DNA from: an uncultured Gemmiger sp.
GTDB taxonomy: Bacteria > Bacillota > Clostridia > Oscillospirales > Ruminococcaceae
Length of the DNA stretch: 64,000 bases
NCBI GenBank assembly: GCA_944388145.1
Contig: CALXHQ010000001.1
Span: 372,001-436,000, forward strand
Direction: 5' to 3'
A program made the translations under genes and the position numbers. Shown here one piece after another: positions 1-64,000 of the stretch (its first letter is position 1; each line of letters starts with the position of its first letter). The notes beneath the pieces were generated by a model. It saw only the letters and a list, made by a program, of their open reading frames with translations, did not search any database and had not been told where the DNA came from.

Positions 1-1134
1 CTGGGCGCAACCAGCTGCTATGTGGGTGACAACACCGACATCATCATCATGCGGGACGCCCTGCAGCTGGTACGCAAAAAGCTGATCGGCGTGCTGGCCA
101 ACCTGGCCGGCTTTGCCCGCCAGTACAAGGACATGCCCTGCCTGGCTTACACCCATTGCCAGCCCGCCCAGCTGACCACCGTGGGCAAGCGCGCCACCCT
201 GTGGATGAACGAGCTGTACATGGACCTGTGCGAGATTGACCACCAGATCGGTGAGCTGGCGCTGCGCGGCGTCAAGGGCACCACCGGCACCCAGGCCAGC
301 TTTATGGAGCTGTTCGGCGGCGATTCCGCCAAGGTCAAGGCTGTGGAGGCCGATGTCTGCGCCCAGATGGGCTTTACCAAGGTTGTCCCTGTCTGCGGCC
401 AGACTTACAGCCGCAAGGTGGACTACAATGTGCTGTCGGTGCTGGGCGGCCTGGCCCAGAGCGCCATGAAGATGGCCACCGACATCCGCCTGCTGGCCAA
501 TTTCAAGGAGATGGAGGAGCCGTTTGAGAAGAACCAGATTGGTTCCTCCGCCATGCCCTACAAGCGCAACCCCATGCGCTGCGAACGCATCTGTGCGCTG
601 GCCCGCTACCTGATGATCGACGTGCTGAACCCGGCCATGACCGCCGGCACCCAGTGGTTTGAGCGCACGCTGGATGACAGCGCCAACAAGCGCATTGCCA
701 TGGCCGAGGGCTTCCTGGCCGCAGATGCCATTTTGAACATCCTGCTGAACGTCTCGGACGGGCTGGTGGTCTACCCCAAGGTGATCCGCAGCCGCGTGAT
801 GGCCGAGCTGCCCTTTATGGCCAGCGAGAACATCATGATGAAGGCCGTCAAGAAAGGCGGCGACCGTCAGGAGCTGCACGAGCGCCTGCGGGAGCACGCC
901 GTGGCCGCCGCCGCCGTGGTCAAGCAGGAGGGCAAGCCCAACGACATGATCGCCCGTGTGGAGGCCGACCCCGCCTTTGGCCTGACCCGCGAGGAGATTG
1001 AGGCCGAGCTGACCCCCGAAGCCTTTACCGGCCGCGCGCCGGAACAGGTGGAGGAGTTTTTGGCGAACGTCATCCAGCCCGTGCTGGATGCCAACCCCGA
1101 GGACCTGGGCCAGAAGGCGGAGCTGAGCGTCTGA
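1..1134 (+). CDS. purB: Adenylosuccinate lyase, 5' end missing
   Basis: The reading frame is open from the first base, so the gene starts upstream of the window; about 377 C-terminal codons are present. Adenylosuccinate lyase acts twice in purine synthesis, releasing fumarate from SAICAR and from adenylosuccinate in the cytoplasm. The fumarase/lyase superfamily signature, with a SSAMPYKRNP core, lies near residues 181-191 of the fragment, and an early LGATSCYVGDNTD stretch matches the substrate-binding part of PurB. A strong hairpin terminator follows the stop, so this is the last gene of its transcript. The family identity is clear; the true start cannot be seen. Confidence 0.95.
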   Translation: MGATSCYVGDNTDIIIMRDALQLVRKKLIGVLANLAGFARQYKDMPCLAYTHCQPAQLTTVGKRATLWMNELYMDLCEIDHQIGELALRGVKGTTGTQASFMELFGGDSAKVKAVEADVCAQMGFTKVVPVCGQTYSRKVDYNVLSVLGGLAQSAMKMATDIRLLANFKEMEEPFEKNQIGSSAMPYKRNPMRCERICALARYLMIDVLNPAMTAGTQWFERTLDDSANKRIAMAEGFLAADAILNILLNVSDGLVVYPKVIRSRVMAELPFMASENIMMKAVKKGGDRQELHERLREHAVAAAAVVKQEGKPNDMIARVEADPAFGLTREEIEAELTPEAFTGRAPEQVEEFLANVIQPVLDANPEDLGQKAELSV

Positions 1135-1185
1135 TTTTCGCGCCGGCTTTTCCCGTTTCCTGTAAACATTCACCATAAAACGCGG

Positions 1186-1220
1186 CAGGGCCGCCCCGTT
1201 CGGGGCGGCCCTGTTATTTG
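1186..1220. terminator. Bidirectional terminator after purB
   Basis: A perfect 13-bp GC-rich stem (1186-1198 with 1201-1213) has a very tight loop. It is followed by TTATTT on the plus strand and by TTTTAT on the minus strand, so it can serve purB and the convergent minus-strand operon. Confidence 0.85.
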
Positions 1221-1240
1221 TGCAGATCGCTAGGGGGCGG

Positions 1241-2056
1241 TCAGCCGGAGGATTCGGGGGTGGCAGCTGCGGGGATATCCTCGGCAGCGACATCGCCGGA
1301 CTCTGCCAGGTTTTCCAGGCGGGTCTGGTAGTCAGGGGCGGTGGCGTCGGTCAGGGTGACATCGTACCAGGCAAAGCGGTAGCCGTTTGCCTCCATCACC
1401 TGCTTGACCTGGGCCAGCACCGTATCCACATCGGCCTGGGTGGGGGTGGTGGGCCAGGTGCACTGGAGCATCAGGCGGGTGGGCACATCCTGCAGGAGAT
1501 CCTTCGAGAAACTGGCATCCAGCGGCAGATACTCGGCATAGTTGCCGGGCACGGCCCCCGTCTCCGGGGTGTAGCCGATTGAGATAAAGCTGCTGCGCTG
1601 CGGCTCCTCACCGCCATAGTTGGCGGCGAACTCGTATTGCGGCAGTTCTTCGGCCAGGATGTCGTCCACCTGGGCGGCGGCTTCTGTGCCCATGCGGTAA
1701 GCAGTGTTCCAACGTTGTTCCACCAGCCATTCGTGGCTGCCGGGGTCATCCTCGCCGCTGTCGTCTGTGGTAAACAGCCAGAACGAGTTTCTCACCTCAA
1801 AACGGGTGTCAGGGCTTTGCTCAGACTGTACAAGGGTACCATATTCAAACCTTGAGCCATCGTAGCTTTCGGTAACAATGAAAGTCTGGCCGGGGTAAAG
1901 GCTCTCGGCATACTGTACGGCACGGCTTTCGGCCCAGGCGCGGCTGAGCGGGTCGCCGTATACGGCATCGGCCGCCAGCAGCAGGCCCAACACCAGCACA
2001 CCGCCCGCCACACCGGCGGCAATGCGCTTGCCCTTGTTATTCGTTGTCTGTTTCAT
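1241..2056 (-). CDS. Membrane-anchored hypothetical protein of the sigma/anti-sigma operon
   Basis: A 271-residue protein with a short basic N-terminus and one hydrophobic segment (about residues 10-30), then an acidic, Trp/Tyr-containing domain likely outside the membrane. The composition loosely recalls YfjL-like Firmicutes proteins, but I cannot assign it firmly. Its start codon overlaps the stop of the anti-sigma gene in an ATGA, so the two are translationally coupled, and it is the last gene of the three-gene operon. By context it may be a sensor or a target of the envelope-stress regulon. No catalytic motif is visible. Confidence 0.7.
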   Translation of the reverse strand: MKQTTNNKGKRIAAGVAGGVLVLGLLLAADAVYGDPLSRAWAESRAVQYAESLYPGQTFIVTESYDGSRFEYGTLVQSEQSPDTRFEVRNSFWLFTTDDSGEDDPGSHEWLVEQRWNTAYRMGTEAAAQVDDILAEELPQYEFAANYGGEEPQRSSFISIGYTPETGAVPGNYAEYLPLDASFSKDLLQDVPTRLMLQCTWPTTPTQADVDTVLAQVKQVMEANGYRFAWYDVTLTDATAPDYQTRLENLAESGDVAAEDIPAAATPESSG

Positions 2057-2673
2057 GGTTTATTTTTCCCCTTTCCTTTTACGGCGTAACGCAGCAGCCT
2101 GGCCGCCAAGGCACCCAGTAAGCAAAGCACGGCCAGCACTACGGCAAGCGGGCAAGCCCCCCACAAATAACTGAACAGCGCACTGGCAAAAGTGGTGAAT
2201 TGCATGGCGTGCATCAGGCTGGGCAGGCTCTGGATCAGTATAATGACCGCCGCAAAGGGCGGTACCAGTTTCCAGATGGCGTCATCCAGCCAGCAGGCAA
2301 TGCCGCAGGTCAGCGGGAAGATGACAAAGATCAGCCCGGTGGCCCGGCCGCTGTTCAAGACCGCCATGCCCAGCGCCAGCCCCACCACCACAACCACCAG
2401 CAGCCACAACCGCACATGGGTGCGCACGGTTTTCAGTACGGCGGCGTCGTCCGGCCGGGCGGGCGCCGTGCCGGCGGCGGGCAGGCTGTCCCACAGGGCA
2501 CGGCAGTCCGGGCAGGTTTCGATATGCGCTTTGACCAGCGCCTCGCTGTCGGGGCTGGCAACGCCATCGCGCACCAGCGGCATCAGGTCCTGCACCACGG
2601 CGCAGGTGACAGGCGGCGCGGCAGCCGCCGGGATTTCGGTTTTGGGGGTGACGGGCAGGGTGTTCTCATTCAT
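2053..2673 (-). CDS. Anti-sigma factor with zinc-finger (ZAS-like) domain
   Basis: A 206-residue protein. The N-terminal cytoplasmic part carries a Cys...His-x3-Cys-x2-Cys arrangement (Cys near 24, then HIETCPDC near 51-58) typical of the zf-HC2/ZAS fold that holds ECF sigma factors inactive. The C-terminal half has about four hydrophobic segments, so it is membrane-bound. It overlaps the upstream sigma gene by 8 bp and the downstream gene by 4 bp. A good ribosome binding site (AAGGAGG) precedes the chosen ATG. The signal it responds to cannot be read from sequence. Confidence 0.88.
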   Translation of the reverse strand: MNENTLPVTPKTEIPAAAAPPVTCAVVQDLMPLVRDGVASPDSEALVKAHIETCPDCRALWDSLPAAGTAPARPDDAAVLKTVRTHVRLWLLVVVVVGLALGMAVLNSGRATGLIFVIFPLTCGIACWLDDAIWKLVPPFAAVIILIQSLPSLMHAMQFTTFASALFSYLWGACPLAVVLAVLCLLGALAARLLRYAVKGKGKNKP

Positions 2674-3172
2674 CCCAGTATCCCTCCTTCTGTAACATTG
2701 TTTTCAGCCAGGTTCGTGTGCGGTGCTCGATGACGCGGGCGCTGTTCTCGCTGATGGAAAGCATCCGTGCAATCTCGGCATAGGAGTAGCCCTCGGCCCT
2801 GAGGTATACCACCTGGCGGCTGCGCTCGTCCTTCTGTGCCAGCAGCGCGCGGACTCGGGCCAGCATGGCGCGGGCATCGGTGTCGGCGGCCAGCTCATCC
2901 TGCAGGTACCAGTCGATCAGGTCGTCCAGGTCCAGTTGGGGGCGGCGCTTGCGCAGGCTTTCCAGCCAGACGTTGCGGGCAATGCCAAACAGCCAGGTCT
3001 TGGCGGAACAGTCCCCGCGGAAAAACGGCAGCCGTTTCAGCGCCCGCAGGAAAGTCTCGCTGAGAAGGTCCTCGGCATCCGATGCATTGCGGGTCAGCGA
3101 GCAGAGGTAGCGGTAGACGTCCTGGCGGTAGGCCAGGTACAGCTGCTCCACCGCGGAGTGTTTACCACCCAT
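2666..3172 (-). CDS. ECF-type RNA polymerase sigma factor
   Basis: A 168-residue sigma-70 family protein of the usual ECF length. Region 2 covers about residues 10-75, with the SDAEDLLSETFLRAL and W-F-IARN segments; region 4 covers about 110-160, with the helix-turn-helix YSYAEIARMLSISENSARV. Region 3 is absent, as expected for ECF factors. It is the first gene of the sigma/anti-sigma/membrane-protein operon. An upstream GAACC-containing palindrome suggests it may transcribe its own operon. AAAGGCGG lies ahead of the ATG. Confidence 0.93.
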   Translation of the reverse strand: MGGKHSAVEQLYLAYRQDVYRYLCSLTRNASDAEDLLSETFLRALKRLPFFRGDCSAKTWLFGIARNVWLESLRKRRPQLDLDDLIDWYLQDELAADTDARAMLARVRALLAQKDERSRQVVYLRAEGYSYAEIARMLSISENSARVIEHRTRTWLKTMLQKEGYWDE

Positions 3173-3202
3173 ATTCGCTCACCGCCTTTCTTTTTTACTT
3201 CC

Positions 3203-3212
3203 GAACCGGTTC
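3203..3212 (-). promoter_or_regulatory. Possible ECF -35 element/palindrome upstream of the sigma gene
   Basis: The perfect palindrome GAACCGGTTC sits 31 bp before the sigma gene start. On the minus strand it reads TGAACC, close to a GAAC-type ECF -35. No clear ECF -10 (CGTC) is visible 15-17 bp downstream, so autoregulation remains a suggestion. Confidence 0.35.
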
Positions 3213-3286
3213 ACCTATCAGTGCGGCGGAAGGGGGAAAACATTACAGGATTTGGATTTTTTTTGAGGGCGGGCTCCCTGCCATCC

Positions 3287-3317
3287 CAAAAAAGGGCGGG
3301 GCCTTTCGGCCCCGCCC
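3287..3317 (-). terminator. Terminator after the P-loop gene
   Basis: A 10-bp GC stem (3294-3303 with 3308-3317, loop TTTC) is followed on the minus strand by six T residues. It ends the pgi/P-loop transcript. Confidence 0.85.
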
Positions 3318-3370
3318 TGCGGTACAATCCATGTTTTTGAAATCCGCTACCGCATCTTTTCCTGAAACAA

Positions 3371-3778
3371 TCAGGCGCGCGCGTATTTCTTGATGCTCTC
3401 AGGCAGTGCATCCTCTGCGGAGGAGATGGTCACGATCACTTCCACATTGCTGGTGATGGCGTCGATCTTGGCCAGCAGTGCCGCGGCTGCGTCGATATCG
3501 TGATCCACAATCTTCAGCACACCATCGATGAACAGCTCGGTGATGTCATAGTTGCCGGCCAAAACGCCTGCAACAAAGCCGTACAGCATATCTGCGCCCT
3601 CGATGTGATACTCATCCACATCCAGCAGGCGGGCTGCGTGGTTGATGTCGGTGGTCAGCTTCATCGACTTTTCGATGACAACAATGTTGCCCGCCGTGGT
3701 CTTGACGGCAGCGTTGATCATATCGATCATCGTCTTGGTCTTGCCGGCGCCCTTGGGGCCAACGATCAGCTTAATCAT
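3371..3778 (-). CDS. Small P-loop ATP-binding protein, function unknown
   Basis: 135 residues from an ATG with GGAGGT seven bases upstream; the frame stays open further upstream but that part lacks such a site. A clear Walker A (GPKGAGKT, residues 7-14) follows the first beta strand, and an LFIDG segment near residue 83 may serve as Walker B. No further domain is present, so it is a minimal NTPase. It lies 84 bp downstream of pgi and ends at a terminator, so co-transcription is likely. I do not recognise a characterised homologue. Confidence 0.8.
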   Translation of the reverse strand: MIKLIVGPKGAGKTKTMIDMINAAVKTTAGNIVVIEKSMKLTTDINHAARLLDVDEYHIEGADMLYGFVAGVLAGNYDITELFIDGVLKIVDHDIDAAAALLAKIDAITSNVEVIVTISSAEDALPESIKKYARA

Positions 3779-3862
3779 AAAGGGTACCTCCTTTGTTCGC
3801 GCGCTTTGTACCGGGTGCAACTGCGATTGTTGCGGCCTGCAAAGCGCGATGCCATACATAAA

Positions 3863-5197
3863 TCAGTCCTGGAGCTTGGCTTCCAGCTCCGCCTTGCGGT
3901 CCTCGTAGCCGGGCTTGCCCAGCAGAGCAAACATATTCTTCTTGTAGCTTTCCACACCGGGCTGGTCAAACGGGTTGACAGACAGCAGGTAGCCGGACAC
4001 AGCGCAGGCTTTCCAGAAGAAGTAGATCAGGTAACCGATGTCGTAAGCGCCCAGGCTGTCCACCTCAATAACGCCCAGCGGCACGCCGCCGTCGGTGTGG
4101 GCCAGGATAGTGCCCTCCATCGCCTTGCGGTTGACCACGCTCATGTTCTGGTTTGCCAGGAAGTTCAGGCCGTCAAAGTTGCCCTCCAGCTCGGGGATAT
4201 AGAAGTCCTCGCGGGTGTTCTTCACATCCACGTAAGTCTCAAACATGATGCGGCTGCCATCCTGCAGGAACTGCCCCATCGAGTGCAGGTCGGTGGAGAA
4301 AATGCAGGAGGTGGGCATCAGGCCCTTCTGGTCCTTACCCTCGCTCTCGCCAAACAGCTGCTTGTACCACTCGTTCATCATGGCGAAGTCCGGCTCAAAG
4401 CAGGCCAGTGTCTCCACGCTTCTGCCCTTGCGGTAGAGGATGTTGCGGGTCATGGCATAGCGGTAAGCATCATTATCCGGGCTGAGGACACTGTATGCCT
4501 CCTCAGCATCGGCAGCGCCCTGCATCAGCGCATCAATGTCGATGCCGGCGCAGGCGATGGGCAGCAGACCTACGGCCGTCAGCACCGAGTAGCGGCCGCC
4601 CACATCGTCGGGCACCACAAAGGTGGGCCAGCCCTGGGCGTCGGCAAGCTCCTTCAGCGTACCCTTGCAGCGGTCGGTGGTGGCATAGATGCGTTTGTTG
4701 GCCTCCTCAGGGCCAACCTGGTCCTCCAGCAGCTTGCGCAGCACGCGGAAGGCCAGGGCGGTCTCGGTGGTGGTGCCGGACTTGGAAATGACATTGATGG
4801 AGAAGCGTTTGCCCTTGGTGATACGAATGATATCGTTCAGGCTGGTGGGCGAGATTGTATTGCCGCAGAAATAAATCTTGGGCCCGTCGTCGATGTCGTT
4901 ATGATAGACACCGCGGCAGGCCTCAATCACTGCGCGCGCGCCCAGATAGCTGCCGCCGATGCCGGCAACCAGCAGCACGTCGGAATCCGAGCGGATCTTC
5001 TCGGCAGCCTGCTTGATGCGCGCAAATTCTTCTTTATCATAGGATTTGGGCAGGTCCATCCAGCCCAGGAAATCGTTGCCGGGACCGGTGCGCTCGGCCA
5101 ACTGCTTGTGGGCAGCCTCCACCTGGGGATAGATGGCTGCATATTCTTCAGGACGGATAAATTTTGCCAGATGTTTGCCATTGAACTTGACACTCAT
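3863..5197 (-). CDS. pgi: Glucose-6-phosphate isomerase
   Basis: 444 residues, the usual length of the shorter Firmicutes enzyme. It interconverts glucose 6-phosphate and fructose 6-phosphate in glycolysis. The sugar-phosphate-binding [10 protein letters not shown] lies at 79-88, [15 protein letters not shown] at 136-150, and the C-terminal signature [12 protein letters not shown] with the active-site lysine is near residue 410. A GGAGG site precedes the ATG, and a near-perfect sigma-A promoter lies about 100 bp upstream. A small P-loop gene follows in the same direction. Confidence 0.97.
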
Positions 5198-5296
5198 CGC
5201 TGGATCCTCCTTTATCTTTTGCCGCCGGGCATCCCCCGCACGGCAGGCAGCAAACCGCCCGCCGTGCGATGGATTTGCCTCGGCTTTGTAACTTCA

Positions 5297-5325
5297 ATGA
5301 TACCGTTTTGATAGTTCTTTGTCAA
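5297..5325 (-). promoter_or_regulatory. Promoter of pgi
   Basis: On the minus strand, TTGACA (5320-5325), a 17-bp spacer and TATCAT (5297-5302). The leader holds a small hairpin (5238-5244 with 5261-5267). Confidence 0.85.
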
Positions 5326-5363
5326 GCAAAACAGGCCCGATTTTTCTCTATTTGCACAAAATC

Positions 5364-6530
5364 TTATCCGTGCATGAGGCAGGCTTCAACAAGGCGAACA
5401 AAGCACAGCCCAAAACTCAGCGCAGCAACGTCATCGGCCGCTGTGACGGGATATTCGGCCACCGTCTGTCCGCCATGGGTCAGCGTTACGGTGCCCAGCT
5501 GCTGCCCCGCGGTGACCGGAGCTTCCACACTCTGCGGCAGGTCGAGGTGTACCTCCAGCGGGGCGGCATCCCCCTTGGCAGTCAGCACACTGCCGGGGGC
5601 GGTATAGGTCAGCGGTACCGTTTCCGCTGCACCGTGGGTGACCGGCAGGGTGTCCGGCGCATCGCCGGGCAGCTCCGCCACAAGGCTCTGGTAATTGGCA
5701 AACCCATAATCCAGCAGGGTTCGGGCGGCGTCGAACCGGTCCTTGCCGCTGGGCGCGCCCAGGATCACCGCCACCAGGCCCAGGCCATCCCGCTCGGCGC
5801 TGGCGGTGATGCAGACCCCTGCGCCGCCTGTGGTTCCTGTTTTGAGACCCGTAATGCCCGGGTAACTTTTCAACAGCTTGTTGGTGTTGACCAGCTGGGT
5901 CTCGCCGCCCCGCAGGGTGTCGGTCCAGATGGTGCAGTAGTGGGCAATCTCGGTGTGATGCAACAGCATTTCCCGGCTCATCACCGCCACATCCCGGGCG
6001 GTGGACAGGTGCCCAGTCTCATCCAGGCCGCAGGCGTTCTCAAAGTGGGTGGACGCCATACCCAGGCGGGCGGCCTCCGCGTTCATCTGCTGCACAAAGG
6101 CATCCTCGCTGCCGCCGATGTACTCGGCAACTGCCACGGCGGCATCATTGGCGGAGGAGATGCAGATGGCCTTGAGCATATCGTCCAATGTCATCTCTTC
6201 GCCGGGTTCCAGCCAGATCTGGCTGCCGCCCATGCCGTAGGCATGCTCGCTAACGGGGACCAAATCGGTCAGCCGGACCTTCCCCGCCTCCAGCGCCCGG
6301 AAGGTCAAAAGCAGCGTCATCACTTTGGTGATGGAGGCGATGGGCCGCTGTTCGTCGGCATTTTTCTCATACAGGACAGTTCCGGTATCGAGATCCACCA
6401 GAATGGCCGCCTGGCAGGGCAGGTCAAAGTCCGCCGGGGTGGCAGGTGTGATGGCCACCGCCGCGGCCGGCAGCGTGAAGCAGGACGCCAGCAATGCCCC
6501 GCAAAGCAGCAAGGTCAGAATTTTTCTCAT
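5364..6530 (-). CDS. D-alanyl-D-alanine carboxypeptidase (S11 family, DacF/PBP5-like)
   Basis: 388 residues with an N-terminal Sec signal peptide (hydrophobic to about residue 25, AAA cleavage region). All three penicillin-binding motifs are present: SITK at 66-69 (catalytic Ser66), SAN at 126-128 and KTGT at 230-233. The enzyme trims the terminal D-alanine from peptidoglycan stem peptides outside the cell. A beta-rich C-terminal domain follows the catalytic domain, but the end is short and no clear amphipathic anchor helix is seen. It is divergent from mtaB. Confidence 0.93.
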   Translation of the reverse strand: MRKILTLLLCGALLASCFTLPAAAVAITPATPADFDLPCQAAILVDLDTGTVLYEKNADEQRPIASITKVMTLLLTFRALEAGKVRLTDLVPVSEHAYGMGGSQIWLEPGEEMTLDDMLKAICISSANDAAVAVAEYIGGSEDAFVQQMNAEAARLGMASTHFENACGLDETGHLSTARDVAVMSREMLLHHTEIAHYCTIWTDTLRGGETQLVNTNKLLKSYPGITGLKTGTTGGAGVCITASAERDGLGLVAVILGAPSGKDRFDAARTLLDYGFANYQSLVAELPGDAPDTLPVTHGAAETVPLTYTAPGSVLTAKGDAAPLEVHLDLPQSVEAPVTAGQQLGTVTLTHGGQTVAEYPVTAADDVAALSFGLCFVRLVEACLMHG

Positions 6531-6668
6531 CTTTGGGCTGCCCCCTTGTGTGTGATTGTGGAGTGGTGATTGCTACCCAAACCTATGCGCGGGGGCGGTG
6601 AATTAGGACGCATCCCAGGAATTGAAGATGGCCGGGGCGTTTTTCCTTCCCGGGGCGGTCTGCCGGCG

Positions 6669-6697
6669 TTGCGCTTTGGCGCGGGTTCCAGTATAAT
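6669..6697 (+). promoter_or_regulatory. Promoter of mtaB
   Basis: TTGCGC (6669-6674), a 17-bp spacer and a perfect TATAAT (6692-6697), 42 bp before the mtaB ATG. Confidence 0.8.
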
Positions 6698-6738
6698 AGA
6701 AAAGCAGAAAAAACACGGTTTTGAGAAGGAGAATTCAG

Positions 6739-8043
6739 ATGCGCGTCAGCTTTTACACCCTGGGCTGCAAGGTAAACCAGAACGAATCCGGCGCGATGGC
6801 CCAGCTGTTTGAGGCAAACGGTTACACTGTGGTGCCTGCCGGTGAAGAGGCCGATGTCTATATCGTCAACAGCTGCACCGTCACCAATTTTGGCGACCAG
6901 AAAAGCCGCAAATGGCTGCGCCGCGCCAAGCGGGAGAACCCCGGTGCAGTGACGGTGCTGACCGGCTGTTACCCCCAGGCGTTCCCCCATGAGGCCGCCG
7001 CGGTGCAGGAGGCAGACGTGGTCACCGGGTCCGGCAGCCGGCGGATTCTGCCCGGCCTGGTCCAGAAAGTCCTGAACGGTGAGGAGGAGCGCATTGTGGA
7101 CATTCGCCCCCACCACAAGGGGGAGCAGTTTGAGGAGCTGCCCATCGAGCGCTTTGCCGAGCATACCCGCGCCTTTGTCAAGGTGGAGGATGGCTGCAAC
7201 CGCCAGTGCGCCTACTGCGTTATCCCGCGCGCACGCGGCCCGGTACGCAGCCGCAGTGAAGCCAGCGTGCTAAACGAGCTGACGCACCTGGCCGCGGCGG
7301 GATACAAGGAGGTGGTGCTGTCGGCTATCAGTCTGCCCAGTTACGGCATGGACACCGGTACCTGCCTGGCTGACCTGTTGGAAAAGGCCAGCCAGGTACC
7401 GGGTATTGAACGGATTCGCCTGGGCAGCCTGGACCCGGACAAGCTTACCGACCAAGACATCGCCCGTATGGCCGCCCTGCCCAAACTCTGCCCGCAGTTC
7501 CACCTGAGCCTGCAAAGCGGCTGCAGCAAAACGCTGCGGTCCATGCGGCGTCCCTATACCACCGACCAGTATGCCCAGGTGGCCGCCAAGCTTCGCTCCG
7601 CTTTTGGCGAAGCGAACGTCAGCCTGACCACCGACGTAATCGTGGGCTTCCCCGGTGAGACGGAGGCGGACTTTTTGGAGAGTATGGCCTTTGTAAAGTC
7701 GCAGCGATTTTTGAAAGTACACGTTTTCCCTTACTCCCGCCGGGCCGGCACACCTGCCTATGACTTTCCTGACCAGATCCTTGAGCATGAGAAGGAGGCA
7801 CGAAGCCGCCGCATGACGGAGGCTGTGGAGGAGGTGCGCGCCCAGGTGGCTGCCGGGATGGCTGGCCGCCAGGCAGAGGTACTGCTGGAAACGCCGCTTT
7901 CGGCCAATACTTTCACCGGATATACCAAGCAGTATCTGCCGGTGGTTGTTTGTGCCCCGGGGCATATTTCCGGCGATATCCTGCCGGTGACCTTAGGCAA
8001 CTGGGATGGCCAGCGCTGCCATGCCGAACCGGTGACAGAATAG
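6739..8043 (+). CDS. mtaB: tRNA t6A37 methylthiotransferase MtaB
   Basis: 434 residues from an ATG with AAGGAG seven bases upstream. A radical SAM methylthiotransferase that converts t6A37 to ms2t6A37 in tRNAs reading ANN codons. The N-terminal domain has the three cysteines for the auxiliary Fe-S cluster (Cys10, Cys46, Cys77); the radical SAM CxxxCxxC is Cys153-Cys157-Cys160 (CNRQCAYC); a C-terminal TRAM-like part follows. LGCKVNQNES and the length favour MtaB over MiaB or RimO. It stands alone with its own promoter. Confidence 0.93.
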   Translation: MRVSFYTLGCKVNQNESGAMAQLFEANGYTVVPAGEEADVYIVNSCTVTNFGDQKSRKWLRRAKRENPGAVTVLTGCYPQAFPHEAAAVQEADVVTGSGSRRILPGLVQKVLNGEEERIVDIRPHHKGEQFEELPIERFAEHTRAFVKVEDGCNRQCAYCVIPRARGPVRSRSEASVLNELTHLAAAGYKEVVLSAISLPSYGMDTGTCLADLLEKASQVPGIERIRLGSLDPDKLTDQDIARMAALPKLCPQFHLSLQSGCSKTLRSMRRPYTTDQYAQVAAKLRSAFGEANVSLTTDVIVGFPGETEADFLESMAFVKSQRFLKVHVFPYSRRAGTPAYDFPDQILEHEKEARSRRMTEAVEEVRAQVAAGMAGRQAEVLLETPLSANTFTGYTKQYLPVVVCAPGHISGDILPVTLGNWDGQRCHAEPVTE

Positions 8044-8188
8044 CGCACAGCTTTTGGGCGAAGCAAATCTTGTCCGGCAGGGCTGCATCCCGCAACGGGG
8101 TGCGCCGCGCCCCGCTATGGAAAAGCAGTACGTTTCTGCGTGCAATTTTGTCACCTCAAAACTTTTTAAAAAAAATCGAAAAAAGGGG

Positions 8189-8217
8189 TTGACATTTTCC
8201 CCTTTCGAGGATATAAT
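8189..8217 (+). promoter_or_regulatory. Promoter of the tRNA-Asp/tRNA-Thr pair
   Basis: Perfect consensus TTGACA (8189-8194), 17-bp spacer, TATAAT (8212-8217), 42 bp before tRNA-Asp, in an AT-rich pocket. Confidence 0.93.
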
Positions 8218-8259
8218 TATCAACGTTGCAGCCGCTACGGCAGCACAAAGCTGGGAAAT

Positions 8260-8336
8260 GGCCCGGTAGTTCAGTTGGTTAGAACGCTAGCCTGTCACGC
8301 TAGAGGTCGTCAGTTCGAGCCTGATTCGGGTCGCCA
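8260..8336 (+). tRNA. tRNA-Asp(GTC)
   Basis: A 77-nt cloverleaf with encoded CCA. The acceptor stem is 8260-8266 with 8327-8332 and its closing pairs, anticodon GTC is at 8294-8296, and the T loop is standard (TTCGAGC). Confidence 0.97.
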
Positions 8337-8339
8337 TTT

Positions 8340-8415
<76 letters not shown>

Positions 8416-8420
8416 GCTCA

Positions 8421-8456
8421 AACACCCCAAACCAACGTTGGTTTGGGGTGTTTTTC
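8421..8456 (+). terminator. Terminator of the tRNA pair
   Basis: A perfect 16-bp inverted repeat (8421-8436 with 8437-8452) runs into a T-rich tract. Confidence 0.92.
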
Positions 8457-8570
8457 TTTTATCGGAAAGCCAGAGGATATCACACAGCGAAGGTTGCCGC
8501 CTTCCCTGTGCAAGCGGGCGGCGTCGGTCCATACAAACGTTCTGCCCCAAAATGCAAGGAGGTTTTTGCC

Positions 8571-8876
8571 ATGTACAATTCTTATTTTGACGGCGGGCTG
8601 CTCCAGCTGATTGGTTGGAAGCTGCTTGGCTTTCTAATCACCTTTTGCACACTGGGAATCTGTTTTCCCTGGGCCTTCTGCATGACCTACCGCTGGGAGG
8701 CAAAGCATACCGTTGTGGATGGACACCGCCTGTTTTTCGATGGAACTGCTCTCCAGCTTTTCGGCAACTGGATCAAGTGGCTGCTGCTAACACTGGTTAC
8801 CATTGGCATTTACGGCTTTTGGCTGTCCATCGCTCTCAGAAAATGGAAAACCAAGCACACACATTTCGCCAACTGA
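8571..8876 (+). CDS. DUF898-like small membrane protein
   Basis: 101 residues from an ATG with AAGGAGG eight bases upstream. Two hydrophobic stretches (about 12-38 and 65-88) each sit between similar motifs: GLLQLIGWKLLGFLIT...CMTYRWEAKHT and ALQLFGNWIKWLLLT...ALRKWKTKHT. The protein is thus an internal duplication of one helical unit, as in the DUF898/YjgN family. The function is not established. It follows the tRNA terminator and has no obvious partner. Confidence 0.82.
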   Translation: MYNSYFDGGLLQLIGWKLLGFLITFCTLGICFPWAFCMTYRWEAKHTVVDGHRLFFDGTALQLFGNWIKWLLLTLVTIGIYGFWLSIALRKWKTKHTHFAN

Positions 8877-8967
8877 GGGCCGCGTTCCCGCCAGTTCCCG
8901 GGGCTGCCCTGCTTTCCCCCCCACCCGCGGAAAGCGTTTTGCAAGCGGGCGGATAAGACAAGAAAAA

Positions 8968-9010
8968 GCCGCCGTCCCTGCGCTACAAAGTGCAGGAACG
9001 GCGGTTTTTG
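8968..9010. terminator. Bidirectional terminator between the DUF898 gene and tRNA-Thr
   Basis: A 13-bp stem with one mismatch (8969-8981 with 8992-9004) has TTTTT on both strands, so it ends both the plus-strand gene and the minus-strand tRNA. Confidence 0.88.
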
Positions 9011-9012
9011 TT

Positions 9013-9088
9013 TGGAGCTGGCAACAGGAATCGAACCTGCAACCTGCTGATTACAAATCAGCTGCTCTGCCAATTGAGCTATGCCAGC
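9013..9088 (-). tRNA. tRNA-Thr(TGT)
   Basis: A 76-nt cloverleaf on the minus strand with encoded CCA. The anticodon loop TTTGTAA gives TGT (complement of 9053-9055). The acceptor pairs GCTGGCA with TGCCAGC. Confidence 0.97.
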
Positions 9089-9098
9089 GTACCTGATT

Positions 9099-9127
9099 AG
9101 TGTAACACAGCCGGGGCATTTTGTCAA
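9099..9127 (-). promoter_or_regulatory. Promoter of tRNA-Thr(TGT)
   Basis: On the minus strand, TTGACA (9122-9127), a 17-bp spacer and TACACT (9099-9104), 10 bp from the mature tRNA. Confidence 0.88.
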
Positions 9128-9357
9128 TCCAAACAAAACAGATGCGCGGCGCGTTAAACCCGGGCGGGCAACAGCCCACACTTCGCGCAGCATGGCCCTG
9201 AGCGGCGCTGAGAGCCGTTCTTACCCCCCCCACTACTTTTCCATGCCGGCAGTGCAGACACCGCACAGAGGCCGGCAGATTCGGGCTGGCAGGCCTGCTG
9301 TGCGGTCGAGGCATCCGCCGGGATCGGTGCGCCCCCTCCCCTGCCCCAGCAGTACAA
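9128..9357. other. Intergenic stretch without a recognisable gene
   Basis: 230 bp between the tRNA-Thr promoter and the rpsR terminator. Short open frames exist on both strands but none has a ribosome binding site or a recognisable product. I see no repeat or RNA structure here. Confidence 0.6.
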
Positions 9358-9399
9358 ACAAAAACCGCCCCGACCAGGCATACTGCCGGCGGGGCGGTT
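9358..9399 (-). terminator. Terminator of the rpsF-ssb-rpsR operon
   Basis: A 10-bp stem (9363-9372 with 9390-9399), with a smaller inner pairing, is followed on the minus strand by TTTGTTTGT. Confidence 0.8.
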
Positions 9400-9420
9400 C
9401 AACGTGCTGTTTCGTCAGGA

Positions 9421-9663
9421 TTAGTCGCTGACGTAGGGCATCAGAGCCATATGACGGGCGCGCTTGATGGCAACCGTCAGCTCACGCTGATGGAAAGCGC
9501 AGGTGCCGGTCACACGGCGGGGGATGATCTTGGCGCGCTCGGTGACGTACTTGCGCAGGCGCGGCAGATCCTTGTAGTCAATGTGCTCGATGCGATCCAC
9601 GCAGAAGCTGCACACCTTGCGGCGGCCGCGGTGCATCGGACGGGACGAACGATCGTTAGCCAT
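9421..9663 (-). CDS. rpsR: 30S ribosomal protein S18
   Basis: 80 residues, normal for bS18, which binds next to S6 on the 30S platform. It is the Cys-containing form: CSFC near 18-21 and a later CAFH could bind zinc. The basic C-terminus and the [10 protein letters not shown]...IDYKD block are diagnostic. It is the last gene of the standard rpsF-ssb-rpsR operon; the 107-bp gap after ssb contains its own GGAGG site. Confidence 0.97.
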
Positions 9664-9770
9664 GTCGGGTTACCTCCTTTTTCAGGATAAAATTCAAGGT
9701 TGGTTGCGGGCAGACCACCGGCCAGGCCGGCCTGGCTGCCGCCTCCACGCGCCGGGTGCAGGCGGGTGGA

Positions 9771-10238
9771 TCAGAAGGGCAGATCTCCCTCGTCCTCAAT
9801 CAGGGCGAAATCGTCATTGGTGCCAGCCGAATAGCTGGGGGCCGCAGGCTGTGCGGCGGGGCGAGCGTAATCTGCTGCCGGGGCCGGGGCGGCATGCCCG
9901 GCTGCGGCGGGGTTCGAGGATTTCGGGGCGGCAAAGTTCACATTGCTGGCCACGATCTCGACAGCATTGCGATTGTTGCCGTTCTTGTCCTGATAGGTGC
10001 GGGACTGCAGACGTCCCTCCACCGCAATCAGCGAGCCCTTGGTGAAATACCGGCAGACAAACTCTGCAGTGCGGTCCCAGGCAACAATGTCCAGGAAATC
10101 CGCCTGGCTCTGACCATTGGCATCGCGGCGGTTGCGGTCGCAGGCAATGCGGAAAGACGCGACATTTTTGCCGGTCTGCGTCTGGCGCAGCTGCGGGTCC
10201 GCCACCAGGCGGCCCATGATTGCAACAACATTCAGCAT
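9771..10238 (-). CDS. ssb: Single-stranded DNA-binding protein
   Basis: 155 residues: an N-terminal OB fold (about 1-105, starting MLNVVAIMGRLVADPQLR), a flexible Ala/Pro-rich linker (about 110-140), and the acidic tip ending EGDLPF that recruits partner proteins. It coats single-stranded DNA during replication and repair. It sits between rpsF and rpsR, 21 bp after rpsF, as in most Firmicutes. Confidence 0.97.
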   Translation of the reverse strand: MLNVVAIMGRLVADPQLRQTQTGKNVASFRIACDRNRRDANGQSQADFLDIVAWDRTAEFVCRYFTKGSLIAVEGRLQSRTYQDKNGNNRNAVEIVASNVNFAAPKSSNPAAAGHAAPAPAADYARPAAQPAAPSYSAGTNDDFALIEDEGDLPF

Positions 10239-10259
10239 AGTGTCTTACCTCTCAACCAC

Positions 10260-10544
10260 TCACTCTTCCTCAGCAATGATGATGCTGCGGAGAACACCCT
10301 CGGTGATCTTGTAGACGCGGTCCAGCTCAGCCGGGAAATCGGAGTTGCTGGTGAACTTGATCACCGTGTAGACGCCCTCGGTATTGTCCTCGATGGGATA
10401 GGCCAGGCGGCGCTTGCCCCACTCGTCGACAGAATCGATGGTGCCATTTGCCTCGATCAGGGACTTGAACTTGCCGATCAGCGCGGCAGAAGCCTCCTCA
10501 TCCAGGGCGGGATTGGTAACCAACATGGTTTCGTACTTAGCCAT
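10260..10544 (-). CDS. rpsF: 30S ribosomal protein S6
   Basis: 94 residues from an ATG with AAGGAGGTG upstream; the frame runs on further upstream but only this start fits the family, whose proteins begin MxKYE. bS6 forms a heterodimer with S18 on the 30S platform. WGKRRLAYPIED is the conserved core. It is the first gene of the operon, preceded by a structured leader and a perfect promoter. Confidence 0.97.
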   Translation of the reverse strand: MAKYETMLVTNPALDEEASAALIGKFKSLIEANGTIDSVDEWGKRRLAYPIEDNTEGVYTVIKFTSNSDFPAELDRVYKITEGVLRSIIIAEEE

Positions 10545-10552
10545 TTCTGTAC

Positions 10553-10634
10553 ACCTCCTTTTGGACATAAGGCCCCTTTTGCAAGGGGCAAGGGTTCCGG
10601 GCGGTTGACCCGGGGTTCCGTGCCGTTTGGCACA
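10553..10634 (-). promoter_or_regulatory. Structured rpsF leader, candidate S6:S18-binding autoregulatory RNA
   Basis: About 80 nt of leader can form three hairpins on the minus strand: GTGCC/GGCAC with an AAAC loop, a CCGGG/CCCGG stem enclosing CAACCG, and GCCCCTT/AAGGGGC next to the ribosome binding site. An rpsF leader bound by the S6:S18 complex is known in many bacteria and uses a CCG in a loop or bulge. The match here is by eye only. Confidence 0.5.
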
Positions 10635-10641
10635 GCAACTT

Positions 10642-10670
10642 ATTATAGCAAGCATGTCCGTGGTTGTCAA
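10642..10670 (-). promoter_or_regulatory. Promoter of the rpsF operon
   Basis: Perfect TTGACA (10665-10670), 17-bp spacer, TATAAT (10642-10647) on the minus strand. Confidence 0.92.
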
Positions 10671-10784
10671 GCCTTTTTGCGCCATAACCGGCGATTGCCT
10701 GTCATTTTTCCGCCGGCGGTGACTGTCGTTCTGCTGCGGAAGAACCCTTTCCATTTTCCCGGCAAGGGAACGGCCCATACCGTA

Positions 10785-10816
10785 TGCAAAAACCCCCGCC
10801 GGTAAGGCGGGGGTTT
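10785..10816 (-). terminator. Terminator of tRNA-Ser
   Basis: An 11-bp stem (10790-10800 with 10806-10816) with five T residues following on the minus strand. Confidence 0.88.
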
Positions 10817-10817
10817 G

Positions 10818-10909
10818 TGGCGGAAAGAAAGGGATTCGAACCCTTGAGGGCTTTAGGGGCCCTACACGATTTCCAGTCGTGCGCCTTAGACCAGCTCAGC
10901 CATCTTTCC
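10818..10909 (-). tRNA. tRNA-Ser(GGA)
   Basis: A 92-nt class II tRNA with long variable arm and encoded CCA. The anticodon loop CTGGAAA gives GGA (complement of 10872-10874). The acceptor pairs GGAAAGA with TCTTTCC. Confidence 0.96.
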
Positions 10910-10946
10910 ATTTTCGCAACCGACCACACGGTCAACTGCGAATGAT

Positions 10947-10975
10947 ATTATAGCAGGCCCTTTACCGGCTGTCAA
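10947..10975 (-). promoter_or_regulatory. Promoter of tRNA-Ser
   Basis: Perfect TTGACA (10970-10975), 17-bp spacer, TATAAT (10947-10952) on the minus strand. Confidence 0.92.
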
Positions 10976-11035
10976 GCCTTTTTTGAAAGAAAAGCCGGAT
11001 TTCCAGCCACAATCTTCAAAATGCAATTCAAGCGT

Positions 11036-11650
11036 TCAATTTTGATCCAGTGTCAAGACCGGCCACCCCAGCAGGCGTGCGGCCGCGTGGTCGTGGGTGA
11101 CCAGCAGGGTATCCCGCCCGGCGGCCAGGCGCACCACCGCGGCGGCGGCCCGGTCCACCAGCGCGTCGTCCATACCGGTGAACGGCTCGTCCAGCAGCAG
11201 CAGGTCAGCCCCCCGGCAGAGCAGAGCACGCAAGAGGGCGGCACGGCGCTTTTGACCGCCGGACAGCCTTCCGGCGGGGGTTTTCAGGTCGGCGTCGGCA
11301 AAGCCCAGGGCACGCAACTCCTCCCGGGCCTGTGCGCGGGTCACGCCCCTCCCGGTCAGGCAGATATTATCCGCCGCGGTCAGTTGGGGGCAAAGCCGGT
11401 CCTCCTGAAACATGGCGGCAATACGGCGGCCTTCCAGCCCCTCGATCCGGCCGGCATCCGGCGTTTCCAGCCCCATCAGGATGCGCAACAGCGTGGTCTT
11501 GCCCTGACCGGAAGGGCCCATCAACACGGCGGGGCCGTCAATGGCCAGGCAAACATCTGCAAGCACCTGTTTACCGGGGGATTCCTCCCCCAGCGGCGGC
11601 TGTCTGGGGCCCTGATCGAAGGTTTTGCAGAGGCCAATGATCCGAATCAT
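11036..11650 (-). CDS. ABC importer ATP-binding protein (SsuB/TauB type)
   Basis: 204 residues from an ATG that overlaps the permease stop in ATGA, with GGGAGGT upstream. Walker A GPSGQGKT is at 45-52, the ABC signature LSGGQ at 129-133, and Walker B LLLLDEP near 150-156. The ATPase energises the neighbouring permease at the inner membrane face. It is a short version of the family, with little after the switch region. The context matches the nitrate/sulfonate/taurine-type importer class, whose substrates are diverse. Confidence 0.9.
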   Translation of the reverse strand: MIRIIGLCKTFDQGPRQPPLGEESPGKQVLADVCLAIDGPAVLMGPSGQGKTTLLRILMGLETPDAGRIEGLEGRRIAAMFQEDRLCPQLTAADNICLTGRGVTRAQAREELRALGFADADLKTPAGRLSGGQKRRAALLRALLCRGADLLLLDEPFTGMDDALVDRAAAAVVRLAAGRDTLLVTHDHAAARLLGWPVLTLDQN

Positions 11651-12462
11651 GCGCGCACCTCCCCGCAGAGGCAATTTCTGGCCAGGCGAAGCAGCCGGGT
11701 GGCAATGGCCGACAACGACGCCGACAGCAGCACAATGACCAGCGTCCAGGCGAACACGTCGGGAGTGGTCAGAGTAATCTTGGCCCGGTAGAGGGCGTCA
11801 CCCACGCTGTGGTCAGGCAGGCCGATGACCTCGGCCGAGACGCCGCTCTTCCAGCACATTCCCATGGCGGCAGCGCAGCTTTCACAGAAGGAGGGAAAAA
11901 TCCCAGGCAGCCAGATGTACCGCAGCCGCCGGGACAGCGGCAGGCGGTAAACCTTTGCCATCTCGATGAGCTGGCGGTCGGTGTCAGCAATGCCGGCAGC
12001 CACACCCGCGTAAACCACCGGCAGCACATGGGTGAAACTGACAATGACAGACAGATTGGCGCTGCTGGCCCAAAGCAGGGCCAGGATGACAAAGCTGGCA
12101 ACCGGCATGGCACGGATCAGCTGCATGACAGGGTTGAACAAAATCCGCACCAGCTTCCAGCGGGCACTGGCGGCTCCCAGCAATGCGCCGAACACCACCG
12201 CCAACAAAAAGCCGGCCAGAATGCGCAGCGCGCTGAAGGCGATGCGGTGCCAGAAATCGGCGGTGGGCAAAAGCCGGGCCAGCGCCTCCAGGGTGCCCAG
12301 CGGCGAGGTGAGGAACAGGCCGCCGTATCCCAGCGTTGCGGCGGCAACCTGCCAGACAACCACCCAAAACGCAACGGCGCCTGCCGTTTGGAGCAGGCGC
12401 CTGCGCTTATTCGGTTCAGGCCGCGGCATCTTCGCTGGCGGCAACGCCGTAGTAGAAATCAT
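11647..12462 (-). CDS. ABC importer permease (SsuC/TauC type)
   Basis: Up to 271 residues with about six membrane segments and an EAA-type loop (about residues 165-190) that docks the ATPase. The start is uncertain: the first candidate (12462) overlaps the binding-protein gene by 47 bp, while an in-frame ATG at 12429, just before the basic PNKRRR stretch, overlaps it by 14 bp. Neither has a strong ribosome binding site, so translational coupling to the upstream gene is likely. It is the second gene of a binding protein/permease/ATPase operon. Confidence 0.88.
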   Translation of the reverse strand: MISTTALPPAKMPRPEPNKRRRLLQTAGAVAFWVVVWQVAAATLGYGGLFLTSPLGTLEALARLLPTADFWHRIAFSALRILAGFLLAVVFGALLGAASARWKLVRILFNPVMQLIRAMPVASFVILALLWASSANLSVIVSFTHVLPVVYAGVAAGIADTDRQLIEMAKVYRLPLSRRLRYIWLPGIFPSFCESCAAAMGMCWKSGVSAEVIGLPDHSVGDALYRAKITLTTPDVFAWTLVIVLLSASLSAIATRLLRLARNCLCGEVRA

Positions 12463-13495
12463 CCCCCGGCATCTCGCCGCCCACGCTGGAGGGGTCGGCG
12501 TCGTACAGAACCTGGAAGTAGTTGACCAGGTCCGTCTTCATCTCATCGCCGGTCTCGAAGACGATATTGCACTCGGGCAGGGCCTTCTGCGCCAGGGCCG
12601 CCTTGGCCACAATTCCGTACTGCTCACACAGGGCGGCGGTCCCCTCAATGTCGGTGTTGGCGGCCTCAACGCTGGCGGCGTAGCCGTCCAGGAAGGCTTC
12701 AAAGGCAGCGGGGTCACGGTCGATGGCGTCCTTGCGGGCCACCAGAACGCCGGTGACCAGCTTGCTGCCGGCCACAGCCTCCCACTCGGTATTCATATCC
12801 AGGGCTACGCGCAGGCCCTCCACCTGGGACAGGGCGCTGGTAACAAAGGGCTGGGGCAGCATGACAATGGTCCCCTTGCCGGCCTGCAGCTGGGCCAGGG
12901 CCTCAGTGGCCTCACTGAAATACTCAATGGTCACGTCGGTATCCGGGTCCAGGCCATTCTCAGTCAGAACGTAGCGCAGCACGTACTCGGGGGTGGTGCC
13001 CTTGCCGGTGGTCAGGATGGTCTGTCCCTTCAGGTCCGCCACCGACTGGACCGTGTCGCCCTGTTCCAGGATGTACAGCACGCCCAGTGTATTGATGCAA
13101 GCCACTTCCACCTGCCCCTCGGTACGCTGGTAGAGTGTGGCCGCCAGATTGGCGGGCACCGCCGCAGCGTCCAGCTCACCCTTCACCAGCAGGGGAACAA
13201 TCTCATCGGCGGCACCATACATAGTGAACTCGTACTCACCGGTGCCTTCGCTGTCCGCGATCAGGTTGCACAGGCCCATGGTGGTGGGGCCCTTCAGCCC
13301 GGCAATGCGCAAGGCGTTGCCGGAGGTCTCCGGGGTGGCTGCCTCGGGGGTTTCTTCCACCGCCTCAGGGGCGGCAGTGGACTGTGCAGCGGAGGAGGAC
13401 TCCTCCGCCGTGGAGGACGTAGTACCGCCGCAGGCAGCCAGCGACACGCACAGCGCCAACGCGGTGACGCCGGAGATCAGTTGTTTCAGTTTCAT
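12416..13495 (-). CDS. ABC importer substrate-binding lipoprotein
   Basis: 359 residues with a lipoprotein signal peptide; the lipobox LAAC puts the lipid-bearing cysteine near residue 22, followed by a Ser/Thr/Glu-rich linker. The mature part is a periplasmic-binding type II fold of the NMT1/SsuA kind (RIAGLKGPTTMGL..., then GELDAAAVPANLA), delivering a small ligand to the partner permease. The ligand cannot be read from sequence; no thiamine riboswitch precedes the operon. The gene is first in the operon, behind a long leader and a palindromic operator candidate. Confidence 0.88.
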   Translation of the reverse strand: MKLKQLISGVTALALCVSLAACGGTTSSTAEESSSAAQSTAAPEAVEETPEAATPETSGNALRIAGLKGPTTMGLCNLIADSEGTGEYEFTMYGAADEIVPLLVKGELDAAAVPANLAATLYQRTEGQVEVACINTLGVLYILEQGDTVQSVADLKGQTILTTGKGTTPEYVLRYVLTENGLDPDTDVTIEYFSEATEALAQLQAGKGTIVMLPQPFVTSALSQVEGLRVALDMNTEWEAVAGSKLVTGVLVARKDAIDRDPAAFEAFLDGYAASVEAANTDIEGTAALCEQYGIVAKAALAQKALPECNIVFETGDEMKTDLVNYFQVLYDADPSSVGGEMPGDDFYYGVAASEDAAA

Positions 13496-13518
13496 GGTTC
13501 AAAACTCCTCTCAAAAGT

Positions 13519-13538
13519 GTGCCCGCAAACGCGGGCAC
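13519..13538 (-). promoter_or_regulatory. Hairpin in the ABC importer leader
   Basis: A perfect 8-bp stem (13519-13526 with 13531-13538) with an AAAC/GTTT tetraloop lies 24 bp before the binding-protein ATG and is followed on the minus strand by ACTTTTG. It could be a weak attenuator or an mRNA-stabilising hairpin. Confidence 0.4.
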
Positions 13539-13600
13539 GGCCGCACCTGTCCCCCCCCTTCCGGGTTTGGCACAGGCGCCGCCGTTCTTTCAACGGTTTT

Positions 13601-13642
13601 ATCATACACGATTTCCTTTTCTATTTCCGTTGCTCGAGCAAC
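13601..13642 (-). promoter_or_regulatory. Promoter region and 14-bp operator candidate of the ABC importer
   Basis: A TATGAT -10 (13601-13606) has no good -35 at the right distance. Instead the perfect palindrome GTTGCTCGAGCAAC (13629-13642) covers the -35 position. A weak -35 overlapped by a dyad suggests an activator or repressor site between this operon and the divergent DUF378 gene. Confidence 0.55.
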
Positions 13643-13766
13643 ACAAAGCGGCAATATTCCCCCGCCGGGCCGGGTTGCGCTCTTTGTGCAGGACGTCTCC
13701 GAGTATTTTGCCGTGCATAAAACCAGCAGGGCCCGGCAATGCTATCAGCGGAAAGGAGGATGTTTC

Positions 13767-13982
13767 ATGTCCTTATTTCGAAAGATCCTGTTGCTGCTCG
13801 TCATTATTGGCGGGCTGAACTGGGGCATCTACGGCATCTGGGCCTTCAACGCTGTGGGCTGGCTGTTCGGCGGCAGCCTGGGCTGGCTGGCTCGCGCCGT
13901 GTTCATTCTGGTGGGCCTGGCCGCCATCGGCCTGATCCCCTCGCTGTTTCTGTCGGACCGGCGCAAATCCGACGACGCCTGA
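13767..13982 (+). CDS. DUF378 family small membrane protein
   Basis: 71 residues, two hydrophobic helices separated by a short loop, with NWGIYGIWAFN in the middle of the first half, matching the DUF378 family. AAAGGAGGA ends six bases before the ATG. The function is unknown. It is divergent from the ABC importer and ends before a strong bidirectional terminator. Confidence 0.85.
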   Translation: MSLFRKILLLLVIIGGLNWGIYGIWAFNAVGWLFGGSLGWLARAVFILVGLAAIGLIPSLFLSDRRKSDDA

Positions 13983-14125
13983 GCCCCGGCGGGCACGGGA
14001 TCGCCCGCCACGCGCCGGATCATCCGGCAGGGCCGGCATATCGCCGCCAGGCGCAGCCTTTGCCTTGCCAAACTTTCGGCGCCTACACAGCCCGCGGGCC
14101 GTCACACCCGGGGCGCAAGAAACGT

Positions 14126-14172
14126 AAAAGCCCCGCTGTACAGTGAAAAAGGCACTGTGCAGCGGGGCTTTT
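14126..14172. terminator. Bidirectional terminator
   Basis: A 20-bp stem with one G-U pair (14126-14145 with 14153-14172); its outer AAAA/TTTT ends serve the DUF378 gene and the convergent acetyltransferase. Confidence 0.9.
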
Positions 14173-14215
14173 GCCGCTTCGCGGTCGTTTTGTCCGGGAG
14201 AGGGCGGTGTGTGCG

Positions 14216-14635
14216 TTATCCGCCAAAAGCCAGCAGATTTCCCAGGGGAACGCCGAACCCGATGGCCCGATACAGGGGGACGTCGCAGTCGGCACAGCCA
14301 ACCGTCAGGGAACCCACGCCGCTTTGCTCATATGCAAAAGCGACCAGTTTGCGCGCAATCCCCTGATGCCGATATGCCGGCCGAATATAAAAATCCTCCA
14401 GCACACCGGATTTCCCGTAATGGAAAGTCGAGTAAGTCTCACATATTGAGCAGCACGCCACCAGCGTCTGATCGCAGCGGCAGCCGTAGAAGCGGATTTT
14501 TCTCATCTTGATTGCCTGTTTCAAACGATTCAGCTCTGCACAGGTCGGCTCAGCCTCTCCAATTTCCGCTTTATACGCCTTCTGCAATTCGACAAGCTCC
14601 TCAAACGCTTCTGGACGAATCTTTACCAAATCCAT
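14216..14635 (-). CDS. GNAT family N-acetyltransferase
   Basis: 139 residues from an ATG with GGAGG eight bases upstream; the frame continues further upstream without a usable site. The acetyl-CoA-binding motif A is visible as RPAYRHQGIARKLVAFA (about 83-99), and YRAIGFG near the C-terminus is the usual last strand. Substrate unknown. It is the last gene after the membrane-protein/XRE pair and may be co-transcribed with it. Confidence 0.82.
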   Translation of the reverse strand: MDLVKIRPEAFEELVELQKAYKAEIGEAEPTCAELNRLKQAIKMRKIRFYGCRCDQTLVACCSICETYSTFHYGKSGVLEDFYIRPAYRHQGIARKLVAFAYEQSGVGSLTVGCADCDVPLYRAIGFGVPLGNLLAFGG

Positions 14636-14684
14636 CTTTGCAACCTCCGCTGCCATTGGGCAACTTTCTGCGCGATACCACAGA

Positions 14685-14888
14685 TCAGCCGGTATTCCCA
14701 TCCTGTGCAAACAGCTCATCCACCGTGGTGTCCAGTTCCCGCGCCAAGGCAAAGGCCAAGGCCAGGGTGGGGTCATACTTGTTATTTTCAATGGCGTTGA
14801 CCGTCTGGCGGGTCACGCCGCAGGCTTTGGCCAGTGTTTCCTGGGAAATTCCCTTCTGTTTGCGCAGCACGCGAATACAATTGTGCAC
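14685..14888 (-). CDS. XRE family transcriptional regulator
   Basis: 67 residues, a single lambda-repressor-like helix-turn-helix: IRVLRKQKGISQETLAKACGVTRQTVNAIENNKYDPTLALAFALARELDTTVDELF. It starts with GTG three bases after the stop of the membrane-protein gene, so the two are coupled. Minimal regulators of this kind commonly pair with a small membrane protein and regulate the pair. Repeated operator-like sites occur at the operon promoter. Confidence 0.9.
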   Translation of the reverse strand: MHNCIRVLRKQKGISQETLAKACGVTRQTVNAIENNKYDPTLALAFALARELDTTVDELFAQDGNTG

Positions 14889-14891
14889 AGC

Positions 14892-15197
14892 TCAGTCACC
14901 ATACTTACGTTTGTAGTAAAGCAGCTCGATAGCGTACAAGACCGAAAATACCAGCAGGGTGGAAAACGCATTGACGCCGTCTGATTCCCCACCAGTGACG
15001 GACCGGTACACATCCTCAACCACATGGAATATCAGATACAAGAGAAAGACGGGGAAACAGGCCGCAGCTGCGCGTCCGACAATCAATTTACGGCGCTCGT
15101 CCCCCTGGCGGGCCATTGTGACAAACACATACGCAATGACCGCCCAGCAGACGGCAAAAAAGGCAACGCATAAAAACAGGATGAGCCAGTGATCCAT
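14892..15197 (-). CDS. Small membrane protein paired with the XRE regulator
   Basis: 101 residues with three hydrophobic stretches (about 5-27, 42-62, 77-92) separated by charged loops (RQGDERRK; RSVTGGESDG). GGAGGT precedes the ATG. It is the first gene of the operon and is translationally adjacent to the XRE regulator. I do not recognise a characterised family; its role is presumably tied to the regulator. Confidence 0.78.
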   Translation of the reverse strand: MDHWLILFLCVAFFAVCWAVIAYVFVTMARQGDERRKLIVGRAAAACFPVFLLYLIFHVVEDVYRSVTGGESDGVNAFSTLLVFSVLYAIELLYYKRKYGD

Positions 15198-15340
15198 AAG
15201 TCACCTCCGTGTAAGTACGAGTGAAATCCTCTGCGCACGACATGGATAGATCATGCATCGGGAAAAACGTCGCTGCATCCGGCCGCGATGCAGCGGCCAC
15301 AAGAGCTGTGCTTTTGGCCGGCCGCGCCAAAAACGGAAAA

Positions 15341-15401
15341 CTCTTTTGACATTTTCAGTATACCAGCAGCGGCTCCAAATGTCAAACTCTTTTTACATTT
15401 T
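15341..15401 (-). promoter_or_regulatory. Promoter and repeated operator sites of the membrane-protein/XRE operon
   Basis: On the minus strand, TTGACA (15380-15385), a 17-bp spacer and TATACT (15357-15362). A 15-bp element, CTCTTTTGACATTTT (15341-15355), recurs with one change at 15387-15401, and an inverted AAATGTCAAA (15377-15386) overlaps the -35. Three related half-sites across the promoter suggest autorepression by the XRE protein. Confidence 0.7.
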
Positions 15402-15516
15402 ATGCTACATAACAAAAAGTAGCTCCCCGTGCGTACCGCGTTCTATCCCCTGTTGCGGCCGCATAGGGTGTGGCAGAAGCCCCGCTCATCCTGCGGGGCC
15501 AGAGGGAGGGGCGTGC

Positions 15517-15828
15517 ATGAGGACAGACGATACAGACCAGCGGGCCCTGGAGATCGGGCGGTACATTGTGGAACATGCGGCGACGGTGCGTGCCACTGCC
15601 GTGGTGTTCGGCGTGAGCAAAAGCACCGTCTGGAAGGACCAGACCCGTTTGCGGCGTCAGGCGCCCGCGCTGTGGCGGGCGGTGCAGCAGGTACTGCAGC
15701 GCAACAAGGCCGAACGGCACCTGCGCGGCGGCGAGGCTACCCGCAGGAAATTTCTATTCCGCAGCGCACTGCATCCGCCTGATCTGCAGCCGGAAAAGGC
15801 TTGCACCGCAGATGGTCAGCCTGTATAA
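15517..15828 (+). CDS. spoIIID: SpoIIID-like sporulation transcription factor
   Basis: 103 residues from an ATG with GAGGGAGGGG upstream. Strong resemblance to Bacillus SpoIIID: IGRYIVEHAATVRATAVVFGVSKSTVWKD is the N-terminal helix-turn-helix, and the C-terminal basic block ending ERHLRGGEATRRKF matches the family's RHLRGGEATK. The linker between them is about one residue shorter, and about 20 unrelated residues follow. SpoIIID is a mother-cell regulator during endospore formation. In this lineage many members are thought not to sporulate, so a changed role is possible. Confidence 0.85.
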   Translation: MRTDDTDQRALEIGRYIVEHAATVRATAVVFGVSKSTVWKDQTRLRRQAPALWRAVQQVLQRNKAERHLRGGEATRRKFLFRSALHPPDLQPEKACTADGQPV

Positions 15829-15915
15829 TATTTGTAAAAGAAGGGCGTGTCGAACGGGTGCGCCGGAGCGGCGGAGGGCGGCCGCCATCCCCGATGGAAA
15901 GGTCGTGTAAACAGG

Positions 15916-16395
15916 ATGAAACGCAAGGATTATATCAGCTGGGACGAATATTTTATGGGCATTGCGCTGCTGTCAGCCATGCGGTCCAAGGACAGCAACA
16001 GTCAGGTGGGCGCCTGCATTGTCAGCCCGGAAAACAAAATCCTTTCGTTGGGGTACAACGGCATGCCCATCGGCTGTAACGACGATGATATGCCCTGGGA
16101 ACGGGAGGGCGACCCGCTGGAGACCAAGTACATGTATGTCTGCCATGCGGAGCTCAACGCCATCCTCAACTCCGCCCACAGCAACCTGAAGGGGGCCCGG
16201 GTGTATGTGACGTTGTTTCCCTGCAACGAGTGCGCCAAGGCCATCATTCAGAGCGGCATCCAGGAGATCATCTACTATTCGGACAAATACCACAATTCGC
16301 CGGCCAGCACAGCCAGCCGGCGGCTGTTCAACATGACCGGCGTCAAATACCGGGCCTATCACCCCACCGGGCGGGAACTGACCCTGGATGTGTAA
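15916..16395 (+). CDS. Deoxycytidylate (dCMP) deaminase
   Basis: 159 residues. Zinc deaminase motifs are present: HAE (CHAELNAILNS) with the catalytic glutamate, and PCNECAK with two zinc ligands. An upstream SQVGACIV...GYNGMP block is typical of dCMP deaminase rather than tRNA deaminase. The enzyme turns dCMP into dUMP, feeding thymidylate synthesis. The ATG at 15916 best fits the family (MKRKDYISWDEYF), though its ribosome binding site is weak. Uridine kinase follows 30 bp later, so a pyrimidine-salvage operon is likely. Confidence 0.92.
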   Translation: MKRKDYISWDEYFMGIALLSAMRSKDSNSQVGACIVSPENKILSLGYNGMPIGCNDDDMPWEREGDPLETKYMYVCHAELNAILNSAHSNLKGARVYVTLFPCNECAKAIIQSGIQEIIYYSDKYHNSPASTASRRLFNMTGVKYRAYHPTGRELTLDV

Positions 16396-16425
16396 CACTG
16401 CGCGAAGCAGGAAAGGCGGAGGAAG

Positions 16426-17055
16426 ATGAAAACCATTGTGATCGGCATTGCCGGCGGTACAGGCAGCGGCAAAACCACCCTGACACGGCGCCTGCGGGAA
16501 CATTTTGGTGAGCACGAAGTCAGCGTGATCAACCACGACAGCTACTACAAGCGGCACGACGAGCTGCCCTATGAGGAGCGCTGCAAGCTGAACTATGACC
16601 ACCCTGACAGCTTTGACACCGACCTGATGGTGGAGCACCTGAAGCTGCTGCGCGCCGGGCAGAGCATTCAAATGCCGGTATACGACTATACCATTCACAA
16701 CCGCAGCGACCGGACCGTGACGGTGGAACCGGCGCCGGTGATCATTGTGGAGGGCATTCTGATCTTTGCCAGCCCGGAACTGTGCGACCTGATGGACATC
16801 AAGGTATTTGTGGATACCGATGCCGATGTGCGCATCCTGCGGCGGATTGTCCGCGATGTGAAAAGCCGCGGACGCACACTGGACAGTGTGGTGACCCAGT
16901 ACCTGACCACTGTCAAACCGATGCACGAGCAGTTTGTGGAACCCAGCAAGCGCAAAGCGGACCTGATCATCCCGGAAGGCGGCAAAAATGCTGTGGCGCT
17001 GGATATGCTGATCAAGTGGGTATCCAACCATCTGCAGGGTGCCGGGGAAGTCTGA
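16426..17055 (+). CDS. udk: Uridine/cytidine kinase
   Basis: 209 residues, the usual size. Walker A GGTGSGKT is at 10-17, followed by SVINHDSYYK and the NYDHPDSFD uridine-binding segment of the family. It phosphorylates uridine or cytidine with NTP in pyrimidine salvage. A GGCGGAGG site precedes the ATG, and it lies directly downstream of dCMP deaminase. Confidence 0.95.
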   Translation: MKTIVIGIAGGTGSGKTTLTRRLREHFGEHEVSVINHDSYYKRHDELPYEERCKLNYDHPDSFDTDLMVEHLKLLRAGQSIQMPVYDYTIHNRSDRTVTVEPAPVIIVEGILIFASPELCDLMDIKVFVDTDADVRILRRIVRDVKSRGRTLDSVVTQYLTTVKPMHEQFVEPSKRKADLIIPEGGKNAVALDMLIKWVSNHLQGAGEV

Positions 17056-17096
17056 GCCAGGGGCGCTGCCGCACCTTCAAGCCTTTTGCAAAACAG

Positions 17097-17140
17097 GGAA
17101 AAATACCGGGGGGTATCTTCAGCAGATACCCCCCGGTATT
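17097..17140 (-). terminator. Terminator after glgA, also facing udk
   Basis: A perfect 17-bp stem (17102-17118 with 17124-17140) with a 5-nt loop; the minus strand continues TTTTTCCC. It ends the glycogen operon and may also stop udk transcripts. Confidence 0.88.
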
Positions 17141-17190
17141 GTATGATCTGTCAGCCTGCCGTCAGGCAGAGCGGCTGCCGGCAGGGCAGC

Positions 17191-18609
17191 TTACCACAGA
17201 TTGACAACCTCGTTATACAGGCCCTCGTAGCTCTTGGCAGAATTGGCCCAACTGAAGTCACACTCCATCGCGCGGCGGACCAGGATGGGCCAGCCATCCT
17301 TCTTCCAGTAGCCCTCCTTGGCACGCCAGCAGGCTTCGTACAGCTCGTGGGCATTGTAGTTGGCAAAAGTAAAGCCATTGCCGTAACCATCGCCGGAGTC
17401 ATGGATGGAATCGCGCAGACCGCCGGTTTCACGGACAACGGGAATGGTGCCGTAGCGGCAGGCAACCATCTGGGACAGGCCGCAGGGTTCACTGCGGGAG
17501 GGCATCAGGTAGATGTCCGCGCCGGCATAGATCTGCTGGGCCAGGGCCAGGTTAAAGCCGATATACACGCCCACACGGCCGGGATGGCGGGCGCACAGCT
17601 CATTGAAGAACGCCTCATAGCCGGCCTCACCGGTGCCCAGAACCACCAGCTCGATCCCCTGCTGAATCAGACCCTCGGCCACGCTGCGGACCAGATCCAG
17701 GCCCTTATGGCCCACCAGACGGGTAACCATTGCCATGATGGGGCTGCCATCCTTGTTCAGGCCCATGCGGTCCTGAAGAGCGGCCTTGCAGACCGCCTTG
17801 CCCTCCTGGAAGGTGTTCACATCGTAGTTCTGGGCAATGTTGGGGTCGGTGGCAGGGTTGTTGGCCACCACGTCGATGCCGTTGAGGATGCCGCACAGCT
17901 TGTACTGCTTCTGGCGCAGCAGGCCATCCAGACCATGGCTGAACCAGGGGTCCAGGATCTCACGTGCATAGGTGGGGCTGACCGTGGTGATCTTGTCGGC
18001 GGTCTCGATGGCGCCCTTCATAAAGTTGGCGCAGCCATCATACTCCACCACATGGGCGTCACGGGCGCCGATGCCGCAGGTATCCTCCAGAATATCCAGG
18101 CCGTACTTGCCCTGATAGGCAATGTTGTGGATGGTAAACACCGTCTTGATGCGGCTGAACTTGTCCAGATGGCGGTAATACAGGTTCAGATAGACGGGTG
18201 TCAGCGCAGTTTGCCAGTCGTTGCAGCTGATGATGTCCGGCTCGAAGTCGGTGTAGAACAGCATTTCGAGGATGGCACGGGCAAAGAAGGCAAAGCGCTC
18301 GCCGTCATCGTAGAAGCCGTACAGGCCGCTGCGCTTAAAGTAATATTCGTTGTCGATAAAGTAATAGGTGACGCCGTTGTACACCGCCTTGAACAGGCCA
18401 CAGTACTGGCTGCGCCAGCCAACGGGGACGCTGAAATTGGTGACATAGGTCATTCCATCGCGGATCTTAATGTCACCGTACAAAGGCATGACAACACGAC
18501 AGTCAATGCCGTCGTCCACCAGCGCCTTGGGCAGGGAGCCGGCGACATCGGCAAGACCGCCGGACTTGGCATAGGGGGTTGCTTCACTGGAAGCATACAG
18601 GATCTTCAT
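17191..18609 (-). CDS. glgA: Glycogen synthase
   Basis: 472 residues from an ATG with AAGGAGG upstream (ORF continues upstream without function). A GT5 enzyme that transfers glucose from ADP-glucose to the non-reducing end of glycogen. The N-terminal KSGGLADVAGSLPKAL loop (about 15-30) binds ADP-glucose; the C-terminal SRSEPCGLSQMVACRYGTIPVV block holds the nucleotide-sugar glutamate. It is the last gene of glgB-glgC-glgD-glgA, 271 bp after glgD; that gap shows no gene. Confidence 0.97.
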   Translation of the reverse strand: MKILYASSEATPYAKSGGLADVAGSLPKALVDDGIDCRVVMPLYGDIKIRDGMTYVTNFSVPVGWRSQYCGLFKAVYNGVTYYFIDNEYYFKRSGLYGFYDDGERFAFFARAILEMLFYTDFEPDIISCNDWQTALTPVYLNLYYRHLDKFSRIKTVFTIHNIAYQGKYGLDILEDTCGIGARDAHVVEYDGCANFMKGAIETADKITTVSPTYAREILDPWFSHGLDGLLRQKQYKLCGILNGIDVVANNPATDPNIAQNYDVNTFQEGKAVCKAALQDRMGLNKDGSPIMAMVTRLVGHKGLDLVRSVAEGLIQQGIELVVLGTGEAGYEAFFNELCARHPGRVGVYIGFNLALAQQIYAGADIYLMPSRSEPCGLSQMVACRYGTIPVVRETGGLRDSIHDSGDGYGNGFTFANYNAHELYEACWRAKEGYWKKDGWPILVRRAMECDFSWANSAKSYEGLYNEVVNLW

Positions 18610-18880
18610 AGGTTCCTCCTTCATGAGCGCCGGGCTGCCGGGGCGGTCCGGCCGGAAATCCATCTACATGGCGGAAGAAGGGGCGGCCGCGCCTGCCGCG
18701 CCCCAATGCAGCTGCCGCAGCAGCTGCGCGGGAACCGGCCTTCCAATGGAAGCCGTTTCCGGAAAGGAGTGTGCGGGCGCCGGCTTTTTTGGATGGCGGC
18801 GCATGGTGGCCGCCCCTCCCCCGCCCTCTCAAAAAGGCCCTGCCGCCGGGGAGATATGGCGGCAAAGCCTTATATGAGCG

Positions 18881-20005
18881 TCAGACCGTGTGGTTTTTGG
18901 CCACAAAGACCGGGAAGGACTCAGTACCGGTCAGCTGCTTGTCTGCGGTGATATGAACATTTTTGTCGGTGACGACATATTCCACAGAGGAGCCGGACTC
19001 CACCACGCTGTCCTGCATCAGAACACAGTTTTTGACAACAGCGCCCTTCTTGACCTGGCAGCCACGGAACAGCACGCTGTTCTCGACCGTGCCCTCAATG
19101 ACACAGCCGTCGGCCAGCAGCGAGTTTTTGACCCGGCTGCCCTCGATATAGCGGGTGGGGTTATCGTCACGAATCTTTGTGTAAATGGGGTTGGCGGGAT
19201 CAAACAGCGCATCCACGTTGTCACCCTCCAGCAGGCGCATATTCTCGTCGAAGTAGCTCTTCATATCGGCAATGCGTGCGGCATAGCCGGTGTACTCATA
19301 GGCATGGACATTCAAAAGGCTCAGGTTACGGGCCAGAATATCCCGCTCAAAGTAGACAAGGCCACGGACAGAGGCATCGCGGATCAGCTGGATCAACGTC
19401 TCGCGCTCCAGCACATAGATGTTCATGGCCAGGTTCTGCGGGCCGGGGCGATAGTCGTTGGAGAGCAGCTCGGTCACACGGCCATCCTTGATCTGGATGG
19501 TGTAGTTGTCATTGCGGGCGCCCTCGGGGATCTCGGCACGGTTGTAGACCATGGTCACATCTGCGCCGCTGGCGATATGCTCTTCGATCAGCTTGTTGAA
19601 GTCAATGTTGTAGGCGATGCAGGTATCGGACAGCACCACATACTTTTCCTTCTGGGTGCCAATCCAGGACAGGATGCTGTCCAGGGCATCCACACGGCCG
19701 GAATAGACTTTGACGCTGCGCTCTGCATAGGGCGGGAAGACATTCAGGCCGCCGCGCTTGCGGGTCAGGTCCCATTCACGGCCGGCGCCCAGATGGTCCA
19801 TCAGCGAGTGATAGTTTTTGCGGACAATGATCGAGACGTTGTCGATGCCGGAATTGGCCATGCTGGACAGCACAAAGTCGATCATGCGGTAACGTCCTCC
19901 GAAGGGGATGGAAGCCATTGTGCGCTCCGTCACCAGTTCGGGGACAAGGTTATCATACGTATTGGCAAAAATGACGCCCAGTGCGGCTGTGTTATTGCTT
20001 ACCAT
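18881..20005 (-). CDS. glgD: Glucose-1-phosphate adenylyltransferase regulatory-type subunit GlgD
   Basis: 374 residues. An ADP-glucose pyrophosphorylase paralogue: the GlgC-like N-terminus is altered ([13 protein letters not shown] replaces the GGxGxRL nucleotide loop), but [22 protein letters not shown] and the C-terminal left-handed beta-helix repeats remain. In Firmicutes GlgD pairs with GlgC and modulates it, usually with little activity alone. It overlaps glgC by 7 bp, as expected for a heteromer partner. Confidence 0.95.
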
Positions 20006-21222
20006 TGCTCCTCACCATCCTTTACATCATTGGAAACCATCGCTTTGGGGCCGACGGTTGCGCCCTTGCCGATGCGCACATCGGAACCGACAGTGGCCAC
20101 ATCGCCGGGGTTGGCAATGTCCAGGCCGCCCTCGGGCATGGCGCCGACGGTGGCGCCCTCCTCGATGGTGACGTTCTCGGCCACGATGCAGTGCTTGACC
20201 GAAGCGCCGGCCTTGATGACGGTGCCGCCCATCACAACGGCAGCCTCGACAGTGGCGCCCTTTTCGACCACAACGCCCGGGAACAGGATGGAATCCTTCA
20301 CGGTGCCGTTGACCTTGCAGCCCTCAGTGATCATCGAGTTGACGATGTCAGCGTCGCTGCCAATTTTCTGGCAGGGGTTGCCGGTATTGCGGGAATAGAT
20401 CTTCCAGCTCTCGTCGAACAGGTTAATGCCGGAATGGGAGGGATCCAGAACTTCCATATTGGCCTGCCACAGGGAGGTGATGGTACCCACGTCCTTCCAG
20501 TAGCCATTGAAGCGGTAGGCATACATCCGGCGGCCATCCCGCAGCAGGGCGGGGATGACGTTCTTGCCGAAGTCGTTTTCGCTGTTGGGGTCGGCCTCGT
20601 CAGCGATCAGGTAGGCCTTCAGCACATCCCAGTTGAAGATGTAGATGCCCATGGAAGCCAGATTGCTCTTGGGCTCCTTCGGCTTTTCCTGGAACTCGCT
20701 GATGCGGTCGTTTTCATCGGTGACCATCAGACCGAAGCGGGAAGCCTCGCTCCATGGCACTTCCATGACGGCAACGCTGAACTCGGCATCCTTCTCTTTA
20801 TGGAAGCGGAGGAAGTCGGAGTAATCCTGCTTGCAGATCTGGTCGCCGGACAGGATGATGACATATTTGGGATCGTACCGGTCAATAAACGAAATGTTCT
20901 GGTAGATGGCATTGGCAGTGCCCTTGTACCAGTCAGAGCCGGAAGCCTGCTGATAGGGCGGCAGCACATGGACGCCGCCGTGCAGGCGGTCCAGGTCCCA
21001 GGGCTGACCGTTGCCCACATACTCGTTGAGCACCAGCGGCTGGTACTGGGTCAGGATGCCGACCGTGTCAATATCCGAGTTGACACAGTTGGACAGCGGG
21101 AAGTCGATGATACGATACTTTCCGCCAAAAGGCACTGCGGGCTTGGCAAGCTTTTGGGTCAGCGCATACAGGCGCGAACCCTGGCCGCCGGCCAGAATCA
21201 TTGCGATCATTTCTTTTGCCAT
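19999..21222 (-). CDS. glgC: Glucose-1-phosphate adenylyltransferase catalytic subunit
   Basis: 407 residues. Makes ADP-glucose from glucose 1-phosphate and ATP, the committed step of glycogen synthesis. The intact nucleotide loop [14 protein letters not shown] is at about 9-22, [20 protein letters not shown] follows, and the C-terminal half has hexapeptide-type repeats ([21 protein letters not shown]). GGGGAG lies before the ATG. The stop overlaps glgD. Confidence 0.97.
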
Positions 21223-21341
21223 GATAATTCTCCCCTTGTTCGGCTTGCGCCGTTTTTCTGGCGTCCGGCCCGAAAGTCAGCCGCCTTTTGTTGCCTTGGG
21301 TCTATACCGCACACCGGTCGGCGGCCGGCGGGCGGGGTTCC

Positions 21342-23360
21342 TCACGCCTTAGGCGTTTTGGCTTTGGTGGCCGCCTTTTTGGCGGTAGATTTTGCCGCAG
21401 GCTTTTTGGCGGTTGCCTTGGCAGCAGTTTTGCCGGCCGCCTTGGCACCTGCCTTGGGCTTGCGCGGCCGCGGCATGGGCACCGAGAAGTAAACGGCGGA
21501 CAACGGCGGCAGTGTGATCTTAATGTGCTGGTCAAAACCGTGCATTGCGCCCTTGTAGCTGCGGACCGGCGGGTTGTGGAAGTTGCTGCCGCCGTACTTG
21601 GCGTCGTCCGAGCTGAGCAGCTCTTTATATGTACCGGAGACCGGCACACCCAGCTTGTAGTCCTCCCGCAGGACAGGGTTAAAGTTGCAGGCGATCAGCA
21701 CCATCTTGCCGGCAGCATCCCGCCGCAGGAAGATGACCACACTTTGCTGGTTGTCATCCGGGACGATCCACTGGAAGCCCTCCCAGCTGTAATCCACCTG
21801 CCACATGGCGGGATTTTCCTTGTAGAAGGCGTTCAGGTCCCGGACATAGGCCTGAAGCTGCTTGTGTTTGTCGTAGCCCAGCAGCATCCAGTCCAGGGGC
21901 TTTTTCTCGTCCCACTCAATGAACTGGCCGAACTCCTGGCCCATAAACAGCAGCTTTTTGCCCGGATGCGCCATCATGTAGCCGTAGAAGGTGCGCAGGT
22001 TGGCAAATTTTGCCTCGTAATCGCCGGGCATCTTGTTGATCAGGCTGCACTTGCCGTGGACAACCTCGTCATGGCTGATGGGCAGAATAAAGTTTTCGCT
22101 GAATGCGTAGAAAAAGCTGAAGGTGACTTTGCCGTGGTTTCCGGCGCGGAACAGCGGGTCGGTCTTCATGTAGCTGAGCATATCGTTCATCCAGCCCATG
22201 TTCCACTTGAAGTTGAAGCCCAGGCCGCCGTCCTCAGCCGGCTTGGTAACCATCGGCCAGGCGGTGGATTCCTCGGCAATCATCATCTTGTGGGGATGGC
22301 GGCCCAGAACCACGCCGTTGCACTTTTGCAGGAAAGCGATGGCCTCCAGGTTTTCCTTGCCGCCATTGATGTTGGGTTCCCACTCGCCGTCCCGGCGGTT
22401 GTAGTCCAGATACAGCATGCTGGCCACCGCGTCCACGCGCAGGCCATCCATGTGGTACATATCCACCCAGTACAGCGCACTGGAAATCAAAAAGCTCTGC
22501 ACCTCACCCATGCCGTAGTTGAAGACCATGGTGCCCCATTCCTTGTGCTCGCCGCGGCGGGGGTTGGGGTCCTCATAGCAGGGTGAGCCGTCGAACATAT
22601 ACAAGCCGTAGCCGTCCTTCGGGAAATGGGCGGGCACCCAGTCCAGAATGACGCCAATGCCAGCCTGATGCATCTTGTCCACAAAGGCCATCAAGTCCTT
22701 GGGGGTACCATAGCGGCTGGTAGGGGCAAAATAACCGGTAACCTGGTAACCCCAGCTGCCGTCAAACGGATATTCCGTGATGGGCAAAAGCTCCACGTGG
22801 GTGTAGCCCATCTCTTTGATGTAGGGAATGAGAAGGTCGGCCACCTCGGAATAGTTGTAAGGGGCATTGTCCTCTTTCATCTTCCAGCTGCCCATATGCA
22901 TCTCATAAATGCTGATGGGCGAGTTGATGATGTCCTGCTTTTCCTGGGCGTCCAGCCATGCGCCGTCATGCCACACATAGCCTTCCAGGTTGTAGACCTT
23001 GCTGCCGTTGGACGGACGGGTTTCGGCGTGGAAGGCGTACGGGTCTGCCTTGAAGAGCAGTTCATCCCACTGGGTGGTGATGCAAAATTTGTAGACATCA
23101 AACTCCTTGATGCCGGGGATAAAACGCTCCCAGACGCCTTCCTCAATCTGATCCATGGGATGGCTGTCGGGCATCCAGTTGTTGAAGTCGCCCACAACAG
23201 AGACTGCCTTGGCATGCGGCGCCCAGACGCGGAAGATTGTCCCTGCCTGGCCGTCCTTCTCGCAAAGATGCGCGCCGAAATAGCGCTGCGCCTCCTGGTT
23301 GTTACCCTGCTTGAACAGGTAGACGGGATACTCGGCGTCCTTGGCTGCTGCTCGATTCAC
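21342..23360 (-). CDS. glgB: 1,4-alpha-glucan branching enzyme with a lysine/alanine-rich tail
   Basis: 672 residues from GTG at 23360, which has GGGGAG seven bases upstream; another in-frame GTG at 23390 lacks a site. An N-terminal CBM48-like domain (RVWAPHAKAVSVVGDFNNW, about 45-65) precedes a GH13 barrel with nucleophile region GLRVDAVASM, acid IAEES and SHDEV. It introduces alpha-1,6 branches in glycogen. The last ~44 residues are an unusual Lys/Ala/Pro/Thr tail (KKPAAKSTAKKAATKAKTPK) resembling histone-H1-like tails and not part of the normal fold. First gene of the glycogen operon. Confidence 0.95.
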   Translation of the reverse strand: MNRAAAKDAEYPVYLFKQGNNQEAQRYFGAHLCEKDGQAGTIFRVWAPHAKAVSVVGDFNNWMPDSHPMDQIEEGVWERFIPGIKEFDVYKFCITTQWDELLFKADPYAFHAETRPSNGSKVYNLEGYVWHDGAWLDAQEKQDIINSPISIYEMHMGSWKMKEDNAPYNYSEVADLLIPYIKEMGYTHVELLPITEYPFDGSWGYQVTGYFAPTSRYGTPKDLMAFVDKMHQAGIGVILDWVPAHFPKDGYGLYMFDGSPCYEDPNPRRGEHKEWGTMVFNYGMGEVQSFLISSALYWVDMYHMDGLRVDAVASMLYLDYNRRDGEWEPNINGGKENLEAIAFLQKCNGVVLGRHPHKMMIAEESTAWPMVTKPAEDGGLGFNFKWNMGWMNDMLSYMKTDPLFRAGNHGKVTFSFFYAFSENFILPISHDEVVHGKCSLINKMPGDYEAKFANLRTFYGYMMAHPGKKLLFMGQEFGQFIEWDEKKPLDWMLLGYDKHKQLQAYVRDLNAFYKENPAMWQVDYSWEGFQWIVPDDNQQSVVIFLRRDAAGKMVLIACNFNPVLREDYKLGVPVSGTYKELLSSDDAKYGGSNFHNPPVRSYKGAMHGFDQHIKITLPPLSAVYFSVPMPRPRKPKAGAKAAGKTAAKATAKKPAAKSTAKKAATKAKTPKA

Positions 23361-23411
23361 TGTAATCTCCCCTTTACAGCGGCTGCACACCGCCAGAATT
23401 GAACTACTATT

Positions 23412-23440
23412 ATATTACCTGTTTCCTGCATGAATTTCAA
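23412..23440 (-). promoter_or_regulatory. Promoter of the glycogen operon
   Basis: On the minus strand, TTGAAA (23435-23440), a 17-bp spacer and TAATAT (23412-23417), about 50 bp before glgB. Confidence 0.8.
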
Positions 23441-23530
23441 GGTTTTTCTGGTATAAACCGCTAAAAAAATCGGTAAGCGTTTTATTGATTTGTGCAAATC
23501 TTCCACACTTTTAGACATTTTATTGGCATT

Positions 23531-23585
23531 ATGTTCAAAAAAATCGCCCCGGCGCGGCAATTCTTGCCGTACAGAGGCGATTTTT
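23531..23585 (-). terminator. Terminator after the SGNH hydrolase gene
   Basis: A 10-bp stem (23539-23548 with 23576-23585) with an inner CGGCAA/TTGCCG pairing; seven T residues follow on the minus strand. Confidence 0.82.
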
Positions 23586-23605
23586 GTAAAGAAACGCGCA
23601 GGCTC

Positions 23606-24667
23606 TCAGCTGCCCAGGATCTTGTAGGGATTTTCTCCGATATAGACGGCGCGGGCGTTCCAGGCAGTGTGGGTGACCAGATAATCATGCCACGCCTTGT
23701 AGCCGGTGGGGTTGAAATGGACACCGTCATACTCGGCGTCGTATTCGTCCACCATGCTGCCGTCCGGTTTGGTCAGGGCTTCCCGGATATTGACAAAGTA
23801 GCAGCCCTTGCGCAGGGCCAGGTTGGCCAGCATATTGTTCACCTGAAAGATGCGGGCGTTATCCAGGCCGGGCTTTGTCTGCACCACATCCTCCTGCACG
23901 CCGGGGATCGCCTGGATATAAAACACCACGCCAGGGTTGAGCTGCTGCCGCAGCAGGTCGATCATCTGCTCGTAGTAGGCCATCAGCTTGTCCTCGTTGT
24001 TGGGCGAAACCATGGTGTTGGTGCCAAACAGCAGATAGACGTAATCCGGCTGGCTGGCCACAATGGTCTCCACCGGTGTCTCGGTGACATTGGTGACCAG
24101 GTTTTTCACCGTGCTGTTGTTAACCACCACGTCGGGACCCGCCCCCATATATGCCGCATAGTGGGCGTTGGGGAAGCCGGTGTTGTAGATGCCCAACCCC
24201 GAGGTAAGGCTATCGCCCACAAAGGTGGCTGTGTTGAAATTGTCCACCGTCACGGTACCCAGCATCGGCAGCGCCACCATGCGGTGGTCGGTATTCTGAT
24301 AATCCTGGTTGAGGGTAGGCTCCACCCTGGCAGCAGTGTCCCAGGCAGCGGTGTCCACCTGGGGCAGCAGCCGCGTGGGGGTATAGGCAGCCGTCTCTGC
24401 GGTGGCGGCCGCCGGGGCCGGTGCGGCGGTGGGGACCGGGGTAGCCGTGGGCGGCGGGGAGGCAGCGGGGGCCGCCGCCTCCTCAGCAGTGCTCTGCTGT
24501 GCCTGGGCAGGCTGTGTGCGCAGCAGGTGCACGCCCAGCGCGCCGGCCGCAGCCAACAACAGCACAGCGGCCACCACCAGCACCGCCAGCAGCCGGCGCC
24601 GGCCGCCCCGAAGCTTCTTTTTACGATAGGTGTGATAATTATAGGTATCTTTGTTGGTGTTTGGCAT
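23606..24667 (-). CDS. Membrane-anchored SGNH/GDSL hydrolase
   Basis: 353 residues from an ATG with TTGGAGAA upstream. A basic cytoplasmic N-tail (KKKLRGGRRR), one membrane helix (about 27-48), an Ala/Pro/Thr-rich extracellular linker (about 52-95), then an SGNH hydrolase domain: block I FVGDSLTSG with the catalytic serine, GTN in block III, and DGVHFNPTGY carrying the Asp and His near the C-terminus. It probably cleaves or transfers acyl groups on a cell-wall or surface glycan. It has its own promoter and terminator. Confidence 0.85.
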   Translation of the reverse strand: MPNTNKDTYNYHTYRKKKLRGGRRRLLAVLVVAAVLLLAAAGALGVHLLRTQPAQAQQSTAEEAAAPAASPPPTATPVPTAAPAPAAATAETAAYTPTRLLPQVDTAAWDTAARVEPTLNQDYQNTDHRMVALPMLGTVTVDNFNTATFVGDSLTSGLGIYNTGFPNAHYAAYMGAGPDVVVNNSTVKNLVTNVTETPVETIVASQPDYVYLLFGTNTMVSPNNEDKLMAYYEQMIDLLRQQLNPGVVFYIQAIPGVQEDVVQTKPGLDNARIFQVNNMLANLALRKGCYFVNIREALTKPDGSMVDEYDAEYDGVHFNPTGYKAWHDYLVTHTAWNARAVYIGENPYKILGS

Positions 24668-24773
24668 TGTGTTTCTCCAAGGGAAGGGGCTTGCCCCGCC
24701 GTAACCGCCCAAAAGCGAGCGGACTTTTGCCGGGGCGCCCGAGACAAAGAAGGGTAAAGAGCAATGTACCCGT

Positions 24774-24802
24774 ATTATACCCCCGTCGGAGGGCAATCGC
24801 AA
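24774..24802 (-). promoter_or_regulatory. Promoter of the SGNH hydrolase gene
   Basis: On the minus strand, TTGCGA (24797-24802), a 17-bp spacer and a perfect TATAAT (24774-24779). Confidence 0.75.
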
Positions 24803-24904
24803 GCGAAAGAGGGCATCCGGCACAGTTTTTACAGTTTTCCGCATCGGCAGCACCGGCCGGCGCGGAGGCAGACAAACAAAATTGTAAACATTTTGTGTAT
24901 GGTA

Positions 24905-24932
24905 TTGCATTTTTGACACAGCGTGATACAAT
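24905..24932 (+). promoter_or_regulatory. Promoter of clpB
   Basis: TTGCAT (24905-24910), 16-bp spacer and TACAAT (24927-24932), directly abutting the CIRCE element. A closer TTGACA at 24913 is misplaced for this -10. Confidence 0.65.
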
Positions 24933-24933
24933 G

Positions 24934-24960
24934 TTAGCAGTCGGATGGCCAGAGTGCTAA
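24934..24960 (+). promoter_or_regulatory. CIRCE operator for HrcA
   Basis: TTAGCAGTC-N9-GAGTGCTAA, one base off the consensus TTAGCACTC-N9-GAGTGCTAA. It begins two bases after the -10, so HrcA binding would block initiation. It is followed by a 170-nt leader that can fold into several hairpins before the clpB start. Confidence 0.92.
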
Positions 24961-25131
24961 AGCAAGTCCGTGGTTGCTACCCGAAGGGTACCACCACTGG
25001 GAACCAGCACCAGTGCCATCGGCTTTGGCTGCTTGCAGCGGCCAAAGGCAGCATACCGCGCAAGATTTTGGCAATCGGGCGCAGCAACTGCCAGGGTATC
25101 ACATCGTGTCCGTACAAAGGAGGTCTGCGAT

Positions 25132-27741
<2,610 letters not shown>

Positions 27742-27818
27742 GTAGCCGCCGCCGGCAATGCGCCCGCGCAGCCGCGCAGACAAGCCAGCATTGCCGGCAG
27801 GCATCCCGCCAAACCAGT

Positions 27819-27860
27819 AAGAAAGGCTTCCGGCCAATTGGCCGGAAGCCTTTCTTTTTT
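27819..27860. terminator. Bidirectional terminator between clpB and the amylase
   Basis: A perfect 19-bp inverted repeat (27819-27837 with 27838-27856) followed by T-rich sequence on the plus strand; the minus strand reads AAGAAAGG...CTTTCTTACTGG and is weaker. Confidence 0.85.
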
Positions 27861-27904
27861 ATATCAGCTTGTGTCGGCGCGGCCAAAGGCCGGCAGGTTT
27901 TGGG

Positions 27905-29221
27905 TTACTCGGTTTTCCAGAACATGCAGGAATAGGGCGGCAGGTCGCTGCCGCCGCCGAAGTCGTGGACATCGCCGGTGATCAGGTCCACCGCCCGGCC
28001 TGCCTCGGCGTTGAAATCGGCATGGTAGGTGCTGCCGTCTGCGTTGATGGCCACCAGCACCCGGTCCTCCCCGCAGCGGCGCTCAAAGATCAGCTGTTTA
28101 GGCTGGACCATCACATTGCGGTAACTGCCGCTGCGCAGGGCCGGGCTGGCGCTGCGGGCGGCGGCCAGGTCGCTGATCCAGGTGGTCAGGTCGTTCTCTT
28201 CCGGCTGTTCAAAGGCGGGACGCAGGGCAGGGTCGCCGTCCTTCTTGTCGCCCTGCACACCCCACTCACTGCCGTAGTAGACCGCCGGGGTTCCCGGCAT
28301 GCCGAACAGAAGGCCGTAGATGGGCTTGAGGCAGTTTTTGTCGGTGAGGATGGTGGCAATGCGGGTGACGTCGTGGTTGTCCACAAAGTTCAAAAGATGT
28401 TTGCCGGTGTACAGGCACCAGGGCTCGGAGCCGAACTGGCGGTTGAGGCTGTACGCGATCTCGTGCATATTGCCCGTATTGAAACTGGAATACAGCCCCT
28501 TGTAGCATTCGTAGTTGGTGACCGAATGGCAGGCGTGGTCGTTCATCCAGCGGTTGTAGTCGCCGTGGAGCGTCTCCCCCATCAGGGCAAAGCCCGGCTT
28601 CAACCCTTCGGTGAAAGCGCGCAGCTCAGAGAGGAAGCCCAGGTCCAGGCAGTAGGCCACGTCCAGGCGCAGGCCGTCGATATCAAACTCCTTGACCCAG
28701 CCGCGCACCACATCGAACAGATAGTTTTTGACTTCAGGGTTTTGCAGGTTCAGCCGCACCAGGTCGGTGCAGCCCTCCCAGCAGTCGTACCAGAAGCCGT
28801 CGCCATACTGGTTGTTGCCATCGAAAGAGAGGTGGAACCAGTCTTTATAGCGGCTGGCATGTCGATTGGCTTTCACATCCTGAAAGGCCCAGAACCCCCG
28901 CCCCACGTGGTTGAACACCCCGTCCAGCATCACTTTCAGCCCGGCGGCGTGCAGCGCATCGCAGACCTGCTTGAAATCCTCATTGCTGCCCAGGCGGCAG
29001 TCCACACGGGTATAGTCCCGGGTGTCGTAGCCGTGGGCATCGCTTTCAAACAGGGGGTTGAACAAAACGCAGGTGGCGCCCAGATTTTTGATGTGCTCCA
29101 CCCAGTCCAGCAAACGCAGGATGCGATGGGGGTGTTCCGGGTCAGGGCCCTCATTTTTCAGCGGTGCACCGCAGAGGCCCAGGGGGTAGATCTGATAGAT
29201 CACAGCATCGTCAAACCACAT
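27905..29221 (-). CDS. Alpha-amylase family (GH13) glycosidase
   Basis: 438 residues from ATG 29221 (AAGGA upstream; an earlier ATG at 29248 lacks a site). No signal peptide, so it acts inside the cell, probably on maltodextrins or glycogen fragments. GH13 regions are clear: DGVFNHVG, DGLRLDVA with the nucleophile Asp, LMGET with the acid Glu, and FVDNHD with the transition-state Asp. It lacks the N-terminal domain of cyclomaltodextrinases and neopullulanases. Its position near the glycogen operon fits storage-glucan turnover, though it is not in that operon. Confidence 0.9.
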   Translation of the reverse strand: MWFDDAVIYQIYPLGLCGAPLKNEGPDPEHPHRILRLLDWVEHIKNLGATCVLFNPLFESDAHGYDTRDYTRVDCRLGSNEDFKQVCDALHAAGLKVMLDGVFNHVGRGFWAFQDVKANRHASRYKDWFHLSFDGNNQYGDGFWYDCWEGCTDLVRLNLQNPEVKNYLFDVVRGWVKEFDIDGLRLDVAYCLDLGFLSELRAFTEGLKPGFALMGETLHGDYNRWMNDHACHSVTNYECYKGLYSSFNTGNMHEIAYSLNRQFGSEPWCLYTGKHLLNFVDNHDVTRIATILTDKNCLKPIYGLLFGMPGTPAVYYGSEWGVQGDKKDGDPALRPAFEQPEENDLTTWISDLAAARSASPALRSGSYRNVMVQPKQLIFERRCGEDRVLVAINADGSTYHADFNAEAGRAVDLITGDVHDFGGGSDLPPYSCMFWKTE

Positions 29222-29275
29222 GGTACAACAGTCCTTTCCTTTCCACATTGTGTAAAAAGCCAGCCGGCAATCGAT

Positions 29276-29818
29276 TCAACGGTGAAGTTTCAAAAGCGGG
29301 CGCAGCCTGTGCCGGTACACCACCGCCAGCAGTGCCAGCACCATATCAAAGACGGCAAATGCGACATTACCCACCGCCAGCGTCACCACGATCAGCGCCA
29401 GGCCTCCGCCGGAAAATTCTTCCCACAGGCCCGGCACAGGGAACACCACCAACAGCAGTCCGTAGCAAGCCAACACCGCAGCGTTGAACACCGCCAGCTT
29501 GGCTGCCATGCGCAGCGGACGGCAAGGCAGTTTGTCCAGCCGTTTTTTCAGCATGGGGTAAGGGCCCAACACCAACGCATAGGTCAGCGCCAGCTCCCGA
29601 TCGGGCAGCAGCATCAGCCCCAGCAGAGCAGCGGCGGCCCAAGTCAGCCAGGCGTATCGGAGCGGACAGTCCTGCACCAGCGGAATCAGAGCAAAGGCAG
29701 CCAGCATCGGCGCGGCGTAAGTGGCCAGCGGCAACACACTGCCCAGTTCCATCAAAACCAGGGTCAGCGCCCCCAGCACACCGCACAGCGCGATGCGGGC
29801 AGTTTTGGTGCGGTACAT
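29276..29818 (-). CDS. Polytopic membrane protein, ECF S-component-like
   Basis: 180 residues from an ATG with GAGGGGG upstream. Five or six hydrophobic helices make up nearly the whole protein. The size and pattern (ALCGVLGALTLVLMELG at the start) recall substrate-specificity subunits of energy-coupling-factor transporters, but no ligand motif is recognisable and no ATPase or T component is nearby. It lies 54 bp upstream of the amylase gene and may be co-transcribed with it. Confidence 0.65.
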   Translation of the reverse strand: MYRTKTARIALCGVLGALTLVLMELGSVLPLATYAAPMLAAFALIPLVQDCPLRYAWLTWAAAALLGLMLLPDRELALTYALVLGPYPMLKKRLDKLPCRPLRMAAKLAVFNAAVLACYGLLLVVFPVPGLWEEFSGGGLALIVVTLAVGNVAFAVFDMVLALLAVVYRHRLRPLLKLHR

Positions 29819-29911
29819 AGTTTCCCCCTCTTTCCCGCCCGCTGCCGGTGCCCTGCCAAAGGGCGGCAGACACCGGAAATCGGCCCAGCTTTTGGGGCCG
29901 CGAGCAATTTT

Positions 29912-29940
29912 ATTATACCCCGCCGGGCGCGACAATGCAA
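29912..29940 (-). promoter_or_regulatory. Promoter of the membrane protein/amylase transcript
   Basis: On the minus strand, TTGCAT (29935-29940), 17-bp spacer, perfect TATAAT (29912-29917). Confidence 0.75.
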
Positions 29941-30052
29941 TGAAAAGGGGGCTGTCATTTCAACACCATGTCCAGTTTTGTAGGCCTGCCAAAATTTTGC
30001 GCCGCCGGGCTGTGCAGGGTGTAGAAAACCATCGTCTGACAGCTGCATCCGG

Positions 30053-30892
30053 TCAGCCGCCGTCCCTGGCCTCGTACATCTGTTCCACGGTACAGAAATG
30101 GTATCCCTGGCTGCGGAACCAGTCAATGATGGCAGGCAGCGCCTCCACTGTGGCGTTGGTCTGGGCGGTGTCATGCATCAGCACAACGCACAGGTCCCGG
30201 CCCGCGGCATCCCCCTGGATGTTTGCAAGGATCTGCCGGGCGTCCGGGTGCCCGCCGGCGGCATCCTCAGCCGAGACATTCCAGTCAATCCACCGGTAGC
30301 CTTTTTCTTCCGCCTCCCCAATCAGGCGGGTCATAATATCCCGGCCGCCGTACCGGTGGCTGACCGTGTTGGTGCTGCCGCCGGGAAACCGCAGCCAGTG
30401 GATGTTTTCCACATCCGTATAGGGCGAGATAGCCTGCCGCAGCGCCTTGATGTCCAGCCAGAACGCCTCCGGGCTGGCGTAAATGCGGGAATATTTGTGG
30501 GTGGCACTGTGCAGGGCCACCTGATGGCCTTCGGCCTGGATATCGGTCAAAAGCGGCAGATACTCCAGGTTGGCCTCCTGGGCAGTGACAAAAAAGGTAG
30601 CCGGCACATCCCGGTCGGCAAGGAGATCCAAAATCGGCCGGGTATTGGGGGAAGGCCCGTCATCAAAGGTCAGGCAGGCAATTTTGAGCATCATGGCCTC
30701 CGCCGCATCATCGCCGGCGGGCGCCTGCACCGCAAACACGTCGTTGGGGATGGCAGTCTCCCCCGCCCCGTCGGAGGGTTCAACATTCCCGGTCAGCACC
30801 GACCACCCGCACAGCGCCGCGGCGAGCACCGCGCTGAACCACAGTCCCAGGCCCCACTGTTCAGCCGTTTTGCGGATGGATCTGTGTTTCAT
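30053..30892 (-). CDS. Polysaccharide deacetylase (NodB domain, CE4)
   Basis: 279 residues with an N-terminal membrane anchor/signal (about 14-34) and an extracellular NodB domain. CE4 motif 1 TFDDGPS (75-81) supplies the catalytic base and a metal Asp; motif 2 HSATH (128-132) supplies metal histidines; RFPGGS is motif 3 and LMHD near the C-terminus motif 5. It removes acetyl groups from N-acetyl sugars, most often in peptidoglycan (PdaA/PgdA-like). AGGAGG precedes the ATG. Confidence 0.93.
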   Translation of the reverse strand: MKHRSIRKTAEQWGLGLWFSAVLAAALCGWSVLTGNVEPSDGAGETAIPNDVFAVQAPAGDDAAEAMMLKIACLTFDDGPSPNTRPILDLLADRDVPATFFVTAQEANLEYLPLLTDIQAEGHQVALHSATHKYSRIYASPEAFWLDIKALRQAISPYTDVENIHWLRFPGGSTNTVSHRYGGRDIMTRLIGEAEEKGYRWIDWNVSAEDAAGGHPDARQILANIQGDAAGRDLCVVLMHDTAQTNATVEALPAIIDWFRSQGYHFCTVEQMYEARDGG

Positions 30893-30960
30893 GGCTATGT
30901 CCTCCTGTTTTGTGCCTCACTGGAACTGTATGTGCGCCAATGCCGGGGTATGCGCGCCCC

Positions 30961-30989
30961 TTGCCCCGCCGCGGGCACAGGTGTATACT
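30961..30989 (+). promoter_or_regulatory. Promoter of the acetyltransferase at 31042
   Basis: TTGCCC (30961-30966), 17-bp spacer, TATACT (30984-30989). Confidence 0.65.
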
Positions 30990-31041
30990 GATACAGAAAT
31001 ATTGAATAAATGAGCAAAAGTATGACAAGGAGGAGTCCGCC

Positions 31042-31512
31042 ATGACCATTCGCCGCGCCAGCCTGAAAGATATGCCCCGTATCCATGAGCTGCTTGCCCA
31101 GGTGGAGGAGGTGCACCATCGCATCCGTCCCGACCTGTTCAAGGGCGGCGGGCGCAAGTACACCGACGAGGAACTGGCCGGCATCCTTGTTGATGACACT
31201 CGTCCCATTCTGGCCGCGGTGGATGAAAATGACCGGCTGCTGGGCTATGCCTTCTGTATTTTTCAGCAGAAAATCGGCGACAATATTATGACCGACGTCA
31301 AGACGCTGTACATTGACGACCTGTGCGTGGACGAGACGCTGCGCGGGCAGCATATCGGCCGCGCGCTGTACGATGCCGCCGTGCAGTATGCCAAAAACCT
31401 CGGCTGCTACAATTTGACGCTGAACGTCTGGGCCAGCAACGACACCGCCCATCGCTTTTATGAATCCTGCGGCCTGCGGCCGCTGAAGTATGGCATGGAA
31501 GTCATTCTGTAA
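31042..31512 (+). CDS. GNAT family N-acetyltransferase
   Basis: 156 residues, AAGGAGG upstream of the ATG. Starts with the typical MTIRRASLKDM strand/helix; the acetyl-CoA loop LRGQHIGRALYDAAVQYA is near 107-124, and NDTAHRFYESCGLRP is the C-terminal strand pair. Substrate unknown. It stands as a single gene with its own promoter. Confidence 0.9.
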   Translation: MTIRRASLKDMPRIHELLAQVEEVHHRIRPDLFKGGGRKYTDEELAGILVDDTRPILAAVDENDRLLGYAFCIFQQKIGDNIMTDVKTLYIDDLCVDETLRGQHIGRALYDAAVQYAKNLGCYNLTLNVWASNDTAHRFYESCGLRPLKYGMEVIL

Positions 31513-31572
31513 TATCCAAGGCCGGAGAAGTTCAGCACACTGCACAGGGTTGCAAGCCAATTTTTGGCAGCT

Positions 31573-31602
31573 TTGCACTGTGCGGCAGGCAGCTGATATG
31601 AT
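31573..31602 (+). promoter_or_regulatory. Possible promoter of cysK
   Basis: TTGCAC (31573-31578), 18-bp spacer, TATGAT (31597-31602). An overlapping TATACT at 31602-31607 is an alternative -10. Confidence 0.5.
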
Positions 31603-31684
31603 ATACTTTGATAGATGTTAATCGTGTACAATTTCATCCTGTCCGGCACCTGCCCGGCAGGTGCTGAGAAAAGGAGGTTTTCTC

Positions 31685-32614
31685 ATGAGAATCGCATCCG
31701 GAATTGATGCCCTGGTGGGCCGCACCCCGCTGGTATACCTGGCAAATTACTCCAAGGCCCGGGGTTTGGGCGCCCCGCTGGTGGCCAAGCTGGAATACTG
31801 CAACCCCGCCGGCAGCGTCAAGGACCGGGTGGCCAAAGCCATGCTGGACACCGCCGAGGAGCAGGGCCGGCTTCAGCCCGGTGCAACTATCATCGAGCCC
31901 ACCAGCGGCAATACCGGCATTGGCCTGGCCGCCATCGGTGCCTCCCGCGGATACCATGTGATCCTGACCATGCCCGACACCATGAGTGAGGAACGCCGCA
32001 GCCTCTTGAAGGCTTTTGGCGCCGAGATCGTGCTGACCCCCGGCAGCAAGGGTATGGCTGGCGCCATTGAAAAAGCCAACGAGCTGGCCGCCGCCACGCC
32101 CGGCAGCTTTGTGCCCGGTCAGTTTGAAAACCCGGCCAACCCAGCCGCACACCGCGCCACCACCGGCCCCGAAATCTGGCACGACACCTACGGCCAGGTG
32201 GACATTTTTGTGGCAGGTGTTGGCACCGGCGGCACTATCAGCGGCGTGGGCAGTTACCTGAAAGCCCAGAACCCCAATGTCAAGGTGATCGCCGTGGAAC
32301 CTGCCGGCAGCCCGGTTTTGAGCGGCGGCCAGGCCGGCCCCCACGGGCTGCAGGGCATTGGCGCAGGCTTTGTGCCTGACACGCTGGACACCCGCGTCTA
32401 CGACGAGGTGATCCCTGTCACAGATGAGGACGCCTATGCCACCGGTCGGGAAATCGCCCGCCGGGACGGATTTTTGGTGGGCATCAGTTCCGGTGCCGCC
32501 GTTTGGGCTGCCGCTCAGGTAGCAGCTCGGCCCGAAAACACCGGCAAGCTGGTTGTTGTACTGCTGCCGGACACCGGCGACCGTTACCTGTCTACCCCGA
32601 TGTTTGCCGAATGA
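31685..32614 (+). CDS. cysK: Cysteine synthase (O-acetylserine sulfhydrylase)
   Basis: 309 residues from ATG with AAGGAGG upstream. PLP enzyme making cysteine from O-acetylserine and sulfide. The PLP lysine is Lys46 in [11 protein letters not shown], the substrate loop TSGNTGIG is at 73-80, and the phosphate-binding GTGGTISG follows near 181-188. The length and motifs match CysK rather than cystathionine beta-synthase. No S-box or T-box precedes it. Confidence 0.95.
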
Positions 32615-32669
32615 CCGCATTTATCGGCAACAGCGGGAAAAGGATTTTGGAAATTGGCCGAGCCAGGGC

Positions 32670-32699
32670 TTGACTTTTGTGCCCCACCTATGGTAATAT
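32670..32699 (+). promoter_or_regulatory. Promoter of tRNA-Leu(GAG)
   Basis: TTGACT (32670-32675), 18-bp spacer, TAATAT (32694-32699), 38 bp before the tRNA. Confidence 0.75.
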
Positions 32700-32737
32700 C
32701 TTTTTTGCGATGCTGGTGGAACATCGGTGTCGCCTAT

Positions 32738-32821
32738 GCGGAAGTGCTGGAATCGGCAGACAGGCACGTTTGAGGTGCGTGTGTCCATGACGTGTGGGTT
32801 CAAGTCCCATCTTCCGCACCA
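32738..32821 (+). tRNA. tRNA-Leu(GAG), island integration site
   Basis: An 84-nt class II tRNA with encoded CCA. The acceptor pairs GCGGAAG with CTTCCGC; anticodon GAG is at 32772-32774 in a TTGAGGT loop. Its last 24 bases are part of the 25-bp repeat that recurs at 41834-41858, so the mature gene was completed by the island's attachment sequence. Confidence 0.95.
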
Positions 32822-32822
32822 A
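32798..32822 (+). repeat. attL (25-bp direct repeat, left copy)
   Basis: 25 bp identical to 41834-41858, covering the T-arm and acceptor end of tRNA-Leu(GAG) through CCA. Differences on both sides (G versus A before, A versus G after) define its limits. Confidence 0.93.
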
Positions 32823-32824
32823 AG

Positions 32825-32863
32825 AAAAGAGCCTAGGAACGAAAGTTCTTAGGCTCTTTTCTT
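32825..32863 (+). terminator. Terminator after tRNA-Leu(GAG), supplied by the island
   Basis: A 16-bp near-perfect stem (32825-32840 with 32845-32860), GAAA loop, then C and TTTT. A different hairpin follows attR, probably the tRNA's original terminator. Confidence 0.88.
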
Positions 32864-32867
32864 TTGC

Positions 32868-32892
32868 TTTACCGCACTTTTGACCGCACTTG
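32868..32892. promoter_or_regulatory. Candidate integrase arm-type sites, left end
   Basis: TTTACCGCACTTTTG (32868-32882) is identical to 41709-41723 at the right end, and a second partial copy GACCGCACTTG follows at once. Repeats at both ends just inside the att sites are expected for arm-binding by a tyrosine integrase. Confidence 0.7.
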
Positions 32893-32923
32893 TTTTGCAG
32901 TCGAATGCAAAGGCATATGAATG

Positions 32924-33496
32924 TTATTTGATTTCGTTCCCGGTTCCGACAAGATCCACCAGTCTTTCACTGGAAACCGGTACTTCACCCCACCCTTCCA
33001 GGTAGTCAAGCCGGATATAGGGATCCGTGGTGATACTCCGAATCATAGACCGGGCACCCTCGGCAAACACCTTATACGCTTCCAGCTTATCTTCTTCGGT
33101 GGGAATCTGTACACCGTGAATGCCGTTTGCCTTCGCGTACTTCGCGATAGCGTTCATCATGGTGGGATTGTTGCGGTATTTCGCCACAAGGCTCTGCAGC
33201 TGGGTTTTGCTCAGGTCAAACGCGCCGCTCAACAGTTGCACATCTTCGGTAACATCTTTGCCGCGAAGCTCCACGGCTTTCCCCAGGCCACCGCTGACAG
33301 TGTCAAGAACGGCCTGAATCTGATTGTATGCCTTGTCGCAAGCCTCCCGCATCTCGGTGAAGAGCGCGTTATTCTCGGCCCGTGCGTACTCTTCAGAAAG
33401 GCGTTCACGGTTCCGGGCCTCCTGATCGGCAATCCGCCGGGCGGTTTTCTGATACTCCATAACCGCCTGCTTCATCTGATTTACATATTTGTTCAT
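32924..33496 (-). CDS. Hypothetical coiled-coil protein at the left end of the island
   Basis: 190 residues, no membrane segment. The first ~60 residues are rich in Glu/Arg/Ala heptads (RIADQEARNRERLSEEYARAENN), suggesting a coiled coil; the rest is mixed helix. It is the last gene of the leftward operon, 33 bp after the sigma-like gene. I do not recognise the family. By position it could be a late or accessory satellite function, for instance helper interference, but nothing in the sequence shows this. Confidence 0.72.
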   Translation of the reverse strand: MNKYVNQMKQAVMEYQKTARRIADQEARNRERLSEEYARAENNALFTEMREACDKAYNQIQAVLDTVSGGLGKAVELRGKDVTEDVQLLSGAFDLSKTQLQSLVAKYRNNPTMMNAIAKYAKANGIHGVQIPTEEDKLEAYKVFAEGARSMIRSITTDPYIRLDYLEGWGEVPVSSERLVDLVGTGNEIK

Positions 33497-33528
33497 ATTT
33501 TTTGTCCTCTCTTTCAGATTATCGTTTA

Positions 33529-34464
33529 TTATGTTTCTTGCGTTTTTTGCGGCATCACCTCCCCGGCGGGGCTTTCCTCCACGATGTACCCCCCTTTTCT
33601 CTCCAGGTACTCGACCGTGCGCTCTTCCACGCTGCCGCCCGCGTACCAGGCGGAAAAGCCGGTTCCGTGCCAGGCACGCCGCTGGATGGTCTCCTCCCGC
33701 CAGCGCATCAGGCGCGGGTTGCGGCGCAGCTTGCTGAACGCGGATGTCTTGGCCGTGTTGACCTGGCCTATTGTCAAGCCCTGTTCCTCGCTGATCTGGC
33801 GCACCGTCTTGCCGGCATAGTATTTCCCACGGATGACTGCCTGCTCGCGCTCGGTCAGCTTGTGCAGGGCTTCTTCCAGGGCGGCGTGCAGCTGCTCTTG
33901 AAAGATGGCGTCCTCCGCCGCCTGCATGGCGCTGTCAGCCGCCGGGTCGGGCTGCAGCTCGCCCAGGGTGGACGCGCCGCTGTCGTCCTCATCCAAGGGC
34001 GTGTCCAGGCTGGCGCAGTGGTTCAGCGGGTCGGCGGAAACGGTGTGCCGTTTGCCATCGGCATCGGTCACGTTGCGGCGGTGGCTGCCGGTCAGCGCCT
34101 GGTTGATCTGCCGCTGCATGGCCTGCCCCAGCCAGTTTGAAAAGCTGCCCGCCTCCGGCTGGTAGGTCTGGGCGGCGTACTGGACGGCAAAATAGCCTTC
34201 CTGTTCAAAGTCGTCTGCGGTCATGCCATGCGCGTCCGCCAGGGCCTTGTGCGCCGGATACCACCGCCAGAACAGGGTGCGCAGCAGCCCCCGGTTGATC
34301 TGCCACAGCTGGCCCAGGGCAAAGGCGTCCCCGGTCTTGGCCAGGGCGGCCAGCGCCGCGTTGACGGCCTGCTGCCCGGCAGGCTGTTCCGTCGGGTTTC
34401 TCTGGCTTCGCTCTCGGTTCAGTCCGGTTTCAGCGTCCGGCGGCGTTGTGTTTCTGCTTTCCAT
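33529..34464 (-). CDS. Sigma-70-like regulator of the island
   Basis: 311 residues from ATG with AAAGGGG upstream. Sigma region-2-like sequence lies near 55-130 (ADDFEQEGYFAVQYAAQTYQPEAGSFSNWL, with the DFEQEGY recognition segment) and a region-4-like HTH near 205-250 (LTEREQAVIRGKYYAGKTVRQISEEQGLTIGQVNTAKTSAFSKLR). A Ser/Asp-rich linker separates them. Phage and satellite late genes are often controlled by such factors. Its first 35 bp overlap the preceding zinc-ribbon gene. Whether it is a true sigma factor is inferred. Confidence 0.78.
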   Translation of the reverse strand: MESRNTTPPDAETGLNRERSQRNPTEQPAGQQAVNAALAALAKTGDAFALGQLWQINRGLLRTLFWRWYPAHKALADAHGMTADDFEQEGYFAVQYAAQTYQPEAGSFSNWLGQAMQRQINQALTGSHRRNVTDADGKRHTVSADPLNHCASLDTPLDEDDSGASTLGELQPDPAADSAMQAAEDAIFQEQLHAALEEALHKLTEREQAVIRGKYYAGKTVRQISEEQGLTIGQVNTAKTSAFSKLRRNPRLMRWREETIQRRAWHGTGFSAWYAGGSVEERTVEYLERKGGYIVEESPAGEVMPQKTQET

Positions 34465-34621
34465 GCTGCGCCCCTTTCCGCGCGAAAAGTTTCCCAGTGA
34501 CGGCGGGAAGCCCGCCGGGCGGTGGTGGAGGGGGTGATAGCCCCCGCCGGGGCGGGTCGCGGCAGTCGCACCGCTCGCCGGGGTCAAGGTTTGCCCCGCA
34601 ACAGGGGCAGGTCCAGTACAT
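34430..34621 (-). CDS. Small zinc-ribbon protein
   Basis: 63 residues. MYWTCPCCGANLDPGERCDC gives four or five cysteines in a CxxC...CxC pattern that could bind one zinc; a Pro-rich and then basic tail follows. The start overlaps the previous stop (TGATG), and the 3' end overlaps the sigma-like gene, so the three are translationally coupled. Function unknown; similar short ribbons are common in mobile elements. Confidence 0.72.
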   Translation of the reverse strand: MYWTCPCCGANLDPGERCDCRDPPRRGLSPPPPPPGGLPAVTGKLFARKGAQHGKQKHNAAGR

Positions 34622-34809
34622 CACCGCAGCTGCACCCGCATTCCATCCGGGAACAGAAGGAATAACTGCCCGTTCGGGTTGTCGGTCAGAACATGGCAGC
34701 CGGCGGCCAGCGAGGTCGTCAGCAGGCAGCCACCTTCTGCGCGGTCTTTGTAGCGGTCGGGGCAGTCTTTCGTGCAAGGGGCATCGTCAAGAGGGCAAAG
34801 CACGTCCAT
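34621..34809 (-). CDS. Cysteine-rich small protein
   Basis: 62 residues with six cysteines, five of them in the first half (MDVLCPLDDAPCTKDCPDRY, then GGC), suggesting a metal site or disulfide knot. GGAGGT lies six bases before the ATG. It starts the short cassette of Cys-rich genes after the DUF3987 gene. No recognised family. Confidence 0.68.
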   Translation of the reverse strand: MDVLCPLDDAPCTKDCPDRYKDRAEGGCLLTTSLAAGCHVLTDNPNGQLFLLFPDGMRVQLR

Positions 34810-34846
34810 TGGTAGACCTCCAAAAAGTTTTTTTCAAAAAGGCATG

Positions 34847-34874
34847 TGTGACTTTAGTGACTTTAGTGACTAAA
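34847..34874. repeat. 9-bp iterons at the 3' end of the DUF3987 gene
   Basis: Three tandem units of the TGTGACTTT/AGTGACTTT/AGTGACTAA type. A 19-bp stretch (34856-34874) is identical to 40390-40408 next to the integrase, 5.5 kb away. Confidence 0.7.
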
Positions 34875-36770
34875 GCCTTGGTTTTCGGCATTTTGCATCG
34901 CTTCGATGGGCCGTAAAATAACGGTCTCCGAAGGACGGCCGCCGCGCGGGATTTTGTCGATACGGATATACCCGCGCCGTTCCAACTCCTGCAAGCCGGG
35001 GTCAAGTTGGCGGGCGTTCATGCGGCCGTGGCACAGCCGCAGCACATCCCGTTTACCAATCTCTGGCTTTCCTGCACTTTGCAGGCGGTTCCAGATATAC
35101 CGGGCGTCCTTGACGGCCTGCGGCTCGGTCGCGCCCATCTGGCGGAATGCGGCGCAGCTGTGGGCGATAAAGTACCGAGCAATCGAGATGGCCGCCCGCA
35201 TGGTCTCGCCGGATAGCGGCTCGCTGTCGGCAAACAGGCCCACACGGGCACAGTGCAGCACGCCCGCAATGCGCATGGTCGTGCCGTGCAGTTTTCCGGC
35301 CCAGCCCTCCACGTCCTCCAGGTCGGTCACAAGGCGGCGTTCCAGCTCATCGAAGAACTGTTCGGCCAGCCCGGCAGCCGCCGGGGCAAACCGGATGATT
35401 TTGGGCGGGTCTGCGGGCTTGCTGTCCGCCTGGGTTTGCAGCAGGTCGGTCAGGCAATCGGCAAAGGCTTGCGCCACCGTGCCGGGGATGGCCGGGGTGC
35501 TGAACTGGCGGCACCCAACTTTGGAGGTTGGCAGGCTGTACAAAAAGCGGGCCAGCAGGCCGCGCCCGGCAAAGGTTTCGTTCTCCATGATCTCGCGCAG
35601 CACCGAGGGCTGCACCATCAGCAGCAGGGTTAAAGCCGGGTGCGCGATGGTCTCGGCCTTGCGGCCCTTGCGGTCGACCTGGATGGTGTCTCCCGTGTAG
35701 GCTTTGAGGAAGGTGTCAATGTTCGCACCGCCCTGTCCGCTGTACAGCCCGGCCAGAATGCCGAACAGGCCCCCCTCGGCGCTGAACACGCCCATGCGCC
35801 CGCTGTTGTCCGCCAGCAGGCTGGTCAGGGCCTCCGGGGTCACATCATCGGCCAGCAGGCGCAGCGGTTTCACGGGTTCCAGGCTGTCCAATTCGGCCTG
35901 CTTGGCGGCGATGTCCTCTGCCTTCCAGCTGTTCCCGCCCTTCTTGACCTTGCCCGCCTGCGCAAGCATGGATTCCACTTGCCGCGAAAGCAAGCTGGCT
36001 TGTATGCGGTACTCGTTGACCGCCGGGGCGCGGCGCTCGTTCTCGGCGGCGCAAAAGTCGTAAACGTGGCGGCTGATCTCGGCCAGCACCGGGCTTTTGC
36101 GCTCGCTGGGCTTTGCCACAACGGCAATGTACAAGTTCAGCGGCTCCAGCCACCCCGGCTTTGGGTTTACCTTGTACACGCCCTGCACGGCCAGCGAAAC
36201 GGCCGCCAGCAGCCCGGCGGCGGGCATATCGGCGGGAACCTGCAAGCTGGTTGCGATGGCCTGGGCATAGTCGCCCATCACAGGCGGCAGGGCTTCCACC
36301 GGGAAGCCGGGCAGGTCGTCCGCCTGCCCCTCGTCAAACGGTTCAAACGGGGCAAATCCGTCCGGCTCTGGTTCTTCTTCCTCCGGGACGATCTCGCGCA
36401 GCAGGCGCAGCCCGGCGGGCTGGAACTGGGCCGGGCCGGCGTTCAAACGCTCCAGATGGTCGGACTGAAACGCGCTGCACATATCGGGCGAATCATCCCC
36501 CACGGCGTCCAGACGGGCCAGCAGCAGGGCTTTGCATCGCTCTGCCCGGCTGGCGCTGTCGTTGGCGGTCAGTGCCAGGAAGTACAGCAGGGACAGCGCG
36601 CTTTCCTCGTTCAGCGCATGGGCCCCCAGCCCTTGCAGCAGGGCCATAAAGTCGGCGTCTGCGCAAACCAGGTCGCCCGGCTGCCGCCATTGTTCGGCGA
36701 ACGGCAGCAGCCGCATGGCGCACTGCTCCACGCCCGCCGGGTCCTTAAAGTGGATGTTCAACGTGGACAA
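34863..36770 (-). CDS. DUF3987-type replication/helicase-like protein
   Basis: Up to 635 residues, the largest island protein. The central and C-terminal parts (about 160-600) match the DUF3987 layout: IAVVAKPSERKSPVLAEI in the place of a P-loop, FSAEGGLFGILAGLYSG, GDTIQVDRKGR, and a C-terminal winged-helix-like segment. Such proteins occur in phages and islands next to primase or origin functions. ATG is absent: TTG at 36770 is possible, but TTG at 36761 is better spaced from GGGGGAG. It overlaps the preceding gene. The exact biochemical activity is not established. Confidence 0.78.
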   Translation of the reverse strand: MSTLNIHFKDPAGVEQCAMRLLPFAEQWRQPGDLVCADADFMALLQGLGAHALNEESALSLLYFLALTANDSASRAERCKALLLARLDAVGDDSPDMCSAFQSDHLERLNAGPAQFQPAGLRLLREIVPEEEEPEPDGFAPFEPFDEGQADDLPGFPVEALPPVMGDYAQAIATSLQVPADMPAAGLLAAVSLAVQGVYKVNPKPGWLEPLNLYIAVVAKPSERKSPVLAEISRHVYDFCAAENERRAPAVNEYRIQASLLSRQVESMLAQAGKVKKGGNSWKAEDIAAKQAELDSLEPVKPLRLLADDVTPEALTSLLADNSGRMGVFSAEGGLFGILAGLYSGQGGANIDTFLKAYTGDTIQVDRKGRKAETIAHPALTLLLMVQPSVLREIMENETFAGRGLLARFLYSLPTSKVGCRQFSTPAIPGTVAQAFADCLTDLLQTQADSKPADPPKIIRFAPAAAGLAEQFFDELERRLVTDLEDVEGWAGKLHGTTMRIAGVLHCARVGLFADSEPLSGETMRAAISIARYFIAHSCAAFRQMGATEPQAVKDARYIWNRLQSAGKPEIGKRDVLRLCHGRMNARQLDPGLQELERRGYIRIDKIPRGGRPSETVILRPIEAMQNAENQGFSH

Positions 36771-36972
36771 ACTCCCCCTTTTTCAGTGCGGCGGTGGCTC
36801 GCATGGCCCCCTGTTTGAGGCTTATGCCCGGCGGAACAAGAACGGCGACCGCCGTTGACTTCTCATCCCGGCACAAAGCCGCACCGAATTGCTTGTCACG
36901 AATCACATAGAACTCGCATCCGTCAATCTGGTAAAAATGCACATTCCTGCCCTTAAACTTTCCCAGCAGCAT
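36745..36972 (-). CDS. Small hypothetical protein of the island
   Basis: 75 residues from ATG with AAAGGGGG upstream. MLLGKFKGRNVHFYQIDGCEFYVIRDKQFGAAL suggests a small beta-rich fold; no motif is recognised. It overlaps the 41-residue gene before it and the DUF3987 gene after it, typical of a compact phage-like operon. Confidence 0.65.
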   Translation of the reverse strand: MLLGKFKGRNVHFYQIDGCEFYVIRDKQFGAALCRDEKSTAVAVLVPPGISLKQGAMRATAALKKGEFVHVEHPL

Positions 36973-37078
36973 GGCGGGCCGCCCCCTTTCCGTCAAGCGC
37001 CAAAATCTCCATCACTTTCCTGCGCAGCTCCGGGTCTGCGCGCATCGCGGCCAGCAGGCGGCGTTCTTCCTCTGTCAT
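36953..37078 (-). CDS. Very small hypothetical protein (41 residues)
   Basis: MTEEERRLLAAMRADPELRRKV begins a short, strongly helical, charged peptide. GGGGGCGGCAGG lies before the ATG, the ATG overlaps the upstream stop (ATGA), and the 3' end overlaps the next gene. The tight packing on both sides supports it as a real gene. Confidence 0.62.
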   Translation of the reverse strand: MTEEERRLLAAMRADPELRRKVMEILALDGKGAARHAAGKV

Positions 37079-37239
37079 ACCCTGCCGCCCCCTTTCTGGT
37101 GCTGTTCCCAATAGACCTGTTCCAGCACGGCAAGTTTCGTCAGGGCCAGGCGCAGGAACTGGGGTTCGGTGTTGCGGTTCAGAATGTCGCCGATCTGGCG
37201 GCGCAGATACTCGGTGCTGTCGAACCCGGATTTATTCAT
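37075..37239 (-). CDS. Small hypothetical protein (54 residues)
   Basis: 54 residues from ATG with GGGGGAAAG upstream; the longer open frame has no site. STEYLRRQIGDILNRNTEPQFLRLALTKLAVLEQVY looks like two helices. It overlaps neighbours on both sides by 4-8 bp. Function unknown. Confidence 0.65.
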   Translation of the reverse strand: MNKSGFDSTEYLRRQIGDILNRNTEPQFLRLALTKLAVLEQVYWEQHQKGGGRV

Positions 37240-37603
37240 TTGTCTTTCCCCCTGCAATCTCTGCCAGCGCGGCGCGGGCTGCTTCCTGGGCACTTTGCAT
37301 CTCGGCAACGGTCTTTTGCAGCCGTGCCAGCTCAACAGCCTGGGAAGTCTGCCGCCACAGGTCGGCAAGGTCCACCTGGGCGTCCAGCTGTTCCGCCGGG
37401 CGGATGTTGGTCACGGCGTACCCCTCCGCCTGCATCTGCTGGGTAATGTAGCCCGCCGGGCGCATCCCCAGGCGGGAAAGAGCGTCAACCCGGCCGCCGT
37501 CCAGGATCACGGTCTCGGTCTGCTCGGCGCGGGGCTTGGGCTGGCGGGTGTCCACAAAGGACACGGCATAGGCATACAGCCGGATGGTCTTTGTCAGTTT
37601 CAT
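37232..37603 (-). CDS. Hypothetical island protein with C-terminal helix
   Basis: 123 residues from ATG with TTGGAGGAA upstream. The N-terminal ~75 residues look like a small alpha/beta domain (IRLYAYAVSFVDTRQPKP...VTNIRP); the last ~50 form a long Ala/Gln/Glu-rich helix that may be a coiled coil. Overlaps the next gene by 8 bp. No recognised family. Confidence 0.65.
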   Translation of the reverse strand: MKLTKTIRLYAYAVSFVDTRQPKPRAEQTETVILDGGRVDALSRLGMRPAGYITQQMQAEGYAVTNIRPAEQLDAQVDLADLWRQTSQAVELARLQKTVAEMQSAQEAARAALAEIAGGKTNE

Positions 37604-37703
37604 TTGTCTTTTTCCTCCAATTCTGCTATACTGGAGGCGGTAAAGTGTGCAATTTTTTACCGCCTGGCCGTCCTGGATGTTGCAGCATCCGGGGCGGCCT
37701 TTC

Positions 37704-38417
37704 TCATTCACGGACAGCCGCCAGCATCCAGGCGGCAATTTCTTCCGGTGTGGAAGTCTCCAGCCGTTTGTCGAGCTGGCGGGTCATAACGCTGTGGGCT
37801 TCCTCGACCGTAGCACATTCGGCAACCTCCCGCAGCTCCGCATATTCCGGCGCATCGTACAGGGCGGGAAAGCGGCGGGCAGTATCAGCCCAGTGCCGGG
37901 CGGCTTCCCAGGCTGCCTCGGTCCCCCGGCGGAATTCCTCTGCGGCCGCGTGCAGCTGTTTCTCGGCATCCAAGAGAGCCTTGCCGGCTCGGACCTTTTC
38001 CGGGTCATTGCTCGCCAGAAGTTCCCAGGTGACCGGCGAAGTTTGCTGGCGGCTGGCTGCATACAGCAGTGAATGAGGCAACGCTTCCAGGTTTTTTAAT
38101 TCCGCCAAGTTGGCGGAATTAAAATTGTCGCCAATCGTCACCATGCGCCGGGCGCTGCCCTCGCTCAAGCCGCGGGCCTTGCACCAGGCAGTCCACTGAC
38201 CGCCGCCATACCGGCCGGCGCGGGCAAGTTTGGCGTGCATGGCTGCTACACGCTTGCAGGTCTCGATGTAGCTGCTGCCGGTGGCCTGGGCGTATTTGCA
38301 AAAGTCCAGGTCAATGCGCTGCAGTTCTGTGCGTTCCTCCATCTCCGCCGGGAAGGTGTACGTCTGAAATCCATACTCGTTCATGGCTCTGGCGGCCATA
38401 GCATTCTGTTCGTTCAT
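37704..38417 (-). CDS. Hypothetical phage-like protein with HTH-like segment
   Basis: 237 residues, start overlapping the preceding HTH gene in ATGA, with a good site inside that gene. The central part (WTAWCKARGLSEGSARRMVTIGDNF, about 75-100) looks like a helix-turn-helix, as in DUF3102/ParB-N-like phage proteins; the C-terminal half is helical and acidic. It could be a DNA-binding replication or partition accessory. Function not established. Confidence 0.66.
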   Translation of the reverse strand: MNEQNAMAARAMNEYGFQTYTFPAEMEERTELQRIDLDFCKYAQATGSSYIETCKRVAAMHAKLARAGRYGGGQWTAWCKARGLSEGSARRMVTIGDNFNSANLAELKNLEALPHSLLYAASRQQTSPVTWELLASNDPEKVRAGKALLDAEKQLHAAAEEFRRGTEAAWEAARHWADTARRFPALYDAPEYAELREVAECATVEEAHSVMTRQLDKRLETSTPEEIAAWMLAAVRE

Positions 38418-38644
38418 GCGGTCCTCCTGTTCTTCCGGGCGGCGTCAAAGAAGTATTTGCCGTAGTCGGCGCGGTCGATGTTCAACACCTGGGCAATGGC
38501 GTCCATCTGCCAGGCGTCAAAGGGCTGCTGGCCGGTCATGCGAGCGGTCATGGTGCTGGGGGCCATGCCGGCCCGGCGGGCCACCTCATTCTGGGTGATC
38601 TCGCACTCGGCAAAGCGAATGCGCAGGTTGTAGAAGGGTCTCAT
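38414..38644 (-). CDS. Small HTH protein (second gene of the leftward operon)
   Basis: 76 residues. NLRIRFAECEITQNEVARRAGMAPSTMTARMTGQQPFDAWQMDAIAQVLNI is a Cro/C1-type HTH with a weakly conserved recognition helix. ATGA overlap with the previous HTH gene. Probably an excisionase/Cro-like or replication regulator. Confidence 0.75.
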   Translation of the reverse strand: MRPFYNLRIRFAECEITQNEVARRAGMAPSTMTARMTGQQPFDAWQMDAIAQVLNIDRADYGKYFFDAARKNRRTA

Positions 38645-38850
38645 GCGTGGTTCACCTCCTTCTTGATGATGCTGTCCACCGGCACGCCCAGAGCGGCGGC
38701 AATCTTCCTGGCGGTGACAGGGGCGCACGCTTTCCCGCACCGCACAGCGGAAACGGTCACACGGGATACGCCAGCCATTTCCGCAAGTCGAATACTGGTA
38801 ATGTCCTGCTGCGCCATTTCTGCAATCAACTTTACACGGTCAATCCTCAT
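38641..38850 (-). CDS. Cro-like HTH regulator (first gene of the leftward operon)
   Basis: 69 residues from ATG 38850 with GGAGGTG eight bases upstream. RVKLIAEMAQQDITSIRLAEMAGVSRVTVSAVRCGKACAPVTARKIAAALGVPVDSI is a clear XRE/Cro HTH. It faces the divergent repressor across a shared three-operator region, the classic lysogeny-switch arrangement (cI/cro, Stl/Str). Confidence 0.85.
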   Translation of the reverse strand: MRIDRVKLIAEMAQQDITSIRLAEMAGVSRVTVSAVRCGKACAPVTARKIAAALGVPVDSIIKKEVNHA

Positions 38851-38874
38851 TAAGTTCACCTCCTATTGTGTTAA

Positions 38875-38945
38875 CGCAATTGCGTCAACACAATAGATTA
38901 TATACCGCAATTGCGATTATGTCAACAAAATGTTTTGCAATTGCG
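38875..38945. promoter_or_regulatory. Three-operator switch region
   Basis: The palindrome CGCAATTGCG occurs at 38875-38884 and 38906-38915, and as TGCAATTGCG at 38936-38945. Centres are 31 and 30 bp apart, close to three helical turns, so all lie on one face. The middle site fills the spacer of the leftward promoter, the left one lies just downstream of its -10, and the right one upstream of its -35. Confidence 0.9.
38897..38925 (-). promoter_or_regulatory. Leftward operon promoter of the island
   Basis: Perfect TTGACA (38920-38925), 17-bp spacer, TATAAT (38897-38902) on the minus strand. Such a strong promoter needs repression; the operators cover it. Confidence 0.92.
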
Positions 38946-38982
38946 TTAGCGTTGTGATATTGTATATGTTAGAGGTGATAGC

Positions 38983-39495
38983 ATTGGGATAGGGAAAAGA
39001 ATTCGTGAGTTGTGCGAACTACGCGGTTTGAGCATTCGCCGATTGTCTATCATGGCAAACATTCCATATAGTACACTTTACTCCATTATCAGCAGAGATA
39101 GCGCAGGGGCTGATAGCGAAACTATAAACCGCATAGCAAAAGCCTTAAATGTATCGGTAGCGGACATTTTGCTCGATATCGAAGAAATGGCAGATATTTT
39201 AAGCAAAACCAAAATTGATGAATCTGTTCAAGAAATTTCGGACAAATTGAAATCAGGTGCCGAGAGACTGAATGCATTTATAACCTCAATTCGCGCTGTC
39301 GGTTATGACCTTGTCATTGAAAAAGATACAAACAAGGAAGATATTTACACATTCAAGAAATGCGATAATTCTTGGGAACATCGCATCTCTCAACAAGATC
39401 TGGTCTCAATGCTGCATGAATCACTCGGGTATACGGAATATCTGTGCATTCGCATGGAAAAGAAGTTGGAAGAAGATTCCACTGGTGTTTCTTAA
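38983..39495 (+). CDS. Divergent XRE repressor of the island, non-ATG start
   Basis: N-terminal HTH (IGKRIRELCELRGLSIRRLSIMANIPYSTLYSIISRDSAGADSETINRIAKALNVSVADIL) and a C-terminal helical/mixed domain of ~100 residues. The HTH helix 1 is in frame upstream of TTG 39010, but no ATG, GTG or TTG exists there; ATT at 38983 sits five bases after GAGGTG and is the best start (170 residues). TTG 39010 would truncate helix 1. The gene is AT-rich compared with the host. By position it is the cI/Stl-like master repressor. Confidence 0.82.
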   Translation: MGIGKRIRELCELRGLSIRRLSIMANIPYSTLYSIISRDSAGADSETINRIAKALNVSVADILLDIEEMADILSKTKIDESVQEISDKLKSGAERLNAFITSIRAVGYDLVIEKDTNKEDIYTFKKCDNSWEHRISQQDLVSMLHESLGYTEYLCIRMEKKLEEDSTGVS

Positions 39496-39566
39496 TATCG
39501 TTGACCTGCCAGCCCCGCCGAGAATCCACTGCAGCAGCGCATGGCCGATCCGCCCCGAAGCTGACC

Positions 39567-39760
39567 GTGGTGGATTGTGGTGGTTTTGTGGTGGATTGGC
39601 ACACAAATCCACCACACTGTTATTGACGATATTCCGTTACTATTTTGTTTTTGTGGTGGATGTGGTGGATTTTGCAGGAAAAGTACCATACGAGAAAAAT
39701 AAAAAAATGAAAGTTATAGAGAGATTTTCAAAACGGCAAAAATCCACCACAATCCACCAC
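39567..39760. repeat. Iteron-like repeats around AT-rich DNA, candidate replication origin
   Basis: The 10-mer GTGGTGGATT occurs perfectly at 39567 and 39588 (+), 39606 (-), 39662 (+), 39741 and 39751 (-), with variants at 39577 and 39653. The copies form two clusters, direct on the left and inverted on the right, flanking AT-rich stretches 39616-39652 and 39672-39740. The layout matches island/plasmid origins (as in SaPIs) bound by an initiator. Confidence 0.78.
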
Positions 39761-39872
39761 AGACCCGCCACAGTCGCCGGACTTTCCGGCATTTCTTACA
39801 CATAGGAAACCGTATACTTCTCAGGACGTCAATTCCGAGACCGGGAAAGTATACGACCTTGATGGGCGCCCG

Positions 39873-40240
39873 GCGGGTTTTATGACACGACAACGCGCGA
39901 GGCCACACCCTCGCACAGTGACCCGCTGGCGGGAATGTCCCGGACCCGCACGAGTAAGCCGCCCGCCGGGCAGGTAGTTTTTCACGGTGGGGGCATGACA
40001 CGGACAAAACAGCCCGGCGGGACACAAAGCCCCACAACGCCCCGGTTTTCGCCCCCCTGTGGCGCGTTCCAGCGCACAGGCGGCAAACTATATTCCTACT
40101 CGCCAGAACGCCGCACAGCGCCCCGCCGGGGCCTTCCTGCGAGGGCGGGGACGCCAAGGGGAGGATTTTGTAACACGACACGCGCGGGAATTTCTGGACA
40201 CGATAACGCGCGCGGGTTTTATGACGCGATAACGCGCGGG
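39873..40240. repeat. GC-rich non-coding block with dispersed repeats
   Basis: A motif of the form GGGTTTTATGACRCGAYAACG followed by CGCG occurs at 39873-39899 and 40213-40238, with partial copies at 40171-40187 and 40197-40213. CCCGCCGGG-type palindromes occur several times. No convincing gene is seen between 39496 and 40614. Confidence 0.6.
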
Positions 40241-40380
40241 CGGCTCGCGCCCCAAAACCTTATAAAACCTAAAATCCAGCCAGGAAACGCCACCCCGCCG
40301 GGCAGAGCACGGCATTAAACCGAATAAACTGTATCAACTGAAAGCAGGCAACACAAAAACACATTTTTCCCTTGCCTGCC

Positions 40381-40459
40381 AGTGACTAAAGTGACTTTAG
40401 TGACTAAATCGCTGGTATTCGTGAATAAAGTCACTAAAGACACTAAAGTCACCCGGTCA
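40381..40459. repeat. 9-bp iterons upstream of the integrase
   Basis: Three direct units of AGTGACTWW (40381-40408), a 20-bp gap, then inverted units (AGTCACTAA, AGACACTAA, AGTCAC; 40428-40452). The direct block shares 19 bp with the repeat at 34856-34874. Confidence 0.72.
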
Positions 40460-40614
40460 CTGGACACAAAAAGAAAAAACCGCCCCCGGCGGCAACCGGG
40501 AACGGTTTTGAATAGAACGGCTCACACAGCAACGTGTATAAGCAGCCCCAACATCTGCTATTATACACCTTCCTGCGTGGGCCTGTCAAAACATACCCAC
40601 AAGGAGGTCTTTGT

Positions 40615-41688
40615 ATGGGCAGACGAACGAACACAGCCGCCTGGAACGGCAAACGCTGGCGCATTGACGTGCAGAAGGACGGCACCCGCAAGAGCTTTTA
40701 CAGCTCAAAGCCCGGCCGCACCGGCCAGCGGGAAGCAAACGCCAAAGCGGACGCCTGGCTGGAGGAAGGCATCGAGGCCAAAGCGCCCCGCGTCAGCGAA
40801 GCCGGTCAGCAATGGCTGCAGGAAGTGCACCTCACGACCAGCTCAACCAACTACCGCCCGCTGGAAAGCCGCTGGCGGGTATGGGTGCTGCCCCAGATCG
40901 GCAGCAAGCGGGTCAGCAACCTGACAGACCAGGACCTGCAGAACATCGTCAACAAGGCATATTCCGCCGGGCGCAGCCGCAAGACGCTGCAGCTGCTTTG
41001 TGCAGACCTGCGGGCGTTTTGCAAGTATTGCCGCAAGTCAAAGTTTGCCCGTTACACGCCGGAAGACTTGCGCGTTCCCGCCGGGGCCAGGTACAAAGGC
41101 AAAACCGTCCTGCAGCCGGCGGACCTTGTCAAGCTGTTCAATACTGACACGACCGTATATAAGGGCCGCACGGTACACGATGATTTCATCCAGGCGTACC
41201 GCTTCCAGGTGCTGACCGGCCTGCGTCCTGGTGAGCTGCTGGGCCTGCGCTGGGCGGATATTCACGGCAACACGGTGCAGGTGGCCCGCTCGGTCAACGT
41301 GGACGGCGAGGAAACCCAGGGCAAGAACCAGAATGCGGTGCGTGCCTTTGTGATGTCAGACATGGCCCGGCGGGTGCTGGAAGATCAGCGCCAGGTCACC
41401 GGCAGCGAGGACAGCGTGTTTGCCCTGGGCTCGGAACAGTATTATTACCACCGCTGGCGGGTGTACTGTAAGGCCAACGGGCTGACGCCCTGCTCCCCCT
41501 ACGAGCTGCGGCACACCTTTGTTTCTGTGGTCAAGACGCTGCCCGCCGGGGAGGTCAAGCAGCTGGTGGGCCACAGTCAGGACATGGACACCTTCGGCGT
41601 GTACGGCCACGCCCTGACCGGCGATGATGAGACCACCGCCCAGGCCGTGAACGGGGTGTTCCTGCGGGTGCTGAAAACCGCCCAATAG
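40615..41688 (+). CDS. int: Tyrosine-type site-specific integrase
   Basis: 357 residues from ATG with AAGGAGGT upstream. An AP2-like N-terminal arm-binding part (1-55), a SAM-like core-binding domain (about 60-150), and a catalytic domain with Arg204 (TGLRPGELLGLRW), a lysine near 237, Arg299 (PYELRHTF), His320 (VGH) and nucleophile Tyr330 (FGVYGH). The first residue of the HxxR box is Tyr296 instead of His. It is the last island gene, 145 bp from attR, and should catalyse recombination at the tRNA-Leu site. Confidence 0.95.
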   Translation: MGRRTNTAAWNGKRWRIDVQKDGTRKSFYSSKPGRTGQREANAKADAWLEEGIEAKAPRVSEAGQQWLQEVHLTTSSTNYRPLESRWRVWVLPQIGSKRVSNLTDQDLQNIVNKAYSAGRSRKTLQLLCADLRAFCKYCRKSKFARYTPEDLRVPAGARYKGKTVLQPADLVKLFNTDTTVYKGRTVHDDFIQAYRFQVLTGLRPGELLGLRWADIHGNTVQVARSVNVDGEETQGKNQNAVRAFVMSDMARRVLEDQRQVTGSEDSVFALGSEQYYYHRWRVYCKANGLTPCSPYELRHTFVSVVKTLPAGEVKQLVGHSQDMDTFGVYGHALTGDDETTAQAVNGVFLRVLKTAQ

Positions 41689-41708
41689 AGCCCCGCCGTA
41701 CCGCATAT

Positions 41709-41723
41709 TTTACCGCACTTTTG
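41709..41723. promoter_or_regulatory. Candidate integrase arm-type site, right end
   Basis: TTTACCGCACTTTTG, identical to 32868-32882. It lies between the integrase stop and attR. Confidence 0.68.
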
Positions 41724-41833
41724 GTTTTTACATCGGCCTGTGGCGTTCCTGTTATGCAAATGCAGGCCGCCCGGCGGGCCGCCTTATTGCTCACATTGCC
41801 CGGCGTACCGGCACGGCAATTCAACGCTGAATA

Positions 41834-41858
41834 GTTCAAGTCCCATCTTCCGCACCAA
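41834..41858 (+). repeat. attR (25-bp direct repeat, right copy)
   Basis: Identical to 32798-32822: the remnant 3' end of the original tRNA-Leu(GAG). Confidence 0.93.
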
Positions 41859-41861
41859 GAA

Positions 41862-41900
41862 AAAGAGCGTCAGAACGTTGGTTCTGGCGCTCTTTGCTTT
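41862..41900 (+). terminator. Hairpin terminator after attR, probably the original tRNA-Leu terminator
   Basis: A 15-bp stem (41862-41876 with 41881-41895, one G-U) followed by GCTTTG. Its place just after the tRNA 3' remnant suggests it served the tRNA before insertion. Confidence 0.75.
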
Positions 41901-41969
41901 GTACTTGACCACGTTTGGCTGAAACAATGAATGACACAATCTATCCGGCAGAATTTTTCGCAAAAAGTA

Positions 41970-41998
41970 TTGACAACGTACAGGTTCTGCGATACAAT
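41970..41998 (+). promoter_or_regulatory. Promoter of tRNA-Leu(CAG), first copy
   Basis: TTGACA (41970-41975), 17-bp spacer, TACAAT (41993-41998), 38 bp before the tRNA. Confidence 0.9.
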
Positions 41999-42036
41999 AG
42001 AGTGCGTCGCCGGTACAAACGGCGGAAACAAAATAT

Positions 42037-42123
42037 GCGGATGTGGCGGAACTGGCAGACGCGCTAGATTCAGGTTCTAGTTCCCTTAAAAGAGTGTGGG
42101 TTCAAATCCCTTCATCCGCACCA
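42037..42123 (+). tRNA. tRNA-Leu(CAG), copy 1
   Basis: An 87-nt class II tRNA with CCA; anticodon CAG at 42071-42073. Identical to the minus-strand copy at 47957-48043, including 34 bp of leader. Confidence 0.97.
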
Positions 42124-42158
42124 AAACGAGCGTTCTTGCGGGAATGCTCGTTTTTTGT
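42124..42158 (+). terminator. Terminator of tRNA-Leu(CAG) copy 1
   Basis: Stem AAAACGAGC with GCTCGTTTT plus inner GTTC/GAAT, then TTTTTTG. The mate-pump gene follows 60 bp later and may depend on read-through. Confidence 0.85.
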
Positions 42159-42215
42159 TTTTGGTATCCGAAACCGGCTAAACCGGCAGATTTCAACCAG
42201 AAAGAGGGAGGACCC

Positions 42216-43595
42216 ATGCGGCGGGTGGATTTTGAGAACGGAGGCATTGTGCAGAATATTCTGCAATCGGCATTTCCCATGCTGGTGGCGCAGATCCTGA
42301 ACCTGCTGTACAATATTGTGGACCGTGTATACATTGCCCGCATCCCGGGCATCGGCACCACGGCGTTGGGGGCGGTGGGGCTGTGTTTTCCGGTGATTGT
42401 TATCATCACTGCATTCAGCAATCTGTTCGGCAGCGGCGGCGCCCCGCTGTTTTCCATCGCCAGGGGCAGCGGTGACCAACAACGGGCGCATCGCATCCTG
42501 CACGTTGCCTTCACCATGCTGGCCGGCTGTGCGCTGGTGCTGATGGCAGCGGGGCTGCTGTTCGCGCGGCCCATTCTGACAGTGTTCGGCGCCTCGCCGG
42601 ATGCATTGCAATACGCCCTGCCCTATATGCAGGTTTATCTGATCGGCACACTGCCCGCCATGTTGGCCACCGGTCTGAACCCATTTGTCAACGCCCAGGG
42701 GTATGTGTTTGTCGGCATGGCCAGCGTGGTGATTGGCGCGATGGCCAACCTGGTGTTGGATCCGCTTTTCATCTTTGCGCTGAACATGGGCGTGCCGGGG
42801 GCCGCTGTGGCCACCGTGATTTCCCAGTTGCTATCCGCCGCCTACCTGATGCACTTCCTTTGCCGAAAGGCCGAATACCGGGTGAAGGTTTTGCTCCCCA
42901 AACAACTGGCAGCCAGCCTGGCCTGTGTGCGGGACATTGTCAGCCTGGGCACAGCCGGCTTTATCATGCAGATCACCAACAGCCTGGTCACCATCAGCTG
43001 CAACAGCGTGCTTGCCGCCACCGGAGGTGATCTGTACGTTTCGGTGATGACCATTCTGTCCAGCGTGCGGCAGATGGTGGAAACGCCCCTGTTGGCCATT
43101 ACAGACGGATCGTCCCCCATCATCAGCTATAACTACGGTGCGCGGCGGCCGCACCGGGTGCGCCGTGCCTGTCTGACCATGGCTCTGTTGGCACTTGGGT
43201 ATACGCTGGCCATTTGGCTGGTGATCCTGCTGGCGCCCGGGGTACTGATCGCGCTGTTTACCAACGACCGGGCCCTGCAGGCTGACACCGCCCCGGCCAT
43301 GAAGCTGTATTTTTCCACCTTCATCTTTATGTTGTTGCAGTATGTGGGGCAAACGACCTTTAAGGCATTGAACAAAAAGCGGCAGGCGATCTTTTTCTCC
43401 CTGCTGCGCAAGGTCATTATTGTGGTCCCACTGACCTATCTGCTTCCCTACGCCTTTGGCATGGGTACCACCGGTGTCTTTCTGGCCGAGCCCATCTCCA
43501 ACGCGGCGGGCGGCTGCCTGTGCTTTTTGGTGATGCTGCTCACTGTGCTGCCGGAGTTGAAGCAAATGGCCTCCGGGCAGGCAGTACAGCTCTGA
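42216..43595 (+). CDS. MATE family efflux transporter
   Basis: 459 residues, twelve hydrophobic segments in two homologous halves, GAGGGAGG before the ATG. The MATE signature patterns are visible: NLLYNIVDRVYIARIPGIGTTALGAVGL early, and a matching FVNAQGYVFVGMASVVIGAMANLVLDP in the first half. It exports drugs or metabolites in exchange for Na+ or H+. Substrate unknown. It starts 93 bp after tRNA-Leu without a visible promoter of its own. Confidence 0.93.
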   Translation: MRRVDFENGGIVQNILQSAFPMLVAQILNLLYNIVDRVYIARIPGIGTTALGAVGLCFPVIVIITAFSNLFGSGGAPLFSIARGSGDQQRAHRILHVAFTMLAGCALVLMAAGLLFARPILTVFGASPDALQYALPYMQVYLIGTLPAMLATGLNPFVNAQGYVFVGMASVVIGAMANLVLDPLFIFALNMGVPGAAVATVISQLLSAAYLMHFLCRKAEYRVKVLLPKQLAASLACVRDIVSLGTAGFIMQITNSLVTISCNSVLAATGGDLYVSVMTILSSVRQMVETPLLAITDGSSPIISYNYGARRPHRVRRACLTMALLALGYTLAIWLVILLAPGVLIALFTNDRALQADTAPAMKLYFSTFIFMLLQYVGQTTFKALNKKRQAIFFSLLRKVIIVVPLTYLLPYAFGMGTTGVFLAEPISNAAGGCLCFLVMLLTVLPELKQMASGQAVQL

Positions 43596-43625
43596 CTGGC
43601 CGCCGGCAGCGCCACAGGATATTCT

Positions 43626-43667
43626 AACGCGTGCCGCAGGCGAGGTTCTCCCGCGGCACGCGTTTCC
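43626..43667 (+). terminator. Terminator after the MATE gene
   Basis: A perfect 12-bp stem (43626-43637 with 43653-43664) followed by only a short TTTCCC run. Confidence 0.6.
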
Positions 43668-43872
43668 CATATTTTCGACCGGTGCCCCCCCGCAGGCAAA
43701 CCACAGCAAAAGAAAAATCCCAACCGTTCGCACAGTCGGGATTTTGGAAAGAGAAAAAGCACTTTAGATGCCGCTTGAAACACGCGAACATTGCTTAACG
43801 TTGTTTATAGAGTTTGTATCAAGGGCTTCTTTGTCTGCGGTTCGGAATTTGAAGTTTCGGAGAAGGAAATCC

Positions 43873-44404
43873 TCATTTTGCAAAGTTGATAAAATCCTTT
43901 TGATACAGTTCGTAATCAATAGATGACTGCAATTCACCAATTTGATTTCTCCAGGAATTTTTATTCACACGCAATTTTGTGAACCCGAGCTGTTCGTAAA
44001 CATGTTGTGCCCTTTCGTTTTTGAGGTTCGTATCAAGAATAATTCTTTCATACCCAAGATCATGAAACAGAGAGGAAATCAACATGCTCAGGAGGATCTT
44101 TCCAACACCTTTATTTTGTTTTGTGAAATCACATATTTTAATTCCAATTTCGGCAGTCTTACCGCCCTTGTTACGATAGCTCATTTCCCCAATGGGAATA
44201 TCATCCATTTCGACAATCAGCTGCCCGGAAGTTGTGTCGGCATTTTTTCGCAAATGATCTGCAATACTTTTTGCTGTTTCGCCCGTGCCATTTGGGAACC
44301 CCTGCATGTGCCATTATTTTGCCATCATTCCACCACAAGGCAAGTTGTTCCGCGTCCTTCTCGGTTGCGCTCCGGATGGTCAAACGATGATTCTTCAATA
44401 GCAT
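43873..44404 (-). pseudogene. Frameshifted GNAT acetyltransferase
   Basis: A GGGAGGA site and ATG at 44404 start MLLKNHRLTIRSATEKDAEQLALWWNDGK, but the frame is lost at a CCCC run (44299-44302). From there the other frame continues FPNGTGETAKSIADHL to a complete GNAT C-terminus (KQNKGVGKILLSMLISSLF, then VYEQLGFTKLR). Removing one base of the run restores a single ~176-residue protein. It is either a recent pseudogene, a phase-variable gene or a sequencing error. Its base composition is lower in GC than its neighbours. Confidence 0.82.
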
Positions 44405-44624
44405 CCTGTTGTCCTCCCTTTGAGGTGCCTTTGAAAAATCCCCAGCATGGTCTAATTCTACTAAAAAGCAGCGCCTACAGCGTTGTTCAACCTTGGAATA
44501 CACCCAGTATTCCTGCGGCATCGCGTCTTGTATTCGTACTTTTTAGCGAATGTTCCGTACTATTGATTAGATGCACCCCAATTACGACACACTTTGCGGC
44601 ATAACCAGAAAGAGAATCACTTCC

Positions 44625-44668
44625 AAAAAGCGACAAGCTCTGTTTTACAGAAACTTGCCGCTTTTTTT
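44625..44668. terminator. Bidirectional hairpin terminator
   Basis: AAAAAGCGACAAG (44625-44637) pairs with CTTGCCGCTTTTT (44654-44666), with an inner CTGT/ACAG; T runs on both strands. It ends the small gene at 44705 on the minus strand. Confidence 0.75.
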
Positions 44669-44704
44669 GGAAAGGGCGGGCGTTTTAGATGCCGCCCGCA
44701 ACGT

Positions 44705-44860
44705 TCAGTTTGTTTTCTTCCTTACCGTCAGGTACGTTCCGGCTTCCTGTTCTGTGAGCGAGAATTTTGCCATCATCTGCTTCATGGTCTCAAAATCCGG
44801 CAAGCCCTCTTCGCGGCAAATCTCTATGGTGACCAAAACGCCTTGACTTGGATTGCGCAT
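44705..44860 (-). CDS. Small hypothetical protein (51 residues)
   Basis: Starts MRNPSQGVLVTIEICREEGL and ends with VRKKTN; GGAGGAGG lies before the ATG and a hairpin terminator follows the stop, which supports it as a real gene although it is short. Mixed strand/helix, no recognised family. It may be a remnant of a longer gene lost in this variable region. Confidence 0.5.
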   Translation of the reverse strand: MRNPSQGVLVTIEICREEGLPDFETMKQMMAKFSLTEQEAGTYLTVRKKTN

Positions 44861-44949
44861 TGAAAATCCTCCTCCAGCGCAAGCGGCTTCTGCTCCGGTT
44901 TCTCTTCACGGGGAATCCCGGCCGGGAGCGCCGGTGGGATATCTGCCAG

Positions 44950-45516
44950 TTATTTTGTCAATCGAAACGTCAGGCCATCATATTGTTGGCCGTCAACCTC
45001 CCGGGAACCCACGTTGCGGTTGCATTCTACAAAGCCCAGCTTTTCCGCGCAGCGCACCATGCGCGTGTTGCCTGACCAGGTTTGCGTGTAAAGCTCTGTC
45101 ACGCCATTTTCAAAACAATAGCGGATAAAGGCGTTCAGAGCGCTTGTGCCAACGCCGTGGCCCCACACGTCGGGCTCGCAGATGTCGATGCCCACAGCCA
45201 AGCGGGCGGTCTGCCCTTCCTTGACTTGGTTGACCCCCCGGTAATGCTGGTCTATGGGATAAGAGCTCACCCAGCCAATGTGTCTGCCGTTCCACTCAAT
45301 TTCAAATTTCCAACGGCGGGTATCATCGGGCAGCGTTTTCACAGACTGGTAATAGCGGTTCCAGGCCGTCCGCTCAGTCTCTATGTCCGTGTCAATGGGT
45401 TCCCAGGGCGCGTCGGTATTTGCCCACAGAGTTTCAGTGGTAAACCAACGCACATAGTCTTCGATGTCAGAGGCTGTCATATCCCGAAGGATAATGGTTT
45501 CGTATGTAATCTGCAT
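44950..45516 (-). CDS. GNAT family N-acetyltransferase (RimJ/RimL-like)
   Basis: 188 residues, TAGGAGAG upstream of the ATG. ITYETIILRDMTASDIEDYVRWFTTE is the usual N-terminal segment; the acetyl-CoA loop is DVWGHGVGTSALNAFIRYCFENG (about 117-139), and MVRCAEKLGFVECNR the C-terminal strand. The length matches RimJ/RimL-type enzymes that act on proteins or small amines. Substrate unknown. Confidence 0.88.
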   Translation of the reverse strand: MQITYETIILRDMTASDIEDYVRWFTTETLWANTDAPWEPIDTDIETERTAWNRYYQSVKTLPDDTRRWKFEIEWNGRHIGWVSSYPIDQHYRGVNQVKEGQTARLAVGIDICEPDVWGHGVGTSALNAFIRYCFENGVTELYTQTWSGNTRMVRCAEKLGFVECNRNVGSREVDGQQYDGLTFRLTK

Positions 45517-45811
45517 AGTACGGTATCTCTCCTAAGGAATTGGTTGATCGCAAACGATTTCATCGCCAGTGCTTTCATGAAAATCAGCTCCTTTGCCATT
45601 GTATAGAACGATTATAGCACAGTCTTGGGGAAGCGTCGACCTCCCGCGCAGGAATCCCCCTCATTCCGTCAAAGCTGTTCCTTTTGGGAAAATTCCAGCA
45701 TCGGTGGAGTAGCCCGGCCGGGATAGTCAGAACAGGGGTCATCCCCCTCGGAACGGGAACCGTTGAACCCTGCCCGGGCAAACCAGGCGGCAGGCTCCGC
45801 AAAATGGAAAA
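45517..45811. other. Intergenic stretch without a recognisable gene
   Basis: 295 bp upstream of the acetyltransferase. It contains short open frames without ribosome binding sites. A GGGGTCATCCCC dyad-like stretch near 45736 is the only structure I notice. Confidence 0.5.
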
Positions 45812-45847
45812 CGGGTTTGCAAACTTTTTAAAAAGTTTGCAAACCCG
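45812..45847. repeat. Perfect 36-bp palindrome
   Basis: CGGGTTTGCAAACTTTTT (45812-45829) is followed at once by its exact reverse complement. As RNA it is an 18-bp stem without a T tail, so it is not a standard terminator, although it lies just past the tRNA-Tyr terminator. Confidence 0.8.
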
Positions 45848-45860
45848 CATCAGTCCGAAC

Positions 45861-45898
45861 AAAAAATGGGCTAAACATCTAAAATGTCCAGCCCATTT
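45861..45898 (-). terminator. Terminator of tRNA-Tyr
   Basis: A 9-bp stem (45865-45873 with 45890-45898) enclosing a CAT/ATG inner pairing; six T residues follow on the minus strand. The stem reuses the last base of the CCA end. Confidence 0.75.
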
Positions 45899-45982
45899 GG
45901 TGGGAGCTGGTGGATTCGAACCACCGAAGCATTACGCAGCAGATTTACAGTCTGTCCCCATTGGCCACTCGGGAAAGCTCCC
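45898..45982 (-). tRNA. tRNA-Tyr(GTA)
   Basis: An 85-nt class II tRNA with CCA on the minus strand; anticodon loop CTGTAAA gives GTA (complement of 45946-45948). The acceptor pairs GGGAGCT with AGCTCCC. Confidence 0.96.
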
Positions 45983-46035
45983 ATATTCTGTTTTGACGCC
46001 CGCCGTACGTTTTCGTCACTCGCGAGTGCTTGATT

Positions 46036-46064
46036 ATTATAGCAAACCGATTTCGAAAATGCAA
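46036..46064 (-). promoter_or_regulatory. Promoter of tRNA-Tyr
   Basis: On the minus strand, TTGCAT (46059-46064), 17-bp spacer, perfect TATAAT (46036-46041), within very AT-rich DNA. Confidence 0.83.
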
Positions 46065-46154
46065 GAGTTTTTTTTGAAATTTTTTATATTTTTTTGCAAT
46101 TTGACGTTTTGACGAAAAACTTTTTTTGAATCAATGCCCTTTGCCGGCGGTCGG

Positions 46155-46184
46155 TTGGAAAAAGCTGGCCGTTTGTGCTAGAAT
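46155..46184 (+). promoter_or_regulatory. Promoter of pepT
   Basis: TTGGAA (46155-46160), 18-bp spacer, TAGAAT (46179-46184). Confidence 0.6.
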
Positions 46185-46253
46185 ACAAAACAGATGCAGT
46201 CCTTCGGCAACCGTCGGCGGGCCGCCACCTTATCAAGAAAGGAAGCACCCATC

Positions 46254-47471
46254 ATGCGCGCTTACGAACGCCTTTTGCAGTATGTGCGGGTCCACACCAC
46301 CTCAGACCCCAACAGTCCCACCCACCCTACCACCATGCGTCAGTTCGAGCTGGCCAACAAGCTGGTGGCAGAGCTGAAGTCCCTGGGGATCGCGGATGCC
46401 CATGTGGATGAGCACTGCTACGTCTATGCCACTATTCCCGCCACCGACGGCTGTGAGAATGCCCATGCCCTGGGCTTCATCGCCCATATGGACACCACCG
46501 ACGATGCCTCGGGCGAAAACGTGAACCCTATCCTGCATGAAAACTACGACGGCGGCGACGTGACGCTGCCGGGGTCCGGTGCCACCATCTGTGTGGACGA
46601 GTTTCCCTTCCTGGCAGGGCTGAAGGGCCAGACCCTCATCACCACCGATGGCACGACCCTGCTGGGGGCCGATGACAAGGCCGGCATTGCCGAGATTATG
46701 ACCATGGCTGAGCGAGTTTTGACCGAGAACCGCCCCCACGGCAAGATCTGCATCGGGTTCACCCCTGATGAGGAGGTGGGGCAAGGGGCAGACCTCTTCG
46801 ATGTGCCGGGCTTTGGCGCCGACTTTGCCTACACGGTGGACGGCGGTGATGTCAATGAGATTAACTACGAAAATTTCAATGCCGCGGCTGCGGTGGTCAC
46901 GGTGCACGGGCTGTCGGTGCATCCCGGTTCGGCCAAAGACACGATGAAAAATGCAATGAACATCGCCATGGAGTTCCATGCTGCGCTGCCGGCCTTTGAT
47001 CGCCCCGAACATACCGAGGGGTACGAGGGCTTTTTCCACCTGACCAGCATGATCGGTGACGTCACCACCGCCAAACTGGGCTATATTGTCCGCGACCATG
47101 ACACTGCCCGCTTCAACGACCGCAAAGCCGAGATGGCCCGCATTGCCGCCCGGTTGAACGACCGCTATGGTCAGGGCACGGTGGAACTGGACCTGACGGA
47201 CAGCTACTATAACATGGTTGAGAAGATCCAGCCCCACTTCCACCTGGTGGAGAACGCCCGCAAGGCCATTGCCGCAGTGGGTCTGGAACCGCAGGATGTT
47301 CCCATTCGCGGAGGCACAGACGGCGCCATGCTCAGCTTCAAAGGGCTGCCCTGCCCCAACTTGGGCACCGGCGGATTCAACTGCCACGGCCCCTTCGAAT
47401 GTGCCACCGTGGAGAAGATGGATCAGATGGTGGAAATTCTGCTGAATCTTGTAGACTTGTACAGGGCGTGA
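46254..47471 (+). CDS. pepT: Peptidase T (tripeptide aminopeptidase)
   Basis: 405 residues, the normal length, from ATG with AAAGGAAG upstream. M20B zinc exopeptidase removing the N-terminal residue of tripeptides in the cytoplasm. Metal ligands appear as HMDTTDD (His near 77), GADDKAG, DEEVG with the catalytic glutamate, and RGGTDG near the C-terminus. It is a single gene with its own promoter and a strong terminator. Confidence 0.96.
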   Translation: MRAYERLLQYVRVHTTSDPNSPTHPTTMRQFELANKLVAELKSLGIADAHVDEHCYVYATIPATDGCENAHALGFIAHMDTTDDASGENVNPILHENYDGGDVTLPGSGATICVDEFPFLAGLKGQTLITTDGTTLLGADDKAGIAEIMTMAERVLTENRPHGKICIGFTPDEEVGQGADLFDVPGFGADFAYTVDGGDVNEINYENFNAAAAVVTVHGLSVHPGSAKDTMKNAMNIAMEFHAALPAFDRPEHTEGYEGFFHLTSMIGDVTTAKLGYIVRDHDTARFNDRKAEMARIAARLNDRYGQGTVELDLTDSYYNMVEKIQPHFHLVENARKAIAAVGLEPQDVPIRGGTDGAMLSFKGLPCPNLGTGGFNCHGPFECATVEKMDQMVEILLNLVDLYRA

Positions 47472-47582
47472 ACCCGGGGCAAAGCCCCGCGCAGCCAACT
47501 CCGCCCGGACATCCCTGCACAATTTCCGTTCCGCACCGAGAGCAGCGCCCTCTGGAGCTGGCAGATATGCAGGAGAATACAG

Positions 47583-47630
47583 CGGACGGCCTGCCTTTCC
47601 TTTTGTGGGAAGGCAGGCCGTCCGATTTTT
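47583..47630 (+). terminator. Terminator downstream of pepT
   Basis: An 18-bp stem (47583-47600 with 47607-47624, one G-U) followed by ATTTTTG, 112 bp after the stop. Confidence 0.88.
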
Positions 47631-47920
47631 GTGCGGTCATCCGGGCGGCCCCTCTCTTGAGGACGCGTCGGCCCCGATTCCATCAATCGCCGCAGAGCGA
47701 TTTTTCGGCGCAACTTTAGAAGGGTCCCACTAACGGATTGCCGCAGTTTTTCCAACATCTTGGCGGCCGCTTCCCACACACAGGGGTAAGTCTTATGCGC
47801 TGACCAAAACAGTGCACCGGAATTTTTCTGGCCGGACAGCGGCATCCTCGAGCAGAGAAGTGTGCGCGTTGTCCCCTGCAACGCACAAATCAGGCGGACG
47901 GGTAAGCTTTTGGCTCAAAA
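47631..47920. other. Intergenic stretch without a recognisable gene
   Basis: 290 bp between the pepT terminator and the tRNA-Leu terminator. A minus-strand frame runs across it and into pepT, but has no ribosome binding site or known domain. It may be the remains of a lost gene. Confidence 0.5.
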
Positions 47921-47957
47921 ATCACAAAAAGCCCGAAGGCATCAACCTTCGGGCTTT
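47921..47957 (-). terminator. Terminator of tRNA-Leu(CAG) copy 2
   Basis: A 12-bp stem (47928-47939 with 47946-47957); TTTGTGATTTTT follows on the minus strand. Confidence 0.85.
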
Positions 47958-48043
47958 GGTGCGGATGAAGGGATTTGAACCCACACTCTTTTAAGGGAAC
48001 TAGAACCTGAATCTAGCGCGTCTGCCAGTTCCGCCACATCCGC
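47957..48043 (-). tRNA. tRNA-Leu(CAG), copy 2
   Basis: An 87-nt class II tRNA identical to the plus-strand copy at 42037-42123; the anticodon is the complement of 48007-48009. The two form the core of a 123-bp perfect inverted repeat (42003-42125 and 47955-48077). Confidence 0.97.
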
Positions 48044-48081
48044 ATATTTTGTTTCCGCCGTTTGTACCGGCGACGCATTTT

Positions 48082-48109
48082 ATTATAGCACGAGTTCGGA
48101 AAATGTCAA
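48082..48109 (-). promoter_or_regulatory. Promoter of tRNA-Leu(CAG) copy 2
   Basis: TTGACA (48104-48109), 16-bp spacer, perfect TATAAT (48082-48087). It differs from the copy-1 promoter, so the duplication stops between promoter and leader. Confidence 0.88.
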
Positions 48110-48168
48110 TACTTTTTTCAAAATTGTTTTCCGGGGCGGCGGAGGCAGCACAGAGGGGGCTTTTCCCT

Positions 48169-48873
48169 TCAGGGATATTTGGCGGCTTTGACAAACGCCT
48201 GGAACAGGCGCAGCGAGGCAGGGTCCTTCCGGTAGAGGGACTCCGGGTGCCACTGTACCCCCAGGATAAAGTGCTTGCCCGGCATCCAGGCGGCTTCCAC
48301 CAGCCCGTCCTCCGAGGTGGCCGCGGCACGCAGCAGCGGCGACAGATCCCGGATTGCCTGATGGTGGCAGCTGTTGACACCATAGTCTGGGCTGCCCACA
48401 ATCTCATACAGCGGGCTGTTGCGCTCCACCGTCACTTTGTGGGCAGGGCGGTCGTAGGGGCGTTCCATCCGGTGGGTGAGTCCCGGGTGCTGGGTGGGCA
48501 GATCCTGGTACAGCGTTCCTCCGGTGTGGGCGTTCAAAAACTGCAGGCCGCGGCAGATGCCCAGCACCGGCTTGTCCAGGCGGATGGCGGCATCCAGCAG
48601 GATACCCTCCATCCGATCCCGGGCGGCACAGGCCACACCGCAGGCGGGCAGGCGCTCCTCACCGTACAGGGTGGGGTCCACATCCTGACCGCCGGGCAGC
48701 AGCAGGCCGTCACAGGTACGAATAAAATACAACAGCTCGGTCTTATCATCGGTCAGCGGCAGCATCACCGGGATGGACAGGCTTTCCTCCAGTGCCTGCA
48801 TGTAACCCGGCAGCATCCAGTAGCTTTGCTTTTCCTCATCGTAGAGCGGCACAATGCCGATCACAGGTCTCAT
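48169..48873 (-). CDS. Class I glutamine-amidotransferase-like hydrolase (peptidase C26, PuuD-like)
   Basis: 234 residues from ATG with AGAGGTG upstream. The nucleophile elbow GICRG (Cys near 98) and the catalytic HPE (QWHPES, near 209) define the C26 family, which cleaves gamma-glutamyl amides such as gamma-glutamyl-GABA. LLPGGQDVDPTLYGEE near 57-72 is the family's oxyanion region. No putrescine-pathway partners are nearby, so the substrate is open. Confidence 0.9.
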   Translation of the reverse strand: MRPVIGIVPLYDEEKQSYWMLPGYMQALEESLSIPVMLPLTDDKTELLYFIRTCDGLLLPGGQDVDPTLYGEERLPACGVACAARDRMEGILLDAAIRLDKPVLGICRGLQFLNAHTGGTLYQDLPTQHPGLTHRMERPYDRPAHKVTVERNSPLYEIVGSPDYGVNSCHHQAIRDLSPLLRAAATSEDGLVEAAWMPGKHFILGVQWHPESLYRKDPASLRLFQAFVKAAKYP

Positions 48874-49087
48874 GGTGTCACCTCTTCCTACAAGATCATA
48901 CAAAAGCGCTGCCAACCCAGTGGTGACGGCCTTTGTCACACCTGAGCGGCAGCTCTATGAGAAGTAATATACCATATTTTTTCTCCAAGGGGAAGAGGCA
49001 ATTTGCCCAACAGATATCCGCCCGGTTTCATCGCTGCTGACTGCCGGCCCCACCGCCAAAATTTCGCCCCAGCGGCGGGTTCAAGAC

Positions 49088-49116
49088 TTTTCAACCGGCG
49101 GCAAGTATGGTAGAAT
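49088..49116 (+). promoter_or_regulatory. Weak promoter candidate of the polysaccharide operon
   Basis: TAGAAT (49111-49116) with TTTTCA 17 bp upstream. The -35 is poor, so an activator or another start is possible. Confidence 0.4.
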
Positions 49117-49178
49117 AATGTGGATTAGATGAATTGGGACAGGTGCGCCCCTGCGCCCTCTGCCCCCGGGAGGCTGTT

Positions 49179-50228
49179 ATGGCAGATACGATTTTTCACG
49201 ATAAAACTTTGCTCATCACCGGCGGCACCGGCAGTTTCGGCCACACGGTGCTGAAGCATTTTTTGACCACCGATATTGGTGAGATCCGCATTTTCTCCCG
49301 CGATGAGAAAAAACAGGACGATATGCGCCATGAACTTCAGGCGCACTACCCGGAATATTACCAGAAAGTCAAGTTCTACATCGGCGACGTGCGCAATATC
49401 CAGAGCCTGCGTGACGTGATGCCCGGTGTGGATTATATCTTCCACGCCGCGGCGCTGAAGCAGGTACCTTCCTGCGAGTTTTTCCCCATGGAGGCGGTGC
49501 GCACCAACATCGAGGGCACCGACAACATGCTCCACGCGGCCATCGAGGCAGGCGTCAAGCGGGTGGTCTGCCTGTCCACCGATAAAGCCGCCTACCCCAT
49601 CAACGCCATGGGCATCTCCAAGGCGATGATGGAGCATGTCATCACCGCCAACGCCCGGGTATCCGCCCAGCGGGGCGGCCCGGTCATCTGCTGCACCCGG
49701 TACGGCAACGTCATGTGCAGCCGCGGCTCGGTTATCCCGCTGTTTGTGGAGCAGATCAAGGACGGCAACCCCATCACCATCACCGACCCCAACATGACCC
49801 GCTTTTTGATGAACCTGGACGAGGCCGTGGACCTGGTCATGTTCGCCTTTGAGCACGCCAATCCCGGCGACCTGTTCATCCAGAAGTCGGACGCCTCCAC
49901 CATCGGCGACCTGGCCAGGGCGGTGCAAAAGCTGTTTGGCGATACCGGCACCCGTATCATCGGCACCCGCCACGGCGAGAAGCTGTACGAGACGCTGATG
50001 ACTAAGGAGGAGCGCACCCGCAGCGAGGACATGGGCGATTATTTCCGCGTTTCGGCTGACAACCGTGACCTGAACTACGACAAATACTTTATCAAGGGGC
50101 AGGTGCGCACCCAGGCGGACGAGGATTACACCAGCCACAACACCCGCCGCCTGAACGTGGACGAGACGGTGGAAAAAATCCTGACCACCGACTACATCAA
50201 GGAGGAGCTGGCAAAAGCCGGCAAGTAA
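49179..50228 (+). CDS. capE: UDP-N-acetylglucosamine 4,6-dehydratase/5-epimerase (CapE-like)
   Basis: 349 residues from ATG with GGGAGG upstream. An extended SDR: NAD(P) loop GGTGSFG at 15-21, and a late catalytic region (STDKAAYPINAMGISKAMME) where the family has an altered Tyr-x3-Lys site. CapE/WbjB/FnlA turn UDP-GlcNAc into a 4-keto-6-deoxy sugar with L configuration, the first step to UDP-N-acetyl-L-fucosamine. CapF and CapG homologues follow, which supports this over a generic dehydratase (PseB). Confidence 0.92.
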   Translation: MADTIFHDKTLLITGGTGSFGHTVLKHFLTTDIGEIRIFSRDEKKQDDMRHELQAHYPEYYQKVKFYIGDVRNIQSLRDVMPGVDYIFHAAALKQVPSCEFFPMEAVRTNIEGTDNMLHAAIEAGVKRVVCLSTDKAAYPINAMGISKAMMEHVITANARVSAQRGGPVICCTRYGNVMCSRGSVIPLFVEQIKDGNPITITDPNMTRFLMNLDEAVDLVMFAFEHANPGDLFIQKSDASTIGDLARAVQKLFGDTGTRIIGTRHGEKLYETLMTKEERTRSEDMGDYFRVSADNRDLNYDKYFIKGQVRTQADEDYTSHNTRRLNVDETVEKILTTDYIKEELAKAGK

Positions 50229-50231
50229 GCC

Positions 50232-51407
50232 ATGGCACTGACGAAAGACAGCCCCATCCTGATTACCGGCGCCGGCGGGTTTGTGGGCAAAAACCTGGCG
50301 GCGGAGCTCTCTGCCCGGGGGTACACTTCCCTGCTCTGCTTTGAGAAGGATGACACGCCGGAAACGCTGGCCGGCTACTGCCAGAAAGCCGCCTTTGTGG
50401 TGCACCTGGCGGGCGTGAACCGGCCCAAGGACCCCGGCGAGTTTTACGCCGGCAATTCCGGTCTGACCGACCTGCTGCTGGCCGATTTGGAAGCCGCCGG
50501 CAACGCCTGCCCGGTTCTGGTGACCTCCAGCGTGCAGGCCGCACTGGACAACGATTACGGCAAATCGAAGCTGCAGGCGGAGGAAGCCATCTTTGCCCAC
50601 GGGCAGCGCACCGGCGCGCCGGTGTATGTGTTCCGCATGGAAGGCGTGTTCGGCAAGTGGTGCCGCCCCAACTACAACAGCGTGGTGGCCACTTTCTGCC
50701 ACAACATTGCCCGCGGGCTGCCCATCCAGGTGCGTGACCCGGACTTTGCGCTGCCGCTGGTCTACATTGACGACGTGGTGGCCTGCATCCTGGACGCGAT
50801 GGAAAAGAGCGAAGCCGTGCGCGACAGCGAAAACCGCTGCCGCATCCACCCGGTGCATACCGTGACGCTGGGGCAGCTGGCCGAGACCATCCAGAACTTT
50901 GCCAAAGCCCGCGGCGGCGGTGCCGCCAGAGCGCTGGGCGCCGACGGCCTGCCTACGCTGGCAGTGCCGGAGCTGGCGGCGGGCAGCTTTGAGAAAAAAC
51001 TCTACTCCACCTATCTGTCCTACCTGCCTGCGGACGAATTTGCCTACGACCTGAACATGCACTGCGACGCCCGCGGCAGCTTTACCGAGTTTTTGCGCAC
51101 GCCGGAGCGGGGGCAGGTCAGCGTGAACATCTCGCACCCCGGCATCGTCAAGGGCAACCACTGGCACCACACCAAGAACGAGAAGTTTTTGGTGGTGAAA
51201 GGCGAGGGGGTCATCCGGTTCCGGCAGATCTTCTCGGACGAGGTGATCGAGTACCGTGTCAGCGGCGAAAAGCTGCAGGTGGTGGACATCCCCTGCGGCT
51301 ACACCCACAACATCGAGAATGTGGGCGAGGGCGACATGGTGACGGTGATGTGGGCCAACGAAGCCTTTGACCCGGAACACCCGGACACCTACGCGATGCA
51401 GGTGTAA
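50232..51407 (+). CDS. capF: Bifunctional reductase/cupin epimerase (CapF-like)
   Basis: 391 residues, three bases after capE. The N-terminal SDR half (ITGAGGFVGKNLA, about 11-23) reduces the 4-keto group with NADPH; the C-terminal cupin half (SFTEFLRTPERGQVSVNISHPGIVKGNHWHHTKNEKFLVV, about 290-330) carries the metal histidines for 3-epimerisation. This two-domain layout is specific to CapF/WbjC/FnlB, the second enzyme of UDP-L-FucNAc synthesis. Confidence 0.94.
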   Translation: MALTKDSPILITGAGGFVGKNLAAELSARGYTSLLCFEKDDTPETLAGYCQKAAFVVHLAGVNRPKDPGEFYAGNSGLTDLLLADLEAAGNACPVLVTSSVQAALDNDYGKSKLQAEEAIFAHGQRTGAPVYVFRMEGVFGKWCRPNYNSVVATFCHNIARGLPIQVRDPDFALPLVYIDDVVACILDAMEKSEAVRDSENRCRIHPVHTVTLGQLAETIQNFAKARGGGAARALGADGLPTLAVPELAAGSFEKKLYSTYLSYLPADEFAYDLNMHCDARGSFTEFLRTPERGQVSVNISHPGIVKGNHWHHTKNEKFLVVKGEGVIRFRQIFSDEVIEYRVSGEKLQVVDIPCGYTHNIENVGEGDMVTVMWANEAFDPEHPDTYAMQV

Positions 51408-51446
51408 TTTTAGGGCTGGCGTCGGGCTAAAAAAGGAGACTTTGCC

Positions 51447-51896
51447 ATGTTGCGGATGCTGATAGCCATATTGCTGGCCAGCCCGGTCGGACTGGTTGGC
51501 GGAATCTTGTGCCTGCTTGGACTGGCCTGGTGCTTTTCCCCCGCCCCGCTGCCGCTGGCCCCGGTGCTGCTGCTTGCCGGTGGCAGCCTGATTTTCCTGG
51601 TAGGGTATGCCCTGCGTCAGGACCGTGTTCTGGTGCGAAAGGGACATTCTGTGACCGGATATGCTGTCAAAGTAGCCCGAAGCATTGCCAAAGTCAACCT
51701 AACCCTCTCCGTACCGGGGCCAGAAATTCATCCTTACCGCATCAACTACCGCTATACCGTGGACGGCATAGACTATACTGGGCGCAGCCGTCTGCTTTGG
51801 GTGCCGCCTGTTCTGCCGAAGAACCGGTGCATCCGGGTTTATTTTAACCCCCGCAAGCCCGCCCGTTCCGCCCTGGATTTTCCGATCATTCTGTAG
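51447..51896 (+). CDS. DUF3592-like membrane protein inside the capsule operon
   Basis: 149 residues, AAAGGAGA before the ATG. Two hydrophobic helices (about 5-28 and 33-53) then an extracytoplasmic beta-rich domain (VTGYAVKVARS...YRINYRYTVDGIDYTGRSRLL...VYFNPRKPARS), the pattern of DUF3592 proteins. Function unknown. It separates capF from capG, a place where no pathway gene is needed, so it may be an insertion or an assembly factor. Confidence 0.75.
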   Translation: MLRMLIAILLASPVGLVGGILCLLGLAWCFSPAPLPLAPVLLLAGGSLIFLVGYALRQDRVLVRKGHSVTGYAVKVARSIAKVNLTLSVPGPEIHPYRINYRYTVDGIDYTGRSRLLWVPPVLPKNRCIRVYFNPRKPARSALDFPIIL

Positions 51897-52030
51897 CCAG
51901 TCGAACCGATGGGCGGCGGGCGTTTTCCCCAAAAGGCTCATTTTCCACCCCTTGGGGGCCTGGAAGCCGGCCATTCGCCGCCGGATACGGCGCGAATCTG
52001 TTGGAATTCAAGAAAAAGGATTGTTGCAGC

Positions 52031-53170
52031 GTGAACAAGTTAAAGCTTATGACCGTCATCGGCACCCGGCCGGAGATCATCCGGCTGTCGGCCGTCATCA
52101 AAAAGTGCGACAAGTATTTTGACCAGATCCTGGTCCATACGGGGCAGAACTACGACTATACCCTGAACCAGATCTTTTTTGAGGACCTGGGCCTGCGTGC
52201 GCCGGATTTTTATCTGGACGCGGTGGGCAAAGACCTGGGCGAGACCATCGGCAACATCATTGCCAAGAGCTACACTCTGATGGCGGAGCAGAGGCCGGAC
52301 GCCCTGCTGATTTTGGGCGATACCAACAGCTGCCTGTGCGCCATCGGGGCCAAGCGGCTGCACATCCCGATCTTCCACATGGAGGCCGGCAACCGCTGCT
52401 TTGACGAGTGCCTGCCCGAGGAGACCAACCGCCGCATCGTGGACCACATTGCCGACGTGAATATGTGCTACTCGGAGCATGCCCGCCGCTACCTGAACGC
52501 CGAGGGCACCGCCAAGGAGCGTACCTTTGTGACCGGCAGCCCCATGGCCGAGGTGCTGCACGCCAACCTGGACAAGATCGAGGCCAGCGACGTGCTGAAA
52601 CGTTTGGGCCTGGAACCGTACAAATATATGCTGCTGTCCGCCCACCGGGAGGAGAACATCGACACCGAGAAAAACTTTATCGATCTGTTCACCTCCATCA
52701 ATCATTTGGCGGAAACCTACGATATGCCCATCCTGTACTCCTGCCATCCCCGCAGCCGCAAGCGGCTGGAGGCCATGCAGTTCAAGCTGGACAGGCGGGT
52801 CAGGCTGCACGAGCCTTTGGGCTTCCACGACTACAACAATTTGCAGATGAACGCCTTCTGTGTCGTGTCGGATTCCGGCACGCTGCCGGAGGAGTCCAGC
52901 TTCTTTTTGAGCGTGGGACACCCCTTCCCCGCTGTCTGCATCCGCACCTCCACCGAGCGGCCGGAGGCCCTGGACAAGGGCTGCTTTGTATTGGCCGGCA
53001 TTGCCGAGGGCGGCGTGGAACAGGCGGTGGCCACCGCGGTGGCTATGCGGGAAAACGGCGATGACGGCATCCCGGTGCCCTATTACACCGAGGATGTCTC
53101 GAACAAGGTGGTCAAGATTGTCCAGAGCTACACCGGCGTGGTCAACAAGATGGTGTGGCGCAAGGGCTGA
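52031..53170 (+). CDS. capG: UDP-N-acetylglucosamine 2-epimerase family enzyme (CapG-like)
   Basis: 379 residues from GTG 52031 (AAAAAGGA ten bases upstream); no good ATG precedes the MTVIGTRPEIIRL strand. Non-hydrolysing 2-epimerase: GTRPEIIRLS binds UDP, then HTGQNYDYTLNQIFF, and STERPEALDKG near the C-terminus. After CapE and CapF it should convert the UDP-L-talosamine derivative to UDP-N-acetyl-L-fucosamine. WecB/MnaA is the sequence relative, but the operon points to CapG. Confidence 0.92.
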   Translation: MNKLKLMTVIGTRPEIIRLSAVIKKCDKYFDQILVHTGQNYDYTLNQIFFEDLGLRAPDFYLDAVGKDLGETIGNIIAKSYTLMAEQRPDALLILGDTNSCLCAIGAKRLHIPIFHMEAGNRCFDECLPEETNRRIVDHIADVNMCYSEHARRYLNAEGTAKERTFVTGSPMAEVLHANLDKIEASDVLKRLGLEPYKYMLLSAHREENIDTEKNFIDLFTSINHLAETYDMPILYSCHPRSRKRLEAMQFKLDRRVRLHEPLGFHDYNNLQMNAFCVVSDSGTLPEESSFFLSVGHPFPAVCIRTSTERPEALDKGCFVLAGIAEGGVEQAVATAVAMRENGDDGIPVPYYTEDVSNKVVKIVQSYTGVVNKMVWRKG

Positions 53171-53269
53171 CGCCCTGCACGGGCGGGCTTTTCCGCCCCA
53201 TGGAAAGCAAGCGATAGAATAAAAAGCTCCGGCGTGTGACTGCTGCGCCAGGGAAAGGACATTGCCTGT

Positions 53270-54535
53270 ATGCGCAAACGGATTCTGGTGGTGACACAGC
53301 ATTTCTGGCCGGAAAATTTCCGCATCAACGATCTTGTGGAGGGGTTTCTCGACGACGGGATCGAGGTGGACGTGCTCTGCGGCCTGCCCAACTACCCCAA
53401 GGGGGAATGGTTCGACGGTTATGACGCCAGCGGCCCCTTTGAGGAGCACTACCGCACCGCAAATGTCTACCGCTGCAAGGAGATTCCCCGCAAGGGCAAC
53501 ACCGCCGTGCGGATCTTCCTCAACTACGTCAGCTGGCCCTGGAACGCCCGATGGGCGCTGTCCCGGCTGCCGGGCGGCTACGATGCGGTGTTCTGCTTCA
53601 ACACCAGCCCGGTTCTGATGTGCTGGCCCGCGGTGGTGTACGCCAGGCGGCACCACATCCCCTGCGTCAACTATGTGCTGGACATCTGGCCGGAAAACCT
53701 GTACAGTGTGCTGCCGGTGAAAAGCAAGCTGCTGCGGGGCATGGCCCAGGGCGTCAGCGATTGGCTCTACCGCCGGTGCGATAAACTGATTGCCATGAGC
53801 GAACCGCTGCAAAAGCGCCTGTGCGAGCGCACCGGCAAGCCGGCGGCGGATGTGGCGGTGATCCCCCAGTACTGCGAGGATTTTTACGCCATCCCCCGCC
53901 CGGACGAGGCGTTGGCCCGGCAGTTCGGCGGGCGGTTCAACCTGGTGTTCACCGGCACCTTTACCCCGGCGCAAAGCCTGGATACCGTGATCCGTGCGGT
54001 GGCCAAGGCCCGCGCCGCCGGGGCGGACAGCCTGCACCTGCTTTTGGTGGGCGACGGCATGAGCCGTGCCAGTCTGGAAGCGCTGGTGCAGGAACTGGAC
54101 GCCGGGAGCTATGTGACCTTTTACGGCAGTGTGCCGGCGCGGGATGTTCCCCGCTTCACCACCCTGGCGGACGCACTGTTGATTTCGCTGTCCGACTCGC
54201 CCGATCTGGGCTTGACGGTACCCGCAAAGCTGGCCAGCTACATGGCCGCCGGCAAACCGGTGGTGGCCAGCATGAACGGCGCAGGCGCCGATGCGGTGCG
54301 CGCCGCCGGGTGCGGCATGGTCAGCCCCGCCTGCGATGTGGACGCTTTGGCGGAAAATCTGGCGGAGCTGTGCCGGCTGTCCCCGGACTGCCGGGCCGAA
54401 CTGGGCCGCTGCGCCAAGGTGTACTATCTGGACAACTACCGGCGGAGTATGCTGCTGCGCCGCCTGGAAGCCTTTCTTCTGGCGGACGCCGTGCCACGGC
54501 CCGATCAGCCGGCCGGACCGGTTGATCCACTGTAA
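53270..54535 (+). CDS. Glycosyltransferase family 4, WbuB-like
   Basis: 421 residues, AAAGGA before the ATG. GT-B fold: N-terminal VTQHFWPENFRINDLVEGF and LCGLPNYPKGEWFDGY, a C-terminal nucleotide-sugar region with SLSDSPDLGLTVPAKLASYMAAGKPVVASMNGAGAD. These segments strongly resemble WbuB/CapM-type L-fucosamine transferases, which fits its place next to the UDP-L-FucNAc genes. It probably adds FucNAc to the undecaprenyl-linked chain at the membrane. Confidence 0.88.
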   Translation: MRKRILVVTQHFWPENFRINDLVEGFLDDGIEVDVLCGLPNYPKGEWFDGYDASGPFEEHYRTANVYRCKEIPRKGNTAVRIFLNYVSWPWNARWALSRLPGGYDAVFCFNTSPVLMCWPAVVYARRHHIPCVNYVLDIWPENLYSVLPVKSKLLRGMAQGVSDWLYRRCDKLIAMSEPLQKRLCERTGKPAADVAVIPQYCEDFYAIPRPDEALARQFGGRFNLVFTGTFTPAQSLDTVIRAVAKARAAGADSLHLLLVGDGMSRASLEALVQELDAGSYVTFYGSVPARDVPRFTTLADALLISLSDSPDLGLTVPAKLASYMAAGKPVVASMNGAGADAVRAAGCGMVSPACDVDALAENLAELCRLSPDCRAELGRCAKVYYLDNYRRSMLLRRLEAFLLADAVPRPDQPAGPVDPL

Positions 54536-54580
54536 TTCTCGCGCACAGGCGCCCTGTGTGCAGGATGTGAGGTGCTCTTT

Positions 54581-55309
54581 TTGAACAAGCCCCCGAAAGT
54601 TCTGGTTTTGATTCCCTGCTACAACGAGCAGGACAACATTGTCCGGGTGGTGGAACGGCTGCAAACCACCTGCCCCTGGGCGGACTACCTGGTCATCAAC
54701 GACTGTTCCACCGACCACAGCGCCGACCTGCTGCGCAGCCACGGCTACAACTTTATTGACCTGCCGGTCAATTTGGGCATCGGCGGCGGCATCCAGTGCG
54801 GCTATCTCTACTCCGTGCAGCACGGCTACGATATTACGGTGCAGATGGACGGCGACGGCCAGCACGATCCCGCTTACCTTTCTACCGTGGTGGAGCCGGT
54901 GGCCGTCGGCAAGCTGGATATGTGCATCGGCAGCCGGTTTATCACCCACGAGGGGTTCCAGACCAGCTTCATGCGCCGGGTGGGCATCCGCTTTTTGAGC
55001 GGCCTGATCCATCTGCTGTGCGGGCGGAAGGTGCTGGATGTAACCAGCGGTTTCCGCGCCACCAATGCCGGCATGACCGCCTTTTTTGCCCGCCACTACG
55101 CCACCGACTACCCCGAGCCGGAGGCTATCCTGGCCGCCAGCCTGGCCGGGTTCCGTGTGGGCGAAGCCCCGGTGGTGATGCATGAGCGGCTGGGCGGCGT
55201 GTCCAGCATTTCGGCCGTCAAAAGCGTGTACTATATGCTGAAGGTGTCGCTGTCGCTGATCATTGACCGACTGGCCATCAGCCGGCACCGGGCCAGAAAG
55301 TGGAAATAA
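54581..55309 (+). CDS. Glycosyltransferase family 2 (DPM1/polyprenyl-phosphate type)
   Basis: 242 residues from TTG 54581, which is six bases after GAGGTG; GTG 54572 is an alternative. GT-A fold: LVLIPCYNEQDNIVRVV, metal motif MDGDGQHDP and the later GSRFI and VTSGFRATN segments. No C-terminal membrane domain, so it resembles short DPM1-like enzymes. The next gene (DUF2304) is the usual partner of this subgroup. Confidence 0.88.
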   Translation: MNKPPKVLVLIPCYNEQDNIVRVVERLQTTCPWADYLVINDCSTDHSADLLRSHGYNFIDLPVNLGIGGGIQCGYLYSVQHGYDITVQMDGDGQHDPAYLSTVVEPVAVGKLDMCIGSRFITHEGFQTSFMRRVGIRFLSGLIHLLCGRKVLDVTSGFRATNAGMTAFFARHYATDYPEPEAILAASLAGFRVGEAPVVMHERLGGVSSISAVKSVYYMLKVSLSLIIDRLAISRHRARKWK

Positions 55310-55351
55310 ACCGCGCCTTTTTGGCAGTGTTCCCATGAGCGGAGGTGTATC

Positions 55352-55714
55352 ATGCCCGTAAGTTTCCAATTGTATATGCTGCTGGGCGCCCTGGCCCTGC
55401 TGGTGATTATCTTTATCTTTCTCAAAAAAGGGCTGTTGACGGTCAAGTACAGTCTTTTGTGGCTGGGGCTTTCCATTGTGCTGGTGATCTTTGCCGCCTG
55501 CCCCTATGTGGTGTTTGTGCTGCGGGATCTGCTGGACATCCAAATGCCGGTGAATCTGGTATTCCTGCTGATGTTCTGTTTTGTGCTGGTGGTGCTGCTG
55601 AGTTTGAGCATCGCCATCACTCAACTGGCGGAAAAGTGCAAGCGGCTGACCCAGCAAAACGCCCTGCTGGAAAGGCGTGTGCGTGAGCTGGAGCACCGCC
55701 TGCCCCCCGAATAA
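55352..55714 (+). CDS. DUF2304 family membrane protein
   Basis: 120 residues, GGAGGTG upstream. Three hydrophobic helices (about 7-27, 34-55, 67-88) followed by a short coiled-coil tail (AEKCKRLTQQNALLERRVRELEHR). DUF2304 proteins typically sit next to GT2 enzymes and may anchor them to the membrane; that is the likely role here for the upstream gene. Confidence 0.85.
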   Translation: MPVSFQLYMLLGALALLVIIFIFLKKGLLTVKYSLLWLGLSIVLVIFAACPYVVFVLRDLLDIQMPVNLVFLLMFCFVLVVLLSLSIAITQLAEKCKRLTQQNALLERRVRELEHRLPPE

Positions 55715-55886
55715 AGCGGACCTTGTTTTCCTGCGCGGGTGCCCTGCGGCGGCCTGTGCAGGATTTCTTGCAGCATTTTGTGCGGCGATGGTTCCGGGAT
55801 GGAACAAGCCGGTGCATGGCTGCCGATGATCTTGCGGATACACCTTGTGAAAATTTGCCCCTTGCGGCAGTGGGATGTGAAGGAAT

Positions 55887-57359
55887 TTGTCAATTACAAC
55901 ACTGGGATTTCTCGGCTTTTTTGCGGCGGTGGCAGTGCTGAATTATGCGCTGCCGCGGGTGCTGCGGCCCTATTTTTTGCTGATTGCCAGCTACGGCTAT
56001 TTCTGTTACACACCCCAGAACCGGGCGCTGGTCCCGGTTCTGATTGGTGCCACAGTGGTGACCTGGGCGGCCGGACTGGCCATTGGCAAAAGCAAGAACA
56101 GAGCCGTCCGAGTGATATTTTTGCTGCTGGCAGTTTTTGCCGCGGCGGGGATCCTGCTGTTTTACAAATACTGGGACCTGTTTGACCAGGGGATCATCAA
56201 CCTGGCGGGGCTGTTCGGGCAGCAGGTGGAGTCTTACTCCTTCGACCTGGTGGCGCCGCTGGGATTGAGCTACTTTACTTTTGCAGCCCTGAGCTACACC
56301 ATCGATGTGTTCAAGCGCCGCTGCAAGGTGGAGTACAACCTGCTGCACTATGCCATGTTTGTCAGCTTTTTCCCCACTTTGATCAACGGCCCCATTGAGC
56401 GCTACCCCCATCTGCGGCCGCAGATCGAAAAATCGCGTCGGTTCAGCTATTCCCGCAGCGCCGGGGGTGCCTTCCGCATGGCCTGGGGCTATACCAAAAA
56501 GATGGTCCTGGCCGATAATCTGGCCAAGTTTGTCTCGCTGGTATATGGGGACTATGCCAACATGTCGGGGCCCAACCTGGTGGCCGCCACGCTGCTGTTT
56601 GCCCTGCAGCTGTATCTGGACTTTTCCGGCTGCTGTGACATCGTGCTGGGTATGGCGCGCATCCTGGGCTACGACCTGATTGAAAACTTCCAGTCCCCCT
56701 TCGGTGCGACCAGCTTCGGTGAGCTGTGGCGGCGCTGGCACATCAGTATGACCGGCTGGTTCCGGGATTACGTCTACATCTCGCTGGGCGGCAGCCGCTG
56801 CAACGCGGTGCGGCATCTTTTCAACCTGATCATTGTCTTTGTGGTGTCAGGTCTGTGGCACGGTGCCGACTGGCGGTACCTGATGTGGGGTCTTTCCTGC
56901 GGTGTTGTCTCGGCTGTGGCGGTGATCACCCGCAAGCCCCGCGGCTTCATTGCCCGGTACAATCCGCTTTACCGCATCGGCGGGATTCAGCGCTGGATTC
57001 AACGGATCATTGTTTTTCTTCTGTTCAGCGCCACCATGGTATTCTTTGCCAGCGCGTTGTACAAGGCCGATCCCTATGCGGTCTACGCCGGCATGACCCA
57101 GGGCTGGCAGGGGCTTGGCGCCGCCTGGGATCAGGTCGTCGCCACCCTGACCGACTGCCGCATTGACGGACGCCTGCCGGTCATGCTGACCTGCGGCATC
57201 GCTATTGTCCTGGCCGCCGAGAGCAACGGTCGCAACGTGGCGCAGTGGATCCGCAAACAGAGCTTTGTGCTGCGCTGGACGCTGTACTACGCCATGGGTG
57301 CGGCAATCCTCTTCTTTGCCGTGTTCGGGCAGTCGGCATTTATCTATCAGAACTATTGA
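55887..57359 (+). CDS. MBOAT family O-acyltransferase (AlgI/DltB-like)
   Basis: 490 residues, about ten membrane helices. The MBOAT core is visible: FFPTLINGPIERYPHLRPQ, the LYLDFSGCCDIVLGMARILG segment, FWRRW-type ELWRRWHISMTGWFRDYVYISLGGSR and the invariant His in SGLWHGADW (near 327). It transfers acetyl groups across the membrane to a surface polymer. TTG is the start, with AAGGA close upstream; no ATG fits. An SGNH partner follows. Confidence 0.92.
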   Translation: MSITTLGFLGFFAAVAVLNYALPRVLRPYFLLIASYGYFCYTPQNRALVPVLIGATVVTWAAGLAIGKSKNRAVRVIFLLLAVFAAAGILLFYKYWDLFDQGIINLAGLFGQQVESYSFDLVAPLGLSYFTFAALSYTIDVFKRRCKVEYNLLHYAMFVSFFPTLINGPIERYPHLRPQIEKSRRFSYSRSAGGAFRMAWGYTKKMVLADNLAKFVSLVYGDYANMSGPNLVAATLLFALQLYLDFSGCCDIVLGMARILGYDLIENFQSPFGATSFGELWRRWHISMTGWFRDYVYISLGGSRCNAVRHLFNLIIVFVVSGLWHGADWRYLMWGLSCGVVSAVAVITRKPRGFIARYNPLYRIGGIQRWIQRIIVFLLFSATMVFFASALYKADPYAVYAGMTQGWQGLGAAWDQVVATLTDCRIDGRLPVMLTCGIAIVLAAESNGRNVAQWIRKQSFVLRWTLYYAMGAAILFFAVFGQSAFIYQNY

Positions 57360-57376
57360 GGGGAGGGGCAGACACC

Positions 57377-58828
57377 ATGGCTGAACAACATGTTTACCGC
57401 GCCGGTGCAAAGCGCGCAAACCCGGCCCGTCCTGCTTCCCCCGTGCGGGTATCCCGCAGCGCTGCCGGGGCATCCGGCACAGAATCCCGGCGCACCGCCC
57501 CCTATCCAGCCCGCCGTGCGCCGGCACCGCGCCGGAAGAAAAAGCCCAGCCTGATCCGCCGCTTTTTTGTGGGGGTGGTACGGCGTCTGTACTTTGGCAG
57601 CAAGACCCTGATCCGCTTTGTGCTGTTGGTGCCCATTGTGGTGTTCATGGTCTATTTCAGCTACAATGTGGACTGCAGCGGCCTGTTCCAGGGCGCGCTG
57701 GCTCCCCGGCGCATTGTGGACCTGATGCTGGAAGGCTATGACGTGACCAACTACGACCAGATGGACGAGCGCGAGGTGGTCCAGTTGTACGCCCAGGATG
57801 TGCCGGAAGCGCCGGAAGTGATCGGCATCGGGTCCAGCCGTGTGCTTCAGTTCACCAGCGAGCTGGTGGGCAGCGACCACTTTTTCAACATGGGCGTCAC
57901 CGGTGCCGACGTGCGGGACTGCATGACCAGCTATTACAAGATGGTCACCTACGGCAAAACGCCGAAGGTGCTTTTGTGGAGCGTGGACCCGTGGGTCTTT
58001 TACGGTGACGAGGCCGCCTTTGACGACCGCGCCGACGCGGAACTGTACGACGAATTTCTGACCAACGTGCTGGGGGTGGAGACCGACTACGAGGCCCCCG
58101 ACCCGGTGGAGCTGTGGAAGGCACTGGCCGAACCGGCCTACTTCCAGGGCAATGTGGACTACTACTTCAAAAACCGGGGCCAGTCCACCATCACGGACGA
58201 GGACGGCAACCCCATTGATTTCAATCCGGTGCAGGGCGACCCGATGCAGCAGACCAGCAACATCAAGCGTTCGGACGGCAGCGTGCTCTATTTTGAGCAA
58301 TTCCGCGACCGGCCGGCGGACCAGGTGCTGGCGGACGCGGCGGCGGCCTCCACCACCTTTAACAGCGTCCACATGGAGGGCTTCGACGCGCTGAGCGACA
58401 CCCAGTGCGAGGCTTTCGACGCCTTTATCCGGTACGCCCGCAGCCAGGGCACCACGGTGATTCTGGTGCTGAGCCCCTGGCATCCCTACCTGTACAACTA
58501 TCTGCTGACCGAGCCGGACCTGCACAAGGGCTTTTTCCAGGTGGAGGCCTGGGTGCGGCAGTACTGTGCCCAAAACGATGTGCCGCTGTACGGCAGCTAT
58601 GACCCGTCCCTGATTGACGGCATTGAGGAAATTGACTTCTTTGACGGCCTGCACTGCAAAGGCAGCGGCATTGCCAAGTTTTTCCCCGGGGTGCCCACCG
58701 TATTGCAGCAGATTCAAAACGGCAATCTGCCCGACCCGCTGGCGGTCACTGCACGGGTCACCGCAGAGACGCCGGAAACCAACACTGCGGCCGCCGATCC
58801 CTCAGCCGAGTCCCAGCCCGCCGCCTGA
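57377..58828 (+). CDS. Membrane-anchored SGNH-like protein, partner of the MBOAT acyltransferase
   Basis: 483 residues, GGGAGGGG before the ATG. A long basic cytoplasmic N-tail (residues 1-70, many Arg/Lys/Pro), one membrane helix (about 76-96), then an extracellular DltD/AlgJ-like domain: GSSR near 153 as block I with the nucleophile Ser, and DGLHCKGSG near 430 with the Asp-x-x-His pair. MBOAT/SGNH pairs O-acetylate extracellular polysaccharides, so this is expected to finish acetylation of the operon's polymer. Confidence 0.88.
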   Translation: MAEQHVYRAGAKRANPARPASPVRVSRSAAGASGTESRRTAPYPARRAPAPRRKKKPSLIRRFFVGVVRRLYFGSKTLIRFVLLVPIVVFMVYFSYNVDCSGLFQGALAPRRIVDLMLEGYDVTNYDQMDEREVVQLYAQDVPEAPEVIGIGSSRVLQFTSELVGSDHFFNMGVTGADVRDCMTSYYKMVTYGKTPKVLLWSVDPWVFYGDEAAFDDRADAELYDEFLTNVLGVETDYEAPDPVELWKALAEPAYFQGNVDYYFKNRGQSTITDEDGNPIDFNPVQGDPMQQTSNIKRSDGSVLYFEQFRDRPADQVLADAAAASTTFNSVHMEGFDALSDTQCEAFDAFIRYARSQGTTVILVLSPWHPYLYNYLLTEPDLHKGFFQVEAWVRQYCAQNDVPLYGSYDPSLIDGIEEIDFFDGLHCKGSGIAKFFPGVPTVLQQIQNGNLPDPLAVTARVTAETPETNTAAADPSAESQPAA

Positions 58829-58854
58829 TCCCCTACCCGATGGAGGTGCCGACC

Positions 58855-59325
58855 ATGAAACTGTATTTCAAGCAGCGTTTTTTCTCCTGGTTTGACAGCT
58901 ACGACATTTATGCCGAGGACGGCTCGGTGGCCTACACGGTGGAAGGCCAGCTGAGCTGGGGGCACTGTCTGCACATCCTCAACCCGCAGGGCGACCACAT
59001 CGCCACTGTACAGCAGAAGGTGCTGACCTTTTTGCCCAAGTTTGAGTTTTATCTACAGGATCAGTATGCGGGTATGCTGCAAAAGGAGTTCACCTTTTTC
59101 CGCCCTTCCTACCATCTGGACTTCAACGGCTGGCACGTGGAGGGAAACTGGGTGGAATGGGACTACCAGATTCTGCGGGAGGACGGCAGCACTGCGGCCA
59201 TCATCCGCAAGGAGCTGTTCCACTGGACCGATACTTACACCATTGAGGTGGAGGATTCCCGGGATGCCCTGTGTGCGCTGATGGTGGTGCTGGCCATTGA
59301 TGCGGAAAAATGTTCCCGCCAGTAA
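58855..59325 (+). CDS. LURP-one-related (YxjI-like) protein
   Basis: 156 residues from ATG 58855, six bases after TGGAGGTG. A tubby-like beta-barrel fold is predicted from MKLYFKQRFFSWFDSYDIYAEDGSVAYTVEGQLSWGH and the repeated strand pairs (HILNPQGDHIATVQQKVLTFLPKFEFYL). YxjI/LURP-one proteins have no established role in bacteria. It is the last gene before the leucine operon and close behind the SGNH gene, perhaps co-transcribed with it. Confidence 0.85.
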   Translation: MKLYFKQRFFSWFDSYDIYAEDGSVAYTVEGQLSWGHCLHILNPQGDHIATVQQKVLTFLPKFEFYLQDQYAGMLQKEFTFFRPSYHLDFNGWHVEGNWVEWDYQILREDGSTAAIIRKELFHWTDTYTIEVEDSRDALCALMVVLAIDAEKCSRQ

Positions 59326-59417
59326 GCTTTCCCACTAATTTTAGTCAGAGTGTACAAGGTGTTTTGAACCGTCTTGTATGCTCTGCACAAATCCGTATCG
59401 GATTGCCCGGTTTTCGC

Positions 59418-59446
59418 TTGACACTGCCGGTGAAACCTGCTATGCT
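59418..59446 (+). promoter_or_regulatory. Promoter of the leucine operon
   Basis: TTGACA (59418-59423), 17-bp spacer, TATGCT (59441-59446). Confidence 0.88.
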
Positions 59447-59454
59447 TTAACACA

Positions 59455-59752
59455 TCAAAGCTAAATGCATTGACGGGGAGAAAGCGTTCCCAGTTCCAGC
59501 TATAGAGAGCCGCCGGGTGGTGCAAGGCGGTGCGGACAGGAATGCGTCACTGGCCCCTGAGCAGCCCTGCTGAGCGCCGCTGGCGTTAGGCAAGGCCGGA
59601 ACCTGACCGTTATCATGCAGGCGCGATTCGCTTCGGCTGATCGTACAGAGGGGCCGCCCGCCGGGCGGCAACGAGAGTGGTACCGCGGGTACAGCAAATG
59701 GATTTGTTTCCCGTCTCTCAAAGGCAACACGCCTTTGAGGGACGGTTTTTTT
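59455..59752 (+). promoter_or_regulatory. Leucine T-box riboswitch upstream of leuA
   Basis: Stem I (from about 59470) holds AGAGAGCC and GGTGGTGCAAGG distal elements. The specifier reads CTG (59550-59552), directly before GCCCCTGAG, where the specifier lies in T-boxes. The T-box sequence AGAGTGGTACCGCG is at 59674-59687, its TGGT matching an ACCA tRNA end. A terminator (59711-59725 with 59731-59745, then seven T) follows. Uncharged tRNA-Leu(CAG) should switch on transcription. Confidence 0.93.
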
Positions 59753-59818
59753 ATTGCCTCCCGCCAAAGGCCCGACACCGCAGATGCTGCGGTTCACAGC
59801 AAAGGAGGCTGTTTTCTC

Positions 59819-61489
59819 ATGATGGATGCAAGCAAATACCATGTTGGTTACTATCCCCCGCCGGTGGAGCCGGGACATGTCTATGACTGGATGATGAAAG
59901 ATCACATCGAAAAGGCGCCCATCTGGTGCAGCGTCGATCTGCGCGACGGCAACCAGAGCCTGATCGTCCCCATGAGCCTGGAGGAGAAGCTGGAATTCTA
60001 CGACATGCTCATCAAGATCGGCTTCAAAGAGATTGAGGTTGGCTTTCCCGCCGCCAGCGAGACCGAGTACGAATTTTTGCGCAAGCTGATCGATGAGAAG
60101 CGCATCCCCGATGATGTGACGGTACAGGTGCTGACCCAGTGCCGTGACCACATCATCCGCAAAACCTTCGAGGCGGTGCAGGGCGCGCCCCGGGCGGTGA
60201 TTCACTTCTACAATTCCACCAGCGTGGCCCAGCGGGAACAGGTGTTCAAGAAATCCAAGGAGGAGATCAAGCAGATCGCCGTGGACGGGGCCAAGCTGGT
60301 CAAGCAGCTGAGCGAGGAGTACGAGGGCAACTTCCTGTTTGAGTACAGCCCCGAGAGCTTTACCGGCACCGAGCCGGAGTACGCGGTGGAGGTGTGCAAC
60401 GCGGTGCTGGATGTGATGCAGCCCACCCCCGACCGGCCGATGATCATCAACCTGCCGGTCACCGTGGAGATGAGCATGCCCCACATCTACGCCAACCAGA
60501 TCGAGTGGTGCTCCAAGCACCTGAAATACCGGGACAGCGTCATCCTGTCCAGCCACCCCCACAATGACCGGGGCTGCGGCGTGGCCGATGCCGAACTGGC
60601 CATCCTGGCTGGCGCCCAGCGGGTGGAGTGCTGCCTGTTCGGCAACGGCGAGCGCACCGGCAATGTGGATGCCATCACGCTGGCGATGAACATGTACAGC
60701 CATGGCGTGGACCCGCACCTGGACTTTTCCAACATGCCCGCCATCTGCGAGACGTATGAGCGGGTGACCCGCATGCACGTCTACGAGCGCACCCCCTACG
60801 CCGGCGGCCTGGTGTTCGCAGCGTTCAGCGGCAGCCATCAGGACGCAATCGCCAAGGGCATGACCTACCGCAAGGAGCACCACCTGCACGAGTGGACCTG
60901 CCCCTATATCCCCATCGACCCCCACGACATCGGCCGTACCTACGACGCCGACGTCATCCGCATCAACAGCCAGAGCGGCAAGGGCGGGATCGGCTTCCTG
61001 CTGCAGCAGAAATACGGCTACAATCCCCCGCCCCGCATGCGGGAGGACCTGGGCTACAAGGTCAAGGAGGTTTCCGACCACGAACACCGCGAGCTGAGCG
61101 TGGAGGAGGTGCTCTACGTCTTTGAGCGCAGCTACCTCAACCACACCAGGCCGCTGGATGTGACCGAGGCCCACTTCCGGCAGATGGGCGGCAGCGAGAA
61201 GATCGAGGCCACCGTCACGCTGAAGATCGACGACAAGGTGACCGAGTGCGTTTCCACCGGCAACGGCCGCCTGGATGCGGTGGCCACCGCCATCGAGCAC
61301 GAGACCGGCATGCACTTTACGCTGGTGCATTACAGCGAGCACGCGCTGGATTCCGACACCGACAGCCGTGCCTGCAGCTATGTGGGCCTGAAATGGGCCA
61401 GCGGCGCCGAGACCTGGGGCTGCGGCACCGACACCGACATCATCGTGGCCGGCATCAAAGCGCTGGTCAGCGCCATCAACAACAAGTAA
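59819..61489 (+). CDS. leuA: 2-isopropylmalate synthase (long, type II)
   Basis: 556 residues from ATG with AAAGGAGG ten bases upstream. Joins acetyl-CoA and 2-ketoisovalerate, the first step of leucine synthesis. DmpG/HMGL-like barrel with SVDLRDGNQSLI early, HPHNDRGCGVADAELAILAGAQRVE (metal histidines) and GNGERTGN; the C-terminal ~150 residues form the regulatory domain for leucine feedback. The length and the early YPPPVEPGHVYDW-type start mark the LeuA type II (yeast/mycobacterial-like) form. Confidence 0.96.
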   Translation: MMDASKYHVGYYPPPVEPGHVYDWMMKDHIEKAPIWCSVDLRDGNQSLIVPMSLEEKLEFYDMLIKIGFKEIEVGFPAASETEYEFLRKLIDEKRIPDDVTVQVLTQCRDHIIRKTFEAVQGAPRAVIHFYNSTSVAQREQVFKKSKEEIKQIAVDGAKLVKQLSEEYEGNFLFEYSPESFTGTEPEYAVEVCNAVLDVMQPTPDRPMIINLPVTVEMSMPHIYANQIEWCSKHLKYRDSVILSSHPHNDRGCGVADAELAILAGAQRVECCLFGNGERTGNVDAITLAMNMYSHGVDPHLDFSNMPAICETYERVTRMHVYERTPYAGGLVFAAFSGSHQDAIAKGMTYRKEHHLHEWTCPYIPIDPHDIGRTYDADVIRINSQSGKGGIGFLLQQKYGYNPPPRMREDLGYKVKEVSDHEHRELSVEEVLYVFERSYLNHTRPLDVTEAHFRQMGGSEKIEATVTLKIDDKVTECVSTGNGRLDAVATAIEHETGMHFTLVHYSEHALDSDTDSRACSYVGLKWASGAETWGCGTDTDIIVAGIKALVSAINNK

Positions 61490-61500
61490 GGGATATGCCA

Positions 61501-62292
61501 ATGGACCCCATTGATCTGCTGGAGCAGCTTTGCGTTCTAAACCTTGACAACGGCCGGTATTTTACAGAGGATACCCGCCTGCGGGCGATCCGGCAATGCC
61601 TTCAGGATTCCACTTACAGCCAGTGCTTCCGCGGGAGTTTATTTCACCTGTATTCGCAGGCTCCCTTGGAAGAATTGCCGCAACCGCTTTTGCTGGTTTC
61701 CTCCCATGTGGACTGTGAGCAGCACATTACCAGATGCTTTTCTGAGCAGGACGGCGATCTCTTACACGGAACTTATGACAATGCCATCACCAACACCGCA
61801 GCCGTTGCCCTGATGAAAAGCACCGCCCTGCCGCCACAGGTTGTTTTTGCATTTACCGGCGATGAGGAAGAAAACTCCCAGGGGGCAATCGAGATCGCCA
61901 GTTTTTTGAAGTCGCATGGAATACAGTTTCGCGTTGTTGTTCTTGACGTAACTGACCAGGCATGGGAATTGGCAGACTTTACGGTGGAAAACAATTTTTG
62001 GAAGGACCGCTGGGGAAAGCGCATCGCTTCCGCACTGACTCAGCTTCCTTATACCTGGCGCTTTGTGCCGGAAGCCCCGGATGCGATCCCACCTTACATT
62101 CCAGATGCTTTCTGCATCCATAAGGAAGCGGAGCCGGATGAATCCTGGGACTACGACGAACTGGGTGCGGAATGCTTTTCGTTTTGCCTGCCCGTCAAGG
62201 GCGAGATGCACTCCAACGCCGGGGTTTATGCCCGTCAAAGCAGTTTCCTGCACTATATCAAAGCTCTTGGCGCTCTGATTGAACGAATTTGA
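61501..62292 (+). CDS. Zinc aminopeptidase-like protein in the leucine operon
   Basis: 263 residues from ATG 61501, eight bases after AAGGG and 11 bp after leuA. Co-catalytic metallopeptidase pattern: HVD (SSHVDCEQH), a TYDN metal aspartate with NTAAVALM, and [10 protein letters not shown] with the catalytic/metal glutamates, as in M28/M42/M20 enzymes. It is shorter than most, lacking the lid domain. It has lower GC than leuA and leuC, so it looks inserted. Why it sits in a leucine operon is unclear. Confidence 0.75.
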
Positions 62293-62345
62293 CGGTTTTC
62301 ACTTTTTCAGATCCAAAGTCAACTATACTTACAGGAGGGATTGCC

Positions 62346-63605
62346 ATGGGAATGACCATGACCCAAAAGATCCTTGCCGCCCACTGCGGCGAGGCATCCG
62401 TCAAGGCCGGGCAGCTGATTAACGCCGACCTGGACGTGGTGCTGGGCAACGACATCACCACCCCCGTTGCCATCAACGAGTTCGAGAAAGCCGGGTTCAC
62501 CTCGGTCTACGACAACAAAAAGATTAACATTGTCCTCGACCACTTTGTGCCCAACAAGGACATCAAGAGCGCCCAGCAGTCCAAACGCTGCCGTGACTTT
62601 GCCGACAAGTACAACATCCTCAACTTCTTTGACGTGGGGCGGATGGGCATCGAGCACGCGCTGCTGCCGGAACAGGGCATTGTCACCGCCGGCGACTGCA
62701 TCATCGGCGCCGACAGCCACACCTGCACCTATGGCGCGGTGGGCGCTTTCTCCACCGGCGTGGGCTCCACCGACATGGCCGCCGGCATGGCGTCCGGCAA
62801 AGCCTGGTTCAAGGTGCCCGCCGCCATCAAGGTGGAGCTGAAAGGCCGCCTGCACCCGCCTGTGGCCGGCAAGGACGTGATTTTGCACCTGATCGGTGAG
62901 ATCGGCGTTTCCGGCGCCCTGTACAAGAGCCTGGAGTTTGTGGGCGAGGGCGTCAGGAGCCTGACCATGGAGGACCGGCTGTGCATCTGCAACATGGCGA
63001 TTGAAGCGGGCGCGAAAAACGGCATCTTCCCGGTGGACGAAACCTGCGAAGCCTACCTGAAGGCCCGCAGCCAGCGCCCCTGGAAGGCCTACGCCGCCGA
63101 CCCGGACGCCGAGTATGAGCGCACGGTGGTCATTGACCTGGACGCGCTGGAGCCCACCGTCAGCTATCCCCATCTGCCGGAGAACACCCACCCCGCCCGG
63201 GACGGCAAAAACATCAAGATCGACCAGGTGGTCATCGGCTCCTGCACCAACGGCCGCATTGAGGACATGGAGGCCGCCTACAACATTTTGAAGGGCAAAA
63301 AGATTGCCAAAGGCGTACGGGGCATCATCATCCCCGCCACCATGGCCGTCTACCGGGAGTGCATCGTCCGCGGTTACACCACCGCCTTTGTGGATGCGGG
63401 CTGCATTGTCTCCACCCCCACCTGCGGCCCCTGCCTGGGCGGCTACATGGGCATTCTGGCCGAGGGCGAGCGTTGTGTCTCCACCACCAACCGCAACTTT
63501 GTCGGCCGCATGGGGCATGTGGATTCCGAGGTGTATCTGGCCAGCCCCGCCACCGCCGCCGCCAGCGCGCTGACCGGCTATATCACTGACCCGCGGGATG
63601 TGTGA
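62346..63605 (+). CDS. leuC: 3-isopropylmalate dehydratase large subunit
   Basis: 419 residues, the short clostridial/archaeal-type LeuC (HacA-like), from ATG with AGGAGGG upstream. [4Fe-4S] ligands appear as SCTN (GSCTNGR) and CGPC near the C-terminus; [23 protein letters not shown] is the aconitase signature. With LeuD it isomerises 2- to 3-isopropylmalate. It follows the aminopeptidase-like gene by 53 bp. Confidence 0.96.
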
Positions 63606-63616
63606 GGAGGAATATT

Positions 63617-64000
63617 ATGAACGCAAAAGGCACTGTTTTCCGTTACGGGGACAACATTGATACCGATGTGATCATCCCCGCACGTTATTTGAACACCCAG
63701 AACGCCCAGGAACTGGCATCCCACTGCATGGAGGACATCGACAAGACCTTTGTGCAGCGGGTAAAGCCCGGCGACATCATGGTGGGCGGCGAGAATTTCG
63801 GCTGCGGCTCCTCCCGTGAGCACGCGCCACTGGCCATCAAAGCTTCCGGCATCAGCTGCGTCATCGCCAAGAGCTTTGCCCGCATCTTCTACCGCAACGC
63901 CATCAACATCGGCCTGCCGATTCTGGAGTGCCCCGCCGCCAGCGAGGCCATCCGGGAGGGCGACGTGGTCAGTGTTGACTTTGACACCGGCGTCATCACC
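63617..64000 (+). CDS. leuD: 3-isopropylmalate dehydratase small subunit, 3' end cut by the window
   Basis: 128 codons are present; the window ends inside the gene. GAGGAGG precedes the ATG, 11 bp after leuC. The swivel domain is recognisable: [18 protein letters not shown] at about 7-24 and [20 protein letters not shown] at about 57-76, with GCGSSREH binding substrate. It completes the isomerase with LeuC; leuB probably follows outside the window. Confidence 0.95.

Follow-up and report, generated by a model that had tools for sequence, protein, structure and literature searches.

The window, a stretch of 64,000 nucleotides from an uncultured Gemmiger sp., contains a 9-kb island inserted at a tRNA-Leu gene. 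Its features are given below with coordinates, strand and, in brackets, the evidence; L numbers are our labels for related loci.

32738..32821, plus strand: tRNA-Leu(gag), the integration target (ARAGORN; still detected as a whole tRNA)
32798..32822, plus strand: attL core, 25-bp repeat (repeat search)
32821..32864, no strand: hairpin beside attL (inverted repeat I11; compared with the site without insert)
32924..33496, minus strand: cc190, helical coiled-coil protein (codon-based call; relatives by profile and blastp)
33529..34464, minus strand: sigma-70-like factor, 311 aa (PF04545 3.5e-9, phrog_351 1.7e-21; alignment of 12)
34430..34621, minus strand: Cys-rich, zinc-ribbon-like ORF, 63 aa, start inferred (ORF list; tblastn conservation in L025, L003 and L024; no PHROG match)
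34621..34809, minus strand: small Cys-rich protein, 62 aa (codon-based call; 97% in L025, 90% in L003; no Pfam or PHROG match)
34848..34871, plus strand: iterons of period 9 at the 3' end of the replication gene (repeat scan)
34863..36761, minus strand: DUF3987 replication protein, phage-helicase-like (PF13148 1.8e-105, phrog_2373 8.8e-67)
36745..36972, minus strand: 75-aa protein (L025 82%, L003 66%)
36953..37078, minus strand: 41-aa ORF (L025 100%)
37075..37239, minus strand: 54-aa protein (L025 and L003 92-93%)
37232..37603, minus strand: 123-aa protein (relatives L024 to L028)
37704..38417, minus strand: 237-aa protein (phrog_1733, unknown; L028 and L029 76%)
38414..38644, minus strand: HTH protein, 76 aa (phrog_4583 3e-9; tblastn 39-93% across 7 related loci, L002 among them being the same contig as L025)
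38641..38850, minus strand: Cro-like HTH protein, 69 aa (phrog_8 2.9e-6; codon-based call; relatives)
39010..39495, plus strand: divergent HTH repressor, at least 161 aa, start uncertain (PF13443 3.6e-8; missed by the codon-based caller)
39567..40238, no strand: repeat-rich DNA without a called gene (repeats; partly conserved in relatives)
40381..40452, no strand: second cluster of iterons, in inverted arrangement about a short spacer (repeat scan; DNA fold z-score -5.1)
40615..41688, plus strand: tyrosine integrase, 357 aa (PF00589 2.2e-12, phrog_1 1.5e-43)
41834..41858, plus strand: attR core (repeat search)

The two att copies are identical, their start-to-start distance is 9,036 bp, and the repeat is the 3' end of the tRNA gene. 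A contig of G030 carries the same tRNA without this insert, the upstream gene and the tRNA being 83% identical across ~1.15 kb. The identical copies, the ARAGORN tRNA and the site lacking this insert thus confirm what the first-pass annotation had proposed, an island at tRNA-Leu bounded by a 25-bp att repeat. In G030 the att core is followed by a terminator hairpin; in the window that hairpin sits beyond attR, and the homology of G030 with the right flank of the window ends after it. The hairpin on the attL side is likely a tRNA terminator supplied by the island, with the native terminator lying beyond attR. The G+C content is 0.592 in the island against 0.593 in the rest of the window.

The island itself is real, and its gene count had to be raised from the 12 proteins given earlier to 14 genes. 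The codon-based gene caller found 10 of the 14, together with one spurious 34-aa ORF, and the repressor and three small ORFs were added on the evidence of the ORF list, of Pfam or of conservation. Both Pfam and PHROGs back the domains of the integrase, the HTH repressor and the sigma-like factor, and likewise of the DUF3987 protein; PHROGs back the Cro-like gene and a second HTH gene. What had been called zinc ribbons are two short Cys-rich ORFs, neither of which has a PHROG match. No clear capsid, terminase, tail or lysis match was obtained when all 14 island proteins were compared with PHROGs and 10 of the 14, singly, with Pfam. PADLOC, applied to four window proteins, matched cc190 alone, weakly (E 0.0022) and to a candidate system; this match was set aside. 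The repeat-rich character of the island DNA, noted at first pass, is confirmed: allowing at most one mismatch, the island contains 8 iteron units of the TTTAGTGACT type, where 200 shuffles averaged 0.18 and never exceeded 2; the remainder of the window has 0.

The same kind of island recurs at tRNA genes in related genomes. Strong relatives of the sigma-like gene were found at 12 places, the window included, across 11 of 35 same-genus genomes. In six of these 12 places a single contig holds the two exact att copies, spaced by 9.0-13.1 kb, at a tRNA-Leu, -Val or -Thr gene, and five of the six fully bounded islands are longer than 9.8 kb. At family level, the sigma-like gene has matches in 16 of 247 genomes and 13 of 126 genera. 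Twelve loci from other genera were fetched, and a tRNA was detected in nine; in all nine, the sigma gene is enclosed by duplicated tRNA 3' ends, 7-16 kb apart, and the other three, in which no tRNA was detected, were left unbounded. Overall, the relatives measure 7.1-16.0 kb, and 15 loci from 8 genera have att copies at both ends. A dN/dS of 0.05-0.46 across 13 non-independent gene pairs (13 of 14 kept, the TerS pair L033/L080 being out of frame) indicates that the island genes are under purifying selection. Some relatives carry defence cargo (AbiD and candidate-defence models). In L003 the integrase adjoins the sigma gene across a single tRNA-3'-like core, which is an attP arrangement. Gene order and the single core thus point to the circularised form; closure itself we infer, since the contig ends show no terminal overlap.

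The earlier statement that structural genes are absent holds for the window island and fails for the family. Scaffold and capsid genes occur in L003, L031 and L090, with no portal or terminase seen beside the capsid (L031 and L090 are truncated by a contig end); L032 and L131 carry a tape-measure protein gene, and a weak TerS-like gene is present in some relatives. Two small genes ahead of the L032 tape measure have no PHROGs match, and a 133-aa gene ahead of that of L131, considered as a tail-assembly chaperone, was dropped, as it too was matchless in PHROGs. The codon-based caller left the sigma gene uncalled in L128 and L133-L139, which have another composition, and absence of structural genes is not claimed for these loci. 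A full late set of capsid, terminase and lysis genes, named at the outset as the sign of decayed prophages, was seen in none of the related islands annotated, their small ORFs being partly scanned. Scans of 79 pooled island proteins list the top 25 families by frequency, out of 48 and 137, so a single relaxase or lysis gene could escape them.

AlphaFold2 models cc190, the coiled-coil protein named earlier, as all-helical (pLDDT 67.9; 57.2 in an earlier model). Its relatives lie in four other genomes of the genus by profile search and in L033 and L133 by blastp; neither it nor the L024 coiled-coil protein was matched in phage records. PHROGs gave a weak tape-measure match (2.6e-5), and Foldseek returned 0 matches at E<0.001 in the viral and PDB libraries. 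Of the top three viral matches (E 0.014-0.15), two are phage proteins lacking characterisation and one is nameless; none was used to assign a function. As the sigma neighbourhood of the relatives holds scaffold and capsid, tape-measure or TerS-like genes, we regard cc190 as a candidate virion-assembly or interference gene.

We propose that the island, in a gut bacterium of Gemmiger type, is probably a PICI-like phage satellite. This reading, which the first-pass annotation had put forward, is the best supported one, although the absence of structural genes that went with it does not extend to the family. In the proposed process, a helper phage would relieve the repressor, and the island would then excise, replicate from its iterons and be packaged in helper-made particles. 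The sigma-like protein, which has a homologue directly upstream of the terminase gene in a same-genus prophage, may, with less certainty, drive late promoters, that of the island's own last gene and perhaps those of the helper. The sigma-like factor probably ties the family to late-gene control. More weakly, cc190 might act in, or against, virion assembly.

In the best reading of the relatives, the assembly gene near sigma is exchangeable between family members. A broader model, somewhat less likely than not, is that of a common chassis in gut bacteria of the Gemmiger family, made up of a tRNA integrase, regulators, a replication module that can be exchanged and a sigma-like late factor of its own, and joined to different single virion-assembly slices near sigma, namely scaffold and capsid, tape measure, TerS-like or coiled-coil. 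The sigma factor would switch this cassette on and couple it to, or commandeer, the late transcription of the helper, and the tape-measure members would form a further satellite group after PLEs, with chimeric tails predicted.

It is unlikely that these islands are instead decayed prophages, in which a temperate phage retained the half with its integration and early functions and lost the late genes, the capsid and tape-measure islands being decay intermediates. Such an origin has points in its favour: the prophage L030/L071 shares the layout of the islands, its sigma (50% identical) lying immediately upstream of TerL and portal, its integrase being 48% identical, and the region also holding capsid and tape measure. 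Since some relatives (L034, L069 and L070) are eroded, part of the family could indeed be prophage decay; L069 has a 77-aa capsid-like fragment adjoining a sigma fragment, and L070 has a capsid gene, with integrase and sigma uncalled. Decay, however, does not account well for a size that recurs at 7-16 kb in 15 loci from 8 genera, each with its two att ends, for purifying selection on the island genes, for a relative with circularised gene order, or for late-module slices that differ between islands while the early genes are retained. An integrative mobilizable element, transferred by conjugation with a helper ICE, is quite improbable: the integrase, the insertion at a tRNA, the replication protein and the modest length would also fit, and relaxases occur elsewhere in 5 of 8 genomes, but the PF03432 matches lie outside the islands by position (0 of 8 islands in the 8 genomes), in line with the relaxase check set earlier, and the proteins scanned singly against Pfam and PHROGs show no relaxase family.

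The satellite reading can be placed beside known systems. PICIs have a conserved organization of integrase, replication module and master transcriptional regulator, according to PMC6092414. The window island has its integrase, divergent regulators and replication module in that organization, at a single insertion site and without structural genes, a trait that L003, L031, L032 and L131 do not show. Its repeats at 34848-34871, known here as a sequence feature, lie 3' of the replication gene, as does a PICI origin. PICIs are further induced in a phage-dependent way and packaged into infectious phage-like particles, as is proposed for the island. The differences are its 9,036 bp, against a typical (not strict) 12-15 kb, its DUF3987 replication protein and its own sigma-like factor. 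PICI att sites are never prophage-occupied; the present islands share tRNA sites, and related integrases are also found in prophage L030 and in the viral contigs L086/L087. PICI-exclusive genes include stl, ppi, cpm and similar. No such names appear among the matches of the window island in Pfam and PHROGs, which are general libraries rather than models dedicated to these genes, and the lack of a recognised PICI gene is a point against the satellite reading.

P4 is marked by alpha, psu, sid and delta, and P4 delta, the satellite's homologue of the P2 late activator ogr, drives late promoters of P2. By analogy, the sigma-like factor may be a late-activator counterpart; the P4 marker names are absent from the Pfam and PHROG matches of the family, and host and gene families differ. 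The capsid plus scaffold of L003, L031 and L090 resemble cf-PICIs, but the window island has no capsid gene, and L003/L031 have scaffold and capsid only, not a full packaging set. The capsid homologues of some relatives are also reminiscent of Ccm in SaPIbov5 and of the capsid genes that EcCICFT073 and PmCI172 carry (PMC8569155 and PMC6092414). In PMC12987554, satellite-encoded tape measure proteins are demonstrated in Vibrio PLEs, whose TMP and TAC enter chimeric tails, and putative tmp genes are noted in PLE-like elements and cf-PICIs. L032 and L131 resemble the Vibrio cholerae PLEs, which depend on ICP1, in their tape-measure protein; the host differs, and in the window island the weak match of cc190 is the sole hint of a tape measure gene.

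Both Gemmiger and Faecalibacterium abound in the human gut, and the accessible parts of the literature gave us no description of phage satellites in either; one paper retrieved for Ruminococcaceae brings up PICIs in its introduction alone. If the proposal is true, the family, equipped with a sigma-like late factor of its own and with an assembly cassette that can be exchanged, would provide parts for studying satellite takeover, including capsid size, tail length and packaging. It would also affect the reading of gut viromes, in which islands, prophages and GTA-packaged host DNA are readily mistaken for one another.

A closed relative of 8.39 kb (124-bp end overlap) occurs in a collection of phage records, and the 10 of its ORFs that were scanned match no family for head, tail or packaging. 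The records MT837714 and MT836843 are only suggestive of packaging into particles. This virome support is soft, because the same record set holds host DNA (MT837794 looks like ordinary chromosome) and because PMC12946183 reports that host DNA of 8.4-8.9 kb is packaged in a GTA-like manner in Gemmiger. In IMG/VR, an exact scan for the attL junction gave 0 matches, and peptide patterns of DUF3987 gave none that was confirmed. That such GTA-like particles, rather than a specific helper phage, carry the islands is highly improbable: the published packaging, the 8.4-9.0 kb of L003, L081 and the window island, and the relatives of TerL in 27/35 and of capsid in 25/35 same-genus genomes, which resemble a domesticated cluster, would fit, but five of the six bounded same-genus islands exceed 9.8 kb, the window genome is unmatched for the cluster TerL or capsid, and non-specific packaging leaves the replication module unexplained. 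As a point against the satellite reading, neither the L030-type TerL nor the L031 capsid nor the L107 cluster capsid is matched in the host genome, and its phrog_2 matches are weak ones only. The L030-type TerL of the 27 genomes was considered as a marker of resident helpers and dropped after six further places were viewed: L107 and L108 are head/tail clusters with integrase uncalled within the 20 kb fetched, L105, L106 and L145 are orphan TerL genes, and L144 is prophage-like.

The first-pass annotation had placed a tRNA-Leu island between two copies of a 25-bp att repeat, and these boundaries stand: 25 of 25 bases are identical at positions 32798 and 41834, 9,036 bp apart, and the repeat is the 3' end of tRNA-Leu(gag), of which a complete copy is still detected at attL by ARAGORN. 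Genome G030 has the same tRNA without an insert at the corresponding place, its upstream gene and tRNA being 83% identical to those of the window. There the att core is followed by a terminator hairpin, which in the window sits beyond attR; the hairpin on the attL side of the window differs from it and is presumably the island's own. The G+C content is 0.592 in the island and 0.593 in its surroundings. Elsewhere in the window, a T-box leader (97.1 bits) lies at 59461-59721, and the gene called at 59819 follows it.

The island holds 14 genes, 12 leftward and two rightward, where 12 proteins had been counted earlier; the integrase, repressor, Cro-like, sigma-like and coiled-coil proteins of that count were confirmed, and its "zinc ribbons" are two short Cys-rich proteins.

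Rightward: repressor (Pfam)
Rightward: tyrosine integrase, 357 aa (Pfam and PHROGs)
Leftward, first after the divergence of the regulators: Cro-like protein, 69 aa
Leftward, after the Cro-like protein: HTH protein, 76 aa
Leftward, after the HTH protein: phrog_1733 protein, 237 aa
Leftward, in this order: small proteins of 123 aa, 54 aa, 41 aa and 75 aa
Leftward, after the 75-aa protein: DUF3987 protein, 632 aa
Leftward, between DUF3987 and sigma: two short Cys-rich proteins
Leftward, penultimate: sigma-like protein (sigma), 311 aa
Leftward, last: coiled-coil protein (cc190), 190 aa

A codon-based caller recovered 10 of the 14; conservation, Pfam or the ORF list supplied the repressor and the 41-aa, 75-aa and one Cys-rich ORF. 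Both Pfam and PHROGs back the integrase, the repressor, the DUF3987 protein (Pfam 1.8e-105; PHROGs phage helicase 8.8e-67) and sigma (Pfam 3.5e-9; phrog_351 1.7e-21). Scans of all 14 proteins against PHROGs (some small proteins entered within longer ORFs) and of 10 singly against Pfam gave no clear match to terminase, portal, capsid, lysis or relaxase families, in agreement with the earlier claim that structural and transfer genes are absent. The sole tape-measure match is a weak one of cc190 (2.6e-5), which may only reflect the coiled coil.

The repeat-rich DNA claimed earlier was also recovered: eight TTTAGTGACT-type repeats (at most one mismatch) occur in the island, against a mean of 0.18 and a maximum of 2 in 200 shuffles, and none in the remainder of the window. 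They lie at the 3' end of the DUF3987 gene and in the repressor-integrase interval, and the second cluster forms a strong inverted repeat by folding (z-score -5.1). The G030 island (DUF3987 97% identical) retains such units; L003, a related contig (DUF3987 95% identical), has other short repeats at equivalent places, as judged by eye. This pattern is consistent with an iteron replicon. Repeats of GACACGATAACGCGCG type are present at 39884, 40197 and 40223; they also adjoin zeta-toxin-like genes in the related loci L027, L028, L032 and L073, and stand without an adjoining zeta gene in the window and in L025, the G030 island.

Integrase and sigma, which lie near opposite ends of integrated islands, are neighbours on the 8,457-bp contig L003, with one tRNA-3'-like sequence between them. 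This is the gene order that would be expected of attP, the junction of an excised circle; because no exact overlap of the contig ends was found, we infer closure.

Strong sigma relatives (E 5.5e-79 or better) were found at 12 places including the window, in 11 of the 35 same-genus genomes among the 61 searched. Six of these 12 loci have both exact att copies on a single contig: the window (9,036 bp, tRNA-Leu), L024 (9,816 bp, tRNA-Val), L028 (11,144 bp, tRNA-Val), L029 (9,986 bp, tRNA-Val), L032 (13,094 bp, tRNA-Thr) and L033 (9,952 bp, tRNA-Thr). In L025 a single copy is exact, and the other, in tRNA-Leu(cag), has three mismatches. The target of this island (L025:7109-17406) seems to be tRNA-Leu(cag), yet attR carries tRNA-Leu(gag) sequence, seemingly as if the target had changed. 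In L026 and L031 the second copy is on a separate contig, which also has an integrase; L027 and L034, for which no bounds were obtained, and the prophage L030 were left out of the bounded set. At the family level (247 genomes, 126 genera), the profile of A2, a 12-row sigma alignment, found 17 places at a cut-off of E 1e-30, spread over 16 genomes and 13 genera; 15 of these places belong to other genera. A tRNA was detected in nine of the 12 other-genus loci fetched from these 15, and in all nine its 3' end is duplicated, with sigma between the copies, which are 7.1-16.0 kb apart with at most one mismatch over 26-40 bases. Together with the genus, this gives 15 loci bounded on both sides, across eight genera. 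The dN/dS ratio was 0.05-0.46 in 13 gene pairs, some of them non-independent. Genome G010 has a further island at tRNA-Leu(gag) (L070:5631-13190), eroded and 7.5 kb long, whose last called gene before att encodes an HK97-type capsid (PF05065, 4.2e-19).

A coiled-coil gene lies immediately 3' of sigma in the window, L024 and L027, and 3.4 kb away from it in L133. By blastp, the coiled-coil proteins fall into two linked groups (window, L033 and L133; L024 and L027), which align only loosely to each other; a 220-aa protein immediately 3' of sigma in L129 and L130 has no blastp link to them. Near sigma, L033 has a 107-aa gene with a weak resemblance to TerS (best E 1.1e-3), another of 68 aa and then the cc190 relative. 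Head-scaffold and major-capsid genes stand directly 5' of sigma in L031 and at the contig end in L003 (capsids 2.4e-52 and 8.9e-56 in PHROGs). The IMG/VR contig L090 has a scaffold and capsid pair, in which the capsid shares 91% identity with the L031 capsid, and a regulator of the phrog_36 type takes the place of sigma. In L032, genes for a tape-measure protein of 677 aa (1e-55) and for a Gp15 protein lie some 1.5-3.5 kb 3' of sigma, and in L131 the gene for a tape-measure protein of 735 aa (phrog_58, 5e-49) lies 3' of sigma. The lack of structural genes holds for the window island but not for these scaffold-capsid and tape-measure relatives. Among the called genes of L025, L026, L028, L029 and L132, no coiled-coil, capsid, tape-measure or TerS-like gene was seen near sigma; no portal or large terminase was seen in the related islands, with part of the small ORFs scanned and L026, L031 and L131 cut by contig ends. 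The integrase-regulator interval of relatives holds AbiD (2.7e-88), a PDC-S13 protein that is a defence candidate, zeta-toxin-like genes, or a nucleotidyltransferase and its partner; no gene was called in that of the window island. Several islands share a 91-aa protein encoded between sigma and the tRNA end (L028:4337-4612, with a weak DUF7307 match; L026:6711-6986; L029:16622-16897; L032:11450-11725).

The phage-satellite reading stands in part. In gene organization, absence of structural genes and origin features, the window island agrees with PICIs as described in the consulted sections of PMC6092414, but its 9,036 bp departs from their typical size; judged by sequence, it may be PICI-like in its workings. 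Capsid homologues are already known from satellites (Ccm, PMC8569155), and the discovery of satellite-borne tape measure genes is recent (PLE, PMC12987554). In the open-access literature, subscription journals being mostly outside this scope, searches of titles and abstracts turned up nothing about satellites in Gemmiger or Faecalibacterium.

A prophage region in genome G031 (L030/L071), on one contig with the capsid-bearing island L031, encodes an integrase 48% and a sigma 50% identical to those of the window. Its sigma lies directly 5' of a 71-aa ORF and the TerL, portal, minor head and scaffold genes, with a capsid gene and an 875-aa tape measure (3e-51) further on. Because this sigma is placed just upstream of the TerL and portal genes, we infer that sigma may control late genes, the analogy being P4 delta with P2. 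The IMG/VR contigs L086 and L087 have an integrase 67% identical to that of the window island; L087 also has Cro-like and HTH76-like genes, adjoining apparent virion genes as judged by eye, and may be a helper-type phage.

Two records of one phage-collection set, MT837714 and MT836843, come from human faecal samples in Mexico according to their entries and probably stem from the study of DNase-treated particles in PMC8361208. MT837714 matches the L033 island at 93-97% identity in the three longest matches and at 83% and 68% in two shorter ones. MT836843 has a 124-bp end overlap and is therefore a circle of 8,390 bp; 10 of its ORFs, scanned against PHROGs, include an abortive-infection protein beside sigma, integrase, repressor and others, with no head, tail or packaging family. 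With a sigma at 29% identity and a G+C of 0.41, it belongs to another bacterial host. The two records suggest island packaging. A third record of the set, MT837794 (L082:3578-3661), looks like ordinary chromosome around tRNA-Leu(gag), that is, contamination or packaged host DNA, and the consulted part of PMC12946183 describes for Gemmiger a GTA-like packaging of 8.4-8.9 kb DNA; for both reasons, packaging of the islands is suggested rather than demonstrated.

The same part of PMC12946183 gives no GTA operon for Gemmiger. Candidates for one are two head and tail clusters (L107:2613-12050, L108:9879-19528), which have terminase, portal, capsid and tail genes but no called integrase within the 20 kb fetched, and orphan TerL genes accompanied by a 63-aa gene (L105:12398-13846, L106:10779-12228, L145:7475-8924). 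Relatives of the L107 capsid occur in 25 of the 35 genus genomes and TerL relatives in 27, true prophages counted in; in G004, G026 and G034 the orphan TerL is distant from the capsid gene.
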